This document shows positions 1 to 64,000 of a stretch of DNA of 64,000 nt, one piece after another. Below the pieces are notes generated by a model. It saw nothing but the letters and a program-made list of their open reading frames with translations. It was not told the origin of the DNA and ran no database searches. The stretch is from Planctomycetaceae bacterium (lineage in GTDB: Bacteria; Planctomycetota; Planctomycetia; Planctomycetales; Planctomycetaceae). The DNA is taken from positions 1 through 64,000 of the forward strand of contig JAKFVC010000061.1 in assembly GCA_021732415.1 (NCBI GenBank), in the 5' to 3' direction. Numbering within the stretch: position 1 is the first letter of the stretch; each line of letters begins with the position of its first letter. Position numbers and translations under genes: made by a program.

Positions 1-105
1 CGCTTCGTCTCGCTAGCGCTCGCCTGCGCTGCGCCGACGGCCCCACTCGCGAAAGGGGGGAGAAACTGGCGTTGCCAGTCTCTCTAATAAAATCCGTTTT
101 CTGGT

Positions 106-384
106 CTAGACAATGGGGTCCACCGTACGGCTCATTTGTTGTAGGGATTTAAGTTCCAGGATTAACTTACCTTCGATGATCACGTCGGCGATGAATCCAA
201 CATCGAGTCGGATTTCTTCCCACACAACCGGAATCGGAACTTGTGATTCCACCTTGAGATTTCGCTTGCCAAGTTCATAAACCAAGACGGCGTGATAGAC
301 CGATTCAAACAATCCAGGTCCCAGCTTCTTGTGAATTTGATAAACGACATCGACGACGATTTTAGCAAGCTCGTTTTCGTGCAT
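106..384 (-). pseudogene. GxxExxY family protein, C-terminally truncated
   Basis: This encodes 92 residues of a GxxExxY protein, a PD-(D/E)XK-like family often found as a solitary gene. The signature GLFESVY is at residues 24-30. Candidate nuclease-fold residues are D67 and E77-x-K79. The family normally continues for some 30-40 residues after the ELK strand, with a conserved HxxQL helix. Here the frame stops 13 residues after ELK, so the tail is missing and I treat it as broken. The start is the internal ATG at 384; the upstream extension is only a translated repeat (the stretch reading KAPRRKE) seen before many members of this family. A small hairpin (about 58-85) lies just downstream of the stop. 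Confidence 0.7.
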
Positions 385-485
385 CGAAAGCCACCAATCA
401 GATGACCGAGAGATGATCGACTGTAAATAGTATTCTTTGCGCCTTGGCGCCTTTGCGTGAGAATATTTCCCCTGTTTTTTTACAA

Positions 486-1784
<1,299 letters not shown>

Positions 1785-2007
1785 CGTTTTATCGTAGCCC
1801 GTCCGAACCGAACTTGTCGAGCGACTAGTTGCGAGTTGCAGACTGCGAACCTTGACGGCTTTGATTGCCTTGATGCCCGCGGACGAAAGACAATGGGAAA
1901 GCCGAATCTCGTGATCGGTAATTTGATTGAGATGTCGTAAATCATTGATACAATTGTGTTTGTGTGTATGCGTTTCCTGGTCGTAGGTTGTCATTCGGAG
2001 TCTTGAG

Positions 2008-2241
2008 GTGCATTATCTTTACTATCAAGCAATCGAGGCGGCCCGAGCCTATCGGATGACTGAAGTCGAACGAGAAGAACAACTTATCAGGCGAGTTTAT
2101 GGTAATATTCATTTGGAGCAGCCGGCTGTTACGAAAGAAATGGTGCGGGAGTTAGTAACGAAACACCGCCGGCAAGAAAAGCCGATGGGTCTATTGCCAG
2201 AGGACGATGCAACTGGCATTCAGTCCCCCGGTCCCAAATAA
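2008..2241 (+). CDS. Small hypothetical protein
   Basis: This 77-residue ORF starts at GTG with a GGAG ribosome site seven bases upstream and ends 20 bases before the GNAT gene, so it is probably its operon partner. The sequence is charged and helical, rich in Glu and Arg (EVEREEQLIRRVYGN), with no signal peptide or cysteine motif. I recognise no family. It is transcribed divergently from the methyltransferase gene. Confidence 0.5.
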   Translation: MHYLYYQAIEAARAYRMTEVEREEQLIRRVYGNIHLEQPAVTKEMVRELVTKHRRQEKPMGLLPEDDATGIQSPGPK

Positions 2242-2261
2242 GAATCTGAATGGTTTGATTT

Positions 2262-2729
2262 ATGAGCTCGAAGGTTGAATGCGCGAAACCCGCGGACTTT
2301 CTCGGGATCGCGGCGTTGGATCGTATTTCGTGGGAAGGTTCGGGCTCACAGTTCATTCCGGATGGCGAACATGTCTGGCGAGTCTGGTGCGAGTACGCAA
2401 CCGTGCTGGTCATCCGGTCGGCTCGAGAACTACCGGAAACGGGCGACATTGCGGCGGCCTTGGTGATGTTTCCGACGGAACGGCACGAACAGTTCCTGCA
2501 CAAGATCATGGTGCATCCCGAATGCCGGGGGCAGGGATTGGGGACGGAACTGATGCAGGCCGGATTGCAGCGAGCCACTGTTCCCGTCCTGCTGACAGTC
2601 AATCCGGAGAACCAGGCGGCGATCCGCGTCTATGAAAAGTCCGGCTATCGCATTCGGGAACGCGTCGACGGGTATTATCGATCTCACGAGCATCGCTATA
2701 TCATGGAACATCCCGGAAACGGCTCGTAG
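2262..2729 (+). CDS. GNAT family N-acetyltransferase
   Basis: A single GNAT domain of 155 residues that would transfer an acetyl group from acetyl-CoA to an unknown amine. Motif A is clear: the VHPECRGQGLGTEL segment (84-97) carries the RGQGLG pyrophosphate-binding loop. NPENQAAIRVYEKSGY (114-129) is the usual motif B with the conserved Asn and Tyr. The layout resembles RimI-like acetyltransferases, but the substrate cannot be read from the sequence. The TAG stop lies inside the left arm of an inverted-repeat doublet (family F), so that element provides the gene's end. Confidence 0.88.
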   Translation: MSSKVECAKPADFLGIAALDRISWEGSGSQFIPDGEHVWRVWCEYATVLVIRSARELPETGDIAAALVMFPTERHEQFLHKIMVHPECRGQGLGTELMQAGLQRATVPVLLTVNPENQAAIRVYEKSGYRIRERVDGYYRSHEHRYIMEHPGNGS

Positions 2730-2827
2730 CCTGACTCTCCAGCGTCGGGCCATTTGCCCCATACCTTTGCAAGACGTGGTCCAAGTAAGATCAAGAAGAA
2801 AGACACCCGACTCAGAGAGTCGGACTA
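2726..2827. repeat. Inverted-repeat doublet, family F copy 1
   Basis: Facing arms at about 2726-2749 (GTAGCCTGACTCTCC then a GTCGGG end) and 2802-2827 (its approximate reverse complement, ending GTCGGACTAC). They fill the gap between the acetyltransferase and the radical SAM gene. A single arm of the same family lies at 6364-6396 and a degenerate one at about 16749-16786. Confidence 0.7.
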
Positions 2828-2841
2828 CGTGAATTGCCAAT

Positions 2842-4890
2842 ATGCCGATCCGCCGCCGAATCATCCTGCTGCAACTGCCGATTCCTCAGCCGGGCTTGGA
2901 ACCCGCCAAGGGAAATGTGCCGCTGGCGGCCGGCTATCTGAAGATGTACGCGCGGAACCGCGGACTGGAAGAGTTCTACGAGATCGATATCTTCCCGCCG
3001 CACCTGGCCAACACACTGAGCGATCATGGCCTGGTCGAAGCCATCCAGGCTCAAGATCCGTGGATGGTGGGTTTCACCTGTTATCTCTGGAACATCAATC
3101 GCAGCCTGTGGGTGGCCGATCATCTGAAGGCTGCTGATCCCGGGCTGCTGACGATTTTTGGCGGCCCCGAGATCACTGCCGACAATGGTTGGGTCCTGCA
3201 ATCGTCGTCTCTCGATTTTGCGAGTATCGGTGAGGGGGAGCAGACTTTTTCCGAGTTGCTGCAAGTACTGACGACCGCACCGCTGCCCACCGCTGGCATT
3301 AACGGACTGTATGTCGCGCCGGCGGCCGTGCGAACGATTGCCGCCATGGCACCTGTCGCGCCCCGCGAATTGGTTGCCGAAGTGGGTGCCACTGGCTCTG
3401 CTAGTGTCGCTCCTCTATCCGCGGTTCTTCAAAGTACTGGCAGAGCCAGTGGCACCCAACTTCCTAGCTTTGACAACGAACGAGCCACAGAGCCGTCCCT
3501 GCCGATTGTCGAAAATCTGTTGCCGGTCGTGCCCGCTGCGAAGGTCGGCACCCTGCCCTTGTTCCGCACGCCGTTACCGAATCTCAATGCCATTTCCTCG
3601 CCGTACCTGGAAGGCATTCTCGATGCTGCCGACGAGGAAATGCTGCTCCTCGAGACGATCCGCGGCTGCATCTTCAAGTGCAAATTCTGTTACTACCCCA
3701 AGAGCTATGACGATCTCTATTTCGTGTCGCGCGACAAGATCGTCGCCAACTTGCAGCATGCCCGGGAACACGGCGCGACCGAGGTCGTGTTGCTCGATCC
3801 GACACTCAATCAACGCAAGGACTTTGCCGAGTTCCTGCAGTTGCTGGCCGAGTGTAATCCGGGACGCCAGTTTGAGTACTTTGGAGAATTGCGGTCCGAG
3901 GGCATCAACGCGGAAATTGCGGAGCTGCTGGCTGCGGCCAACTTCAGTGAAGTCGAGATCGGCCTGCAATCTGTCGATCCAGTCGCTCAAGAATTGATGG
4001 ACCGCAAGAATAACATGAAGGCGTTCGAACGGGGCGTGAAAGCCATGCGCGACGCCGGCATTCGTGTCAAAGTGGATCTCATTATCGGTCTGCCGGGAGA
4101 TACGGTGGCGTCGATCCGCCGAGGCATGAAATACCTGCGCGACAGTGGGCTGTACGATCTCGTGCAAGTCTTCAATCTAGCCATTCTGCCCGGGACCGCC
4201 TTCCGTCAAGAGGCCGAACAGTTGGGGCTCAAGTTCCAGCCAGTGCCGCCCTATTACGTGTTGCAGACGCCCACGTTGGAGATGACCGACTTCTACGAAC
4301 TGATGGCCGAGGCCCAGGAGATCTTTGAAACAGAATTCGATCCACTCCCAGAGCCGGTGATCCCCGAAGTGGATGACTGCGGCCTGATAGCCGATGGCCC
4401 GGATGGTCAGTCACTTTGCAGGACGTGGCGCATGGACTTTGATCGCGGTGATGGGCTCAACCTCACACTGCCAGCACCCGGTCAGCGGACTCAGGCCTTT
4501 ACTCTGTGGTTCCAAGGGAATCATCTCCCGCAGCATCAAGCGGATGTTGTGGAGACCATTGCCACCTGCCTGAGCGACAATCCTCATTCCACGCTGCAGA
4601 TTATTCTCGAACCGCGCGCGGCAGCGGTCGAGATTACTCCGGAGTTCCTGGACGACTTGCTGCAAGTTTGCTTTCGGACGACATCGTACCTTGATCGGTT
4701 CTACTCGATGGCACCCGGCCGACGTAAAGGGGCCAAGCGTTTGGTTCTGTTGCTGTCATGGTCGGTCCGCGAGGCGTTGGGGATGGAATGGATCGATACT
4801 CGCGGCGAGTATGCCGACATCGTGTGGCGCGATGCGGACGATGCTGAAGCCGAGATGGCGGAGTTCGAATATGTGTTAGGAGCAGGATGA
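2842..4890 (+). CDS. B12-binding-type radical SAM protein
   Basis: A 682-residue radical SAM enzyme. The cluster motif CIFKCKFC gives Cys276, Cys280 and Cys283, the ligands of the [4Fe-4S] cluster that cleaves SAM. Residues 1-160 form a Rossmann-like domain with FGGPEITADN (106-115), typical of the cobalamin-binding domain of this superfamily, though I see no DxHxxG cobalamin-ligand motif. The TIM-barrel part continues to about 480 (EVEIGLQS, DLIIGLPGD), followed by a C-terminal domain of unknown role. The substrate is unknown. Residues 181-206 are encoded by an inserted inverted repeat (see that entry), and the linker to about 250 is low in conservation signals. The start is an ATG right after a repeat doublet. 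Confidence 0.85.
   Translation: MPIRRRIILLQLPIPQPGLEPAKGNVPLAAGYLKMYARNRGLEEFYEIDIFPPHLANTLSDHGLVEAIQAQDPWMVGFTCYLWNINRSLWVADHLKAADPGLLTIFGGPEITADNGWVLQSSSLDFASIGEGEQTFSELLQVLTTAPLPTAGINGLYVAPAAVRTIAAMAPVAPRELVAEVGATGSASVAPLSAVLQSTGRASGTQLPSFDNERATEPSLPIVENLLPVVPAAKVGTLPLFRTPLPNLNAISSPYLEGILDAADEEMLLLETIRGCIFKCKFCYYPKSYDDLYFVSRDKIVANLQHAREHGATEVVLLDPTLNQRKDFAEFLQLLAECNPGRQFEYFGELRSEGINAEIAELLAAANFSEVEIGLQSVDPVAQELMDRKNNMKAFERGVKAMRDAGIRVKVDLIIGLPGDTVASIRRGMKYLRDSGLYDLVQVFNLAILPGTAFRQEAEQLGLKFQPVPPYYVLQTPTLEMTDFYELMAEAQEIFETEFDPLPEPVIPEVDDCGLIADGPDGQSLCRTWRMDFDRGDGLNLTLPAPGQRTQAFTLWFQGNHLPQHQADVVETIATCLSDNPHSTLQIILEPRAAAVEITPEFLDDLLQVCFRTTSYLDRFYSMAPGRRKGAKRLVLLLSWSVREALGMEWIDTRGEYADIVWRDADDAEAEMAEFEYVLGAG
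3384..3457. repeat. Inverted-repeat hairpin element inside the radical SAM gene
   Basis: The 22-base arm at 3384-3405 (GGGTGCCACTGGCTCTGCTA plus GT) is complementary to 3436-3457 with one mismatch, separated by 30 bases. It is read in frame as residues 181-206 of the radical SAM protein and lies in the linker between the N-terminal domain and the catalytic barrel. This is what a palindromic element inserted into a tolerant interdomain linker would look like. Confidence 0.8.
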
Positions 4891-4893
4891 ATT

Positions 4894-5024
4894 CGTGGGA
4901 CGGGTCTCCAGGCCCGTCCGTCCCTTATCAACGAATCGCTCTGGCGTTGATCGAGTTTTTGAATGATTGAATCGTTTACGAATCGACAGTTGGGGCACGG
5001 ACGGGCCTGGAGACCCGTCCCACG
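4894..5024. repeat. Inverted-repeat doublet, family A copy 1
   Basis: The left arm (4894-4924; core GGGACGGGTCTCCAGGCCCG) faces the right arm (4994-5024), which is nearly its exact reverse complement. The spacer holds a 7-bp hairpin (4927-4933 with 4945-4951). It sits between the radical SAM stop and the MBL gene. Three more facing pairs of family A lie at 24281, 26051 and 54288. Confidence 0.85.
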
Positions 5025-5112
5025 ACACACGTTCTGATAGTGGCACGCGACACTTCCATCCGCGTATGATTTGTTAGTCACTGAAATAGGGTCCTCGCAG
5101 GGAAGCTGTGCC

Positions 5113-5928
5113 GTGTCTGAATTCAAAGTTCCGAATGATTCTGAAGCCTTTCCCAACGAATTCCGGATCTTGGGATGCGGCACCAGCCACGGCGTGCCGA
5201 TGATCGGCTGCCACTGTGCGGTTTGTGAGTCCACCGACCCTCATAACAACCGTACTCGGACGGGCGCCATCATCCATACGCCGCTCGGCAATATTCTCAT
5301 TGATACCTCGCCCGAAATGCGGATTCAGTTGATCCGCGAGAAGATCGATCTGATCCACGCGGTGCTCTACACGCACAGTCACGCGGACCATTTATACGGG
5401 CTGGATGACCTGCGGTTGTTCGGCCACTATCTCGGCAAATCGGTCACCTTGTACTGTGAGGAGATCGTCGAGACGCAGATCCGCAAGGCATTTGGTTACG
5501 CGTTCGGAGACCATAACGTCAACAACCATCCGGGCTCGGTTCCCATGCTGGACCTGGCGCGAATCGGTACCGATCCCATCGATATCCTGGGTATCACGAT
5601 TCAGCCGTTGCGGTTGCTGCATGGCAAACTACCCGTGCTCGGCTTTCGCATCTCCAATCTCGCATTCTGCACCGATGTCAGCGAAATCCCAGACGAAACC
5701 TGGCCGTTGCTGGAAGGTCTGGACGTGCTGTTCATTGATGCTTTGCGAGACAAACCGCATCCGACTCATCTGTCCGTTCAACAAGCGCTGGATGTGATCG
5801 AACGAGTGAAACCACGGCAGGCGTATTTGACGCACCTCAGTCATAGCCTCGACTATGAGACGACGAATGCTCGTCTGCCGCCGAATGTGAAACTGGCGTA
5901 TGATGGGATGCGAGTGCCGATTGTCTAA
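5113..5928 (+). CDS. MBL-fold metallohydrolase, PhnP-like
   Basis: A 271-residue metallo-beta-lactamase-fold hydrolase. The metal motif HSHADH lies at residues 88-93, with further ligands at His170 (LLHG), Asp188 (CTD) and His241 (LTHLSH). The N-terminal GCGTSHGVPMIGCHCAVC has the spaced cysteines seen in PhnP (phosphoribosyl cyclic phosphodiesterase), where they bind a structural zinc. A cyclic phosphodiester substrate is therefore plausible but unproven; no other phn genes are nearby. The GTG at 5113 is preferred because a GGAA site precedes it. The upstream TTG at 5071 would add 14 residues. Confidence 0.85.
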   Translation: MSEFKVPNDSEAFPNEFRILGCGTSHGVPMIGCHCAVCESTDPHNNRTRTGAIIHTPLGNILIDTSPEMRIQLIREKIDLIHAVLYTHSHADHLYGLDDLRLFGHYLGKSVTLYCEEIVETQIRKAFGYAFGDHNVNNHPGSVPMLDLARIGTDPIDILGITIQPLRLLHGKLPVLGFRISNLAFCTDVSEIPDETWPLLEGLDVLFIDALRDKPHPTHLSVQQALDVIERVKPRQAYLTHLSHSLDYETTNARLPPNVKLAYDGMRVPIV

Positions 5929-5976
5929 GCGACTGGGTGACACCTCCGTTCCGAGACTTAGAAAGTCTGATCTCCG

Positions 5977-6360
5977 ATGGCCGACCCGGATCTGGCTCTG
6001 AGCGCATATCTGCAGTTGGCCGCGATTTCGCATACCCGCGGCCAATGGCTGCCACGCAACAAGTTCCTCATCTTGGCCGGCGCGGCGGCTTGCGAAGCCG
6101 GTCTATTGCCTGTGGCCGAGCGTTGCCGCCAGCTAGTTAGTGTCCATAGTCCAAACCACCTGCTCTGCAAGTACGAATCATTCCCCATGGCGTTGAAGTC
6201 TGCGGAGTTTCAAACCTATCACAAGCAACTCAAGAAATTCTGTTCGATCGAACGTGCCGAGCACTTGCTGCAGGGGCAAGGTTATGAGTTGCAACCTGCG
6301 ACTGAGACATCCGCGAATCAGTCCTTGAAGGAAATGGACGGCTCCCCGCCTGAAGCCTGA
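5977..6360 (+). CDS. Hypothetical protein
   Basis: A 127-residue protein, mostly helical, without signal peptide or metal motif. The first 55 residues (alternating hydrophobic helices with paired alanines) read like tetratricopeptide-type packing but are too short to claim one. The tail is polar. It starts 48 bases after the MBL hydrolase on the same strand and is probably cotranscribed with it. I do not recognise the family. Confidence 0.6.
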   Translation: MADPDLALSAYLQLAAISHTRGQWLPRNKFLILAGAAACEAGLLPVAERCRQLVSVHSPNHLLCKYESFPMALKSAEFQTYHKQLKKFCSIERAEHLLQGQGYELQPATETSANQSLKEMDGSPPEA

Positions 6361-6363
6361 CCC

Positions 6364-6396
6364 TGTAGCCTGACTCTCCGAGTCGGGTATCTTCCG
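6364..6396. repeat. Single arm of repeat family F
   Basis: The sequence GTAGCCTGACTCTCCGAGTC followed by GGGTATC matches the left arm at 2726. Part of it (GACTCTCCGAGTC) is self-complementary. It begins four bases after the stop of the preceding gene, as family F copy 1 does, so it may act as a transcript end. Confidence 0.6.
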
Positions 6397-6441
6397 TATC
6401 ACGCGACGAATATTCGAAAGCGAACCGAGACCGCAATAACC

Positions 6442-6885
6442 ATGAATAAGGCGTTTGTCCGCGAACCAGATCAAGGCATTGAACGGTGTCCAAGGTGCGA
6501 CGCACTGGGTGAACCCGTGGGGCTCGACACGGTCCGGGCATTTGTCCGTCCTGACTTTCATGAACCCCTGCCTGATGCGGCCCATTTTTGCCCCTACCCG
6601 CCCTGCTCTGTCGTCTACTTTGACATGTTCGAACGGGTGGTCCTGACCAGCGATATCATCCGGCCGGTCTATCCCAAAGATCAAACTGCCCCGTTGTGTG
6701 GCTGCTTCGGTTTGACGTGCGAAGATGTGGAAGACGATGTCGCCGAAGGGGGCGTGACCCGCGTCAAAGCGTTGTTGGCGAAGGCCAAGTCAGCCGAAGC
6801 TCATTGTCGAACCCAGGCGGTCAACGGCAAGTCGTGTGTCGAAGACGTGCAACGCTATTTCTTTAAACTGCGTGGTGGTATTTAA
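6442..6885 (+). CDS. CopZ-like iron-sulfur/zinc-binding protein
   Basis: A 147-residue cysteine-rich protein. CPRC (16-19) and CPYPPC (50-55) match the zinc site of the CopZ-type N-terminal domain. A second cluster (CGC at 86-88, Cys93, then Cys122 and Cys132) fits a Bfd-like [2Fe-2S] region at the C-terminus. Characterised CopZ proteins with this arrangement are copper metallochaperones. No copper ATPase or CueR-like regulator is adjacent, so the copper role is inferred from domain order only. It may alternatively be a general redox or metal-delivery protein. Confidence 0.75.
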   Translation: MNKAFVREPDQGIERCPRCDALGEPVGLDTVRAFVRPDFHEPLPDAAHFCPYPPCSVVYFDMFERVVLTSDIIRPVYPKDQTAPLCGCFGLTCEDVEDDVAEGGVTRVKALLAKAKSAEAHCRTQAVNGKSCVEDVQRYFFKLRGGI

Positions 6886-6886
6886 C

Positions 6887-7031
6887 ATTTGGACTGCGGT
6901 CATTCATCACCGATTTCTTATTCGCGGTAATCGTTTTAGTCTCCGACGTATCTCCGTGAGGATGAGACTCGTCAATCGTCTGAACGGTCATTCGGCATAT
7001 AAAAGCGGTGATGAATCACCGCAGTCCAAAT
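6887..7031. repeat. Inverted-repeat doublet, family K
   Basis: Arms at 6887-6912 and 7006-7031 are complementary over 26 bases with one mismatch (core ATTTGGACTGCGGT). The inner end of each arm (CATTCATCACCG) is partly self-complementary in the right arm. It begins at the stop of the CopZ-like gene and ends 18 bases before the YdcF start. Confidence 0.85.
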
Positions 7032-7048
7032 TTTGGCAAGGCCACCTA

Positions 7049-8062
7049 ATGTTGCTGCCTCAAATTCCCTGGAAGACTTTCGCCGTAGCCCTGCCTCGCG
7101 GTGTGGCTCTCTTCCTGGGATTGTTTGCACTCCTGAATCTTGTCGGCGAACTGCGCACTACCGGCTTTGATGCCAACCTGTGGTGGATCAATCTCCCCGG
7201 AGAATGGCGTTTTCTCGATGCCCTCCTGCTGGGATGGTCAGCGTGCTGTCTCCTCTGGTTTGCGAGTCATCAATGTCTTTCAGCGATGCATCGCAGCATC
7301 CTGACCGTCACGTTGGGATTACTGGTGGCGGCAAGCTTATGGAACGTGGCGACGTATTACGGGCTGGTACTCAGTGGCGGCATTCAGACGTTATTCCCGG
7401 TTCCCTTTTCGCTGTTCGTGGTCTCGTGCTTAGTGCTTGTCATCGGGGGTGTCTGGTGGCCTGTCGCTGCTAACGAGAAGCCAACTTCCAGGCTGTATTA
7501 CGTTGCTCTGGCAATGATGTTTCTCATGTGTGCGGGCCTGTTTCCCCTGGCGCAAATGCTGTGCTTCGGCACGACCGACTATCGCCGATCAGCCGACGTC
7601 ATTGTGGTGTTCGGTGCCAAAGTCTTTCCGGACGGGCGATTATCGAGCGTCCTCGAAGAACGAGTTCGCACGGGATGTGAACTCTACCACAGTGGCTTCG
7701 CACCACACATTGTCTTCTCCGGAGGACCGGGCACCGGAGAGATCCATGAGACGGTCGCCATGCGTCGTCGCGCCCTGGAATTAGGCGTACCCGCAAACGC
7801 CATCACCCTCGATCCTGAAGGCTGGGACACCGACTTGACCGCCGAGAATACACTGCAATTGGCTCGGCAAAACAAGTGGAAACGGATCTTAGCGGTAAGC
7901 CAGTTCTTTCACCTGCCACGGATCAAACTGGCCTTTCACCGGCACGGTTCCGAGGTCTACACCGTACCGGCGGTACGCCTTTATCAACTGCGGTATCTAC
8001 CCTATTTCATGCTGCGCGAAGTCGCAGCCTGGTGGGTGTACTACGTGCGGCCGTTATGGTAG
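7049..8062 (+). CDS. YdcF family (DUF218) membrane protein
   Basis: A 337-residue protein with about five N-terminal hydrophobic segments (around 17-33, 55-72, 84-104, 119-136, 150-170) followed by a DUF218 domain (184-310). The domain shows VIVVFGA (184-190), SGGPG (224-228), a TAENT motif (264-268) and SQFFHLPR (284-291), all characteristic of the ElyC/SanA/YdcF group linked to envelope metabolism. The biochemical activity of the group is not firmly known. The ATG at 7049 is chosen because the upstream frame is made of a repeat doublet. Confidence 0.85.
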   Translation: MLLPQIPWKTFAVALPRGVALFLGLFALLNLVGELRTTGFDANLWWINLPGEWRFLDALLLGWSACCLLWFASHQCLSAMHRSILTVTLGLLVAASLWNVATYYGLVLSGGIQTLFPVPFSLFVVSCLVLVIGGVWWPVAANEKPTSRLYYVALAMMFLMCAGLFPLAQMLCFGTTDYRRSADVIVVFGAKVFPDGRLSSVLEERVRTGCELYHSGFAPHIVFSGGPGTGEIHETVAMRRRALELGVPANAITLDPEGWDTDLTAENTLQLARQNKWKRILAVSQFFHLPRIKLAFHRHGSEVYTVPAVRLYQLRYLPYFMLREVAAWWVYYVRPLW

Positions 8063-8087
8063 CAATTCACTAAAAACTATACGGTCG

Positions 8088-8173
8088 ATGGGAGGGTGAG
8101 GCTCCTGCCGAACCGCAAGCGTCTCTCGGGCGTCGCCAGACTAAGTGGTTCGGCAGGAGCCTCACCCTCCCAT
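8088..8173. repeat. Inverted-repeat hairpin element, family B copy 1
   Basis: A perfect 27-base inverted repeat (8088-8114 with 8147-8173; core GGAGGGTGAGGCTCCTGCCG) around a 32-base loop. It lies between the convergent YdcF and DUF1501 genes and could end both transcripts. Copy 2 at 15858 keeps the arms and much of the loop sequence. Confidence 0.9.
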
Positions 8174-8197
8174 CAGCCGCAAGACGCGCTCGTGATT

Positions 8198-9604
8198 TTA
8201 AAACAGCTCGTCAATCGGCTTCCCCGCAGGCAACACCTGCAATGGCCGCCCCGAGTTATCCAGATACGATTGGTTCGTATCGACCCCCAGATGCCGGTAG
8301 ATCGTCGCCAGGACGTCCTGCGGAATCTTGGGATTATCCTTAGGCACAGAACCCTTGGAATCGGTCGAGCCCACAACGCGACCACCCTTCACGCCACCGC
8401 CCGCGATGGCGACGGACATGGCATTGGGCCAATGGTCGCGTCCTCCCATGCCGGCTCCGGCACGAGTATTAATGCGTGGCATACGGCCCATTTCGCCCCA
8501 GGCCACAACCAGTGTCCGTTCCAGCAAGCCGCGTTGTTTCAAGTCTTCAATCAACGCGGAGTAGGCCAGATCCCACCGCGGCAGGAACTCGTTTTTCAGC
8601 GACCAGAAATTGTCCTCGTGAGTATCCCACCAACGGCAATCCACAGTCACCAATCGCACACCCGCTTCCACCAACCGCCGAGCCAGCAGCACGCGCTGAC
8701 CCCAGTTCGGTGCGTCTCCACCAGCGAACACGCGAGTCGACCGATAGCCGGGGAAGATGCCGTATCGTTCGCGGACCGATGCAGGTTCAGCGGCGAAATC
8801 AAACGCTTTGCGAGCACGGTCGCCGGTGACCATCTCCCACGCTTGCCGGTCAAACTCATCCATCGCCGCCATGATGCCTGACGAATCAACCTGTCGACGC
8901 AGACGATCGACCTCGCCTCTCAAGGCCTTTCTCGATCCCAGGCGTTCGACTGAAATCCCTTCAGGAGCCCGCAGATTGGGAACGTCGAACGCTACGTCAC
9001 TGGCGGGATCGGCAATCGTTTCGAACGGTCGATACGCGGCCCCGAGATACGCCGCATCGGTTCCCGGGACCATCTTCGGGACCATGACATACGCCGGCAT
9101 GCTGGTATTCAGCGACTGCACTTGCCGCTTCACGATCGACCCGACGCTCGGCGAAATGTTGCCGCTCGGATCGCGTGCTGACGGATACCCGGTGAAGCAG
9201 ATCTGATCGCCCGATGAATGATCTGCGAGTCCATCCTCTTTCCGATGATGCATGCTGCGGATGATCGACCATTGATCGAGGCACGCGGCAGTTTTCGGCA
9301 GATGTTCGCAAAGTTGAATGCCAGGAATTTTTGTAGAGACCGGCTCAAACTCGCCGCGGTATTCGGCGGGAGCGTCGGGCTTCATGTCCCACATGTCGAT
9401 ATGGCTGGGGCCACCGCGCATCCACAGAATGATGACCGATGTATCGAGGCGATCTTTGGCACTCGGGGCTTCGGCACGCAGCAACTGCGGCAACGACAAT
9501 CCCCAGGCCGCACCCGCACCCAGAACGCCGGCACGCAAAAACTCGCGCCGCTGCAAAGTCGACTTGAACTGCCGACAGCCAAGTTGTTGGTGGGGACCGC
9601 TCAT
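8198..9604 (-). CDS. DUF1501 domain protein, Tat-exported
   Basis: A 468-residue DUF1501 protein, a planctomycete-rich family in the alkaline phosphatase/sulfatase-like superfamily. A twin-arginine motif (QRREFLRAG, RR at 19-20) precedes a hydrophobic stretch, so Tat export is likely. GGPSHIDMWDMKP and the late GGRDHWPNA segment are the family's hallmark positions. GAGG lies about nine bases upstream of the ATG. Unlike the other two DUF1501 genes in the window it has no DUF1549/DUF1553 partner beside it. The enzymatic role is unknown. Confidence 0.88.
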   Translation of the reverse strand: MSGPHQQLGCRQFKSTLQRREFLRAGVLGAGAAWGLSLPQLLRAEAPSAKDRLDTSVIILWMRGGPSHIDMWDMKPDAPAEYRGEFEPVSTKIPGIQLCEHLPKTAACLDQWSIIRSMHHRKEDGLADHSSGDQICFTGYPSARDPSGNISPSVGSIVKRQVQSLNTSMPAYVMVPKMVPGTDAAYLGAAYRPFETIADPASDVAFDVPNLRAPEGISVERLGSRKALRGEVDRLRRQVDSSGIMAAMDEFDRQAWEMVTGDRARKAFDFAAEPASVRERYGIFPGYRSTRVFAGGDAPNWGQRVLLARRLVEAGVRLVTVDCRWWDTHEDNFWSLKNEFLPRWDLAYSALIEDLKQRGLLERTLVVAWGEMGRMPRINTRAGAGMGGRDHWPNAMSVAIAGGGVKGGRVVGSTDSKGSVPKDNPKIPQDVLATIYRHLGVDTNQSYLDNSGRPLQVLPAGKPIDELF

Positions 9605-10159
9605 CGCGCGTTACCTCGGACTGTGCCACTACTTGTAACTTGTTTAGGCTTTACTCTAAGCGACAGGTACTCTCGAATCAATTCTAATTGATGCAAATGC
9701 GGTGTCACATTACGTGCTGTACCGTAGAATCGGAATGGAATCCCCCTCCGACAATCGCTCGTTGCGACAGATCTTATTTTGTAGTCAGTGTTTAGGTTGC
9801 GAATTCAGACCGCTATTGACTCCACTGAACATTCCCGGCTAGGATCTTGGTCGGTATTGAAGGTTGTCCCAAGTGAGTTTATTCACTCGAACACGGACCT
9901 CCTTCGAACCAAGGTTTCTGGTGGGACATTCGCTCACCACCAGTTGTTCCTTCAATGCACAGACTGATTCCGGTTGAGTTTGGCACACTTTAAGCAGTCA
10001 TTAAGATTGCATCAGAGTGTGGCGATCTGCTGAGCTCTGTGAGTGACTGTCATTTGTCGCCTGCATCGCTCGTGCGATCACATTTCGCGGCAACTTCGAT
10101 TCGATCCAGCCTATCAGTCCCTGACAAGCGGCGAGGCTCGTTCACAGGATGTGACGACC
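9605..10159. other. Intergenic region between divergent DUF1501 and ispE
   Basis: This 555-base gap must hold the promoters of two divergent genes. I see no ORF or strong -35/-10 pair. Its one notable part is a potential multi-stem structure at 9856-9956, listed separately. Confidence 0.5.
9856..9956 (+). other. Possible structured RNA or folded DNA element
   Basis: An 8-bp closing stem (ATTGAAGG at 9856-9863 with CCTTCAAT at 9949-9956) encloses three small hairpins: 9872-9876 with 9883-9887, a weak one at 9901-9904 with 9911-9914, and CTGGTG (9918-9923) with CACCAG (9938-9943). The three-way arrangement resembles a leader RNA about 200 bases upstream of ispE, but it matches no riboswitch I know and could be chance. 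Confidence 0.3.
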
Positions 10160-11065
10160 ATGCTGAGACAACTCCACACGGATTGCTGCGAGGTCTCCAC
10201 CCCCGCCAAGCTGAACCTGTTTCTTGAGGTTGCGGCCCGGCGCCCGGACGGTTACCACGAGCTCGAAACGTTGATGGTCACCATCAGCCTGTTTGATACC
10301 CTGCGTTTTACGCAGACTCAAGCGGGACATCTCAACTTACGCAATCATTGGTGCGTCTCCCGCCAACAGCACGCCACGACGACACTACTCCCCAGCGGTC
10401 CGGACAATCTCGTTCTCAAGGCTGCCAGTCTTTTGCTGCGTGAGACCGGTGTCTCGCGCGGCGTGGACATCGACTTGTTCAAACGCATTCCGCTCGCCGC
10501 AGGTTTGGCAGGTGGATCCAGTGACGCTGCCGCGACCTTGTTCGGGCTGAATCGGCTCTGGCAACTCGGCCTGTCGCTATCCGAACTGAGTGAACTCGGT
10601 GCCAAATTAGGCAGCGATGTGCCTTTTTTTCTAGCGGGAACGAATGCAGCGATTTGTCGGGGCCGAGGCGAAATCATTGAACCAGTTCGTTTCTCGACGG
10701 GTCTGCACTTTGTCATTGTGAAGCCCGCGGCAGGTTTATCGACTGCTCAGGTTTTCCAGAATTGCCATCCAGCCCAGACTCCGAAGTCCGCTGGAGAATT
10801 GGTCCGATCGTTGCATGGCGGTGATCTCGGACGTGCGGGCAGTTATATGTTCAATCGTCTCGGCGCCCCCGCTGAGCAACTCTGTGATCAGGTCTCACAA
10901 CTGCGAGACCGTTTTGCAGATCTGCCGGTGTTCGGTCATCTGATGTCAGGTAGTGGGACCAGCTATTTCGGTCTGTGTCATAACAGTCAGCAGGCTCGTC
11001 GCTTAGCGGGCCGTCTAAGGTCGACCCATTCCAGTCAAGTGTTTGCCGTGCAAAGTTGCGTTTGA
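10160..11065 (+). CDS. ispE: 4-diphosphocytidyl-2-C-methyl-D-erythritol kinase
   Basis: This GHMP kinase phosphorylates the 2-hydroxyl of CDP-methylerythritol with ATP in the MEP isoprenoid pathway. Over 301 residues it shows the N-terminal PAKLNLFLEV (15-24, with the conserved Lys17), RPDGYHEL (28-35), the glycine-rich ATP loop PLAAGLAGGSSDAAATL (111-127) and GSDVPFF (151-157) with the catalytic aspartate Asp153. The ATG at 10160 is preferred over upstream starts because an AGGA site precedes it and the family begins here. It is followed by spoVG, the same neighbourhood relation known from Bacillus (ispE-purR-yabJ-spoVG). Confidence 0.93.
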   Translation: MLRQLHTDCCEVSTPAKLNLFLEVAARRPDGYHELETLMVTISLFDTLRFTQTQAGHLNLRNHWCVSRQQHATTTLLPSGPDNLVLKAASLLLRETGVSRGVDIDLFKRIPLAAGLAGGSSDAAATLFGLNRLWQLGLSLSELSELGAKLGSDVPFFLAGTNAAICRGRGEIIEPVRFSTGLHFVIVKPAAGLSTAQVFQNCHPAQTPKSAGELVRSLHGGDLGRAGSYMFNRLGAPAEQLCDQVSQLRDRFADLPVFGHLMSGSGTSYFGLCHNSQQARRLAGRLRSTHSSQVFAVQSCV

Positions 11066-11292
11066 ACAGTGGGTGGTCAAGTCTACTCGCTCCAACAGTC
11101 GTGACGACGGTTCAATAAATACTGCAGATATCACAGCGATTCATTCGAACAGAGGATACCTGATCGAGTGGAATCGCCTGCGTTGCAAGTCCTGTATTGC
11201 AAGTCTGTTTTATTACTCGTTGTACGACGTAGAGCGGCTCGTGGAATTGCCGATCTCAGCAACCTGGGATTCCCGCATCAAGGAGAACGGTC

Positions 11293-11937
11293 GTGGAAAT
11301 CACCGAAGTTCGCATCAAGCTGATGGAAGATCAACAGGAACGCCTGCAGGCTTTCTGTTCGATCACGTTTGACAGTTGCTTTGTCATTCGCGATTTGAAA
11401 ATCATTGAAGGGTCGAAAGGCTCATTCGTCGCGATGCCCAGCCGCAAGCTGACCGATCGCTGTCACACCTGTCATTCCAAGAACCACCTCCGTTCGCTGT
11501 TCTGCAATCATTGCGGATCGCGTCTGCAGGAAGAACGAGCCATCAAAGCCGACGACGGCCGCGCCAAGCTCTATGCCGACATCGCCCATCCGATCAACTC
11601 GCGTTGTCGTGAGATGATTCAAAACAAGGTGCTGCACGCCTACGAAGAAGAACTCATCAAGGCGCAACAGCCCGGTTATATTTGCTCCTATGACGACTAC
11701 GGCGAAGAGGGCTACGAAGACCTCTCGGACTACATAGTTCTGCCGATGGAGACGCGTCGCGAACCTCGCGAAGCCGTCGCGGCCGCACCCGATTCAACCC
11801 TGCGACTCGATGCTCCCGCCACCGCACCGAACAATGGCGGCCCACATCACAACACGACTCCCAGTTGGATGCGCGAAAATTTTGTAGCCCAGCGCTCTGC
11901 CGATGGTGAGGACGGATTTGGCAAAGGGATTCTTTAA
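11293..11937 (+). CDS. spoVG: SpoVG family protein with an inserted zinc ribbon
   Basis: A 214-residue protein. Residues 1-52 match SpoVG ([34 protein letters not shown]), and the C-terminal half of the SpoVG core resumes at [16 protein letters not shown] (95-110). Between them is a zinc-ribbon-like insertion with CHTC (57-60) and CNHC (71-74). Standard SpoVG proteins are about 85-100 residues and lack this insert and the 75-residue acidic/Pro-rich tail. SpoVG proteins are nucleic-acid-binding regulators. The GTG start has a clear AAGGAG site. The 227-base gap after ispE leaves room for its own promoter. Confidence 0.85.
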
Positions 11938-11987
11938 GAACGCCTAAAAAGGCGACTCAGACAAAGCACGAAACTTTGTTTGCATTT

Positions 11988-12054
11988 CTTCGTGTCCTTT
12001 GTGACCTTCTGTTCAAAATAAGAATTGGAACAGAAGGTCACAAAGGGCACGAAG
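11988..12054. repeat. Inverted-repeat hairpin, family D copy 1
   Basis: A 27-base arm (11988-12014) pairs with 12028-12054 with one mismatch (core TCCTTTGTGACCTTCTGTTC). It follows spoVG by 50 bases; directly after the spoVG stop there is also a short CGCCTAAAAAGGCG hairpin (11941-11954). Copy 2 of the family is at 24347. Confidence 0.85.
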
Positions 12055-12067
12055 TTCTTTCGCAAAT

Positions 12068-12154
12068 CAGCCGCAGGGCGCTAGCCCCAGTTCTGCGTGC
12101 GACAAGATTTCCATTCCCTCAGATCCGAACCGGACGCTAGCACGTTCCGGCTGA
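12068..12154. repeat. Inverted-repeat doublet, family H copy 1
   Basis: The left arm (12068-12088, CAGCCGCAGGGCGCTAGCCC) and right arm (12127-12154, containing GACGCTAGCACGTTCCGGCT) face each other, sharing a CTAGC centre. The pairing is imperfect. Copy 2 lies at 54345, where both arms are recognisable in the opposite order. Confidence 0.65.
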
Positions 12155-12186
12155 TGCGCTTCGACCCTGATTCGTTCGAACAACGA

Positions 12187-13497
12187 CTATCCCAGCAACT
12201 TCATTAACGGCTTACCGTCATGGGCCACCTTAAATGGACGCCCAGACTTCGAGAAAAACTCTTCCTGCAACGGCAGTCCCATCGCATAAGCGATCGTGGC
12301 ATTGAAATCTGCAATCGCGACGCCGTCTTTGTCTGGCCGGAATCCCTCCTTATCGGAGGTCCCATAGAACTGGCCTCCCTTGATCCCGCCGCCCGCAAAG
12401 AACCCGGAAAATACGCCCGGGTGATGATCGCGTCCCCCGTTCTGGTTCAGCGCGGGTGAACGACCAAATTCGGTTCCCAGGACAATCAAAGTCTGGTTCA
12501 ACAGATTCTTCTCTTTGAGGTCCGAGATCAACGCCGCAACCGCCTTATCCAGGATCCCCGCACGGGTCGGCAGCTTGTCATTCTGATAGATATCCACGTG
12601 CATGTCCCAGCCATCGAGCATCACCTCGATGAACCGCACGTCATGCTCCACCAGCCGGCGGGCCAGCAGGCAACCCTGTCCAAATCGGTCGCGCCCATAG
12701 CGATCCCGTATCTCGGCCTTCTCCTGATTCAGGTCGAACGCCTTGAGCTCCTCGCTGTGCATCAACTGGTCTGCCTGGCGATAAAACTCGCTGTAGGCAT
12801 CGACCTGTTTCTGTGGATATTTCTTCCGAAACGCCGAGTCGAACTTGCCGACCAACTCCATCCGCTTAGCAAACGAATCACCAGTGACATACTTGGGAGC
12901 AACCGTGTTCTGCAAGCCGGCGTTCGGATCGGCGACGGGCACCGGTGTGAACGCCGGCTCCAGGAATCCCGCCCCGGGATGGCGTTGATCACCGTTCACC
13001 AGCACGTTATCCGGCAATGTGGCATTCTGACGTCCCAGAATCTTTAATCCCCAAGCGCCGAGGGTAGGATGGCGGATCGAGGCGATCTCTTTATAACTCG
13101 TTCGCAGGAGATACTTGCCCCCTTCGTGATCACCGGTCTGAGTCGTCAACGTGCGAACGACCGCCATGTGATTGGCGAGCTTCGACAATTCCGGCAACGT
13201 CTCACCAAACTGCATCCCGGAGACGCTGGTGGCAATCCCCTTAGTTTCGCCCTGGTTGGGATGTCCGGGCTTCAAATCAAACGTGTCGAGATGCGTCATC
13301 CCCCCCGCCATGCACAAGAAGATGACGTGCTTGGCCGTCCCCTTGCGAGTGGCTTTCGAGGGCGCCGCAGCCGGCTTCTTCTCGTCCGCGCCCAACGCTG
13401 ATGCGAGCGGCAATACACTCACCCCGAGCATCGTCTGAGCGGCATATTCGATCATGTTGCGACGGGATAACATCTGGTCGTAAAAGTTCGTCAGCAT
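12187..13497 (-). CDS. DUF1501 domain protein
   Basis: A 436-residue DUF1501 protein transcribed just after the DUF1549/DUF1553 gene, the usual planctomycete pairing. The N-terminus has a double arginine (LSRRNMIEYAAQ) before a hydrophobic run, suggesting Tat export. GGMTHLDTFDLKPGHPNQ and GRDHHPGVFSGFFAGGG are the family landmarks. The ATG at 13497 is chosen because the 19 codons before it lie in a repeat doublet. A GGAG site sits about 11 bases upstream. The function is unknown; partnership with a DUF1549 protein suggests an exported multi-protein system. Confidence 0.87.
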   Translation of the reverse strand: MLTNFYDQMLSRRNMIEYAAQTMLGVSVLPLASALGADEKKPAAAPSKATRKGTAKHVIFLCMAGGMTHLDTFDLKPGHPNQGETKGIATSVSGMQFGETLPELSKLANHMAVVRTLTTQTGDHEGGKYLLRTSYKEIASIRHPTLGAWGLKILGRQNATLPDNVLVNGDQRHPGAGFLEPAFTPVPVADPNAGLQNTVAPKYVTGDSFAKRMELVGKFDSAFRKKYPQKQVDAYSEFYRQADQLMHSEELKAFDLNQEKAEIRDRYGRDRFGQGCLLARRLVEHDVRFIEVMLDGWDMHVDIYQNDKLPTRAGILDKAVAALISDLKEKNLLNQTLIVLGTEFGRSPALNQNGGRDHHPGVFSGFFAGGGIKGGQFYGTSDKEGFRPDKDGVAIADFNATIAYAMGLPLQEEFFSKSGRPFKVAHDGKPLMKLLG

Positions 13498-13513
13498 TGA
13501 AAAGCATTCTCCG

Positions 13514-13612
13514 CAGGCAAGTCGGGTGCCGTGAGGCCCCGGACAACTCTGCATAGATTTCGTTGTGTCACACTCGAATTGTCCGGAGCCTTACGGCACT
13601 CGGCTCGCCTGG
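13514..13612. repeat. Inverted-repeat doublet, family C copy 1
   Basis: The left arm (13514-13549, containing GTCGGGTGCCGTGAGGCCCC) and right arm (13576-13612, containing GGAGCCTTACGGCACTCGGC) face each other. They occupy the 148-base gap between the DUF1549 and DUF1501 genes. Related arms are at 29400, 46637 and 62510. Confidence 0.8.
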
Positions 13613-13645
13613 CCGAATTTGGTAATTAGAGCTTGAGTGAAATAC

Positions 13646-15619
13646 TCACTGAATAAACAAATACTCGTGAGTGTTCACTAACGCCCAGATCACGTTCCCA
13701 TACCCCGCGTTGCCATGTTGCTTGATCTCAGCCAAGGCCGCCTGGCGTTCCTCTGGGATCGACTTCCGGCTGAGAATCGTCTGAAAAATCACATCCACAC
13801 GATCTTCCGGAGTCTTCGCCGCCATGACCGTCTCATACATCAACGATTTTTCTTCGAGCAACATGTGGGTGATTGCCCCATTAAACATCTGCAAGGCTTG
13901 CGGCACCGATCCTTCTGTTGACGAGGCTTCAATCGACTCACGATCCGACTGGCCAAACTGACGCAGGAAATGGCTCGGCGGCACCGGTTGCGGCAATTCG
14001 GAGGCTCGCACCAGCAGCAGGCCTTTATACGTGTAGTTCTTATTTCGAGCCTCACGCATCTTGCCGCTGGTCGCTTCTCGCAGTTGCTTGTCACGCTCAA
14101 ACACCTCTTGAGCCGTCGCCGTCGCGAGGTTTACATTCAAGAACTGAGTTTGCACTTTGGCCGGCTCGATCTGATATTCATCCGGCTTATGAACGGCCAG
14201 CGTGATGAACGAATCCCAAGCCTGCTCGGCCGTCATGCGGCGTAGAATCGGCCCCGGGAAGTGGTACGGCTCGGCCAGGTTAATCTCTGCGGAACTCGCC
14301 TGCCGCTGAAACGTTTTCGTGTTGAGGATGATTCGCAGATACTCCTTCATATCGAAGTTGACGCGAATCATCTCGGCCGTCAGGAAGTCCATCAGTGCGG
14401 GATTCTCGGCGACCGTGTCATCGCGCATCCCATCGACTGGCTCGATCTGTCCCACACCAAAGCCCCGTTTCCACAGGCGGTTGGCGATCGTCTTGGCGAA
14501 CCGCGGGTTCACCTTGGAAGTCATCCAGCGAGCGAACGCGATGCGCGGCGGTTCACCCTTTTTGATCTCCGCGGGGGGATCAAAAATCGTCTGCGGAGCC
14601 ACTACGGCCCCGGGTTTGGCGTCGGTGTATTGATAGTCGGCGGGCAACTTCAGCGGACGCGGCGAATCGTGAACTTCGAACAGATTTGCCTGCAGCAGCC
14701 GGTTATATTTGCCCCCACCATCAAACTTGTCGTCGACCTTCTTAAGCTCTTCCTGCAACTTTTTGACAACATTCCCGCCGCCAAATTTCTTGTCACCAGG
14801 ATTGACCCGCGGCTGAGTTCCAAACGTAAATGCGGCCATCTCGTAGAATTCGTGCTGAGTCCACTTGTCATTCGGATGATCATGGCATTGAGCACAGCCG
14901 ATTTGCGTTCCCAGGAAGATGCGAACGGTATTGTTCATTGCATCGAGCGGCATGCCCGTGTCGCGCAGAATATAGCCGACCTCGGGATGATCCCAGATCT
15001 TCCCCTCGGCGGTGAGCATCTCGTAAACCCACTTGTCGTAGGGCTTATTCGTCTCCAGGCTGACCCGCACATATTCATTAAATGGCCGCCCGGGAACGTT
15101 GTTGGTCAGGCGTTCGTTGAGCCGCAGGATATCGGCCCAGTAGTTGTAGAAGCTGCTCGAGTAATCATCCGTGTTGAGCAGCGTATCGATCAACCGGCTG
15201 TGCCGGTCGGCATCCTTCTGAATGACGAAGGTCCGCACTTGTTTGTAGGTCGGGATGCGGCCGGTAATGGTCACATACACGCGGCGGACGAATTGCTCAT
15301 CCGTCAGCGGAGCATTCGGTGTGACTTTGTACTTGGTGTAATTCTTCTCGATCAGCGAATCGATATGCGCCGCCGAACTCTTCACCTTAACACGAGTATC
15401 GGGATCAACCTTCGTGACCACAACCTTTCGCTCGGGGACCGGCGGTGGCGGTTCGACCGGCTTGTTGGGCTTCTTCTTTTTCCCCTGTCCCTGGCGATTC
15501 TGAGCAAACAACTCAGACTGCAGTCCAACCGTCGGCAACGAGGCACCGATCAGTAACAGCGACACCGCCAAACTGAATCCGACGAGAACTCGTCGAGAAG
15601 CACAAGCCATCCGCATCAT
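13646..15619 (-). CDS. DUF1549/DUF1553 domain protein
   Basis: A 657-residue exported protein. A hydrophobic signal segment (about 11-30) ends near FAQ, followed by a basic, Pro-rich linker. DUF1549 (about 85-265) includes the CxxCH-like motif [12 protein letters not shown] (242-253), and DUF1553 (about 365-640) includes [20 protein letters not shown]. It lacks the separate N-terminal planctomycete cytochrome domain found in the larger homologue at 43823. GAGG lies just upstream of the first ATG. The motif could bind heme or metal; I infer neither with certainty. It is cotranscribed with the DUF1501 gene downstream. Confidence 0.87.
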
Positions 15620-15857
15620 GGAAGCCTCAACCTAAGCCCGCGAGCCACCTGTGCGACACGCGGAAGACACCTTCGCAGCGAGCGTCGCGAAGCGCATCAG
15701 AAAGCCATCAGAGTCGTCAAGATATCATGTCTAGAAGATCGATTGTAAGTGTTCACCGCGAACCGAGCCTCTATAAAAAATGTGAAAAGTCTGTTAGGCG
15801 CTGGCCACTTCAACCTTCGCGCACCTGTTCCACGCCTGAAGCAAATTTCGACGACAC

Positions 15858-15939
15858 GGGAGGGTGAGGCTCCTGCCGAACCGCAGGCGTCTATCGGGTG
15901 TCGCCAAACTATGCGGTTCGGCAGGAGCCTCACCCTCCC
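15858..15939. repeat. Inverted-repeat hairpin element, family B copy 2
   Basis: A perfect 28-base inverted repeat (15858-15885 with 15912-15939), homologous to 8088-8173 including much of its loop. It stands alone in the gap upstream of the DUF1549 gene, not next to any gene end. Confidence 0.9.
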
Positions 15940-16395
15940 ATTGACGCCAATCCAAAAACGTCCCTATCAGCACAAGCGAGTTTCGTGTGCTTCAACCCGT
16001 GGATACATCCAGCGTACGTAACCCCTGTGAGTTTCCTTACAGCAACGATGCTCAACCCACCACAATTTGCTTGCACGCAACGGGTCGGAAATTAAAAACC
16101 TGCACGACCTTAGACGTATTTGATCGCGTATCCGCAGTTCCATAAAACGATTGCTAGATTGTGTTGAGATCGCCGTAAAGCATTTTTGTGCCGTGTTTTG
16201 CGACGAAATAACCTCTGTCGTTCAACCCGCTTTCATCCGCTACCACCGGTAGAAACGGCCCCTCCCATCCGAATCGAGCCACCGCGACTTTGACCCGCTT
16301 GCCAACATTTGAGGGGTGTGCTATAACCTGTTTCACAGCAGCGACATCGCTCGTATTCTGGTTGTATCCGGTCGAGCGGCACGTTGCTAGTTTTT
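15940..16395. other. Intergenic region before tRNA-Phe
   Basis: No convincing gene. On the minus strand a stretch around 16154-16330 translates to an ordered-looking peptide (for example KRVKVAVARFGWEGPFLP), but it has no plausible start downstream of the tRNA, so it is at best a remnant. The tRNA promoter is at its right end. Confidence 0.4.
16299..16327 (+). promoter_or_regulatory. Promoter of tRNA-Phe
   Basis: TTGCCA (16299-16304) and TATAAC (16322-16327) are separated by 17 bases, a good sigma-70 match. Transcription would start near 16334, giving a leader of about 60 bases before the mature tRNA. Confidence 0.6.
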
Positions 16396-16468
16396 GGACA
16401 GATAGCTCAGTTGGTAGAGCACAGGACTGAAAATCCTGGTGTCGGCGGTTCGATCCCGCCTCTGTCCA
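16396..16468 (+). tRNA. tRNA-Phe (GAA)
   Basis: A complete cloverleaf of 73 bases. The acceptor stem GGACAGA pairs fully with TCTGTCC, followed by discriminator A. The D arm reads GCTCAGTTGGTAGAGC, the anticodon stem-loop CAGGACTGAAAATCCTG carries anticodon GAA, and the T arm contains GGTTCGATCCC. The CCA end is not encoded. It is a solitary tRNA gene with its own promoter. Confidence 0.97.
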
Positions 16469-16806
16469 CTTCTTTTTTCCGCTCTCAGTTCCCGTGGATG
16501 ACGCTTTGTCAGTCCACTCGGTAGAACGAGTGCTTCTGGTCCCACCTGCTGCGGACATCTATCACTGAAATGCGCGAGATTTGCTGTAGCGCGCATGCTT
16601 GATAGGCCAGACAGCGGTTCTTTCGCAGAGGCTCAAGAGTGGCAATCAAACACCCTTGGGGCGTTGAAGAGCATTGCGTCAGCCGTCGCCAGTGCGCCGC
16701 CGAGCGGACGCCGTCCGGAGAGTCGCATGACGGTCCGAACGGGGAGTATCGGAACGAAGAATACGCGACTCAAAGAGGTGGACTACAGGCTCGACAGTCG
16801 CCTCGC
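16469..16806. other. Intergenic region after tRNA-Phe
   Basis: I see no gene here. A degenerate family F arm (about 16749-16786, containing CGACTCAAAGAGGTGGACTA) lies just downstream of the polysaccharide export gene's end, the same position relative to a stop as in the other two copies. Confidence 0.4.
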
Positions 16807-18504
16807 CTACTTGCCGCTGCCGCCGCTCATCACCTGCGACGCGGCCAGGCCGAAGATCGATCCGGCCAGCAGATTGCGTTCGATGAATGCTCCCACGGCT
16901 TCGATGCACGTGTAGCGTAGCACGAGGTGGTCGCCGGGTTGGATTAACAGGTTTTCGTTGGGGTCTCGCAGGGCGCGATTCAGGTTGACCTTGATGTTCA
17001 TCCGCTGACCGTCCGGCATGTGTCGAATGACATTGAGATCACTCGCACTGACGGTGATGTCCTGGTTGCTGGCCGCAATGCCGCCTACCCGCTGGCCGAT
17101 ACCGGAACCAGATCCCTGAGCCTGGCGACCCTGGGCGATCGAAATGGCATCCAGCACGTCCAGATCATAGTCACGGGGCAGCGAATACTGACCGCCACCC
17201 AGCAGGCCGTCGGTATAGTAGATCTCGGTTTCGCGAGACTCGATGAACAAGATATCGCCATCGTTGAGGATGATATCGGGTTCGCTGAAATTCGCTTGCT
17301 CACCCGGACGCAGACGGATGGGAATCCGCAGCACGCGTGCTCCCCCGGTCATGTAAGGACGCAATTCAGGTGGCACGGCGATGTCGTTCGGCATCACAGG
17401 CAGGGGTTGCGACAGCATCGCCTCATTTCCCACGGGACCCGAATAAGGAGCCGATGGCGGTACGAAACCGGGATCGGCCGAATTGATCGGGGGTTGTCTC
17501 CCGAACGCGGCTGGCGTCGCGCCTTCCAATTGCACCATCCGATCGGGGTTTTCCTGGGGAGCACTGTGTCCCCACGCAGGCCTGGCCTGGTTACTTCCGG
17601 CAGCTCCCGGAGACCCGTAACGACCACCATAAGCTCCCCCGCCACTGACCAGCCGGATGGGAGTCTTCGATGATGATTTCTGACTGACGGGCGTGGGATA
17701 GCCCGGCGGAACACAGGCCGCGCCACGCGCTCTTCGCAGGACATAAATCGCATTCTGAGCATCCAGTCCAGGCAATCCGCCCGACACCGTCAATGCTCGC
17801 AGGACATCGTTTTCGCCGGCTGGCAGAACGACAATCTGCCCGGTCCCCTTCTTCGATTGACCAAGCTGAATGGCGCCGCCTGCGGATTGGGCGACGAACG
17901 GAGAGTTCGGCGTTTCCTGACGCAGGACCGTGACTTTGTAGGTTCGTGCTTTCTGCAAGGCCACCAGAATCCGCTCGCGGCCCGGTTCGAGAATCTGCTT
18001 GTCGACCGTGTAGGTTCGACGCACCATGTCTTCGATTTGGGCGATCGTCATGCCGCGCACGCTGATCGGTCGAATCAACGGCAGCGAGATCGTCCCGTCT
18101 TCCCGCACAGGGATGGGATATCCCAGGGTCGGGTGGCTGTCGCCGGTTTGCGGAATGTAGACCGGGGGCACCTCTTCGATGCGCCCCAGGACACCTTCAA
18201 TATAGATGGCCAGGACATCGCCACTATCGACGAAGTGTGCCGGCAACGGAGCCTGTCCGAGACGTGACAGGTCGATGGTTTCCATGTTCGCGCGGCTGAT
18301 ACCACGCTCTTCCCACGGCAACGCCTGCACCGGAGTTCCGTGCAAGGGTTTGAATGCCGAGCAGCCGGACAACAGCACCCAGCAGCCCAGGCAACTCATC
18401 AGGAGCAACTGACTCTGCACGCGGCTGAACGCTGTCATCCGCGGTGATGGCACGCCGTTCCTGGATGATCCAGAAGCTGCCAGTTGAGTGACTTCGTGTT
18501 TCAT
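16807..18504 (-). CDS. Polysaccharide biosynthesis/export lipoprotein (Wza-like)
   Basis: A 565-residue outer-membrane-type export protein. A lipobox (LLSGC, Cys48) follows a hydrophobic signal. The Poly_export domain covers about 85-190 (LYIEGVLG-like strand, VREDGTISLPLIRPISVRGM), then SLBB-like segments (KVTVLRQE; DGDILFIES; PGDHLVLRY near the end), and a long Pro/Gly-rich insert (about 280-380). Such proteins form the channel for extracellular polysaccharide. The ATG at 18504 has AGGA ten bases upstream. Alternatives are 18609 (longer) and 18438, which would give a more typical 25-residue lipoprotein signal. No other polysaccharide genes are in the window. Confidence 0.82.
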   Translation of the reverse strand: MKHEVTQLAASGSSRNGVPSPRMTAFSRVQSQLLLMSCLGCWVLLSGCSAFKPLHGTPVQALPWEERGISRANMETIDLSRLGQAPLPAHFVDSGDVLAIYIEGVLGRIEEVPPVYIPQTGDSHPTLGYPIPVREDGTISLPLIRPISVRGMTIAQIEDMVRRTYTVDKQILEPGRERILVALQKARTYKVTVLRQETPNSPFVAQSAGGAIQLGQSKKGTGQIVVLPAGENDVLRALTVSGGLPGLDAQNAIYVLRRARGAACVPPGYPTPVSQKSSSKTPIRLVSGGGAYGGRYGSPGAAGSNQARPAWGHSAPQENPDRMVQLEGATPAAFGRQPPINSADPGFVPPSAPYSGPVGNEAMLSQPLPVMPNDIAVPPELRPYMTGGARVLRIPIRLRPGEQANFSEPDIILNDGDILFIESRETEIYYTDGLLGGGQYSLPRDYDLDVLDAISIAQGRQAQGSGSGIGQRVGGIAASNQDITVSASDLNVIRHMPDGQRMNIKVNLNRALRDPNENLLIQPGDHLVLRYTCIEAVGAFIERNLLAGSIFGLAASQVMSGGSGK

Positions 18505-19233
18505 TGTCGACTGATCCTGCGCGGGCGCGTCCCAGGTCCGAGCCGAGACTGCCGTGGGCAACTCGGTCTGTTGAGACCTGAAGATTCGCAAGCGTTGGGT
18601 CACATCCATGTTATCTCGCCAACTCGTCGTGTTCTTAAGTCTGCCAAGGCCGGCCTTGTTTCCAGATGACCAAAGCGCTGGAGAGCCCCTGGATCACTTT
18701 CACAATTCCGGTCGTTCTCAGTCACAGCCCACGATGGGGGCAATCCTCTTCTCGCATCCTGCCCCAGGATGTTCGCCCTAGATTTGACGATTCCGAATGG
18801 ACCGCAAAGACCAGGGATCGGCATGACACCGATTATCCGCTCTATGTATCGGGTAACGGGAATTCCCAAACTTATGGTATTCCGCTCTGTATGCGTTATG
18901 ACAAACACGCGGAAAAATCCGGTTAGGTAAATTGAGAGGGAATCTTAGGGCGGGTAAGACATGACAGGGAAAACCCGCAAAAATGAGGGGGAATTGCGCG
19001 TTATAAACATGCCATTCGTCAAAGTCTGACAGCCGTCGATTGTGCAGGAGGTGATCTACTCTAACTCATGGCACTGTGAAGTCCGTCTGGCTTCGCGACT
19101 TAAGCATCTCACTCAATCGATGAAAGTCCGATGAAGCCCGGTCCGCGATGCTAGCTGGCAGGGCCGGAGCCGCGCTAAAATTGGAGTTTTCCCGCCCAGG
19201 GTTCGACTTGCTCATGCCATAAAGCCATCCAAT
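18505..19233. other. Intergenic region between divergent export and phoD genes
   Basis: A 729-base gap without a convincing ORF. It contains a perfect 10-base palindrome GGGAATTCCC (18858-18867), a possible regulator site about 350 bases upstream of the export gene. I found no confident promoter pair. Confidence 0.4.
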
Positions 19234-20826
19234 ATGCTTGATTTGAATCAATTGTCTTCCGCGATTCGCCACGAAAACGGCCTCAGTCGCCGCTTGTTTC
19301 TCGCCTACGGTGCCACGCTGGCGTCAGTGCCGTTGCTGGCCGAGCAGACCGCTGCGGCCAGTCGGCGACGGGTCTCATTCGCTGCCAATCCTTTCGGTCT
19401 GGGAGTGGCTTCGGGGGATCCGACTCCGAGTGGCGTCGTCCTGTGGACCAAACTGGCTCCGAAACCACTGGAACCTCAAGGCGGTCTTCCCGCCGAGGCC
19501 ATTGAAGTCCAGTGGGAAGTGGCCAAAGACGAAGCCTTGAAGGACGTCATCCAGCGAGGAAAGGTGCGCGCCACGCCGGAACTCGGGCATTCGGTGCATG
19601 TGGAAGTGGAGGGCTTGCAACCCGATCGCTGGTATTGGTTCCGGTTCCATGCCGGAGATGCGACCAGTCCCATCGGACGGACGCGCACGCTGCCCGCGGC
19701 CTCCGTGATGCCAGAGAAGCTCCGCTTCGCATTCGCCTCGTGCCAGCACTACGAACAGGGCTTCTTCACGGCCTACGATCAGATGGCCAAGGATGAGCTT
19801 GATCTCGTCGTGCACCTCGGCGATTACATCTATGAATATGCTGGCAAAGACCGACTGGTTCGCAAGCACCAGGGTGGGAAGATCAAGTCGCTGGAAGACT
19901 ACCGCATCCGCCACAACCAGTATCGCACCGATGCGTCGTTGACCAATATGCACGCTCAGTGTCCGTGGTTCGTCACCTGGGACGATCACGAATTCGAAAA
20001 CAACTATGCCAGCGGCATTCCCGAAAAAGAGGGTGCCACCACGGCGGACTTCCTGGCACAGCGTGCCAGCGCTTATCAAGCCTATTACGAGATGATGCCT
20101 CTGCGGCGCGAATCAGTGCCGCAAGGTCCGAACATGCAGCTTTATCGCAAAGCGGCATTCGGTCGGCTGGCCGAGTTCATGGTCCTCGATACGCGCCAGT
20201 ATCGATCCGATCAGCCCAATGGTGATGGGATGAAAGAGTTGAACGCGGCGGCGCTCGATCCCAAGCAGACATTGCTCGGCAAGCAACAATACGACTGGCT
20301 GAAGTCCTCGTTGCAAGCCTCACAGGGAACTTGGAATATTCTGGCGCAGCAAGTGATGATGGGCATGGTCGACTTGAGCCCCGGTGAGGCCGCCAAATAC
20401 TGGATGGACCAATGGCCGGGATATGCTCACGAGCGCATCGACATCGTCAAGTTCCTTGGAGACCACAAGATCTCCAACCCCGTCGTGCTGACGGGCGACA
20501 TCCATTCCAATTGGGTGAACGACCTGCGAGTCGACGACCGACACACCGAGACACCGGTCATCGCCACGGAATTCGTGGGGACATCGATTACCAGCGGCGG
20601 CAATGTCAAAAAGAACAGCAAGCCCTTGGAGCCGCTGATGGCTGAGAATCCCTGCGTGAAGTTTGTGAACCGCGAGCGGGGATACGTGCGTTGCACCGTG
20701 ACTCCGAACGAGTGGCGCAGCGATTACGTCGTCGTCGAAGACGTGACCAAGCCCAGCGGAGTCCCGGCGATCAACCGCGCGACGTTCGTCGTCGAGGCTG
20801 GCCAACCGGGCGCCCATCGTGCCTGA
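19234..20826 (+). CDS. phoD: Alkaline phosphatase D family protein
   Basis: A 530-residue PhoD-type phosphatase/phosphodiesterase. The Tat signal is LSRRLFLAYGA (18-28). An N-terminal Fn3-like domain (FGLGVASGDPTPSGVVLWT) precedes the metal-dependent domain with FASCQHYEQG, HLGDYIYEY, the WDDHEFENN motif, DTRQYRSDQ and GDIHSNW, the usual Fe/Ca ligands of the family. It would release phosphate from organic esters outside the cytoplasm. No Pho box is evident. It ends convergently with the carbonic anhydrase gene. Confidence 0.92.
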   Translation: MLDLNQLSSAIRHENGLSRRLFLAYGATLASVPLLAEQTAAASRRRVSFAANPFGLGVASGDPTPSGVVLWTKLAPKPLEPQGGLPAEAIEVQWEVAKDEALKDVIQRGKVRATPELGHSVHVEVEGLQPDRWYWFRFHAGDATSPIGRTRTLPAASVMPEKLRFAFASCQHYEQGFFTAYDQMAKDELDLVVHLGDYIYEYAGKDRLVRKHQGGKIKSLEDYRIRHNQYRTDASLTNMHAQCPWFVTWDDHEFENNYASGIPEKEGATTADFLAQRASAYQAYYEMMPLRRESVPQGPNMQLYRKAAFGRLAEFMVLDTRQYRSDQPNGDGMKELNAAALDPKQTLLGKQQYDWLKSSLQASQGTWNILAQQVMMGMVDLSPGEAAKYWMDQWPGYAHERIDIVKFLGDHKISNPVVLTGDIHSNWVNDLRVDDRHTETPVIATEFVGTSITSGGNVKKNSKPLEPLMAENPCVKFVNRERGYVRCTVTPNEWRSDYVVVEDVTKPSGVPAINRATFVVEAGQPGAHRA

Positions 20827-20845
20827 TTCTGTTCGGCAAATAGAA

Positions 20846-20874
20846 CGAGGCTTGGGCAATGTGCCCAGGCCTCG
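20846..20874. terminator. Hairpin between convergent genes
   Basis: CGAGGCTTGGGCA pairs with TGCCCAGGCCTCG (one wobble) around a three-base loop, 20 bases after the phoD stop and 41 bases beyond the carbonic anhydrase stop. There is no T-run, so termination is inferred from position and strength of the stem. Confidence 0.5.
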
Positions 20875-20914
20875 CCAAAGGACAGACTCTATTCCGAATG
20901 ACGCCGCGACGGGA

Positions 20915-22429
20915 CTAGACGAAGATCTGACGATCGTTCACCGGTTGAACCGGCCGGGCATTGTGCCCGCCAATCGCGGTCGTGATCGCGGCGATCTGTG
21001 CTGCTGACAATTCAATCGGCGTCTGGAAAATCGCAAATGATACGCGTTCGCTGGCCGGCGGTGTCGTCAACGAACCGTTGTAGGCATAGTAGTCCCGATC
21101 GACGGGCAGCAAATCCTCTGGATTAAACGGCCCGGGAATCACCGTCGACGGAGTTCCCGTGTTATTGGGCAGATTGGCGATCAACTCGTCGAAAGCCGCA
21201 TTTTCGGCGCCTTCCTCGATGAAGACACCTAACACCAGCAGATTGCCGGCGGCGTCACGATGCACCAGGTGAAATTCCAACGGGAATCCCTGGCCATCAA
21301 CCAGGTTCTCGCTCGTGGTATGGAAGTGGAATTGGAGCAGATCGTAGGTGTCACCATCCACCTCAATGCTGTTGCCGGCTGGAAGGTTGACTTGAACGGT
21401 GTGTCCGTTGTGAACGAAGGCCACGTTCGTATTCGGCACATAGGTCACATCGATATCCGGTAGAGTCACATCGATGAGATCCGCTGTGACGATATTGATC
21501 GGTGCTTGCTGCCGTCCCACCTCGGACAGCAGGAATGCGGGCGTCAATTCGCCCCAGAAGTCAGGACCAATTTCATCCTCGTATCCAAAGTGCACGGCCG
21601 CGGTCAATTCCAGGTGTTCATCGACTTTCGAAACCTTGGCTGCGCCGCTAACGGTATTGTGTCCGGCGAAGTCCTCGGTCAATTCATTGGAGCCACTGCC
21701 GCCACTCAGGCTGATATCCTGCACGACGTTCGATTCGATCCAGGCGGCATCGTTGTCGCCCCCCAGGCTGAGACGATTCTTATCGTGCAGATTGGAATTG
21801 TAGACACCCACGGCATCCGCACCGCTACCTGTCGAAATCGACGCTGTGCCCGTGACGCTCAGCACACGGCCCAGAACCTGATCATTGCCACTGCCGGTGG
21901 AAATCGAAACGCTTCCGGCCGTTACTGATTCCGCGACAATGATGTCCTTTTCCGAGCCCGTGTTCACCTTGAGCGCGCCCGCGATTTCCACGTGACGGAG
22001 CAGAACGACGTCGTCCCCTTTGCCACTTGTGATCGACAGATCGCCGCCAACTACTAAATCGTCTGCATTCTGCGGGTCGCTCGCGACTGGCCAGCTATCG
22101 GTGGCTTCGCTGAGGTTGGTCACCACGACCAGATCATTGCCACTTCCCAGGTTGACATTCAGGCTTCCCAAGCCGCCCGCAACAGTCGCAACGAACGGGT
22201 TGGCACTCCCGTTGACTGTGGTTCCATTCAGTCCACGGAAAACAACTTCGTCCGGTGTACTACCCAGGGAAATCTCAATGGCATTGTCGAGACCGTCCCC
22301 TTTGACGGACGCAGTATTTCCAAGTTGAACCAGCACATTCCCGGCGAGCAGACTGCGATCTTCGAGTTTTTCAATAGCTGAACGAACCGCAGAACAACCC
22401 GGACCAACGACAGCACGACGCTTCGACAT
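20915..22429 (-). CDS. Alpha-carbonic anhydrase fused to a GSGND-repeat region
   Basis: A 504-residue protein. The N-terminus has the planctomycete LEDRSLLAG motif (22-30). Residues 40-265 form repeats around GSGND (96-99, 179-183) that resemble RTX/calcium-roll or parallel beta segments. Residues 275-500 are an alpha-carbonic anhydrase: HFGYEDEIGPDFWGEL (280-295), GRQQAPINI (305-313), zinc histidines His368, His370 and His387 in QFHFH and EFHLVH, and YNGSLTTPP (450-458) with the conserved Thr. All zinc ligands are kept, so CO2 hydration is likely. One family position changes (SEN for SEH). The gene may place the enzyme at the cell surface. Confidence 0.88.
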   Translation of the reverse strand: MSKRRAVVGPGCSAVRSAIEKLEDRSLLAGNVLVQLGNTASVKGDGLDNAIEISLGSTPDEVVFRGLNGTTVNGSANPFVATVAGGLGSLNVNLGSGNDLVVVTNLSEATDSWPVASDPQNADDLVVGGDLSITSGKGDDVVLLRHVEIAGALKVNTGSEKDIIVAESVTAGSVSISTGSGNDQVLGRVLSVTGTASISTGSGADAVGVYNSNLHDKNRLSLGGDNDAAWIESNVVQDISLSGGSGSNELTEDFAGHNTVSGAAKVSKVDEHLELTAAVHFGYEDEIGPDFWGELTPAFLLSEVGRQQAPINIVTADLIDVTLPDIDVTYVPNTNVAFVHNGHTVQVNLPAGNSIEVDGDTYDLLQFHFHTTSENLVDGQGFPLEFHLVHRDAAGNLLVLGVFIEEGAENAAFDELIANLPNNTGTPSTVIPGPFNPEDLLPVDRDYYAYNGSLTTPPASERVSFAIFQTPIELSAAQIAAITTAIGGHNARPVQPVNDRQIFV

Positions 22430-22855
22430 TCAGTAGCCCTCGCTGCAACAAAGTGGTGAGATTTGATCGCATCAGACTATGCGAATTGTAGCCGAGTCTA
22501 GTCCGCAATAGTGAGCATTTTCAACCTAATTCGCCCAAACATCCCCAGTACACAATTAATTAACAAATGACAGTAAAATAGAGTTATTGTATTATATTGT
22601 TATATAACACAATGTAGTCGAGTAGATACATGTGCGTATATAGTGTAACTAAATATAATTCATTGCAGGTTATATGATACGTTGTATAGTGACGACAAGA
22701 CGAACCAGACTAAGTCCGTGGAGTCTTGGTGTCGGCGCAGCGTAAGCCACTGGTGACATATGGGTTATGGGCGACGTACTAGAAGTGCGGGGCGACAGGA
22801 AGCCGTGTTGGTTGAGACTCTTCGATATGCGCGAAGCTCGCCCGATCGATTTGTC
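22430..22855. other. AT-rich intergenic region upstream of the carbonic anhydrase gene
   Basis: About 22551-22710 is strikingly AT-rich against its surroundings and contains the perfect palindrome TGTTATATAACA (22598-22609). A weak minus-strand promoter pair for the carbonic anhydrase gene is TTGAAA (22519-22524) and TAGACT (22495-22500) with 18-base spacing. No gene is seen. Confidence 0.4.
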
Positions 22856-24199
22856 TTAGCGGCTCAAAACCCACAGAGCGACGTTGAAATAGAGCACGAT
22901 ACCGAAGACGTCCAGTAGCGACGCAATCAACGGAGTCGACATCAATGCCGGGTCCATACCGAATGATTTCAGACTGATCGGCAACACAGCCCCAATCATG
23001 GTCCCGGCGACAACCACTAGCGGGATTGTCGTCACGACCACCAAGGACTGGTAGGCAGTGATCAATCCCTGGCTCAGCACAAATCCACACAACGACATGG
23101 AAAAGCCGAGAATCAGGCCAACCAATAGCTCGCGCTTGATCAGACGCGGAACGGACTCCTTGTTCAATTCTCCCAGGGCCATTGTGCGGATGACCAGTGT
23201 TGCTGTCTGCGATGCCGCATTACCACCCGTCGCGATCACGAGGGGCACAAACAATGCCAGCCATTCATAGACCTTAGACAGCTTCTGGTACGACTGCAGG
23301 ACGTGCGCTGATAAAAAACCGGCCGCGAACAGAAACATCAGCCATCCGCCGCGCTTCCAGGCGATGGTCAGCAGCGGCGTCGTCAGATAACTTTCGTCCA
23401 ACGGCTGCACAGCGGCTTGGCGCTGAACGTCCTCGGTCGCTTCTTCCTGTAACACGTCCAGGACGTCGTCGTGTGTGATGATTCCGACCAGTTGATCCTG
23501 TTGATCGACCACCGGAACCGCGAGGAAGTCGTAACGCGCCATTAACTGCGCGACTTTTTCCTGATCCTCAGTGACCCGTACCGAGATCACGTCCTTATCC
23601 ATGAGCGTGTCGACCACAGCCGAGGTCTTCGCCAGAATCAGACGCCGCAACGTAATGAATCCACGCAGCCGGCGATCGGCATCGACAATGTAGACGTAGT
23701 AGATCGTCTCGCTATTGGGGGCCTGCAAGCGGAGTTGATTGATCGCTTCCCCAACGGTAATGCCTCCGGGCAATGAGGCGTACTCAGTCGTCATGATCGA
23801 GCCGGCACTACGTTCGGGATAGGACAGCAGGCGGCGAATGTCGATGCGTTGAGACTGGGCCAGCAACTGCAGGACTTTTTCAACCTCGCCATGGTCCATC
23901 TGCTCGAGCAGATCGACGCAATTGTCGGGCGACATTTCCTGAACCAGCGGCAGGAGCTGGACGCGATCCATCCCGCGGACGAGTTCCAACTGGCGATTCG
24001 CTGGGAGAAACTCGACGATTTCCACGCGGCGGTGCAGACCACAGTATTCGAGGACCTGGCAGATCTGCTCGTTAGTCAGGCTTTCGAGGACCTGGGCGAT
24101 GACGGCGGGGTGCAAGGCGTCACAGAATTCGCGCAAGCCGGCTGTGTCCTGCTCGTGCAGCATCTCCTGCAACTCGGGAAGCAGCAACTGCCCGTACAT
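22856..24199 (-). CDS. mgtE: Magnesium transporter MgtE
   Basis: A 447-residue MgtE transporter. The N-terminal helical domain (about 1-130) with HPAVIAQVLESL is followed by two CBS domains (about 135-260; SIMTTEYASLP, MDKDVISV, FLAVPVVDQQDQLVGIITHDD). About five membrane helices (285-447) include the ion-path segment VPLVIATGGNAASQTATLVI. MgtE proteins are Mg2+ channels gated by Mg2+ bound to the cytosolic domains. No M-box-like leader is apparent; instead a repeat doublet lies upstream. It follows rpsI on the same strand after a terminator, so it is probably independently transcribed. Confidence 0.94.
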   Translation of the reverse strand: MYGQLLLPELQEMLHEQDTAGLREFCDALHPAVIAQVLESLTNEQICQVLEYCGLHRRVEIVEFLPANRQLELVRGMDRVQLLPLVQEMSPDNCVDLLEQMDHGEVEKVLQLLAQSQRIDIRRLLSYPERSAGSIMTTEYASLPGGITVGEAINQLRLQAPNSETIYYVYIVDADRRLRGFITLRRLILAKTSAVVDTLMDKDVISVRVTEDQEKVAQLMARYDFLAVPVVDQQDQLVGIITHDDVLDVLQEEATEDVQRQAAVQPLDESYLTTPLLTIAWKRGGWLMFLFAAGFLSAHVLQSYQKLSKVYEWLALFVPLVIATGGNAASQTATLVIRTMALGELNKESVPRLIKRELLVGLILGFSMSLCGFVLSQGLITAYQSLVVVTTIPLVVVAGTMIGAVLPISLKSFGMDPALMSTPLIASLLDVFGIVLYFNVALWVLSR

Positions 24200-24280
24200 T
24201 AGGCTTCCTTACACCGTGTCCGACAATTATTGAGGCATTTTGAACGCGAGTGGATCTGTGAGGAAATCTCGTTCCGGTAC

Positions 24281-24474
24281 CGTGGGCGGGTCTCCAGGCC
24301 CGCCCGTCCCCGTAATCTGATCCTCGACTACTTCTCCATCGCACTTCTTCGTGTCCTTCGCGACCTTCTGTTCAAAAAAGAATTGAAAACAGAAGGTCGC
24401 GAAGGACACGAAGGTTTGACAAAGCCATTTTAAAGAGCGTGTTCATCAGGGACGGTCTGGAGACCCGTCCCACG
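24281..24474. repeat. Inverted-repeat doublet, family A copy 2
   Basis: The left arm (24281-24310, GTGGGCGGGTCTCCAGGCCC) faces the right arm (24449-24474, GGACGGTCTGGAGACCCGTC). The spacer holds a complete family D hairpin (24347-24413), so one element is nested in the other. It lies between mgtE and the rpsI terminator. Confidence 0.85.
24347..24413. repeat. Inverted-repeat hairpin, family D copy 2
   Basis: A 26-base arm starting at 24347 (core GTCCTTCGCGACCTTCTGTT) pairs perfectly with 24388-24413. It is homologous to 11988-12054; compensated changes (TTTGTG to TTCGCG on both arms) preserve the stem. Confidence 0.9.
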
Positions 24475-24497
24475 ATACGCCGTGTTGCAAAGCAAAT

Positions 24498-24533
24498 GAA
24501 AAAATCCTCCGGCGGTAAGATACCACCGGAGGA
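24498..24533 (-). terminator. Intrinsic terminator of rplM-rpsI
   Basis: Read on the minus strand, TCCTCCGGTGG pairs with CCGCCGGAGGA (one wobble), followed by six T residues. It begins 37 bases after the rpsI stop. Confidence 0.85.
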
Positions 24534-24569
24534 CTGAAAGTTCATGCAGACGTCAAACAGACGCCACGC

Positions 24570-25121
24570 TTAGCGCTTCGAGAACTGGAAGCTGCGGCGG
24601 GCTTTCTTGAAGCCGTACTTCTTGCGTTCGACCTTACGGCCATCGCGAGTCAGGAAGCCGTTTTCACTGAACATATGGTGCAGTGCAGGATTCAAGACTT
24701 CCAAGGCACGCGAAATTCCGAGGAGCATCGCACCGGCTTGACCAGTGATGCCGCCACCTTCGACGCGAACCCAGATGTCGTACTTGCCAACCACATCGGC
24801 AGCCTTCAGCGGAGCCATCACCGTTTCGCGGTGCTTCTCAACGCAGCAGAAGTCTTCCAGCGTGCGGCCGTTGATCGAAAACTGGCCTGAACCGGACTTA
24901 ATCCGAACGCGAGCCACCGACGTCTTACGACGACCAGTGCCCATCGCGACGCCAAACTTATCGATCTTGCCACGCAATACGGGTTCGAAAACCGGTTCCG
25001 CGGGCGAGGCGGCATCAGTTGGTGCACCCGAAAACAGATTCTCGGTGCTGCCAGCTTCCAAGCCAGCATCTGGGGCGGGGGCAGGCGTCTCAGCGGCTGC
25101 TACGACTTCTTCTTCCGACAT
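24570..25121 (-). CDS. rpsI: 30S ribosomal protein S9
   Basis: S9 contributes its C-terminal tail to the ribosomal P site. The core from about residue 55 is standard: GTGRRKTSVARVRI, a GGGITGQAGAM segment and the conserved terminal basic tail ending SFQFSKR. Before it is an extra N-terminal region of about 50 residues that is acidic and Ala/Pro-rich (SEEEVVAAAETPAPAPDAG), absent from typical S9 (about 130 residues). The ATG at 25121 is favoured since an AGG site lies nine bases upstream; the ATG at 25130 would add three residues. It is the second gene of the rplM-rpsI operon. Confidence 0.95.
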   Translation of the reverse strand: MSEEEVVAAAETPAPAPDAGLEAGSTENLFSGAPTDAASPAEPVFEPVLRGKIDKFGVAMGTGRRKTSVARVRIKSGSGQFSINGRTLEDFCCVEKHRETVMAPLKAADVVGKYDIWVRVEGGGITGQAGAMLLGISRALEVLNPALHHMFSENGFLTRDGRKVERKKYGFKKARRSFQFSKR

Positions 25122-25276
25122 ACTCGGCATCCTAAGTTCGAGGGCCCGGTAAATACTGTATCAAGTGATCACAGGGCTCAGTGAAATCTGCGTTTTGCTG
25201 TCATCACCGTGGGAGTCACTCCCCACGTGTCGTCATTATGTTGTTCAAATCAGGCAATAAGAAGCTCGACCGAAAT

Positions 25277-25828
25277 TTAAAGGTCGGCGAACTTCAATTC
25301 CTGGGGTTGCTGGGCCTGGTGCGGGTGCTGGTCGCCGGCATAGAGCTTCAGCTTGCCGAGCATGACGGCCTGCAACTTGTTCTTTGGCAGCATGCGGCGA
25401 ATGGCCTCGCTGAGGAAGAATGTTGGCTTGCGTTGCACAATGGTGGCACCGAGTACGACCTTACGGCCGCTGGGGTAACCGGTATAGTGCTGGTATTCCT
25501 TCACAGCCATCTTCTTGGTGAAGCTGGAGTGAGTGTCGTGGGCCATCAACTTACCCGAGAACCGCACCTTGTCGGCGTTGATCACGATGACGCAGTCACC
25601 GCAAGCGACGTGCGGGGTGTAAGTGGGGCGATGCTTGCCCATCAGGATATTGGCGATCTTGACCGCCAGGCGACCGACGATGAGGTCGGTGGCATCAATG
25701 ATGTACCACACGGGCTTTACGTCAGCCGGCTTGGCACAGTACGACTTGACGTTGGCGAAGACTTCCTTCCCGATGCTTTTCGCTCTCGGTTCAGAACCTT
25801 CTGTCTTGGTGATTGTATCAGTACTCAC
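25277..25828 (-). CDS. rplM: 50S ribosomal protein L13
   Basis: L13 is an early-assembly protein of the large subunit. Conserved parts include WYIIDATDLIVGRLAVKIA, the GKHRPTYTPHVACGDCVIVI segment and KLKLYAGDQHPHQAQQP. At 183 residues it is about 40 longer than usual because of a polar N-terminal extension (residues 1-38). The GTG start has an AGGT site eight bases upstream. It precedes rpsI by 155 bases; the gap contains a short GTGGGAGTCACTCCCCAC hairpin (about 25209-25227). Confidence 0.95.
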   Translation of the reverse strand: MSTDTITKTEGSEPRAKSIGKEVFANVKSYCAKPADVKPVWYIIDATDLIVGRLAVKIANILMGKHRPTYTPHVACGDCVIVINADKVRFSGKLMAHDTHSSFTKKMAVKEYQHYTGYPSGRKVVLGATIVQRKPTFFLSEAIRRMLPKNKLQAVMLGKLKLYAGDQHPHQAQQPQELKFADL

Positions 25829-26311
25829 AGCAACTACCTGCTCTCAATCAATTGTCTCATTGAATGGAACTCATTCAGCGAGCGACTGTTATGTCGAACA
25901 ACCTCATTCCGTAAGGTGCCTGACACAAAGTCAATAGATCATCGCGGCCGCGTAATAGGGCCGGGGAAGTCAAAGAAAATAACGGTTCATTCGGTCGGAT
26001 TCAACTCTACATCGAGAAAAACTTGCAACTATTGACCGGAAACCGGGATTCGTGGGACGGTCTCCAGGCCCGTCCGGGATCCTAGATCTCCCAAAATCTG
26101 AAAACCAGCGACGATCTGACCTGCAAATCAGTTTTTTGACAGAAAAATCTGACGACAGAGAAAATTTGATATTGGCGCGTCGAGAATCGAGATACAGGAA
26201 TTCATTTTTCTGCTTTCTGCCGACCGGTCAAGCCAATTCGGGTCGTGCGCCGCGAGTGACGTAGCTTAATGACAAGTTCTGCTGGGGCAAAATGTCTCGT
26301 GGGACCGCATG
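25829..26311. other. Intergenic region upstream of rplM
   Basis: This should hold the rplM-rpsI promoter; I cannot pick one confidently. It contains AAGGTGCCTGACAC (from about 25914), related to family M repeats, and the left arm of family A copy 3 (26051-26079). No gene is seen. Confidence 0.4.
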
Positions 26312-26764
26312 TTAGGCTCTATTAATCGCTCTAGGCCTTAAAATCACCCCGTTGCGAATTCCACCCGCTCGACCTGCCGAGACGACCACGAGGACTCCAT
26401 CGCCTGGGTGCGGACCACTTTTTTCGATCTGCGCGGAGGCTTGTTTGGGAAGCATGCGACCAAAGTAAGATCGTTCAAGTCCGCAGAGGATGACTTCTGA
26501 CGATTCGAGCCGCACTTTGAAGCTGAATGGCTTGAGCCACTCTACTACCGTTCCCGATTGCGCCTCAATCTGTTTCAAAGTGTTCGCTGCCTGAGAGGTT
26601 TTCTGTCGAAAAGTGCATTTCGAGTTTCGGCAGGATCACTGGACCCAAACAGGAATGAAGCCGCTTTGAGTCGCGGTTCCACTGGTGCTGGCGCTTATCG
26701 AGCGCAGCACTTGAGCTCACAACGAAGTCAGGCGGGACGGACGGGCCTGGAGACCCGTCCCACG
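26051..26764. repeat. Inverted-repeat pair, family A copy 3, enclosing a gene
   Basis: The left arm (26051-26079) and right arm (26734-26764, GGACGGACGGGCCTGGAGAC) face each other like the other family A pairs but stand 714 bases apart. Between them lies the IF-1-like gene (26312-26578). Confidence 0.75.
26312..26578 (-). CDS. IF-1-like S1/OB-fold small protein
   Basis: An 88-residue protein. GTVVEWLKPFSFKVRLESSE followed by VILCGL, and later PGDGVLVVVSAG and GGIRNGVILRP, align by eye with the beta strands of initiation factor IF-1 (GTVVE...FRVELENG...PGDKVTVELSP...GRIVYR). The middle has an extra, longer loop. It may be a divergent IF-1 paralogue or another S1-like RNA-binding protein; it does not look like the housekeeping infA. 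The start would be TTG with a weak ribosome site. It lies upstream of rplM on the same strand. Confidence 0.5.
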   Translation of the reverse strand: MKQIEAQSGTVVEWLKPFSFKVRLESSEVILCGLERSYFGRMLPKQASAQIEKSGPHPGDGVLVVVSAGRAGGIRNGVILRPRAINRA

Positions 26765-26782
26765 ACACGCGCTGAATGCCAA

Positions 26783-26932
26783 CTAGCGGCGCAGACCGCG
26801 AGCGACTTCGCGGAATCGCATCTTGAATTCCGCCAGGGTCACCGATTTCAGATCGATTCCTCGGGCGAGGTACATGTCGATCAGACACTCAACGATCTGC
26901 ACGGGTCGTGACTTAGGAGTTGAAGATTTCAT
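26783..26932 (-). CDS. Small hypothetical protein
   Basis: A possible 49-residue basic protein from the ATG at 26932 (SRPVQIVECLIDMYLARGID, ending VARGLRR). The composition looks coding-like and helical. The longer frame to 27118 is less convincing, because its first 62 residues cover a 16-base tandem repeat. No ribosome site or known family is seen. The stop lies just beside family A copy 3. Confidence 0.35.
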   Translation of the reverse strand: MKSSTPKSRPVQIVECLIDMYLARGIDLKSVTLAEFKMRFREVARGLRR

Positions 26933-27771
26933 GGCTGGCCCACGGTCTGCGTAGTAAATGGTCTGCGTAGTAGCTGGAGTTGTCTGACCCCGGCCACGTG
27001 ATGTCGGGTCATGCGAAACAACTAAATCAGGCAGGAAAGATCTTGGCAGGAGGGGATCCAGCGTATACAGGCAACCATAGCATTCCTTGCTAGTGGTCCT
27101 GTAGACCGAATTCCCCACAGCGGAATTTGCCTCCGCAAGGGCGGTTCGCAGTATCGACTGCAGCGATTTTACCGCAGCAGCTCAGTTCGTATGGCAAGCT
27201 GACTGGCAGCTCCCTAAGTGTATTCCCGTAACTGCATCGAAAGTTTCGGGGTCAACACGTTCTCTTCAGGCAATTCCGTCTGCAGTGAGATCATGCTCTG
27301 CACTAAAGAGTTGCCGCTGGTCGTCCGCGGGTTACTCGGATAGAGCCACTAATCGCCGCATTTTGACAGGAATTCCGGCGTTTCAGAAACCAACTGTCGC
27401 GTTCGGGTTTTCGTGCGGCCCGTGTTGCATTTTGTCACCGCGGATACCTTCCACGCCAGCCTGTTTGTGGCAATTGAATGGCACCCGAATAGACATCGGC
27501 TGCGGCAAAGATGTTCGGGATGAATTGTGGCCTCAGACGCGAAATCTAGAGCCCCTCATAGCAATGAATGTGGAATGGTTGATGTGTTCTGCCGCAGGCA
27601 GATTTCGATGCCCGCTTATAAAAAAAGAAAAACGCGTAAACTGGGCACCATGTGCTTCAACTTTAGAGACAATCCATCTAGAATTTTTGTATCGTAGTGA
27701 GCGTTTAGGTCTATTGGGACCATGACCGCCCTCCATCGAACCAACATTCGACTTGTGGAGAAACCTCTGCC
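26933..27771. other. Intergenic region with no recognisable gene
   Basis: In 839 bases I see no supported gene. There is a tandem direct repeat (GGTCTGCGTAGTA at 26944-26956 and 26960-26972). A plus-strand frame at 27285-27725 lacks coding character. The right end must carry the promoter of the TPR protein. Confidence 0.4.
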
Positions 27772-29298
27772 ATGAACTCCTCAAACAAGACTGCTTCCGT
27801 TGCGCTCCCTGGTCTGGCTTATCTCACGCACGTCTTCAGCGGTCCGCGGCAGACGGCCGCCGGCCGCATTTTGAAACTCCTGGTTTGTCTGTCCCTGGGA
27901 TTTGTCTTGCTGGTAGGCACCTCGCCCACTACTGCCAATGCACAAAGCAAAACGGCGAAAAAGACCAAGCCGTCGACGAAAAAAAATAAAGCGGATGACA
28001 AGGAAGAAGCTCCCGAAAAGCCGCTGGAAGATATCGATTTCGGCTCGGCTCCGATCAAGCTGCGCGATGGTGATACCCCCAGCGAGCTCGATTCCACTCC
28101 GGAAGGCCGCGAACGTCTGGCGGATCTGGAAGGTCGGGCGAAGGAAATCTTCAAGGATCGCGACCGCGTGGAGAGCGAGCTCCGCCCGCTGGTCATTCCG
28201 CGTGACCGCCTGCTGGGCGAAGTTGCGCAATTGAACCAGGGGATCCTTAATGCGCAGCAAGCCATTGTGCAAGGACAGACTCAACTCCGGAATTTGTTGC
28301 AGCAACAGAAGAATGCCAACAATGCGGAAGCCATCAACAACCAGATCCAGAACGTCGAAAACCAGATCCGCCTGGCGAACAACGCCATCACCATCAATCA
28401 GGAAGAGATCGCCGAGCGGGCACCCGAAATCAACGCGCTCAATTTGCAGATCGCACCGCTGCACGAACGCCTGCTGAAGCTGTGGGTGGAACTCAATGGC
28501 TTCCGCAAACAATGGCTGGAAGTCCGGCAACCGCAGTTCAAATATGCTCATGGGAACTTCGAAGGATTAAAGAAGGTCATCGACGACTGGGTTCTCATCG
28601 ATGGCCTGTGGCCCGAGGCCTTTTGCTGGGCCGCGTTGTCGAATTACGAATTGGGCAACTATCAAGAAGCCTGGGAGAATGTCGAACGGGCGGCCGAGCT
28701 CCGCAAGACGTTGCGCTTCTCGAAAGCCTGGGCTCAGGGTGAAGCCCTGCGTGGCATGATCGCGGCCCAGCTTCCCGATCGACGAGGCAAGGCAGCCGGA
28801 CACCTGCAATCGGCACAGCTGTATGTCAACAAGGATAAGAACACCAACTGGCAGGTCTTCTTCCTGATCGGCCGGGCCGTCGTCGAAAATGAAAAACAGG
28901 CCGCCAAGGCACGCGTCAATTTCGACAAGGCTTTGAAGATCAATCCCGACGCCACGTGCGTCAAGTACTGGAACGCGCACCTGCAGATCACCACGACCAC
29001 GGGCACCGTGCGCGACGTCGCAACAGGCATCAAGACGCTGGAAGAGCTGTGGGAGAAATCCACCAAGCAATCGTGGCGTCTCGCCCAGGAGTTGGTGCTG
29101 GCGTACGATGCCGCCTACCGCAAAGCCGACGCCGACAAGACGTGGGAAGTGGTCCTGGAATTGGCTCCGAAAGCGAAGCACGAAGAACTGCAGGCAGCAC
29201 GTGCTGCAGCCGCGGAGAAGCTGACCCGGGGCGATGCGGATGAAGGCGCTCCGAAGCCGAAATCTAAGTCGAAGACGACCTCAAAAAGTGCCGACTAG
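27772..29298 (+). CDS. Exported coiled-coil/TPR protein
   Basis: A 508-residue protein. A hydrophobic segment (about 35-50) ending in a TTANAQS cleavage-like site follows a long N-terminal leader. Next come a Lys/Glu-rich linker (55-80), a coiled coil with Gln/Asn heptads (about 115-240; AQLNQGILNAQQAIVQG) and TPR-like helices (250-480; YELGNYQEAWENVERAAELR, FDKALKINPDA). The tail is Lys/Ser-rich. The fold suggests a periplasmic scaffold, with no catalytic motif. GGAG lies about 11 bases before the ATG. It is a single gene followed by repeats. Confidence 0.75.
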   Translation: MNSSNKTASVALPGLAYLTHVFSGPRQTAAGRILKLLVCLSLGFVLLVGTSPTTANAQSKTAKKTKPSTKKNKADDKEEAPEKPLEDIDFGSAPIKLRDGDTPSELDSTPEGRERLADLEGRAKEIFKDRDRVESELRPLVIPRDRLLGEVAQLNQGILNAQQAIVQGQTQLRNLLQQQKNANNAEAINNQIQNVENQIRLANNAITINQEEIAERAPEINALNLQIAPLHERLLKLWVELNGFRKQWLEVRQPQFKYAHGNFEGLKKVIDDWVLIDGLWPEAFCWAALSNYELGNYQEAWENVERAAELRKTLRFSKAWAQGEALRGMIAAQLPDRRGKAAGHLQSAQLYVNKDKNTNWQVFFLIGRAVVENEKQAAKARVNFDKALKINPDATCVKYWNAHLQITTTTGTVRDVATGIKTLEELWEKSTKQSWRLAQELVLAYDAAYRKADADKTWEVVLELAPKAKHEELQAARAAAAEKLTRGDADEGAPKPKSKSKTTSKSAD

Positions 29299-29399
29299 GT
29301 CCTCGGACTGGCGGGCGTCCGGCGTGGTTAAATAACAACGGAGCAGATGGTTGTTAGCGAGTCTCGAACAACCACACAACGCGAATCCCCATAAACGAT

Positions 29400-29601
29400 C
29401 AGGCGAGCCGGGCGGCGTAAGGCCTCGGATTCTTCGTTGCCGCAGTTTCAACGTTGTTTTGGGAACGAAGAAATTGAAACACAGAGACACAGAGGACACA
29501 GAGTTGTTGCATTTCTCTGTGTCCTCTGTGTCCTCTGTGCCTCTCTGTGTTTCCAAATCTGAATGAAGAAGAATCCGGGGCTTACGCCGCCCGGCTCGCC
29601 T
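29400..29601. repeat. Inverted-repeat doublet, family C copy 2
   Basis: The left arm (29400-29434, CAGGCGAGCCGGGCGGCGTA) faces the right arm (29569-29601, CTTACGCCGCCCGGCTCGCC). The spacer encloses an ACACAG-type hairpin (29478-29552). It fills the gap between the TPR and GDSL genes. Confidence 0.85.
29478..29552. repeat. ACACAG-type inverted repeat nested in family C
   Basis: Left AAACACAGAGACACAGAGGA through CACAGAG pairs with a right arm ending CCTCTCTGTGTTT. The right arm carries one extra nine-base unit (TCCTCTGTG), a copy-number slip between arms. A related element with perfect 30-base arms is at 43133. Confidence 0.85.
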
Positions 29602-29612
29602 AGTCGTACGCG

Positions 29613-30572
29613 ATGAGGCTCTTTCGGTTATACTCCAGCAGTGATCCCGGGTACCCCGATCTCTTTTCGAACTCCGCCGTGGCACCTCCGACCGTTATCC
29701 AGAACTTGGTCATCTATCTGTTCGCCAGTGGGATGGCATTCTTTCTGGGGGCGGTTTGCGTGTGGTCCTCCATCGTACTGGAGACCCTCAGCGTTCGACG
29801 GTGGCTGAAGCGGCTCGCCGTCGTGACCTGCCTCCTCGGCCTGATCTTCATCGGGCTTTCTGCGGCGCCGCTGTCGTACTGGTACTACGGAATTGCGAGC
29901 GGCATCACGCTGGTCTGGCTGGTTGGGGAGCACTCTTCACGCGTTCCACATACTCGCTGGCGCGTGATCTTGCGTTTGGTCACCGCGTTGATTTGGCTGG
30001 CGGGAAGTGGCTGGGAGTTTTCGTGCCAACTCCGTCCGTCGGTTGCCCCTCAGGGCAGTCCCCCGCTGTTCGTGATTGCCGATTCCATTACGGCGGGAGT
30101 CGACGAGCCTCAAACCATCACATGGCCAGCGCTGATCCGGAACGCACACGGGATCGACATTCACGACTTCTCGCGGATGGGCGCGGGGGTCAAGGCCGCC
30201 TGCACACAGGCCGAACGGCTCCCCGATGCTGGCGGCCTCGTGCTCATTGAGATCGGGGGCAACGACATGCTCGGGACGACATCCCTCAGCGACTTCGAAC
30301 TGGGGCTCGAGCAGTTACTGACCCGCACCGGGGCGCAGGGCCGCGCCGTGCTAATGTTTGAACTTCCCCTGCCACCGCTCTGCAACGAGTACGGTCGCAT
30401 CCAGCGCCGCATCGCGTCCCGGCACCGAGTCCCGCTGATTCCCAAGCGTCTGCTGATGGACGTGCTGGCGAAGTCGGGCAACACCAGCGATTCCATCCAC
30501 TTGACTCAAGCGGGGCACAATCAACTGGCGGCCCTGGTCTGGGAATTGATTCGAAAGGCCTACCGCACATAG
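29613..30572 (+). CDS. Membrane-anchored SGNH/GDSL hydrolase
   Basis: A 319-residue protein with about four N-terminal hydrophobic segments (30-55, 68-84, 88-104, 118-134) and a C-terminal SGNH hydrolase domain. Block I is ADSITAG (156-162) with nucleophile Ser158, the oxyanion Asn is in GGND (215-218), and the catalytic pair is DSIHLT with Asp293 and His296. The domain therefore looks active as an esterase or acyl hydrolase, with unknown substrate. The usual first Gly of GDS is Ala. The ATG at 29613 starts 12 bases after a repeat; the GTG at 29679 is an alternative start 22 residues in. Confidence 0.8.
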   Translation: MRLFRLYSSSDPGYPDLFSNSAVAPPTVIQNLVIYLFASGMAFFLGAVCVWSSIVLETLSVRRWLKRLAVVTCLLGLIFIGLSAAPLSYWYYGIASGITLVWLVGEHSSRVPHTRWRVILRLVTALIWLAGSGWEFSCQLRPSVAPQGSPPLFVIADSITAGVDEPQTITWPALIRNAHGIDIHDFSRMGAGVKAACTQAERLPDAGGLVLIEIGGNDMLGTTSLSDFELGLEQLLTRTGAQGRAVLMFELPLPPLCNEYGRIQRRIASRHRVPLIPKRLLMDVLAKSGNTSDSIHLTQAGHNQLAALVWELIRKAYRT

Positions 30573-30598
30573 TCATCTCGGCCGAGAACTCGACCGCG

Positions 30599-30874
30599 CT
30601 ACGACAGCAACTTCACATTGCTCTCTACGCTGCGGCTTTGCACCCATTCCCACAGCAGGCACTGTTGCACCGTGTTGGGAATTGTGAATCCGACCATCCA
30701 GCCGGCGATTTCCACCCAGGAGTATTCCGGGAATTTTTCTTCCATCTCGCGCAGAAACAGGCCACGATCCTCACGATCATCCCGGGTTCGTTCCGAGATC
30801 CAACTTCTGATCTGGGCTCGAATGACCCGCCACTCAGGGATCGATTCGTCGTTCCAGTCGTCATTCTGGTTCAT
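30599..30874 (-). CDS. Small hypothetical protein
   Basis: A 91-residue acidic protein from the ATG at 30874, which has a GAGGG site about eight bases upstream. The first half is charged and helical (RTRDDREDRGLFLREMEEKF), and the second is rich in Trp and hydrophobics (EIAGWMVGFTIPNTVQQCLL). I recognise no family. It ends 26 bases from the convergent GDSL gene. Confidence 0.6.
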   Translation of the reverse strand: MNQNDDWNDESIPEWRVIRAQIRSWISERTRDDREDRGLFLREMEEKFPEYSWVEIAGWMVGFTIPNTVQQCLLWEWVQSRSVESNVKLLS

Positions 30875-31195
30875 TGCCTTGGCCCTCAATGAAGTGTCAA
30901 AGGAAAACCGGTCAACACTGGAACATAGCACACGAAATGTACAAACGGTGCGGAATGTTGACTGAACGTCTTGGCGGTGGCCGTTTGATGTTACTGATAT
31001 CGCGTGCAATGACCATTCGTTGTCCGAGCAGCCCCGCGGTCGGGCTGAATCAACTCTTAAATATTCCGAGTGGCCTATATCCATAAGTGCATTTTTGCTC
31101 TGCTGGATTGTGCGGATACTATGCTCCGCCATTTCACCGGCGATGAGAGTCGCCCGCGTCGGAATGACTGCTGTCGGGGGCTGCGAGCGCGAGGC
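30875..31195. other. Intergenic region, nothing recognised
   Basis: This 321-base stretch lies between the small hypothetical gene and the YbaK gene, both on the minus strand. I see no repeat doublet, gene or clear promoter in it. Confidence 0.4.
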
Positions 31196-31672
31196 TTATT
31201 TGGTGATCTTCGCGACCTGCGCTTTGGTCACCTGCACGAAATCGTCCGGGCTCAGCAAGATTTGTAGCCCGCGTTTTCCCGCCGATACGGAAATCGTGTC
31301 GTAGAGCAGGAGGGTCTCATCGACGAAAATCGGATGCGGACTCTTGGCCCCCAGGACGGTCACGGCCCCTCGCAAGTAGCCGGTCAGGGCCTGCAATTTG
31401 GCCAGCGGAACGGGGTCTACCGATCGAGTTCCAGCCAGCTTGGCGAGCGCTTTGAGATCCAGCTCGTGATTGCCGGGTAAGACGCCAAACAGATAGCCAC
31501 CGCCAGCGGCGCTCAGGAACAATGTCTTGAAGACTTGCTCCGCGGGCAGGCCGATCTTCTGCGCAACGGTGATCGCCGACAGGTCCGCTTCATCGACGTC
31601 GTACGCACGGATCGAATAGGGAACGCCGAGTCCATCCAGGATGCGCGCGGCGTTGGTCTTGGGTTGGGACAT
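31196..31672 (-). CDS. ybaK: Cys-tRNA(Pro) deacylase, YbaK/EbsC type
   Basis: A single YbaK domain of 158 residues that hydrolyses Cys-tRNA(Pro) formed by mistake by prolyl-tRNA synthetase. Conserved parts include TNAARILDGLGVPY at the N-terminus, FKTLFLSA with the catalytic-site lysine, and the VLPGNHELDLKALAKLAG region. GYLRGAVTVLG corresponds to the GxxxGGxSP-like loop, though the second half reads AVTVLG and is divergent. Length and order are normal. It lies alone between repeats. Confidence 0.88.
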   Translation of the reverse strand: MSQPKTNAARILDGLGVPYSIRAYDVDEADLSAITVAQKIGLPAEQVFKTLFLSAAGGGYLFGVLPGNHELDLKALAKLAGTRSVDPVPLAKLQALTGYLRGAVTVLGAKSPHPIFVDETLLLYDTISVSAGKRGLQILLSPDDFVQVTKAQVAKITK

Positions 31673-31697
31673 GATTGAGTGTCCGAGAGGCTTGGAG

Positions 31698-31724
31698 GGC
31701 TCGGCGGGAGCCTCGCCCTCCCAT
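31698..31724. repeat. Single arm of repeat family B
   Basis: A 27-base segment matching the right arm of family B (8147-8173) with three differences (core GGAGCCTCGCCCTCCCAT). No facing partner is seen, so it is a decayed or half element between ybaK and the SRPBCC gene. Confidence 0.65.
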
Positions 31725-31748
31725 TGATATAACGCATCCAGTCTGAAC

Positions 31749-32210
31749 TTACAGTCCCTCCGGCCATTTGCGCGTCGCCTCTAGAGGTACTCCCGTTTCC
31801 AGCAGGCTCTTCACGCTTGCCATGATCATTGGCCAACCCTGCGAAACCGCTTCGATCAGCTTCGATCCCGGCTTATCCATCTGGTGGATTAAGGTGAGTT
31901 TCACCATCTCCCCTTGTTGCTCCAGATCGTAGCTCAAACGCGAGTAATCCTCGGTGCCCAACTCGGGCTTGAATTCATTCCGCCACGACAGAACCAGCCG
32001 TTTGGGGGGATCGACCTCCAGCACTTCGCCACTATCACCCACCCGTCCATCGGGAATCATCAGCTTCCATGACGATCCCAGTTTCCAGTCGCAGTCCTGC
32101 CAGGTTTCTACCCAGATCTGGCGGGTGAATTCTGGTTCGGTCAACGCCTGCCACAGCTTCTCTGCCGTGGTCCGAATATAGGTCACGTACACAAATCGCG
32201 AATCAGCCAT
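31749..32210 (-). CDS. SRPBCC (AHSA1-like) domain protein
   Basis: A 153-residue START/Bet v1-like ligand-binding protein of the AHSA1 type (FVYVTYIRTTAEKLWQALTE; WRNEFKPELGTEDYSRLSYDL). These are commonly encoded with an ArsR repressor, as here. The ATG at 32210 has an ideal AAGGAG site, and it overlaps the end of the upstream arsR-type gene by eight bases, so translation is coupled. The ligand is unknown. Confidence 0.85.
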   Translation of the reverse strand: MADSRFVYVTYIRTTAEKLWQALTEPEFTRQIWVETWQDCDWKLGSSWKLMIPDGRVGDSGEVLEVDPPKRLVLSWRNEFKPELGTEDYSRLSYDLEQQGEMVKLTLIHQMDKPGSKLIEAVSQGWPMIMASVKSLLETGVPLEATRKWPEGL

Positions 32211-32520
32211 CGGTCTCTCCTTCCAACCTTTTCTTGAGCTCATCCAGGGCCCGCAAGCGGCCCCGTTCGTATTTGCCAATCCACCGTTCGGCGATCTCGT
32301 GGATGGGCACCGGGTTGAGAAAATGCAGCTTCTCGCGGCCCCGCTTCACAGTGGCCACCAGATTCGCCGCTTCCAGCAATTTGAGATGCTTCGTCACCGC
32401 CTGCCGAGTCATAGACAGGTTCTCGCAGAGCTGTCCCAGCGTCTGCCCGTTATCCGCGTGCAGTCGATCCAGCAACTGCCGGCGACTGGCATCCGCCAGC
32501 GCCTTGAACACCTTGTCCAT
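32203..32520 (-). CDS. ArsR-family transcriptional regulator
   Basis: A 105-residue winged-helix repressor (MDKVFKALADASRRQLLDRL; LCENLSMTRQAVTKHLKLLE as the recognition helix; a wing containing KRGREKLHFLNP). No metal-binding cysteine motif is present in the recognition helix, so it is of the SRPBCC-associated ArsR group, not a classic arsenic sensor. The ATG at 32520 has GGAG six bases upstream; the ATG at 32532 is an alternative. A palindrome 23 bases upstream is its likely operator. Confidence 0.85.
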   Translation of the reverse strand: MDKVFKALADASRRQLLDRLHADNGQTLGQLCENLSMTRQAVTKHLKLLEAANLVATVKRGREKLHFLNPVPIHEIAERWIGKYERGRLRALDELKKRLEGETDG

Positions 32521-32542
32521 GTCGGCCTCCATGTCGGCAATT

Positions 32543-32562
32543 ATGCAACCATTTGGTTGCAT
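32543..32562. promoter_or_regulatory. Operator-like palindrome for the ArsR-type regulator
   Basis: ATGCAACC (32543-32550) and GGTTGCAT (32555-32562) form a perfect 8-4-8 inverted repeat 22 bases upstream of the regulator start. Spacing and symmetry fit a winged-helix dimer site for autoregulation. Confidence 0.55.
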
Positions 32563-32574
32563 GTCAAGGCCGTC

Positions 32575-32636
32575 GGATGGCCGCCTCGGCCGTCTTCTTT
32601 TCACGTGATGAACTACGACGGCCGGGGCGGCCATCC
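32575..32636. repeat. Inverted-repeat doublet, family E copy 1
   Basis: GGATGGCCGCCTCGGCCGTC (32575-32594) pairs with 32617-32636 with one wobble. It sits just upstream of the ArsR-type operator. A single arm of the same family follows the beta-helix gene at 36539. The rest of the gap to 32874 shows nothing else. Confidence 0.8.
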
Positions 32637-32874
32637 TACCACCCCCAACAACTGGCACATTCCGACGAGGCCGTTCGACATTCCAAGTCACCCGTTGCCG
32701 TGAAGCCCAGCTTGGCGAAAGAACCGGCATCATCACACTGTTGGGTCACGACAAATCAACTTCGAAACGCGTTTTGGAGGGAGATTACTCCAGCGACTGC
32801 CGACCCATAGTTAGTGTCTTAAATCGTCCCTCTGACGTTGTACTTTTGCCCCTCAACCCAGGAAAACACCGATT

Positions 32875-35800
32875 ATGTTCTCATTCTTCCGCAATCGCTC
32901 CAAGAGTCGGAAGACGCAAAACCTGCGTACGTTGCGTTCTGTCTCCATCGAGCGTCTCGAAGACCGCCAGCTCCTCACGACCTTCACCGTGACCACGCTA
33001 AACGACGCTGGAGAAGGCTCGTTCCGACAGGCGATTATTGCGGCGAACAATGCGGAAGGTCCTGACGACATCGAGTTTGACGTCGCCGGTACCATCACTC
33101 TGAACAGCTCGCTCCCCGCGATTACCGGCACGGTCAACATCGACGGCACAACCGCTCCGGCATTCGAAGGCGCCCCGGTGGTCGAAGTCGACTACAACAA
33201 CAACGCCGGCCTGCAATTCAGCACCGGCTCAGCTCAGTCGGAAGTTCACTCACTTGCGCTGGCGCACGGCTCAGGCAACGGTATCACCATCAACGGCGCT
33301 AACGCGATTACCGTTACGGGCAGCTATATCGGACTGGATCTGGACGGGGTGACCGCAGAGGCCAACAAGGGCAGCGGAATCTCGATCATCAATTCGAACT
33401 CCAATGTGATCGGTGGTCAGGCTGAAGGCGACGGCAACGTCATCTCGTCCAATCTGAAGGACGGCATCACCCTTGATACCTCGAACCACAACACGATTGC
33501 CGGCAACTTCATCGGTACCGATGTCACCGGCGCATTCGACCGCGGTAACGGCGGTGACGGCATCAGCCTTAACAAGTCCAACGACAACTTGATCGGCCAC
33601 GACGATCCGATCTCGAGCATCTCCTATTTCGACTCCGATGGCGTCAGCATGCCGGTGAGCGGCTGGCAGGGCATCCGCGGTGCCGCGACCGCCGGTGACT
33701 ACATTCTGGTCGGCACGTCGGATGCAAATGGTCTGCTTTACATTGGCTCGATCGACGGCACCGAGGGCACCAGCTACGCTGTCAACTATCCGGATGCCTT
33801 CAACACCAGCGTCTATGGACCGAATTTGATCTCGGAAGGTCCAGACGAAGGCCAACTGCAGCTCGTCGGCAGCTATAAGAATTCGGACTACGCCACCGCA
33901 GACGTCGAGGTCCATGGTTTCCTCTTCCAGGGTACGACGGCCGACCTCGAAGACCCCGACCAGTACACGGAAATCAGCTATCCCGGAGCCAAGTTCAACT
34001 ACGTCCACAGCACCATGGGCGGCTTGGTGGTCGGCAACTACGACAGCCCCGATGAAATCGGTACCGAAGATCTGCCATTGGGCCCCGGCCACGCTTTTAT
34101 CTACAGTATCGCCGACGAAGATTTCGTGACCGACGTCGTTTATCCGGGTTCCAAGAGTAACTCGGTGTATGGCATCTGGTGGAATGGCGGCACGAAATAC
34201 ACACTCGTCGGTGGCTATAGTTTCGATGCCGTGAACAATCTTGATGATCAGGATCGGCCCCTCGGTAGTGCATTTATTGTCGACTACGATACGGCCACCG
34301 GGCTCTTTACCAACTGGGCCTCCTACAACTTGCCGTCACCCGGCGACAACCTGGTCACACACTTCGAAGCCATCAGTGGTGTGGAGAAGGGTGTCTATAC
34401 GCTGTGTGCCGATTCCCTCTCCGTCGGTTCCGATGATCCCGTACAAGGCACGTTCGTCACGATCCGCCGTAACAATGATCAGTCCTTCGGAGACGCCCAG
34501 TGGGTACCTCTCACCGTCCCGGGCTCCGATCCCGATGAGATTTCCAGCTCGAATTCGGTCTTCGGCAACCAAGTCGTCGGCATCGTGATCGGGCCGGAAA
34601 CATTGACCCCGTTCCAGGCCACGGTCAACGAGGAATTCCAACTCTCGAACGTGATCAGCGGGAACGCGGGCGACGGCATCGGGTTGGTCGGGTCGAACAA
34701 CAACCGCATCGCCATGAACTACATCGGGACTGATGTCACCGGCATGGAAGACATGGGCAACGGCGGCAACGGTATCCTCGTCACCTCGAAGTCGGCCGGT
34801 AACCTCATCGGCGGTGAAGCGATGGGCGGAAATGATCCGACAAACGCCATCTTCAATCGCCCCCCGCAAGGAAACCTGATCTCCGGCAATACTCAGAACG
34901 GCGTGCTGATCAACGGCAAGGCGACCGGCAACCAGTTGAGCGGTAACTTCATCGGCACCGACGAGACCGGCAATGCCCCGTTGGGCAACGATCTCAATGG
35001 CGTGTTGATTGACGGTGCCGACGGCAACTCGTTGATCGGCTGCTCGCTCGTGCAAGACCCGTTTGTGTATTACAACGTCATCGGCGGCAACGGCGGTAAC
35101 GGACTGGAAGTCCACAACTCGGATAATACCACGATTCAGGCCAACTTCTTCGGCATGGGCGCGGACAACGATACGGGCGTCGGGAATACGCTCAACGGCG
35201 TGGTCATCAACGGCAATTCGACCCACACGACGATGGGTGGCCCGATTCCGCTGGGTAACGTCGTCAACTCGAATGAGCAGAACGGCATTCTGCTGGCAGA
35301 CAAGGCCAAAGACTTCATCTCGTTCAACTCGTTCGTCGGTGTCGCTGCCTTCACTCCCAATCCCGACCTGGGCAACGGCCAGGACGGCATCAAGATTACG
35401 ACGACCGGTGGCGGCATCGAGATTCGCACCAACGTGATCTCTTCGAACCTCGACGATGGCGTCGACATTTCGGGAAGCGCCAAGGACGTGCGGGTCTATG
35501 AGAACATGATCGGTGTGAATACCAACGGCTCGTCACCCATCGGGAACCATGACAATGGCGTGGAAGTCAGCGGCAAGGCCAAGGACATCCTCATTGGAGG
35601 CCCCGCGGACACCTTCAGCATCATCCCCCACAACGTCATCGGCGGAAACACTGGGAACGGCGTGTCGATCCTCGGCAAAGCCAACAACATCACCGTGAAT
35701 GCCGGCTTTATCGGCACCGATGCCATGGGCGAGTTTGCGATTGAGAACCACCATGACGGGATCGCAGTCGCCGCCGGTACCAAGAACATCCAGATCGGAT

Positions 35801-36441
35801 CAACTGATCCGAATCTGCAGACGATCGTCAGCGGCAACCTGGGCAACGGCATCAGCCTGGACGGCACCACGGGCGTTTCGATCGTCGGCACGTATATTGG
35901 TGTCAACAAAGAGGGTATCGCCGCCATCGGCAACGGGGGCAACGGCATTCACATTACCAACAGTTCGAAGAATACGATCGGCAGCAGCGTCCCCGGAGTG
36001 CTGCAGAACGTGATCGCCAATAACACCCTGGACGGCATCTTCGTCCAATCGGGAAGTTCGAACGGCATCCACCGCAATTCGATCTACAACAACACGGGCC
36101 TGGGCATCGCCTTGGTCACCGGCGCCAACGCGGACGTGCCTGCCCCCGTGATCACGTCAGCCAATCTCCAGATCGGCAACATCGTGATTGCTGGCACCCT
36201 GACAGCTCAACCGAAAAAGACCTACACGGTCGAATTCTTCGCGAGCGCCGCCGGCACTTCATCTGGCCAACAGTATCTGGGTTCTGTCACCGTCAAGACG
36301 GACTCCTCCGGAGTCGCCGGCCTGAGCCTGACAACCCTGCACCCGACAATCGGCTTCGACCTGGTCACCGCTACGGCCACTGATTCGAAGGATAACACCT
36401 CGCAGTTCTCCGAGGCTGTGGAAGTGACCGGAGGGGTGTAA
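32875..36441 (+). CDS. Giant exported right-handed beta-helix protein
   Basis: A 1188-residue repetitive protein. The N-terminus carries the planctomycete motif LEDRQLL (24-30), followed by a [20 protein letters not shown] opening common in parallel beta-helix proteins. Most of the rest is built of coils such as [20 protein letters not shown] and GNFIGTD, each about 20-25 residues (NosD/pectate-lyase-like). A non-repetitive domain of some 340 residues (about 245-590; [13 protein letters not shown]) interrupts the helix. The C-terminus (about 1100-1188) is an Ig-like beta domain. No catalytic residues can be assigned; a surface or adhesin role is inferred. Confidence 0.8.
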
Positions 36442-36471
36442 GCATTCGCTCGCAACGAAGTTGAGACATCG

Positions 36472-36506
36472 AACCGCGTTGGATGCAAAATCCAGCGCGG
36501 TTTTTT
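36472..36506 (+). terminator. Intrinsic terminator of the beta-helix gene
   Basis: AACCGCGTTGGA (36472-36483) pairs with TCCAGCGCGGTT (36491-36502) with one wobble, and runs into six T residues, 31 bases after the stop. Confidence 0.85.
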
Positions 36507-36538
36507 CGTGCAGCCATCGTTCGTTCATGCAACGATCT

Positions 36539-36568
36539 GTAGGATGGCCGCCCCGGCCGTCTTCTTGT
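36539..36568. repeat. Single arm of repeat family E
   Basis: GTAGGATGGCCGCCCCGGCC with the following GTCTTCTTG matches the family E left arm and its flank at 32575. No facing arm is seen nearby. Confidence 0.65.
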
Positions 36569-36729
36569 TCTTAGATTGTTGGCTGATCACATTACACTCC
36601 AGCTTGCCGAGCGGCCACAATCAGCCGGAACGGTAAAAGGTGTGAGGAATCGATCACACATCCGGCTCCTGACGCCGTTGTTTGTACTGCTCATCTTGAC
36701 TCCACGCCTTTTCATACGAGAATTGTGCT

Positions 36730-36930
36730 ATGAGCATCTCATCACCCATCACCGAGCAGCTGGTTCACGATCTCGATAAAGCCCTGCAAGACGCGGCTAC
36801 GGGGAAGCGCGATCCAGATAAAATGGCTAAGGCTCTCGAAGCTATGCAGGCGAGCGTGGAAGAAACGCGGAAACGTATCGGTACCGTCAGCGTTGCCGTG
36901 GATCTGATCCGTGAACTGCGCGACCAATGA
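36730..36930 (+). CDS. VapB-like antitoxin
   Basis: A 66-residue small protein whose ATGA end overlaps the PIN-domain toxin gene by four bases, the usual coupling of type II toxin-antitoxin modules. It is helical and charged (LVHDLDKALQDAATGKRDPD, ending DLIRELRDQ). There is no clear ribbon-helix-helix or AbrB signature, so the DNA-binding class is open. A decayed paralogue lies at 37985. Confidence 0.65.
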   Translation: MSISSPITEQLVHDLDKALQDAATGKRDPDKMAKALEAMQASVEETRKRIGTVSVAVDLIRELRDQ

Positions 36931-37340
36931 AGTACGTTCTCGACGCGAATGTTGGCCTAAAAACCGTTCTGCCAGAGGATGGCACTGCGGCGGCTCTTGC
37001 CCTGCTTACTGACTTCAAGAATCAGATCCACGAGCTAATTGCTCCCGATATCTATCTTGTGGAATGTGGGCATGCGCTGACTCGTTCGGAGCGCAAGGGC
37101 CTCATTCAGCCGCCTGAAGCATTTGAGAAAATGCTGCTGATCGCGGCGACCCGTCCACAGCTCTTCCAGCATATTTCGCTCATGAGCCGAGCCTTGGAGA
37201 TTTCTTCAACTACGCTTCATGGTCTGTATGACTGTTTGTATCTGGCCCTCGGAGAACGCGAGGGATGTCAGGTCATCACGGCCGATGAGAAGTTCGCGAA
37301 GAAGTACCCTGCTGAGGTTATTACTCTTTCTTCGCTTTGA
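36927..37340 (+). CDS. PIN-domain toxin, VapC-type
   Basis: A 137-residue PIN-domain ribonuclease. The first acidic residue is in YVLDANVGLK (Asp6), the second in DIYLVECGHALTR (Glu48), and the third pair in LYDCLYLALGE and VITADEKFAKK near the end, matching the DxE...D...D arrangement for Mg2+. Such toxins usually cleave tRNA or rRNA. It overlaps the antitoxin by four bases. A family M hairpin follows 15 bases after the stop. Confidence 0.85.
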   Translation: MKYVLDANVGLKTVLPEDGTAAALALLTDFKNQIHELIAPDIYLVECGHALTRSERKGLIQPPEAFEKMLLIAATRPQLFQHISLMSRALEISSTTLHGLYDCLYLALGEREGCQVITADEKFAKKYPAEVITLSSL

Positions 37341-37355
37341 ACAATCTCAAATGCG

Positions 37356-37403
37356 AAAAAAGTGTCAAGAACTGAATAGTTGAATCGGTTCCTGACACTT
37401 TTG
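37356..37403. repeat. Inverted repeat, family M copy 1
   Basis: AAAAAAGTGTCAAGAACTGA (37356-37375) faces TCGGTTCCTGACACTTTTG (37385-37403). It closes the toxin-antitoxin operon and may act as its terminator. Confidence 0.65.
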
Positions 37404-37561
37404 CCTTTCAAAGTAACTTTGACTCTTCTCTTGCCGAGGGTGTGTTCAACTACTACCCCAACCAAAGCTGGCCAATTATCTAGCAAAATATCGTTGATCC
37501 ACGATCACTCTTTTTTCATTTCATCATCCGTGAGTGTATTTTTTCGAATTGAAAGGTTCCC

Positions 37562-37915
37562 ATGAAGTTAGATGAATTTGTAAAATCGACCCTAGTGCAA
37601 ATTGCGGCGGGAGTGCGCGATGCCAATTCGGAGTTTAAGTTAAGCGCATTGGGCGCTCAAGCGAATCCGACCAATGGAGCTCGAAGATCCGGATCGTCTG
37701 TGCTCGCGGAAAGCGTCTCTAATTTGCATCCGATAACTTTCGATGTCGCCGTTACAGTCGATTCTTCCAACTCGACGTAAAGCGATAGGGGAGTCTCGGG
37801 GACCTTACAAGTTGTTTCTGGCAACTCGTCTTCGGTCAATGTCTCGGAAAAGTCGCAATCGACCGTTTCAAGATTGCAATTCACTGTCATACTCAAGCTG
37901 GCAGACCCGTCCTAG
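37562..37915 (+). pseudogene. Conserved small protein gene with an in-frame stop
   Basis: The frame opens with ATG after an AAAGG site and reads KLDEFVKSTLVQIAAGVRDA, then ITFDVAVTV. A TAA at 37778-37780 (codon 73) interrupts it. The same frame continues coding-like to TAG at 37913-37915 with GTLQVVSGNSSSVNVSE and SRLQFTVILKLADPS. N-terminal helix plus C-terminal strands of this kind occur in a family of about 100-120 residues (trypco2-like; from memory), so the whole 117-codon frame is the likely ancestral gene. It is either inactivated or ends early at 72 residues. Confidence 0.65.
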
Positions 37916-37984
37916 GCCAAGCGAAGCAAAGGCGTGAGGAACGGGTTATCGTATTCTACCTCTCTCGCCTTTTGCACCGGAGAA

Positions 37985-38100
37985 TCGATTTCATCTCCGA
38001 TTACCGAGCAATTGGTCCACGACCTCGATAAACCCCTCAAAGAAGCGGTTACGGGGAAGCGTGATCCCGATAAAATGGCCAAGGCTCTCCATGCAAGAAT
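37985..38100 (+). pseudogene. Remnant of a second VapB-like antitoxin
   Basis: Thirty-five codons (SISSPITEQLVHDLDK through DPDKMAKAL) match the intact antitoxin at 36730 almost residue for residue. The ATG and the bases around it are deleted relative to the intact copy, the homology stops after MAKAL, and no toxin follows. A family M repeat lies right after it, as it does after the intact module, suggesting that the whole unit was duplicated and then eroded. Confidence 0.75.
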
Positions 38101-38104
38101 GAGA

Positions 38105-38151
38105 AAGGGGTGCCAGGAACCGATTGAAGGATTCGGTTCTTAACACCTTTG
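38105..38151. repeat. Inverted repeat, family M copy 2
   Basis: AAAGGGGTGCCAGGAACCGA (38105-38124) faces a right arm at 38132-38151 (TCGGTTCTTAACACCTTTG). A short TCGGCACAGCCTGTGCCGA hairpin follows at 38174-38192, and a family M-like half (GCGGTTCCTGACCGTGATG) lies at about 38255. Confidence 0.6.
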
Positions 38152-38284
38152 TTCTTTCGGTAGTTAGTTGTTTTCGGCACAGCCTGTGCCGATTTCTTCT
38201 ATCGCAATTTCGGCACAGCTTTTGATGAATCTCCTACCCGGATTCGCATTCGCGATGCGGTTCCTGACCGTGATGAGTTCCACG

Positions 38285-38737
38285 TCACTTCTTAAGATCA
38301 AACTCCAGCGTGTCTGTTCCCTCCTCCGGGATCTCGGCGGTCAGCTTCGACTCGGTCGGACTGGCGTACTTTTCGGGAATGACCGAAATGACCTGTACTG
38401 GATCGGGGTCATCCGAGCTGCCGGATTGCTGCTTGGGCATCTCGGTTTTCATCACGGAGACAGCGTACGTACCGGGGACCACTCCCGCCTCGGGAGGGAA
38501 GGTTTTGAGTTCGAACTTCCCTTCACCGTCAGTCAGCGCGGACGCACCAATGCCGTCGGGAGCGGCGGGTTGGAACACCACGATGGCTCCTTCCAGAGGC
38601 TCACCGTTCAGTGTGACCACACCACTGGCTGGCGAAGTATCCGGACGGGCGTCCTTCCAATGATCGGACTGCATTCCGCACCCCGAGAGGGCCAATGCCA
38701 CTCCCAACAGCAAATTTTGAGCTCGCGCTCGATACAT
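38285..38737 (-). CDS. Small exported lipoprotein with a carboxypeptidase-regulatory-like fold
   Basis: A 150-residue lipoprotein: the signal LLLGVALALSGC places the lipidated Cys at about residue 20. The rest is a beta-sandwich typical of planctomycete transthyretin/carboxypeptidase-regulatory-like proteins (SGVVTLNGEPLEGAIVVFQP, LTDGEGKFEL, VVPGTYAVSV). No catalytic residues are expected. The ATG at 38737 has a GGAAG site. It follows the DUF1559 gene on the same strand by 99 bases, a common planctomycete pairing. Confidence 0.8.
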   Translation of the reverse strand: MYRARAQNLLLGVALALSGCGMQSDHWKDARPDTSPASGVVTLNGEPLEGAIVVFQPAAPDGIGASALTDGEGKFELKTFPPEAGVVPGTYAVSVMKTEMPKQQSGSSDDPDPVQVISVIPEKYASPTESKLTAEIPEEGTDTLEFDLKK

Positions 38738-38836
38738 GTCGCTTCCACTTTCTTTCAATCGGTTCAGAAACCAACGGTAACAAAGAGATCTCTTATCAAA
38801 ACCCGCATGGTTCAATGGATCTGGCCGGTCAGACGT

Positions 38837-39898
38837 TTAGAAATCGCTGATGACTTCTCCGCTGGCCCGCGTTCCCAAAGCTCCCCACACGCCGTAGGGA
38901 CTGGGCGTTGTCGCGGTGATGGCCGGGAGTGCCGCTGCCTGGTTTCCAGTGTCGATGTTGTCGCTGATGAAACGGACGGCCCCATCGGCCATCAAGGCGT
39001 GGATTCCGCCGACATGACGACTCTCGGCACTATAGATCCCGTCGCAATAAGAGGTCCCGCCCCCGTTGCTGAAGCAACTGGCCGAATTCGGAGGAGTCGC
39101 GGTCGAGAACGCCGTGAACGAACCGGCGCCGTCCGCCCAACGGTAGGATCGTGCGGGCTCGCCCGTATAGGCACCGCCCGGATAGGACTTCGTGCTGGCG
39201 TTCCAGAGCGCCTTGCAGGCCGCTGGGCTGGCCGTCCCAGCTCCCAACACCGTCTTGGCAATGATTCCCGGACCATTCGTCGAGTCCGCGGCAACCATCT
39301 CGGCCATGGCGATTGTATTGCTCGCGCCGTCCGTCACATCGCGGAGTCCGTAGCAGGTCAGAGCCGCAAACAAGCCGCGACTGTCGCGGGTGACCGGGAA
39401 TGCCGGCCGGGCACAACCGTTTCCAGCGTGGCTGTCCCCAGCACAGAACATATAGTTCTTCTTACCGCGTGTATTCCCGGCGGTGTTCGGATCCTGTTCT
39501 CCCTTGTCACTGGGACACTGCAGGATAGGGATGACTCGCGTCCAGGGAGTATTGTTGTTGTACGGAGGATTATCTCCGGGGAGAGCTACGATCTCCTGAT
39601 AGACGGCACCCTGATCCAAGTACGGCAGGAGAAAGGCAATTCCGCTGAGACGACTCCGTTCCCCGCCGCTGCTGAGATTTCCCGTGCCGCCGCCGAATGG
39701 GGGCAACTTGTTCGTCACATCGTGGTAGTTGTGCAGTGCCAGTCCGAACTGCTTGAGGTTGTTCTTACATTGACTGCGGCGAGCAGCCTCACGCGCCTGC
39801 TGGACGGCGGGTAACAGGAGAGCGATCAGCACGGCGATGATCGCAATGACAACCAACAGCTCAATCAGGGTGAATCCGGTCCGCGAACGCTGAGACAT
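38837..39898 (-). CDS. DUF1559 domain protein (pseudopilin-like)
   Basis: A 353-residue member of a family expanded in planctomycetes. The N-terminus [20 protein letters not shown] is a type IV pilin/pseudopilin signal and helix cleaved before Phe by a prepilin peptidase. [20 protein letters not shown] opens the DUF1559 domain, and [18 protein letters not shown] is its conserved C-terminal H-x-G motif. The ATG at 39898 has GGAG nine bases upstream; the ATG at 39904 would add two residues. The function is unknown; the signal suggests assembly with a type II secretion-like system. Confidence 0.92.
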
Positions 39899-39904
39899 AA
39901 ACAT

Positions 39905-40283
39905 AAACTCCGATGATCACTAGCCAGGGTTTATTCAGAGAAACCTGGTGGCCGAGGGCAGGTCCTCAACAACATCCGTTGGCCTGATGCGGAACGATTT
40001 GGCAACCCTCTGCCGCCGCATTCGCTCCGAATTCTATGGCTGTATGTCGCAGGATCTATCGGTGCGTTACGCTGGTTTCGGGAATTCACGGAAACTTCAC
40101 ATCTGCGTGCTAACTTCAGTGCTGGTTAGAAGTTTCGTCTCGTCCGTGTTTGGGAAACAAGGCTGTTTGTAAGCCCTTTGACATCAGGTCATTCAGCCAA
40201 TCGTGTCTATCGGAAGTCGGGATCACACTGCGTATAATCCCCTCAGCGTTCCTGGCAGTTGCACGTTTTGAGGATTGCGTTTG
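39905..40283. other. Intergenic region between the DUF1559 gene and speA
   Basis: Divergent promoter region of 379 bases without a gene. A candidate speA promoter is listed separately; no repeat doublet is seen here, unlike most other gaps. Confidence 0.4.
40210..40238 (+). promoter_or_regulatory. Candidate speA promoter
   Basis: A perfect TATAAT -10 (40233-40238) stands 17 bases after a weak -35 (TCGGAA, 40210-40215). It would start transcription near 40245, about 40 bases before the speA ATG. Confidence 0.45.
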
Positions 40284-42179
40284 ATGCGAAAAGATATTGA
40301 AGAAGTCGGCCAGACTTATGGAATCGAGAACTGGTCCGCAGGTTATTTTGCCATCAACCATCAGGGAAACCTGACCGTCACGCCCACGAAAGGGACGGGC
40401 CCCGGCGCGGATGTGTACGAGCTGGTCCGGGAACTGGTCGAAAAACGCAAAGTGTCCCTCCCGATTCTGTTGCGATTTCCACAAATTCTGGGGACTCAAT
40501 TACATCGCCTGTGTCTGGCGTATGAGGCGGCCGCGAAGGAATGGGATTACACCGCGGGGCACTTCCCGGTCTTTCCCATGAAGGTCAATCCACGGCGCGA
40601 AGTCGTGGAAGAATTCCTGCGCGAAGGGGTGAAACAGAGCGTGGGAATAGAAGCCGGTTCCAAGCCCGAGTTGTACGCCGCCCTGTCGCTCGAACAGCCT
40701 CCAGAATCGCTCCTGATCTGTAACGGGTTCAAGGACGAATCGTTCGTGAATCTCGCCTTGCTGGGAGTCCAGGCGGGCAAGCGCGTGATCCTGGTTGTTG
40801 AGAAACTCAACGAACTCAAGATGATCATGCGCTGTGCCAAGCAGGCGGGCGTTACCCCATGGATTGGATTGCGGGCCAAGCTCTACTCGAAAGGGTCAGG
40901 CAAGTGGGCGTCGTCTGGTGGTGAGTCGGCGAAGTTCGGACTGACGACTTCGGAGATCCTCGAATGCGTGCGTCTGTTGCGCGAAGCCGGCATGATCGAC
41001 GCCTTGAAACTGATGCACTTCCATATTGGTTCGCAGATCACCGACATCAAGCGGGTCAAGAACGCGATGAAGGAGTCGGCCCGCGTCTATGCGAAGATCC
41101 GGCAGATGAAGGTCAACGTCGAGTACCTCGATATCGGCGGTGGTCTGGGGGTGGACTATGACGGTTCAAAGACGACGTTTGAGGGGTCGATCAATTACTC
41201 GGTGGAGGAATTCGCCAACAACGTCGTTTATACGATCAAGACGGTCTGCGATGACGAGAAGGTCCCTCACCCGCATCTGGTGACCGAAAGCGGACGCGTG
41301 ATGACGGCTTATCATACACTGCTGGTGACCTCCGTCCGCGATGAGATTGAGACGTTTGCCGATGACATTCCCACCGCCACGATCGACGACGATGATGCCC
41401 AGGTCATCTTTGAGTTGAAGTCATTACTGGATGGCGTGACCGGCAAGAACTATCGCGAAGTCTACCACGACGCGCTCGACGAGAAGGACGAATTACACAC
41501 GCAGTTCAACCTGGGATTGATCAGCCTGGAAGACCGCGCGAAGGGCGAAGTCCTGTTCTGGGATATTTGTAAAAAGGTCTCGGGGTTTGCTCAACGTGCG
41601 GGAGTCGATGAGCATGAATTCGACGAACTGAAACGCATTCTGGCATCGAAATATCTGTGCAATTTCTCGCTGTTTCGATCGGCTCCCGATTCGTGGGCGA
41701 TCAACCAGTTGTTCCCGATCATGCCGATTCACCGCTTGAACGAGGCTCCCGACGAGTACGCCACGCTGGTCGATCTGACGTGCGATTCGGATGGCATCGT
41801 CGATCACTTCGTCGATCTGAAAGATGTCAAACAGGTTCTCGAACTGCACAACTATGAGGACCAGCCCTACTACCTGGGGATCTTTCTGACCGGGGCCTAT
41901 CAAGAGGTTATGGGGTGCTATCACAACCTGTTCGGTATCCCCAACGAGGCACAAGTCGTCATCGATACCGAGGGCCGCGCGCACATCAAGAAGATCGTGC
42001 AGGGGAGCCGGATCTCCGACATGCTGACGTTTGCCCGGTACGATGCTCCACAGGCGTGGGAAAACTTTCGCCGCATGCTGGCCACACGCGTGGCTGCAGG
42101 CGAGTTAGATGCAGCCCGCGCCGAGCAACTGGGCAAGCAGTACGAGTCTGACGTCACCCGCTCGACCTATATGGAGTAA
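40284..42179 (+). CDS. speA: Biosynthetic arginine decarboxylase
   Basis: This PLP enzyme of the alanine-racemase fold converts arginine to agmatine. Over 631 residues it shows the PLP lysine in FPMKVNPRREV (Lys100), EAGSKPEL, the GGGLGVDYDGS phosphate loop, HLVTESGRV, and the C-terminal QVVIDTEGRAHIKKIVQG. Length is normal for SpeA. The ATG at 40284 with a GAGGA site ten bases upstream is chosen over the TTG at 40275. speB follows after six bases, so the pair forms a two-step putrescine operon. Confidence 0.95.
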   Translation: MRKDIEEVGQTYGIENWSAGYFAINHQGNLTVTPTKGTGPGADVYELVRELVEKRKVSLPILLRFPQILGTQLHRLCLAYEAAAKEWDYTAGHFPVFPMKVNPRREVVEEFLREGVKQSVGIEAGSKPELYAALSLEQPPESLLICNGFKDESFVNLALLGVQAGKRVILVVEKLNELKMIMRCAKQAGVTPWIGLRAKLYSKGSGKWASSGGESAKFGLTTSEILECVRLLREAGMIDALKLMHFHIGSQITDIKRVKNAMKESARVYAKIRQMKVNVEYLDIGGGLGVDYDGSKTTFEGSINYSVEEFANNVVYTIKTVCDDEKVPHPHLVTESGRVMTAYHTLLVTSVRDEIETFADDIPTATIDDDDAQVIFELKSLLDGVTGKNYREVYHDALDEKDELHTQFNLGLISLEDRAKGEVLFWDICKKVSGFAQRAGVDEHEFDELKRILASKYLCNFSLFRSAPDSWAINQLFPIMPIHRLNEAPDEYATLVDLTCDSDGIVDHFVDLKDVKQVLELHNYEDQPYYLGIFLTGAYQEVMGCYHNLFGIPNEAQVVIDTEGRAHIKKIVQGSRISDMLTFARYDAPQAWENFRRMLATRVAAGELDAARAEQLGKQYESDVTRSTYME

Positions 42180-42185
42180 TGCCCC

Positions 42186-43124
42186 GTGTCAGATTCGAAT
42201 TCAGACTACGTCACCCCCCCCTTCGCAGGGATTGCCACGTTCGGTCGCCAGCCACACACGCGGGATCTGACGGGCGTCGATGTCGCAGTGGTGGGGATTC
42301 CGTATGACGGGGCGACCTCGTATCGCAGCGGCACGAGGTTCGGCCCGCGCGCGATCCGTGAACAGTCGCTGTTGCTGTGGGGCTATAACAACGCCTTACA
42401 GGTGGCCCCGTTCGATACGTTGAAGGTCATCGACTATGGCGATGTCGACGTCATTCCGGTCGATGTCATGGGAACACACGCCGCGGTGGAACGGGAAGTC
42501 GGTGCATTGCTATCTGCCGGATGCAAGGTCATTGCCTTGGGAGGAGATCATTCGATCGCCCTGCCCTTGCTGCGAGCGCATCATCGCCGGTACGGTCCCC
42601 TGGCGGTCGTCCACTTTGATGCTCATCCCGATACCTGGGATGAAGAATTTCCCGGCCGCAAGGTGAGCCACGGTACCCCGTTTCGACGCGCCATCGACGA
42701 GGGCTTGATCGATCTCGACGCCTATCTGCAGATTGGAATCCGCGGGCCAACTCCGGCGGCGCACGACTACGATGATTCGCGCCGATTGGGCGCGCGGATG
42801 ATTACACTTGAGGAAGCCTTGTCGCTGGGGACCGATGGTGTGATCGCCGAAGTCCAGCGGCGAGTCGGTCCGCGTCCACTGTACTTGACGTTCGATATCG
42901 ATGCGGTCGATCCAGCCTTCGCACCGGGGACCGGAACGCCCGAAGTTGGCGGCTTCAGCAGCCGTGAGGTCTTACAAATGGTGCGCGGTTTAAGAGGCCT
43001 GAATCTGGTTGGCTGCGACCTCGTGGAGGTCAGTCCGCCGTTTGATGCGCAGGGGATCACAGCGATCCTCGCAGCCAACTTGGCGTTTGAGTTCTTGTCA
43101 TTGATGGCAGTTCAAAGGGGATAA
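42186..43124 (+). CDS. speB: Agmatinase
   Basis: This ureohydrolase splits agmatine into putrescine and urea. Over 312 residues all Mn2+ ligands are visible: GGDHSIALP (His122), HFDAHPDTWDE (Asp145, His147, Asp149) and the TFDIDAVDPAFAPGTGTPE loop with two Asp. The GTG start, six bases after the speA stop, has GGAG upstream within the speA end. With speA it converts arginine to putrescine. An inverted repeat starts nine bases after the stop. Confidence 0.95.
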   Translation: MSDSNSDYVTPPFAGIATFGRQPHTRDLTGVDVAVVGIPYDGATSYRSGTRFGPRAIREQSLLLWGYNNALQVAPFDTLKVIDYGDVDVIPVDVMGTHAAVEREVGALLSAGCKVIALGGDHSIALPLLRAHHRRYGPLAVVHFDAHPDTWDEEFPGRKVSHGTPFRRAIDEGLIDLDAYLQIGIRGPTPAAHDYDDSRRLGARMITLEEALSLGTDGVIAEVQRRVGPRPLYLTFDIDAVDPAFAPGTGTPEVGGFSSREVLQMVRGLRGLNLVGCDLVEVSPPFDAQGITAILAANLAFEFLSLMAVQRG

Positions 43125-43132
43125 ATTCTATT

Positions 43133-43212
43133 CACCACGGAGACACGGAGAACACGGAGTTTCAGGACAGAAATCCCCAAAAAAACTCCGTGTTCTCCGT
43201 GTCTCCGTGGTG
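43133..43212. repeat. Perfect inverted repeat, CACGGAG type
   Basis: A 30-base arm (43133-43162) is perfectly complementary to 43183-43212 around a 20-base loop (core CACGGAGACACGGAGAACAC). It directly follows speB and may end the operon. It is related in pattern to the hairpin at 29478. Confidence 0.9.
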
Positions 43213-43822
43213 CAATGTATTCGGTGATTTCGAGGTCGCGAACGCTCGTCTGTCTCGTGCAAAATCCAAGGATATCGCGAGATTTTCAAAAACGGATCGG
43301 ATTCGCTTGACAAACTGTCGAGCAATGCCGAAAATAAATACATCACTCAGGTGGTGATACTTAACGACACTTGTCCGAGTAGCCGCCCTTCTTCAATTGC
43401 AATATGGTGATGCTGACTGGTTTCCCCAGAGGCGTCCGCGATGGCTGTGGAGTATCGCGAATGTTATTGGTCACCGGTCGGAAATCGCATTCTGCAGTCA
43501 CTGTTCGCTCCCCATTTGCACAAATCATGGGTCGCAGCGCATCAGTTAGGTATGGCTGTTGTTGTCGTAGTCGTAGGTCAGGCTGTGCCTGACGTCTCTG
43601 GTCGTGGCGATTGCTGAAAAACGTCAGGCACAGCCTGACCCACATCTGTCGTCGCGAATGTTAGAACGGAGTGAGCCTCACTCCTTTGGACTGGTTCCCA
43701 CGCTCGGAACCGCGTACCTTAATCACCTGGAATCTGTACGAGAAAACGTCTTGGTCTGCGCTGCCTGAGAGCATGCGCGGGGCCAACCGTTTTCCGGAAT
43801 ACTGAGTAAGGAAATTCGATTC
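43213..43822. other. Intergenic region upstream of the PSCyt gene
   Basis: No gene is seen in about 600 bases. It contains the family G doublet (43573-43643). The region right of it should hold the promoter of the cytochrome-type gene. Confidence 0.4.
43573..43643. repeat. Inverted-repeat doublet, family G
   Basis: GTAGGTCAGGCTGTGCCTGA (from 43573) faces its complement at 43621-43643. Each arm is itself palindromic (GTCAGGCTGTGCCTGAC), so the DNA could form either two small hairpins or one long one. Confidence 0.8.
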
Positions 43823-46597
43823 ATGGCTTTCCGTCCCCGACTCGTCGGTTCCCTGACGCTCGCGTTGCTGGCAGTTTCGCCGGCCATCGCGTCCGCGCAA
43901 GTCACCCCCCGCGATGATGCCGCCAAGGTGGAGTTTTTTGAGAAGAAGGTACGGCCCCTGCTGGTCGACAACTGCTATAGCTGCCACTCAGCCGACACGA
44001 ATTCCAAAGGTGGTTTGCGAGTCGATGATCGCAACGGCCTGCTGAACGGCGGCAACGGCGGCGCGGCGATTGTGCCGGGTCAGCCCGAGGACAGCTTGTT
44101 GATTCAGGCGATTCTCTATACCGACGACACTCTGAAGATGCCGCCGAAGAAGCAGTTGAGTCCCGAACAAATCGCCGATCTGACTCAATGGGTCAAGGAC
44201 GGTGCGGCGTGGCCAGCTGTCGGTGTGGCGGTCGATCTCAACAAGCCCAACGAAAAGTACGAAAAACTGCGGAAGGAACACTGGGCCTGGCAGCCATTAA
44301 CGGCGGCCGCGGCCCCGCCGGTCAGCGATAGTGCGTGGGCCCGCGATGACATCGATCGCTTCATTCTCGCCAGGCTGGACGACAAGGGGCTGATGCCGGT
44401 CGCCGATGCCGACAAAGTGACGTTGCTCCGCCGCGTGACCTTCGATCTCACCGGTCTCCCCCCTGCTCCGGAAGACGTTGATGCCTTCGTGGCCGACAGT
44501 TCGCCGGATGCGTTTGAGAAAGTCGTCGATCGCCTGCTGGCATCGGCGACCTTCGGAGAACGCTGGGGCCGGCATTGGCTGGATGTGGCTCGGTATGGTG
44601 AGTCAACCGGCTCGTCACGCAACGTGCCGTACCCTCAGGCCTGGCGTTACCGTGACTACATCATCAACGCCTTCAACAGCGACAAGCCCTATGACCAGTT
44701 CATTCGCGAACAGATCGCGGGGGACTTGTTGCCGGCCAGTTCGCCCGAGCAACGTGACGAGCAACTGATTGCGACTGGCTTCCTGGCCTTGGGAGTGAAG
44801 GACGTCAATCAACGTTTCAAAGTCCGGTTCACGATGGACAACATTGACGAGCAGATCGATACCGTCAGCCGCTCCTTCCTGGGTCTGACGGCGAGTTGCG
44901 CCCGGTGCCACGATCACAAGTTCGACCCGATTCCCACCAGGGACTATTACGCTTTGGCCGGTATCTTCCACAGCACCGACCTGTGCGCCGGCGTCCGTAA
45001 TAAGATGGGTGGCGGCGGCTTGGACTACTACGATACTTCGATGCTGCTGGTCTTGAAGCAGGAAGGCGTGCCAGAGGTTGATAATAATCCGAAAATCGAA
45101 GAGTTGAAGAAGGCCGTCGCTGTAGCCCGGAAGGAATTTGAGATCCTGCGTGATGATCCCAAGGGCGCTGAACCCGGACCGAATGGCCGGCCGAAGCGTC
45201 AGGTGGCTCGTCAGAAGATGAATCGGCTGCAAGCGGAACTGACTGCTATGGCCGATCCCGCGGCGAAGGGCAAGGTGGCTCTGGGAGTACGTGAGGCGAA
45301 GAAGATTGGTGATACGGAAGTTCGCCTGCGTGGTGAAGCCGAAAAGCTGGGACCGTCCGTCCCGCGTGGTTTCTTGAGCGTCCTGCAGTATCCCGAACAG
45401 CCTGCCGTCAATACGGCTCAGAGTGGTCGGTTGGAGTTGGCTCAGTGGTTGGCCAGCGACAAGAATCCGCTGACGTCCCGCGTACTGGCGAACCGCGTGT
45501 GGCAGCACTTGTTTGAAGAGGGTCTCGTTCGCAGCGTCGATAACTTTGGCGTCACGGGCGATGTCCCCTCGCATCCGGAATTGCTGGATCACTTGGCCGC
45601 CCGGTTTGTGAACGGCGGTTGGTCAGTGAAGAGGTTGATTCGGACCGTCGTCTTAACCCGAGCTTACCAGTTGGCCGCGGATGCCTCGCCGGCGAACGTG
45701 GCCGTAGATCCGGGGAATCGATTGGTGTGGCGACACGGTCCGCGGCGTCTCACTGCCGAGGAGATCCGCGACGCGACGTTGGCGGCATCCGGTAAATTGA
45801 ACCTGTCGCGTCCTGAAGCATCGCCAGCCAAGGATTTCAAAGTCATCGAAATGCCCAACAACGGACCTCAAGCTCGCGGCTTGAGCGAAGGGGCCCAGGC
45901 GAGTCTCCATCGGAGCGTGTATCTCCCCCTGCTCCGCGATTTGACGCCGACGTCGCTGCACGTTTTCGACTTTGCCGAACAAGGGATGGTGACCGGCAGC
46001 CGTGATACCACAACCGTGGCGACGCAGGCCCTGTACCTGTTGAACGATCCGTTCGTGCGGCGGAATGCCCTCGACCTGGCCGAACGCGTTCTGCGGCGCC
46101 CCGATCTGGACCAGGACGGCCAAGTGACCTTGGCCTATCGGTTGACCTTCGGCCGAGCGCCGACATCCGGAGAAATCGCACGAGCGAAGAGTTATCTGGC
46201 AGACTACGAAGTCGCCAGTCAGGAGAGTGTTTTAGCGGCGAAGTCCACACCTGTGGCACCCGTTGCGACGGCTGCCTCCACCCTGGTTGCCACGACCGAC
46301 GCGGGAGTTTCCACTTCAACTTCGACGGCGGTTGCGGCAGTCGCGGCACCAGCAGGAGCGGTTCCTCAAGGCGACCTGCCTGCTCCACCGCCCTTGCCCG
46401 TGAGTGTGGGAACCGATACGGCGACGAAGGTTGCCGCGGCTCCCAAGAAGCCGGTCGTGATTGATCCTGATGAGATTATTCCTGTGGAAGCACCAGTGAA
46501 AGAAGTTGTGATCAAGGCAGCGAACGCGAAGACGGCGGCCTGGGCGAGCTTCTGCCAGGCGTTGCTGGGGACCGCTGAGTTTCGGTATTTGAAGTAG
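43823..46597 (+). CDS. PSCyt/DUF1549/DUF1553 exported protein
   Basis: A 924-residue exported protein. The signal peptide ends near IASAQ. The planctomycete cytochrome domain carries CYSCH (51-55) with a likely axial methionine in TLKMPPKK. DUF1549 follows, with ARYGESTGSSRNVPYP and a second CARCHDHKFDPIP, then DUF1553 (LAQWLASDKNPLTSRVLANR). Near the C-terminus about 110 residues of Ala/Val/Thr/Pro-rich sequence separate RAKSYLADYE from the terminal AWASFCQALLGTAEFRYLK, which normally follow closely. AAGGA precedes the ATG. It pairs with the DUF1501 gene downstream. Heme binding is probable; the substrate is unknown. Confidence 0.9.
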   Translation: MAFRPRLVGSLTLALLAVSPAIASAQVTPRDDAAKVEFFEKKVRPLLVDNCYSCHSADTNSKGGLRVDDRNGLLNGGNGGAAIVPGQPEDSLLIQAILYTDDTLKMPPKKQLSPEQIADLTQWVKDGAAWPAVGVAVDLNKPNEKYEKLRKEHWAWQPLTAAAAPPVSDSAWARDDIDRFILARLDDKGLMPVADADKVTLLRRVTFDLTGLPPAPEDVDAFVADSSPDAFEKVVDRLLASATFGERWGRHWLDVARYGESTGSSRNVPYPQAWRYRDYIINAFNSDKPYDQFIREQIAGDLLPASSPEQRDEQLIATGFLALGVKDVNQRFKVRFTMDNIDEQIDTVSRSFLGLTASCARCHDHKFDPIPTRDYYALAGIFHSTDLCAGVRNKMGGGGLDYYDTSMLLVLKQEGVPEVDNNPKIEELKKAVAVARKEFEILRDDPKGAEPGPNGRPKRQVARQKMNRLQAELTAMADPAAKGKVALGVREAKKIGDTEVRLRGEAEKLGPSVPRGFLSVLQYPEQPAVNTAQSGRLELAQWLASDKNPLTSRVLANRVWQHLFEEGLVRSVDNFGVTGDVPSHPELLDHLAARFVNGGWSVKRLIRTVVLTRAYQLAADASPANVAVDPGNRLVWRHGPRRLTAEEIRDATLAASGKLNLSRPEASPAKDFKVIEMPNNGPQARGLSEGAQASLHRSVYLPLLRDLTPTSLHVFDFAEQGMVTGSRDTTTVATQALYLLNDPFVRRNALDLAERVLRRPDLDQDGQVTLAYRLTFGRAPTSGEIARAKSYLADYEVASQESVLAAKSTPVAPVATAASTLVATTDAGVSTSTSTAVAAVAAPAGAVPQGDLPAPPPLPVSVGTDTATKVAAAPKKPVVIDPDEIIPVEAPVKEVVIKAANAKTAAWASFCQALLGTAEFRYLK

Positions 46598-46608
46598 CCC
46601 CTCATTTG

Positions 46609-46673
46609 GCCCCGGACAATTTGAGATACAACCCGATTCCCGGTCCGGGGCCTTATGGCACCCGGCTCGCCTA
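46609..46673. repeat. Inverted repeat, family C copy 3 (partial)
   Basis: A full right arm (46637-46673, GGGGCCTTATGGCACCCGGC then TCGCC) faces only a short left piece (46609-46622, GGCCCCGGACAATT). It lies between the PSCyt and DUF1501 genes, the same position as family C copy 1 in the other DUF1549-DUF1501 pair. Confidence 0.7.
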
Positions 46674-46717
46674 AATTGAAAAAATCAGTACGCAATCTCC
46701 GAAAGGATTTTCACGAT

Positions 46718-48115
46718 ATGTCATCCCTCGACCTGACTTCGAACAACCTCGGCAGCATCATCTCCCGCCGTGACGCCCTGAAGAGCGCCAGTGCCGGCTT
46801 CGGCTATCTGGCCCTCGCGGGACTGCTGGGGCAGAATGCGCCCCAGGCGTTTGCGCAATCACCTGCTCCGCTGGGACCGTTGGCTCCGAAGGTAGCGCAT
46901 TTTCCCGCCAAGGCGAAGCGGATTATTTTCCTGTTCATGCAGGGAGCGATCTCCCAGATGGATACCTGGGAGTACAAGGCCAAGCTGCAGGCTGAAGACG
47001 GCAAAGTCGGCCCCGGTGGTGGCACCTTGACCGCTTCCAAGTTCAAGTTCGCCCAGCACGGCCAGACCGGCACGTGGGTCTCGGAACTCTATCCCCATAC
47101 TGCGAAGCACGTCGACAAGCTGTGCTTCATTCGAGGACTGCACACCGATACGCCAGCTCATCCGCAGGCTGTCATTCAATTGCATACTGGTGCCGCGCTG
47201 GCTTCGCTGACGCGGCCGTCGATGGGAGCCTGGCTGATGTATGGCCTGGGCACTGAGAATCAGGATCTGCCCGGCTACATCACCATCAATCCCCCGCCCA
47301 ACTTCGGTGGTGCGGTGAACTATGGTAGCGCGTTCTTGCCCGCTCACTTCCAGGGAACGAAGATCAACGACACCGGCTATGTGCCGAATTTGAAGGCTCA
47401 GACGGTCAGCACTTTGCAACGGAAACAGATTGATCTGGTGCAAGCCATGAACCGTGATCTTGGCGCGACCGCGGGGGCTCCAGACCAGTTGGACGGCGTC
47501 ATTCAGTCGTACGAGCTGGCGTTCAAGATGCAGGGGAAGGTGCCCGAACTGCTGGATATTTCTAAGGAACCAAAATCGATTCGCGATTCATACGGCGTCA
47601 AAGATGGTCCCGGCGGCAGCTTTGCCCGGCAGTGCTTGATGGCTCGTCGGTTGAGTGAAGCGGGAGTCCGTTTCGTCGAGATCTGCCATCCCGGCTGGGA
47701 CCAGCACAACAATCTGCACCAAGGTTTGATCCGCAACACGGCAGCGACGGACCAGCCGACTGCCGCGTTATTGGCGGACTTGGAACAGCGCGGGATGTTG
47801 GAAGACACGCTGGTTCTGTTCGGCAGTGAATTCGGCCGGCAACCGACGGCTCAAGGGCCCGATGGCCGCGATCACAACATCACCGGCTATCCGATGTGGA
47901 TGGCCGGTGCCGGAGTGAAAAAGGGATTCTCGTATGGCAACACCGACGAATACGGGATCAAGGCCGTCGAAGGTCGGATGCACACGACCGACCTGCATGC
48001 CACGCTGCTGGCTCTGATGGGTTTGGATCACGAGAAGATGACCTACCGCTATGCCGGTCGCGACTTTCGGTTGACCGATGTGGCGGGCAACGTGGTTCGC
48101 GAGATTTTCGCGTAA
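46718..48115 (+). CDS. DUF1501 domain protein
   Basis: A 465-residue DUF1501 protein encoded after its PSCyt/DUF1549 partner. The N-terminus has SRRDALKSASAGFGYLALAG, a Tat-type signal. KRIIFLFMQGAISQMDTWEYK and the C-terminal GRDHNITGYPMWMAGAGV are the family landmarks. The ATG at 46718 has AAAGGA about 11 bases upstream; the upstream frame is repeat DNA. The function is unknown. The recurring pairing here and at 12187-15619 supports a joint role outside the cytoplasm. Confidence 0.9.
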   Translation: MSSLDLTSNNLGSIISRRDALKSASAGFGYLALAGLLGQNAPQAFAQSPAPLGPLAPKVAHFPAKAKRIIFLFMQGAISQMDTWEYKAKLQAEDGKVGPGGGTLTASKFKFAQHGQTGTWVSELYPHTAKHVDKLCFIRGLHTDTPAHPQAVIQLHTGAALASLTRPSMGAWLMYGLGTENQDLPGYITINPPPNFGGAVNYGSAFLPAHFQGTKINDTGYVPNLKAQTVSTLQRKQIDLVQAMNRDLGATAGAPDQLDGVIQSYELAFKMQGKVPELLDISKEPKSIRDSYGVKDGPGGSFARQCLMARRLSEAGVRFVEICHPGWDQHNNLHQGLIRNTAATDQPTAALLADLEQRGMLEDTLVLFGSEFGRQPTAQGPDGRDHNITGYPMWMAGAGVKKGFSYGNTDEYGIKAVEGRMHTTDLHATLLALMGLDHEKMTYRYAGRDFRLTDVAGNVVREIFA

Positions 48116-48557
48116 CGTTGACTGAGGGGTCGGGCGTATTTCGGGTGAGGAATTGGAAGTCTCCCATTCTTCGAGGCTTTGCCACGTATCGACTTCGTCA
48201 CCGACGCTGGCAGCGTCGGCCACGGGGGTTATTTGCCTTCCTCACCGCGTTTTTTCCGGAAAGAGGCTTTTCTCTCCGTCCTGTTGCCGATATATTGCTA
48301 AATCGAATAGTTGTAATTCCGGCAAGGTTTCGTATCACACCCCAGTGGGCCGCCTACCTCATTTGGCCCAACGGTAAGTTCAGCAGTACCTGACGCGTTC
48401 GATCATACTGCGCATGTGGTCAAGGCCTTTATGGCCCGGGACAATCTGCCTTAAAGGCAAATCACCATTGGTTTTAGGCCAGTTTTGATTTTCGATTGTT
48501 TCAACCTGCACGGTATGTTCGTTGACGTCCCTTTTTTAGGCTCAGGTAAACTGCTGC
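48116..48557. other. Intergenic region upstream of the helicase gene
   Basis: A 442-base gap without a gene. It contains a perfect CCGACGCTGGCAGCGTCGG hairpin (48201-48219). A long leader is known for cold-regulated DeaD/CsdA genes, but I see no specific cold-shock element. Confidence 0.4.
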
Positions 48558-50402
48558 ATGTCTCAAATTCCGTCTGTCCAGATTTCGTCCGATGAAGCTG
48601 AAGCTCCCGTTGTTGCTGCTTCGCCCGCTCCCGCTTCTGTTCCCGCCAATGCCGAGCAACTTCTGCCCGCGACATTCGCCGAGTTGAATCTCAGCGAAGG
48701 GATCATGAAGGCGCTCGAGAGTTCCGGGTACACCGTCCCTACGCCCATTCAAGCCCGCACGATTCCGTTGTTGTTAGCTGGACGTGATGTGCTGGGACAG
48801 GCTCAAACCGGTACCGGTAAGACCGCCGCGTTTGCGATCCCGATGCTCGAGCGGATCGATATCAGTAAGAAGCACCCGCAGGTCCTGGTACTGACCCCCA
48901 CCCGTGAACTGGCCATTCAAGTTGCGGAAGCGTTTGAACGCTATGCCGCCGGGATGCCCGGATTGCGTGCGGTGGCGATTTATGGTGGCCAGGATTATCA
49001 AGTCCAGTTCCGTCAGTTGGATCGTGGCGTCCACGTGATTGTGGGGACTCCCGGTCGCGTGATGGATCATATGCGTCGTGGTTCGCTCAAGTTGGACGGC
49101 CTGCGTGGCCTGGTCCTCGATGAAGCGGACGAGATGCTGAATATGGGATTCGCTGAAGACGTCGAATGGGTCCTGACCCAGTTGCCGGCTGAGCGCCAGA
49201 TTGCGTTGTTCTCCGCGACGATGCCCGACCAGATTCGCCGGATTGCTCAACAGTATCTGCGTGAACCGGTGCAGATCACCATCAAGCAGAAGACCGCGAC
49301 CGCCGACACGATTCGTCAGCGATTCGTCATTGCCGCGCCGCACCAGAAGGAAGCCGCGTTGGCCCGCATTCTGGAAGCCGAGCCCATCGATGGTGTGATC
49401 GTCTTCGTGAAGATGAAAAGCACGACCGAACCGCTGGCCGACTTCTTGAATTCGTGTGGACATCGTGCCGGGGCCTTGAGTGGCGATGTGAATCAGAAGC
49501 AGCGTGAGCGGATTGTCGCGAACCTGAAGGCAGGCAAGCTGGATATCGTCGTCGCGACTGATGTCGCGGCGCGCGGCTTGGACGTGCAACGTGTCAGCCA
49601 TGTGATCAATTACGATCTCCCGTTCGATGATGAAGCTTACGTCCATCGCATTGGCCGGACTGGCCGTGCAGGACGCAGCGGTGAAGCCATTCTGTTCGTC
49701 CATCCGCGTGAACGACAACTGTTGAAACGCCTGGAACGAGCGACCCGCCAGCCGATTGAGCCGATGGATTTGCCCTCGAACGACGCCATCAATGATCAAC
49801 GTGTGGCCAAGTATTACGAGAAGATCACCGCGGCCTTGGCGCATCCGGACTTGGAGCGATTCGCGGCGATTGTCGAAAAATACCGGGCAGAATGTGATCT
49901 GCCGATCGAGAAGATCGCGGCTGCGTTGGCGGTCCTGGGGAACGGTGACAGTCCTTTGCTGTTGACCGACAATCTTAAGCAACATGAGTTCGCTGATTCT
50001 CGCGGCGAAGGGCCTCGCGGACGCGACAGCCGTTCGTTTGAAGGTGGCGATCGACGTCGCAGTGGTCCGCGTACCGATGAAGGCATGGAAACGTTCCGCA
50101 TCGAAGTCGGCCGTGTGAATCAGGTCAACCCGGGGAACATCGTCGGAGCGATCATCAACGAGACCGGTTTGGAGATGTCCAACATCGGCCGAATCGAAAT
50201 CTTCGATGAGTTCAGCACAGTCGATCTTCCCGAAGGAATGCCCAAGGAAATCTTCAACGCGTTGAAGAAGGTCTGGGTCATGGGCCGCAAGCTGAATATC
50301 ACGCGGATGGAAGCCCCTCGCTTCCAAGAGGGTGGCCGGCGATTTGATCGCGACCGCGTGGTCAACAAGCCGCGCCGCGACAAGTTTATCGCGAAGCCCT
50401 AA
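48558..50402 (+). CDS. deaD: DEAD-box RNA helicase, DeaD/CsdA type
   Basis: A 614-residue ATP-dependent RNA helicase. The Q motif (PTPIQARTIP, 61-70), Walker A AQTGTGKT (82-89), PTRELA, TPGRV, LDEADEML, the SAT motif and HRIGRTGR are all intact. A C-terminal DbpA-type RNA-binding domain (FRIEVGRVNQVNPGNIVGAI; GRIEIFDEFSTVDLPEG) and a basic tail identify the DeaD/CsdA branch, involved in ribosome assembly and mRNA turnover, especially in the cold. The first 40 residues are an Ala/Pro-rich extension. A terminator follows the stop. Confidence 0.92.
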   Translation: MSQIPSVQISSDEAEAPVVAASPAPASVPANAEQLLPATFAELNLSEGIMKALESSGYTVPTPIQARTIPLLLAGRDVLGQAQTGTGKTAAFAIPMLERIDISKKHPQVLVLTPTRELAIQVAEAFERYAAGMPGLRAVAIYGGQDYQVQFRQLDRGVHVIVGTPGRVMDHMRRGSLKLDGLRGLVLDEADEMLNMGFAEDVEWVLTQLPAERQIALFSATMPDQIRRIAQQYLREPVQITIKQKTATADTIRQRFVIAAPHQKEAALARILEAEPIDGVIVFVKMKSTTEPLADFLNSCGHRAGALSGDVNQKQRERIVANLKAGKLDIVVATDVAARGLDVQRVSHVINYDLPFDDEAYVHRIGRTGRAGRSGEAILFVHPRERQLLKRLERATRQPIEPMDLPSNDAINDQRVAKYYEKITAALAHPDLERFAAIVEKYRAECDLPIEKIAAALAVLGNGDSPLLLTDNLKQHEFADSRGEGPRGRDSRSFEGGDRRRSGPRTDEGMETFRIEVGRVNQVNPGNIVGAIINETGLEMSNIGRIEIFDEFSTVDLPEGMPKEIFNALKKVWVMGRKLNITRMEAPRFQEGGRRFDRDRVVNKPRRDKFIAKP

Positions 50403-50426
50403 TCGAGGCTGATTTAAGTCACTTAG

Positions 50427-50470
50427 GTCCCTTCTGTCCTTTGAATTTCCAAGGGACAGAAGGGACTTTT
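50427..50470 (+). terminator. Intrinsic terminator of the helicase gene
   Basis: GTCCCTTCTGTCC (50427-50439) pairs perfectly with GGACAGAAGGGAC (50454-50466), followed by TTTTCTTTT. It ends four bases before the stop of the convergent response regulator, so it could also act on that transcript. Confidence 0.88.
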
Positions 50471-50473
50471 CTT

Positions 50474-51115
50474 TTAATCCAGGTGAATAATCCCGCGTTG
50501 CAATGCAATCGTGACCGCCCGTGTGCGGTCGGTGGCGTTGAGCTTCGCCAGGATGTTTTGCACGTGGATTTTGACCGTACCGTTGGCTGTGCCCAGCTTG
50601 ACTGCGATTTCTTTGTTGGCCAGGCCTTGGGCGACCAACGTCAAGACCTCAACTTCGCGCGGGGTCAGTGCGACTTGTGGGAAGTACTCGGCCATGCGTT
50701 CGGCGACTTCTTGTGACATCAGCTTCTGGCCGGCTTCGACTTTGCGGATGGCGTTCAGGACCTCCGTGTGGACCATCTCTTTCAGAAGATAGCCACGGAC
50801 GCCTGCTTCCAGGGCGCGATAGATATCCTGATCGCCGTCGAAACTGGTCAGTGCAATGATCTTGGCGTCGGGGAACTCGCTGCGGATCTGTTTCACCGCT
50901 CCAATGCCGTCTAATTCGGGCATGCGTAGATCCATCAGCGTGACATCGGGCTGATGCTGGCGGAACAGCTCCACGGCATCTCGTCCGTTGCCTGCTTCGG
51001 CGACCAGTTCGATATCGGACTCGTTGGCCAGGATGGCGATGATGCCCTTGCGGACCAGCGGATGATCATCGACGCACAGCACGCGGATCGGTTTGGTGGG
51101 AGGTGTTTCGGTCAT
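50474..51115 (-). CDS. NarL/FixJ-family response regulator
   Basis: A 213-residue response regulator. The receiver domain has the acidic pair Asp16/Asp17, phospho-acceptor Asp62 (MDLRMPE), Thr90 and Lys112. A LuxR-type helix-turn-helix fills residues 149-213 (LTPREVEVLTLVAQGLANKE). Its start overlaps the stop of the upstream sensor kinase gene by four bases (ATGA), so the two are translationally coupled and almost certainly cognate. Target genes cannot be read from the sequence. Confidence 0.94.
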   Translation of the reverse strand: MTETPPTKPIRVLCVDDHPLVRKGIIAILANESDIELVAEAGNGRDAVELFRQHQPDVTLMDLRMPELDGIGAVKQIRSEFPDAKIIALTSFDGDQDIYRALEAGVRGYLLKEMVHTEVLNAIRKVEAGQKLMSQEVAERMAEYFPQVALTPREVEVLTLVAQGLANKEIAVKLGTANGTVKIHVQNILAKLNATDRTRAVTIALQRGIIHLD

Positions 51116-54100
51116 CGAGTCGACTCCACGGCAGGCTGGTCAGAAGCGGATGAAGCCCGCGTTTGGGGATCAACGGTTGGCGGGGATTGGTGCGACAGTG
51201 GTTTGGTCAGCGTGACCGTAGTCCCCTGTCGCGGCACACTGCGCCAGGAAATATCGGCACCCACCTGGGTGGCTCGTTCACGCATGCCGATCAGGCCGTA
51301 GTGGCCGGGTTGGACATGCTCCAAATATTGATCCATGTCGAATCCCGAGCCGTCGTCTTCAATGGAAATCGTGAGCTGCTGAGGAGTGCAGCTCATCGCC
51401 ACTTCAATCATCGTCGCGCCCGAATGCCGGATGACATTGGAGATCGCTTCCTGCACAATTCGCAGGATGTTGTATTCGACGTCAGGACTGAATTGGGGAG
51501 GATTGGACACGAGCCTCAAGCGCAGCCGGATGTCGCGTGTTTCGGTCAGTTGGCGGGCCGCCTGAGCGATCGCCGCGGCCAGGCCCGATTCGTCCCCTTG
51601 AACATTGCGGAGACCGGCGACGGAACGCCGTGCTTCGCTGAGACAGTTTCCCGCATCATGGATGATCTCCGTCAGCGTTTCACGTTCCGGAGACTGCCGC
51701 AGTCGGGCGGTGAGCGCCTGCATTTGCATGGTCACGCCGGAAAACCCCTGGATGAGCGTGTCGTGCAGTTCACGGGCAATGCGGCTGCGCTCGGCCAGGA
51801 CCACCTGCAAATGTGATTTGATATGACGGATCCGCTGCCGATAGGCCAGCCAGGCGATCCCGGCGAGACCAGCGGCGATCAGCGGAATGAACCATCTGGT
51901 CTGATAAAAGTAAGGTTCTAGCGCAAAATCGACGGGATACGCTGCTTCGTTTCCAGAGCCGTCGGCGTTGATCGCCTGGACTCGGAAGCGATACGTTCCG
52001 GGTGCGAGATTCGTATAAAACGCTTCGCGTCGCGGTCCGGCATCGACCCAGTCGGTATCGAAGCCCTCCAGCTTGTAACGAAAAGTAATTCGCGAAGGAG
52101 CGGCGAAGCTGAGGGCCGTGTAGTGGAAGTTGAAATTGGTGCGCCCGGGGGGAAGGTGTCCCACCTGCCGGGGGTTCTCATCCTGGCCGTTGACGCGGAC
52201 GTCTTCGATGACGATGGAGGGCAGCGGCAGCTTGCGCCCCAGCCGTTTCGGGTCGAGGACGATGATGCCTCGAATGGTGGAAAACCACACGCACCCGTCC
52301 CGCATTTTCCAGATCGCGGGCTGCACACCATTCTGGCATTCAATGGTGCGTTGAGCGTCGGTCGGGCTGAAGGGATAGCTGGTGAGGCGATTGATCTCGC
52401 CCGCCGCAAATTTCTTCAGATCATCGCGCCCTACGGAGAAAATCCCGCGGCTGCAAGCCATCCACAGGCGACCCTCGTTGTCACCGGCGATGCCGAAGAT
52501 GTCGTCATCGTAGAGACCATCTTTGACGCTGAATTGAGAGATCTTCTTCCCGTCAAACAGCCCTACCCCGCGACCACGAATTGCAGTCCACAGGAGATTC
52601 TCCTGGTCCAGATAGAACGCATCGATATCGTGCGACGTCTGCAATTGATCGGTCAGCAGGCTGAGATTGCGGTCCGCCAACTGGTAGAGGCCGCCCCCTT
52701 CGGTGGCCGCGATCAGGAATTGGTTGCGATAGTTGATCAAAGCTTGGACGGGGCGCTGAAGTGCGGACGGATCACCTTCAGGCCGTGCGAATCGCCCGTC
52801 GCGGAATTCAGCCAGGCCAGCCGTTGTGCCAGCCCACAGTGTGCCGGAATGATCGCGCGTCAGTGAGAGAATCACATTGGACGGGAGGCCCTGCTCCATT
52901 GAGAAGGTGTCGACAATCTTGCCTTCGCGCATTTGGCAGAGGCCCTGGTCAGTACCAATCCACAGCAGACCGTCTCCACCGTCGGCCAGCGACAGGACGG
53001 TATTGCTCACCAAGCCAGTTTGAGTGGTCGCAGCATTCGAAAACTGGCGGCCATCGAAACGTGCCAGGCCAGCTCCCAATGTTCCCACCCAGACGTTTCC
53101 TACCTGATCCTGCAGGATGGGGCCCGTGTCATTGCTGGGCAGGCCTTCGCTGGTGGTAAAAGGGACTGTGCGACGGTCTGCGAATTGATTCAATCCATGC
53201 TTGGTTCCCACCCAGAGGCTGCCCTCATGGTCTTCGCACAGGGTGTAGACCGTGCTTTGCGACAGCCCGTCGCGGGTGCGAAAGCTTTCAATATGATCTC
53301 CCTGGAGGCGGCTGAAGCCATCCTTCGTGCCGATCCAGACGCCGCCGTCGCGGGCTGGGGTCAAGCAGTAGATCAGGTCATGGGCGAGGCCATCCGCCGT
53401 GGTGAAACAGCGTTCTTGAGTGCCCTTGTATTGGACCAGTCCGGCGGTCGTGCCAATCCACACCGTCTTGTCGGGACTGACCAGCAACGCGTTGATGACA
53501 CCACGCGCCGGGATTGATTTGAAGTCCATCGATTTGAATTTCGAACCGTCCCAAGTGCAGACATGTTGACCCTCTGTGGCAATCCAGATCGTTCCGTCGG
53601 GGGCTTCGCTCAGGGCGCGGATGTCGTTGGCGGGCAGACCTTGATCGGTTTGATAAACGACGAATTTGCCGTTTTGGAAACGTGCCAGGCCCTTGTCGGT
53701 CCCGGCCCACAGTTCTCCGTGGCGATCGACTAGCAGGCACCGCACATGGTCCGATGGCAGGCCCTCGGTGCGACCGAGCCGCGATGTCGTTCGCCCCTGC
53801 ATGCGGATCAGGCCGGCATCATCGGTGGCAATCCACAAGTTGTGGTTTCGGTCTTCACAGAGGTCTTGAATCCAAAGTTTGTCGAGCGCACGACCCGGCC
53901 CTCCTTGGACGGCGACGAAGCGGACGCCGTCAAAGCGATACAGACCAACCTGGGTCCCGAGCCACAAGTAGCCGTCGCTTGTTTGTCGAATGGAAAAGAT
54001 AGCGGCACGCGGCAGTCCTTGCTGGACCTGCCAGATCCGGAGCAAGGCCTGGGTGAGCGGGCGCTGCGGGTCAAGAGCCTGCGCCGGCTTCGGTTGTAAG

Positions 54101-54186
54101 AAGAGAGTGAGTGCCAGGATTGCGAGCGTGAGTAGTATTCCGCGGCGGAAATCCAACAGCGCTGAACTTGGTCGCGGAAAACGCAT
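51112..54186 (-). CDS. Hybrid-free sensor histidine kinase with two-component propeller
   Basis: A protein of about 1024 residues. After a signal/membrane segment (RRGILLTLAILALTLFLQ) come two beta-propellers built of repeats ending in GDGLLWIGTDQGL-like blades (about 45-680), a Y_Y_Y domain (FNFHYTALSFAAPSRITFRY), a membrane helix (RWFIPLIAAGLAGIAWLAY), a HisKA_3 dimerisation domain with phospho-acceptor His808 (ARELHDTLIQGF) and an HATPase domain (QEAISNVIRHSG, DDGSGFD, GLIGMRERA). The periplasmic propellers presumably sense a ligand, which in Bacteroidetes homologues is often a polysaccharide fragment. The ATG at 54186 has AGGA nine bases upstream; 54213 is an alternative. Confidence 0.92.
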   Translation of the reverse strand: MRFPRPSSALLDFRRGILLTLAILALTLFLQPKPAQALDPQRPLTQALLRIWQVQQGLPRAAIFSIRQTSDGYLWLGTQVGLYRFDGVRFVAVQGGPGRALDKLWIQDLCEDRNHNLWIATDDAGLIRMQGRTTSRLGRTEGLPSDHVRCLLVDRHGELWAGTDKGLARFQNGKFVVYQTDQGLPANDIRALSEAPDGTIWIATEGQHVCTWDGSKFKSMDFKSIPARGVINALLVSPDKTVWIGTTAGLVQYKGTQERCFTTADGLAHDLIYCLTPARDGGVWIGTKDGFSRLQGDHIESFRTRDGLSQSTVYTLCEDHEGSLWVGTKHGLNQFADRRTVPFTTSEGLPSNDTGPILQDQVGNVWVGTLGAGLARFDGRQFSNAATTQTGLVSNTVLSLADGGDGLLWIGTDQGLCQMREGKIVDTFSMEQGLPSNVILSLTRDHSGTLWAGTTAGLAEFRDGRFARPEGDPSALQRPVQALINYRNQFLIAATEGGGLYQLADRNLSLLTDQLQTSHDIDAFYLDQENLLWTAIRGRGVGLFDGKKISQFSVKDGLYDDDIFGIAGDNEGRLWMACSRGIFSVGRDDLKKFAAGEINRLTSYPFSPTDAQRTIECQNGVQPAIWKMRDGCVWFSTIRGIIVLDPKRLGRKLPLPSIVIEDVRVNGQDENPRQVGHLPPGRTNFNFHYTALSFAAPSRITFRYKLEGFDTDWVDAGPRREAFYTNLAPGTYRFRVQAINADGSGNEAAYPVDFALEPYFYQTRWFIPLIAAGLAGIAWLAYRQRIRHIKSHLQVVLAERSRIARELHDTLIQGFSGVTMQMQALTARLRQSPERETLTEIIHDAGNCLSEARRSVAGLRNVQGDESGLAAAIAQAARQLTETRDIRLRLRLVSNPPQFSPDVEYNILRIVQEAISNVIRHSGATMIEVAMSCTPQQLTISIEDDGSGFDMDQYLEHVQPGHYGLIGMRERATQVGADISWRSVPRQGTTVTLTKPLSHQSPPTVDPQTRASSASDQPAVESTR

Positions 54187-54287
54187 CTCGAAAGTCCTTT
54201 CCGGCTGACTCATGATTGAGTTTCAGCCGGTTTAACTATAACCCGCCTTCGAGGGACCGGCGAGAAACTTGTGCAGTCAGACGAAAC

Positions 54288-54517
54288 CGTGGGACGGGTC
54301 TCCAGGCCCGTCCGTCCCTGCCCGTAAATTCTATGACAGGGAACTCAGCCGGAACGGGCTAGCGTCCGGTTACTTTGGTGGGATAGACCACGTTCTCGAC
54401 CAGAATTGTCTCTCTGAACCGTGGGCTAGCGCCCCGCGGCTGATTTCACTCGCGCAGCCTGGAGCCTACTCCAATTGCTAATACGTCAGACGGAAGGGCC
54501 TGGAGACCCGTCCCACG
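54288..54517. repeat. Inverted-repeat doublet, family A copy 4
   Basis: The left arm (54288-54318) and right arm (54488-54517, AGACGGAAGGGCCTGGAGAC then CCGTCC) face each other. The left arm is nearly identical to that of copy 1. The spacer contains a complete family H doublet. Confidence 0.85.
54345..54446. repeat. Inverted-repeat doublet, family H copy 2
   Basis: The left arm (54345-54372, CAGCCGGAACGGGCTAGCGT) and right arm (54419-54446, GGGCTAGCGCCCCGCGGCTG) correspond to the two arms at 12068-12154 in inverted order. It is nested inside family A copy 4. Confidence 0.7.
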
Positions 54518-54828
54518 ACGCTCTCGCCAATTGTGACAAATGCTTAAGGGGTACCACTTCTGGTCCCTGTAGGATAGTATTCTCTGCAGTGTAGTCCATC
54601 GCCTAATCCATTGTCGCATAAGGTCATATGCCGAATGGCAGACGGCATGAAGGTCGTTTCTGTGCTCTGATTGTGAGTGCGCAGATGCGTAGGTTTGATG
54701 ATCGCGGTAACATATAAAGATTCGAGATTGCAACCCGCCTGCTGCGACTGTCCCGCCTGTTTGAAGATGTCCGTGAAAGCCTACCGTCTGCAGCTTGCCA
54801 GCGATCCATCTTTTGAGGTATTCAACAG

Positions 54829-56262
54829 ATGATTACGAATGTTCCAGCTTCCCCGCCAGCGCCCGTGCAGGAATCTGTGAAAAGCCGCCCTGCACAATCT
54901 TCCGAACGTGCTACGGGTGAACGTGCTTCCGGCGAACGGGTTCACGGGAATAAACCTTCCATGGTCGATCCTCATCCCCTTTCGCCAGAACCTGTTTCCC
55001 GACCGGGTGCCGGGTTGTGGCTGATTTTGATGCTGTGCGCGGCGTTCGCCGCGGGCGCGGGCTGGTTCTATCGAGATCGCTGGTTGCCCTCGGTCTCGGC
55101 ATTGTTTGCGACCAGTGGTCCGCCTGCAAAACCTCCCGTTCGCGTGATTCCTGTCGTGACGGCCGCGGTGAAGAAGCGAGATTTGGACTTGTACCTCAAC
55201 GGGTTGGGAACGGTGACGGCCCTCAAGACTGTCACGATCCGCAGTCGAGTCGAAGGGGAACTGGTCAAAGTCGCCTTTACCGAAGGCCAAATGGTCAAGG
55301 AAGGTGATTTGCTCGCGGAAATCGATACCCGCCCGTTTGAAGTCCAGCGCGATCAGGCCGCTGGACAGTTGGCACGAGACGAGGCCACTCTAAAGGCGGC
55401 GAAGCTGACTTTGGCTCGTTACGAGCGTCTGGTGCCGACCAAATCGGTGACGGCTCAAGAACTCGATGACCAGATTGCGATCGTGCAGCAGACCGAAGGC
55501 ACGATCAAGACCGATAAGGCGATGGTGGCCAATGCCGAGTTGCAACTGACCTATTGTCGAATCATCTCCCCCATTAACGGGCGGATTGGTTTGCGACTGG
55601 TGGATGCGGGCAACATCGTGCGGGCAAATGATCCGAACGGTCTGGCGGTGATTACGCAACTGCAGCCCATTGCCTTGATCTTTACGATCCCCCAGGACGA
55701 CATTCCGCGCGTTCAAAAACGGATGCGTGATGGACACGAACTGGTCGTCGATGCGTACGATCGCGACTTCCGGACCAAGCTGGCCGCCGGCAAGCTGTTA
55801 GCCACGGACAATCAGGTCGATCCTACGACGGGAACTTTGCGGTTGAAGGCGATCATCGATCACGAAGACAATGCGTTGTTCCCCAACCAGTTTGTGAACA
55901 CACGACTGCTGGTTGACACCAAGCACAATGCCATTGTGGTTCCGTCGGCGGCCGTGCAACGCGGTCCCAGTTCGACATTCGTGTACATCGTGAAATCGGA
56001 TGAAACGGTTGAACTGCGCAACGTGACAGTCGGTCCGACCGAAGGGGCCGAGACGTCAATCGATTACGGCGTGCAGCCGGGCGAAATCGTCGTGACGGAT
56101 GGCATCGACAAACTGCAGCCGGGTGCTAAGGTGGCGACGCGCGACTCCAAATCCAAGGAAAAGGGATTCGGGCCAGCATCAGGCGGAGCGGATAAGGTCG
56201 CGAAGTCGGGTGGCCATCCTGAGGACCACGGCAAGCCGGAGAGTTCAAAGGGCGCGCGATGA
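54829..56262 (+). CDS. mdtA: RND efflux periplasmic adaptor (MdtA-like)
   Basis: A 477-residue membrane-fusion protein. A cytoplasmic Pro/Glu-rich N-terminus of about 60 residues precedes one membrane helix ([19 protein letters not shown]), so the protein is membrane-anchored, not lipidated. The adaptor follows: lipoyl halves ([35 protein letters not shown]), a helical hairpin ([19 protein letters not shown]) and beta-barrel domains ([15 protein letters not shown]). It links the RND pumps to an outer-membrane channel, which is not in this window. GAGG precedes the ATG. Its last four bases overlap the next gene. Confidence 0.92.
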
Positions 56263-59200
56263 ATATCTCTCGCCCATTCATCCTGCGGCCTGTCGCGACC
56301 GTGCTGTTCATGGTGGCGATTCTGCTGGCGGGAATGATCGCCTATCGGATGTTGCCGGTCTCGGCGTTGCCGCAGGTGGACTACCCGACGATCCAGGTGG
56401 TCACCTTCTATCCCGGTGCCGGTCCCGATGTGATGGCGTCGTCAGTCACGGCCCCGCTGGAACGTCAGTTCGGCCAGGTCCCTGGACTGACCCAGATGAC
56501 GTCGACCAGCTCGGAAGGCTGCTCGGTCATTACGCTCCGCTTCGCGCTGGAGCTGGATATTGATGTGGCTGCGCAACAGGTGCAGTCGTCGATCAATGTG
56601 GCCTCGACCTTCCTGCCGCGCGATCTGCCGAATCCGCCGATCTACACCAAGACGAATCCCGCCGACGCCCCGATCTTAACGCTGGCGCTCTCATCGAAGA
56701 CGCTGCCGTTGTCGAAGGTGGAAGACCTGGCCGACACCCGGCTTGCTCAGAAGATTTCGCAATTGAGCGGCGTGGGGATGGTCAGCATCAGCGGCGGTCA
56801 GAAGCCGGCGATTCGCATTCAAGCCAACCCGACGGCGTTGTCGAACCTGGGGCTGAATCTCGAAGACGTGCGGAATATGGTGGCCGCGGCCAATGTGAAT
56901 CAGGCCAAGGGGAGTTTTGACGGTCGTCGGCAGGCCTACACGATCGGCGCCAACGATCAGATTTTCACCAGCGAACAATATCGGAAGTTGATCGTCGCCT
57001 ATCACAACGGGGCGCCGGTCCAACTGTCCGATGTGGCGGATGTCGTCGACGATGTGGAAAACATCCGCCAGGCCGCGTGGATGAACGACACTCCCGCGGT
57101 CATCTTGAATATTCAACGACAACCAGGGGCCAACATCATCGAGGTCGTCGACCGGGTGAAGGCGCTGTTGCCGCAGCTGAAAGATTCTCTGCCGGCGACA
57201 GTCTCGATTGCGATTCTGACCGACCGCACGCTGACTATTCGCGCGTCGGTCGAAGATGTGCAGTTTGAATTGCTGCTGACGATTGCGCTGGTCGTGTTCG
57301 TGATCTTCCTGTTCCTGCGAAATGTTTATGCGACCATCATTCCCAGCGTCGCCGTGCCGCTGTCGCTGATCGGCACGTTCGCGGTGATGTATCTGCTGGA
57401 CTATAGCCTCAATAACCTGACGTTGATGGCGCTGACGATTTCGACCGGATTCGTCGTCGATGATGCGATCGTGATGATTGAAAACATCATGCGCTATATC
57501 GAAGAAGGCGAATCGCCGTTGGAAGCGGCCCTCAAGGGGTCAGCTCAAATCGGTTTCACTATTGTCTCATTGAGCGTTTCGCTGATCGCGGTGTTGATCC
57601 CGTTGTTGTTCATGGGAGACATCGTTGGTCGTCTGTTCCGCGAGTTTGCCGTGACCCTGAGCGTGACGATTCTCGTCTCGGCGGTCGTGTCGCTGACGTT
57701 GACACCGATGATGTGTGCGAAGTTGCTCAAGCATGTCGATCCGACGAAGCACGGCCGGATGTATCAGCTGTCCGAGTACTGCTTCGAATCGGTCATCTGG
57801 ATGTACGGTGAGACGCTGAAGGTGGTTCTGCGGCATCAGGCGTCAACGATGATCGTTTCGCTCATCACGCTGATTGGGACCGTCTATTTGTATTTTATCG
57901 TTCCCAAGGGTTTCTTCCCGGTGCAGGATACCGGCGTCATTCTCGGCATTTCTGAAGCGCCGCAGAGCGTCTCGTTTGAGGCCATGTCACAGCGGCAGCT
58001 TGAGCTGAATAAGGCGATCCTGGAAGACCCGGCGGTGCTGAGTCTGTCGAGCTTTATTGGGATCGACGGTACCAATACGACGGTCAACAGCGGCCGCATC
58101 CAGATTAACCTGAAGCCGTTGGACGAGCGGCATCTGAGTGCGTCCGACATTATTCGCCGCCTGCAGCCGAAGCTGGAGAAGGTCAACGGGATCCGGCTGT
58201 TCATGCAGCCGGTGCAGGATCTGACCGTCGAAACTCGCGTCAGCCGGACCCAATATCAATACAGCCTGGAAGACCCCGATGCCGCTGAACTGGGGGAATG
58301 GGCACCGAAGTTCGTGGCCAAGCTGCAAGAGTTGCCGCAACTGCGGGACGTGGCCACCGATCAACAGAACGCCGGATTGCAGATGAGAGTCGTGATTGAT
58401 CGTGATATGGCCTCACGGTTGGGAGTCACGCCGCAGATGATCGACGATGCCCTCTATGATGGCTTCGGTCAGCGGCAGATTTCGATCATGTTCACGCAGT
58501 TGAATCAGTACCGTCTGATACTCGAAGTGAAGCCCAAGTTCCGCAATGCCCCGCGCGATCTGAGTGAAATCTATATTCGTCCGCCGGGGAGTGGCGTCGT
58601 GCCCTTGAGCACGTTTACGCGGCTGGAAGAATCGACCGCCCCCTTGACCGTGAACCACCAGGGACAGTTTCCGGTAGTGACGGTGTCGTTCAACCTGGCG
58701 CCGAATGTCTCGCTGGGTGAGGCCGTGGAGGCGATCGCCAAAGCCAAGGAAGAACTGGGCCTGCCACCGAGTATCGTCGGTGGATTCCAGGGAACGGCCG
58801 AAGCGTTTCTGGCATCGCTCAAGAACACGCCATGGCTGATTCTGGCGGCGCTGGTGACGGTCTATATCGTGTTGGGTGTGCTCTATGAGAGCTACATTCA
58901 TCCGATCACCATCTTGTCGACGCTCCCCTCCGCGGGTGTTGGTGCGTTGGTAGCCTTGCTGATTTGCGGTCTCGATCTGAGCGTGATTGGTTTGATCGGA
59001 ATCATTCTGCTGATCGGTATCGTCAAGAAGAACGCGATCATGATGATCGACTTCGCGCTCGATGCCCAACGCAATCAACACAAGTCCCCCGACGATGCGA
59101 TTTTTGAAGCGTGCCTGTTGCGGTTCCGTCCCATTATGATGACGACGATGGCCGCCTTGTTGGGTGCGGTTCCCCTGGCATTCGGACATGGCACGGGCTC

Positions 59201-59390
59201 GGAATTGCGCAGTCCGCTGGGGATCACCATTATCGGCGGCTTGATCTTCAGCCAGTTGCTGACCCTTTATACGACGCCGGTGATTTACCTGTGGTTTGAT
59301 CGGATTGGCCAGTATCTGGGGATCAAGACTGAAGCGATTCACGGTTCCGACGAGGAGATTCTGCACCCCGCCACGGAGGGGATCGTATGA
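56259..59390 (+). CDS. mdtB: RND multidrug efflux permease (MdtB-like)
   Basis: A 1043-residue inner-membrane RND permease with two repeats of six helices and large periplasmic loops. Recognisable parts are the N-terminal [40 protein letters not shown], the central-helix proton-relay acidic pair in [16 protein letters not shown], and the C-terminal [14 protein letters not shown]. Overlap of start and stop (ATGA) couples it to the adaptor and to the second permease. By analogy with MdtBC the two permeases form a heterotrimer; drug range is unknown. Confidence 0.93.
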
Positions 59391-62300
59391 GTCTTTCGAC
59401 CCCCTTCATTCATCGGCCCGTCGGTACGACTCTGCTGACGATTGCACTTACGTTGGCCGGGGCGCTCGGCTACACGATGCTGCCGGTGTCGCCGTTGCCA
59501 CAGGTTGATTTTCCGACGATTCAAGTCAGTGCGAATCTGCCGGGTGCCAGTCCCGAGACGATGGCGTCCGCGGTGGCGACGCCTCTGGAACGGCAATTCG
59601 GCCGGATCGCCGGTGTCACCGAAATGACGTCGGCCAGTTCGCTCGGTTCGTGTTCCATTACGATGCAATTCGATCTGGATCGCAACATCAATGCGGCGGC
59701 GCGTGACGTTCAAGCCGCGATCAATGCGGCACGCGGTCAGCTGCCGACGAATTTGCCCAACAATCCGTCCTATCGCAAGGTCAACCCGGCCGACGCGCCG
59801 ATCATGATTCTGGCGCTGACCTCTGACACGTACACGAAGCCGCGTATGTATGACGTGGCGGCGACGATCCTGCAGCAGAAACTGGCGCAGGTGCGGGGGG
59901 TCGGCCAGGTGATGGTGGGGGGAGGTTCTGCCCCGGCGGTACGTGTCGACATCAATCCGACCATCTTGAATCACTACGGGATCGGGCTGGAAGATGTGCG
60001 GCTGGCACTCGGGACGGCAAATGCCAATCGACCCAAGGGAAGCATTAACGACAGCACGCGTTCCTGGTCGCTGATGTCGACCGACCAGTTGTTTCTGGCG
60101 AAAGAATACGCGCCGCTGATTGTGATGTATCGCAATGGGGCTCCTGTCCGGTTGCAGGATATCGCCACGGTGACGGATTCGGTTGAAGACATTCGAGCGT
60201 TCGGGATTGCCAACGGCAAGCCGTCGATCACATTGATGGTCTTCCGGCAACCGGGAGCCAACATCATCGGTACGGTGGATCGCATCCGCGCTCTCCTGCC
60301 GCAGCTCGACGCCCAGATTCCGGCCGATATGGAATTGTCGGTGGCCATGGACCGCACGGCGACGATTCGTGCCTCGCTCGAGGATGTGCAGTTTACGCTG
60401 GTGCTCTCAGTCGGGCTGGTGATTCTGGTCGTCTTCCTGTTTCTGCGAGACTGGCGTGCCACGTTGATTCCCAGTGTGGCGGTGCCCGTCTCGCTGATTG
60501 CCACGTTCGGGGTCATGTATCTGTGCGACTATAGCTTGGACAATCTCTCGCTGATGGCACTGACCATTGCCACGGGGTTCGTGGTCGATGATGCCATCGT
60601 CGTGATCGAAAATATCGCCCGTCACCTGGACGAAGGCCTGACCCCCATGCAAGCCTCGATCAAGGGGGCTCAGGAGATCGGCTTTACCGTTCTGTCGATC
60701 AGCATCTCCCTGGTGGCGGTTTTCATCCCGATTCTGCTGATGGGTGGGATCGTCGGGCGCCTCTTCCGCGAGTTTGCTGTGACACTGTCGGTCGCCATTG
60801 CGGTGTCACTGGTCGTGTCGCTGACGACGACGCCGATGATGTGCGCCTATATGTTGAAGGCCAAAAAGGACCAGCGCCACGGCAAGATCTACATGGCCAG
60901 TGAACGGGTCTTCGAATGGATCCTGTTTTTGTATGAACGTACGCTGCTGGTCGTATTGCGGCATCAACTGCTGACGATGCTCGTCACATTGTCCACGGTC
61001 GGATTGACGGTCTATTTGTATGTGATCGTTCCGAAGGGGTTCTTCCCTCAGCAAGATACGGGCCGCTTGACTGGCAACTTGCAGGCCGATCAGGACACAT
61101 CGTTTAAGTCGATGGCCCGGCTGTTAGAACAGTTCGCGGCCGTCATCAGCGAAGATCCTGCGGTGTCGGGCGTGACGGCATCGATCGGCGGCATGGGAGG
61201 TGCGACGAATTCGGGACGGATGTTCGTTTCTTTGAAGCCTCTGCACGTACGAAAGCTGTCGGCAGATCAGGTGATTGCGAGAATCCGCGGCAAGGCCTCG
61301 AAGGTGCCGGGTGCGACCTTGCTGCTCCAAGCCGTGCAGGATTTGCGAATCGGCGGCCGGGCCAGCGGTGCCCAATATCAGTACAGCCTGCGCGGTGATA
61401 GTCTCAACGAATTGAGCGATTGGAGTGCAAAACTCTTGCGTGAAATGCGGAAGATCCCCGGGCTGGTCGACGTCAACACCGACCAGCAGAACAAGGGCCT
61501 GCAGACGCGCTTGGATATTGACCGTGTGATGGCGGCTCGGCTGGGGATCACGTTATCGACGATCGATAACACCTTGTACGATGCCTTCGGTCAGCGGCAG
61601 GTCTCGACGATTTACAAGTCGCTGAATCAGTACCATGTGGTAATGCAGGTTGAAGACAGCTTCTCACAGAATCCGGATTCCTTGCGACATATCTTCGTGC
61701 GTGGGCAGAACGACGCCCAGATTCCGTTGAAAACGATCTACCGCCAGACGTCAACGAATTCGGCACTCTCGGCCAATCATTCCGGCCAGTTCCCGTCGAC
61801 CACGATCTCCTTCAATCTCGCACCAGGGACATCTCTCGGCGAGGTCATTCCGCAGATCGAACAGGCGTCGCGACAGTTGGGGATGCCCGAGAGCATTCAA
61901 GGCAAATTCTCCGGCGCCGCCCAGGCATTCCAAGCCTCATTGAGCAACCAGCCGCTGCTGATCCTGGCGGCGTTGGTCACAGTTTATATCGTGTTGGGAA
62001 TGCTCTACGAGAGCTACATTCATCCTCTCACGATTCTCTCGACGCTACCGTCGGCGGGTGTCGGTGCGTTGCTGGCGCTGATGGTGTGCAAGGTTGAACT
62101 GAACGTCATGGCGTTGATCGGCATTCTGCTGTTGATTGGGATCGTGAAGAAGAACGCGATCATGATGATCGACTTCGCTCTCGAGGCCGAACGCAATCAC
62201 GGCAAGACCCCCGAGGACGCGATTTTCGAAGCCTGCATTCTGCGATTCCGCCCGATCACCATGACCACGATGGCCGCCCTGTTGGCTGGCCTGCCGCTGG

Positions 62301-62491
62301 CGGTGGGCGTGGGCAACGGGGCCGAATTGCGACAGCCGCTGGGTATCGCGATCGTGGGCGGGCTGATCTTCAGCCAGATGCTGACGCTCTATACGACGCC
62401 GGTGGTTTATTTGTATCTGGACCGGTTCCGTTTGTGGTGCAGCGGGTTGCCGACCCATGGGAAATCGAAGTTTGAGGCGCCGGTGATCTGA
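59387..62491 (+). CDS. mdtC: RND multidrug efflux permease (MdtC-like)
   Basis: A 1034-residue paralogue of the preceding permease with the same layout: [20 protein letters not shown] at the N-terminus, [20 protein letters not shown], the relay segment [16 protein letters not shown], and [19 protein letters not shown]. The conserved Asp pair is intact, so both pumps look active. It overlaps the previous gene by four bases. Family C copy 4 begins 18 bases after its stop. Confidence 0.93.
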
Positions 62492-62509
62492 TGTTGATTT
62501 AGAGAAGAT

Positions 62510-62835
62510 CAGGCGAGCCGGGTGCCGTAAGGCCCCGGACAATTCCGACATTGCGAGATCCGTCATGACCAACCCACCAAAGACAGATCTGGAAGGCTTT
62601 CATCGGTTCGTTGGAAGGCTATTGGCATCTCAGGCAGCGAGATTGATATCGCCGGAAGAGGCGATCAAACTCTGGCGCGAGGAACAGAAATCCCTGCGTT
62701 TCATTCAAGAAGGTCTGGACGACATCGCGGCCGGCAGAACAAAGTCGGTGGAGCAATTCGATCGAGATTTTCGTGAACGTCACGGTCTCAATTGAAGCCA
62801 CGGAATCCAGGGGCTTACGCCGCCGGGCTCGCCTG
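62510..62835. repeat. Inverted-repeat pair, family C copy 4, enclosing a small gene
   Basis: The left arm (62510-62544, CAGGCGAGCCGGGTGCCGTA) faces the right arm (62803-62835, GGGGCTTACGCCGCCGGGCT). A complete 76-residue gene lies between them. Confidence 0.8.
62565..62795 (+). CDS. Small antitoxin-like protein
   Basis: A 76-residue charged protein whose second half (LISPEEAIKLWREEQKSLRF, then EGLDDIAAGRTKSVEQFDRD) resembles small antitoxin or addiction-type proteins with an AGR-T-x-x-x-x-F-D tail common next to RelE/ParE toxins. No toxin follows. It is flanked on both sides by facing family C repeat arms. The ATG lacks a strong ribosome site. Confidence 0.6.
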   Translation: MTNPPKTDLEGFHRFVGRLLASQAARLISPEEAIKLWREEQKSLRFIQEGLDDIAAGRTKSVEQFDRDFRERHGLN

Positions 62836-62860
62836 ATTTTTGGTGGGACGCACCTGACTT

Positions 62861-64000
62861 CTATTTCGTCCCCAAGCAAAACAAATGCTTGGTCGTCCTC
62901 AAATAAATCCGGCCGTTCGAGATCGCCGCTGAGGCGAGAACATCTTCTCCTAGTTCGTTGCGGCTCAATTCGGTGTACTCGTCTTTGCTCCCGTCCAAGA
63001 CCAGCGTGCTGCCCGATTCGTCGGTGAAAAAGAGCTTGTCGTCGGCGGACACTGGCGAGGCTGTGAACTTCCCGCCGAGACGTTTCCTCCACAACATCTT
63101 GCCGGTTGCCGCGTCCAGGCACGAGGCCACGCCTTTGTCGTCTGCGAGATAGTACCGACCGTGCAATACGATTCCGGACGGGACGAACGACGTACCGCGA
63201 TCGTTGCGCCAGGCGACGTGCGATTCGGTCACATCACCTGTGCCGCCCGGTTTGATGGCAATATGGGTGCCATTTGGACCACTCACCGCGAGCAGCAGGC
63301 CGTTGCCCAGAATCGGTGTCGGGACGCATTCGCGAGACAAGCCACGGACGGTCCACAGACGACTGCCCGATCGCGGGTCGTAGCCATCCATCTTCTCAGA
63401 TCCTAGGACGACAAGTTCGAAACGATCCCCCACCGGGACGAGTTGTGGCGATGACCATGACAACCAGACTTCCGGACGGTCCGCCTTCCAGTGATTTGCA
63501 CCCGTCAGTTGATCGAGGGCGATGACGTACGATGCACCGTAATGGTCGCACTGCAGAATGAGAGTCTTTTCGAACAGCACAGGAGAGCTCGAGGCGGCAA
63601 ATCGATTTTCAAAGGCACCGTATTCGTCGGCGAGGGCTCGATGCCAGACCAGACCGCCATCCATGTCGAAACAGAAGACGTCACCGGTACCGAAGAACGT
63701 CCAGAGATGTTTGCCATCCGTTACGGGTGACGGGCTGGCCATGCCGCTTTGCGGGTAGTAGAACAGCGTCGGAGCCGTGCCCCATAACCGTTGGTGCCAG
63801 CGTTCGGCCCCGGTTTTACGATCGAGACAGATGATGTGCAGTTCGCCTTGATCGCGACCTTCGGAGGCCGTGACGAAGATACGGTCTTCCCACACGATCG
63901 GATTCGAGATTCCCGATCCTGGCAGCGGAGTCTTCCACAGAACATTTTCGGTCGGCGACCATTTCGTAATGACGCCCGTGTCTGTGGTCAGGCCAGTCCG
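62861..64000 (-). CDS. PQQ-like beta-propeller protein (partial)
   Basis: The visible 379 codons continue beyond the right edge, so the N-terminus is missing. Tryptophan-docking blades are plain: ENVLWKTPLPGSGISNPIVW, GAERWHQRLWGTAP, DAATGKMLWRKRLGGKFTAS and a terminal RIYLRTTKHLFCLGTK. Planctomycete proteins of this type are exported beta-propellers, mostly without PQQ or enzymatic residues; a binding or scaffold role is inferred. The stop lies 25 bases from family C copy 4. Confidence 0.88.
   Translation of the reverse strand, partial: RTGLTTDTGVITKWSPTENVLWKTPLPGSGISNPIVWEDRIFVTASEGRDQGELHIICLDRKTGAERWHQRLWGTAPTLFYYPQSGMASPSPVTDGKHLWTFFGTGDVFCFDMDGGLVWHRALADEYGAFENRFAASSSPVLFEKTLILQCDHYGASYVIALDQLTGANHWKADRPEVWLSWSSPQLVPVGDRFELVVLGSEKMDGYDPRSGSRLWTVRGLSRECVPTPILGNGLLLAVSGPNGTHIAIKPGGTGDVTESHVAWRNDRGTSFVPSGIVLHGRYYLADDKGVASCLDAATGKMLWRKRLGGKFTASPVSADDKLFFTDESGSTLVLDGSKDEYTELSRNELGEDVLASAAISNGRIYLRTTKHLFCLGTK

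Follow-up and report, generated by a model that had tools for sequence, protein, structure and literature searches.

REPINs were defined as pairs of short REP hairpins, inverted relative to each other and separated by a spacer, and in the Pseudomonas type the cognate RAYT transposase gene is flanked by the same hairpins (PMC3116915). REPINs can also persist in genomes without a RAYT, as in E. coli (PMC8049555). In 2013, REPs and REP dimers were reported in frame inside genes of several bacteria other than Rickettsia, and Planctomycetes were found to have GTAG REPs (PMC3733652). Intragenic REPs of the GTAG/CGTC type occur, for example, in Opitutus terrae and in recB of Xanthomonas; dimers or groups of them encode 20-30 residues, and in two Xanthomonas species the REPs within recB differ from each other but occupy nearly the same site (PMC3733652). 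The palindromic elements of Rickettsia (RPEs), of which the RPE-4/RPE-6 type is defined by a CGTC end (PMC3733652), are inserted in frame in proteins as well. The initial annotation of the locus described here cited Rickettsia as the known precedent for such insertions, but it is not the only one.

The window analyzed is a stretch of 64,000 nucleotides from a Planctomycetaceae bacterium (contig JAKFVC010000061.1). One gene in the window contains a strong palindrome in its coding sequence (Table 1). The two arms are 23 nt each, form 22 of 23 possible pairs (96% complementary) and enclose a loop of 30 nt. The 22-base inverted repeat annotated earlier at 3384-3457 is real. When one bulged base is allowed, the palindrome grows to the full extent given in Table 1. 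The RNA fold of 3374-3467 has an energy of -56.6 kcal/mol, compared with -26.8 ± 3.3 kcal/mol for shuffled sequences (z = -9.2). The hairpin was initially likened to the intergenic elements. The design is indeed alike, but by sequence the remaining hairpins of the window are members of other families. One GTAG-tagged REP, CCGACTCAGAGAGTCGGACTAC, is located at 2806-2828 in the window, 13 nt before the start codon (2842), and similar REPs were found close to Y1 transposase genes at two other loci (L174 and L181).

Table 1. Window positions of the host gene and of the parts of the palindromic element.
Feature	Position	Strand	Description	Basis
Host gene	2842-4890	+	intact; 682-aa B12-binding/radical SAM protein	ORF, Pfam, dN/dS, AlphaFold
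REPIN copy, full palindromic extent	3379-3463	.	GAAGT-GGGTGCC ... GGCACCC-AACTTC	sequence, family profile, comparison with L061
Left REP arm	3383-3405	+	TGGGTGCCACTGGCTCTGCTAGT; small hairpin in itself, CACTGGC-TCT-GC(C/T)AGTG	
Loop	3406-3435	+	reading frame without stop codon; about 40% divergence from the 70-nt subfamily (by-eye comparison)	
Right REP arm	3436-3458	-	inverted copy of the left arm	

A genome-wide search was run for further copies of the hairpin. The 20-nt arm had about 125 matches per strand in the 9.87-Mb genome, whereas the reversed control had 2 and 7. The full-length gapped inverted unit, searched as a strict pattern, was found in at least 90 places, compared with 0 for the reversed pattern. 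Most of the other copies lay away from long open frames, with one deep inside another gene. The same repeat family was present in 22 of 119 related genomes. In a profile of 142 half-elements, GGGTGCCACTGGCTNTGCCAGTGC was nearly invariant, and the loops and outer flanks varied. Each arm is by itself a short imperfect palindrome (CACTGGC-NNN-GCCAGTG), and therefore the unit consists of two REPs face to face, which is the architecture of a REPIN: two small hairpins of GGGTGC-CACTGGC-NNN-GCCAGTG in inverted orientation with a variable loop between them. The paired hairpins, the variable spacer and the copy number of about a hundred resemble the Pseudomonas REPINs. However, the arms start with GGGTGC here (GGGTGCC in the window copy) and with TGTGC in some relatives, and not with the terminal GTAG tetranucleotide of the GTAG REP superfamily, and the window copy is intragenic.

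We examined 72 distinct elements of this genome as individual loci. Judged by the long open frames around them, only two of the 72 lay well inside genes that looked real. Long open frames across several further copies (L028, L006, L021, L144, L011 and others) were not counted as coding, as they looked spurious and were near gene ends. Some arms were found in diverging pairs, opposite to the usual REPIN and mostly about 150 bp apart (G000 C11:78703/78875, C49:19708/19849, C54:13454/13607, C83:7373/7525, C86:267/420 and C89:29960/30112).

In the host protein, Pfam placed the B12-binding domain (PF02310) at residues 27-140 and the radical SAM domain (PF04055) at residues 271-427. The palindrome is in frame and corresponds to residues 181-206, between the two domains, as had been annotated. 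The nearest homologue, L061 from the same genus (genome G003), has 91% aligned identity and 29 fewer codons (87 nt) in the linker, and the palindrome explains 85 of these 87 nt. The insert residues were absent from L061 and from all the other homologues in alignment A1 (38 in total). This absence, together with the genomic copies, supported the proposal that a palindrome of a repeat family was inserted in frame between the two domains. Weighing against an insertion, no target duplication could be read in the L061 comparison, and the variable linker leaves the exact empty site indistinct; linker length varies in all homologues. Such variability would also fit a chance palindrome or a slow expansion of the linker without any insertion, but the contrast between the 20-nt arm and its reversed control argues against this, a chance palindrome is excluded by the genomic copy counts, and we give this explanation virtually no weight.

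The dN/dS of the host gene relative to L061 was 0.075 overall and 0.06 outside the linker, indicating that the gene is under purifying selection, and the intact frame together with these values ruled out a pseudogene. In the AlphaFold model (39 sequences, mean pLDDT 85.8), the sole segment with pLDDT below 50 was residues 175-226, which are predicted to be disordered, and the insert thus sits in a predicted disordered linker. It reads as small polar residues (GATGSAS...STGRASGT).

The genome of the window is 98% complete, and none of its 13 matches to Y1_Tnp (PF01797) had arms of the family within 1.5 kb. Its closest Y1 transposase, with 34% identity to the RAYT query, was likewise without family arms. 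Two near-identical Y1 transposase genes are located 2.8 kb apart in this genome (G000:C1:49482 and 52274; L176 and L177). Among relatives, a clade of RAYT-like (HUH) genes carried the same arms on both flanks, inverted or nearly inverted, in G027 (L275), G028 (L276 and L296), G082 (L277) and G061 (L278), and the truncated RAYT locus of G009 (L289) had the same arm on one side. The HxH (MPEHIH) and Y-x-H-x-N-P (YIHxNPVRRG) motifs are present in this clade. A cognate RAYT with the matching REP on its flanks, as in Pseudomonas, was observed in these five relatives and not in the genome of the window. The absence of a RAYT bearing these arms from that genome counts against such an origin of the window REPIN, but REPINs can persist without a RAYT, and we infer that this one was probably mobilized by a RAYT of the relatives' clade. 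An ordinary DDE-type MITE with no relation to RAYTs would be expected to show terminal inverted repeats and a size of 70-85 nt, as seen here, and the lack of a cognate RAYT in the genome is in its favor. However, every arm is a hairpin, RAYT genes of relatives have these arms, inverted, on their flanks, and no direct repeat that could be a target site duplication was read in the flanks examined, which weakly continue the palindrome. A MITE is thus very unlikely.

Other palindromes were found in the same linker of homologous proteins. Scanning the whole homologous genes gave five strong inverted repeats in 9.1 kb of linker, compared with four in 114 kb elsewhere, and one in codon-shuffled genes. 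Two of the four outside the linker sat at the 5' border of the stop-to-stop frame and probably precede the start. The linkers of L066 and L063 contain a GAGTCAC palindrome with 192 and 38 genomic copies, respectively (control 0), and the genome of L065 has 23 copies of this family (control 0). Within or beside the GAGTCAC palindrome of L063 is a second element, GGCGTCAGCCCCC, with 29 copies in that genome (control 0); the copy counts of the GGCGTCAGCCCCC family were 29 and 83. The linker of L065 carries a CGCTCTCG palindrome, found at 5 sites in its own genome, including the two arms of this element, and at 27 sites in G121 (controls 1 and 2, respectively). Taken together, the window REPIN and the GAGTCAC, GGCGTCAGCCCCC and CGCTCTCG families supported no fewer than four REP insertions in this linker, representing four families. 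Unlike the recB case of Xanthomonas, unrelated REP families, one of them nested in another, are found in the linker of one protein family.

In L120 from Chloroflexota, a palindrome of repeated ATTGCAG is located at the linker edge, and the linker codes for IADCRLQIG..NLQSAICNLQ from this repeat; L126, also from Chloroflexota, has a decayed-looking version. A palindrome starting with GTAGGGAACGCC was observed at nt 1537-1611 of the stop-to-stop frame of L077, in a second variable loop past the radical SAM barrel, and L082 has a similar long stretch in that loop.

The second deep coding copy among the 72 was in an unannotated gene for a 796-aa membrane-like protein (G000:C40:30553-32940, L233; element at 1501-1570 of L212), which had no match in a Pfam search and is unrelated to the B12-binding/radical SAM host. 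The insert uses the same reading frame as the window copy (GATGSAS...TGTASGT). The orthologue in G003 (L234, 85% identity) has kept the same REPIN, the orthologue in G002 (L235) carries a different REPIN of the GAGGCTCCTGCCGAACC family in frame at that loop, and the orthologue in G001 (L236) has no REPIN. The GAGGCTCCTGCCGAACC family is also found in the window at 8082 and 15858. These window copies (GGGAGGGTGAGGCTCCTGCCGAACC; 8082-8179 and 15858-15939) represent a second REPIN family of the window, which reads GEAPAEP in one frame and GSAGASP in another and is in frame in L235.

Between G000 and G003, the synonymous difference of the second gene was 0.517 outside the insert. In the arms, none of about 12.7 synonymous sites differed (chance about 1e-4), in a comparison of a single gene pair that was picked after inspection of the data, and 7 positions differed in the loop. 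By eye, the two loops share states that the family consensus lacks. This argues for a single insertion that was inherited, although parallel re-insertion is possible. Arms that stayed unchanged while the gene diverged are a hint of upkeep at the DNA level.

The hairpin could instead be a functional part of the gene selected at this position, for example an mRNA structure that slows the ribosome for folding of the B12 domain. Its high stability and its location exactly at the domain boundary would fit such a role, as would the several palindromes in the same linker of relatives and the unchanged arms of the second gene against 52% synonymous difference outside the insert. However, the hairpin is absent from the linker of most homologues, the closest among them, and the near invariance of the arms throughout the family means that they may be conserved for reasons not specific to genes. 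We regard a selected function of the hairpin as very unlikely.

Hence, the segment is very likely a REPIN inserted in frame into a variable linker that is predicted to be disordered, probably mobilized by a RAYT and expected to be translated and tolerated. The REPIN would be a non-autonomous mobile element of two inverted REP hairpins, and its mobilizer would probably be an HUH tyrosine transposase, a RAYT from the clade in which relatives' genes have the same REPs on their flanks. It would have entered the linker of the B12-binding/radical SAM protein after the split from the nearest sampled relative, adding 29 codons with the frame unbroken. By chance the insert reads as small polar residues, and its translation would be expected to give a tolerated extension of the flexible linker that is neutral for the enzyme. 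We also put forward, tentatively and with considerable doubt, that REPINs in coding linkers are under upkeep at the DNA level, by gene conversion from genomic copies or by selection on the hairpin. The same nucleotides would then serve as selfish element and as protein linker, and certain linkers would be hit repeatedly by REPIN families, with one family replacing another or nesting inside it.

Like the RPEs, the element is a palindrome inserted in frame in a protein. Unlike them, it is unrelated in sequence, and deep coding copies are rare here (two of the 72 examined); the lack of a CGTC end led us to reject a Rickettsia-type RPE. We class it as a REPIN whose RAYT link is seen in relatives, and not as a rickettsial palindromic element. 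It resembles the intragenic GTAG/CGTC REPs (PMC3733652) in that REPs or dimers lie in frame within real genes, but the REP sequence is another one. In-frame REPs outside Rickettsia were already known, and our searches of the open-licence literature found no report of this REPIN family or of the two host genes.

These results show that, in this REPIN-rich phylum, elements of this kind extend proteins at disordered linkers, and they provide two protein families where both the presence or absence and the identity of the element can be traced across species. The route from short selfish repeats to protein sequence, including the upkeep of the hairpin at the DNA level once it is coding, is now directly testable.
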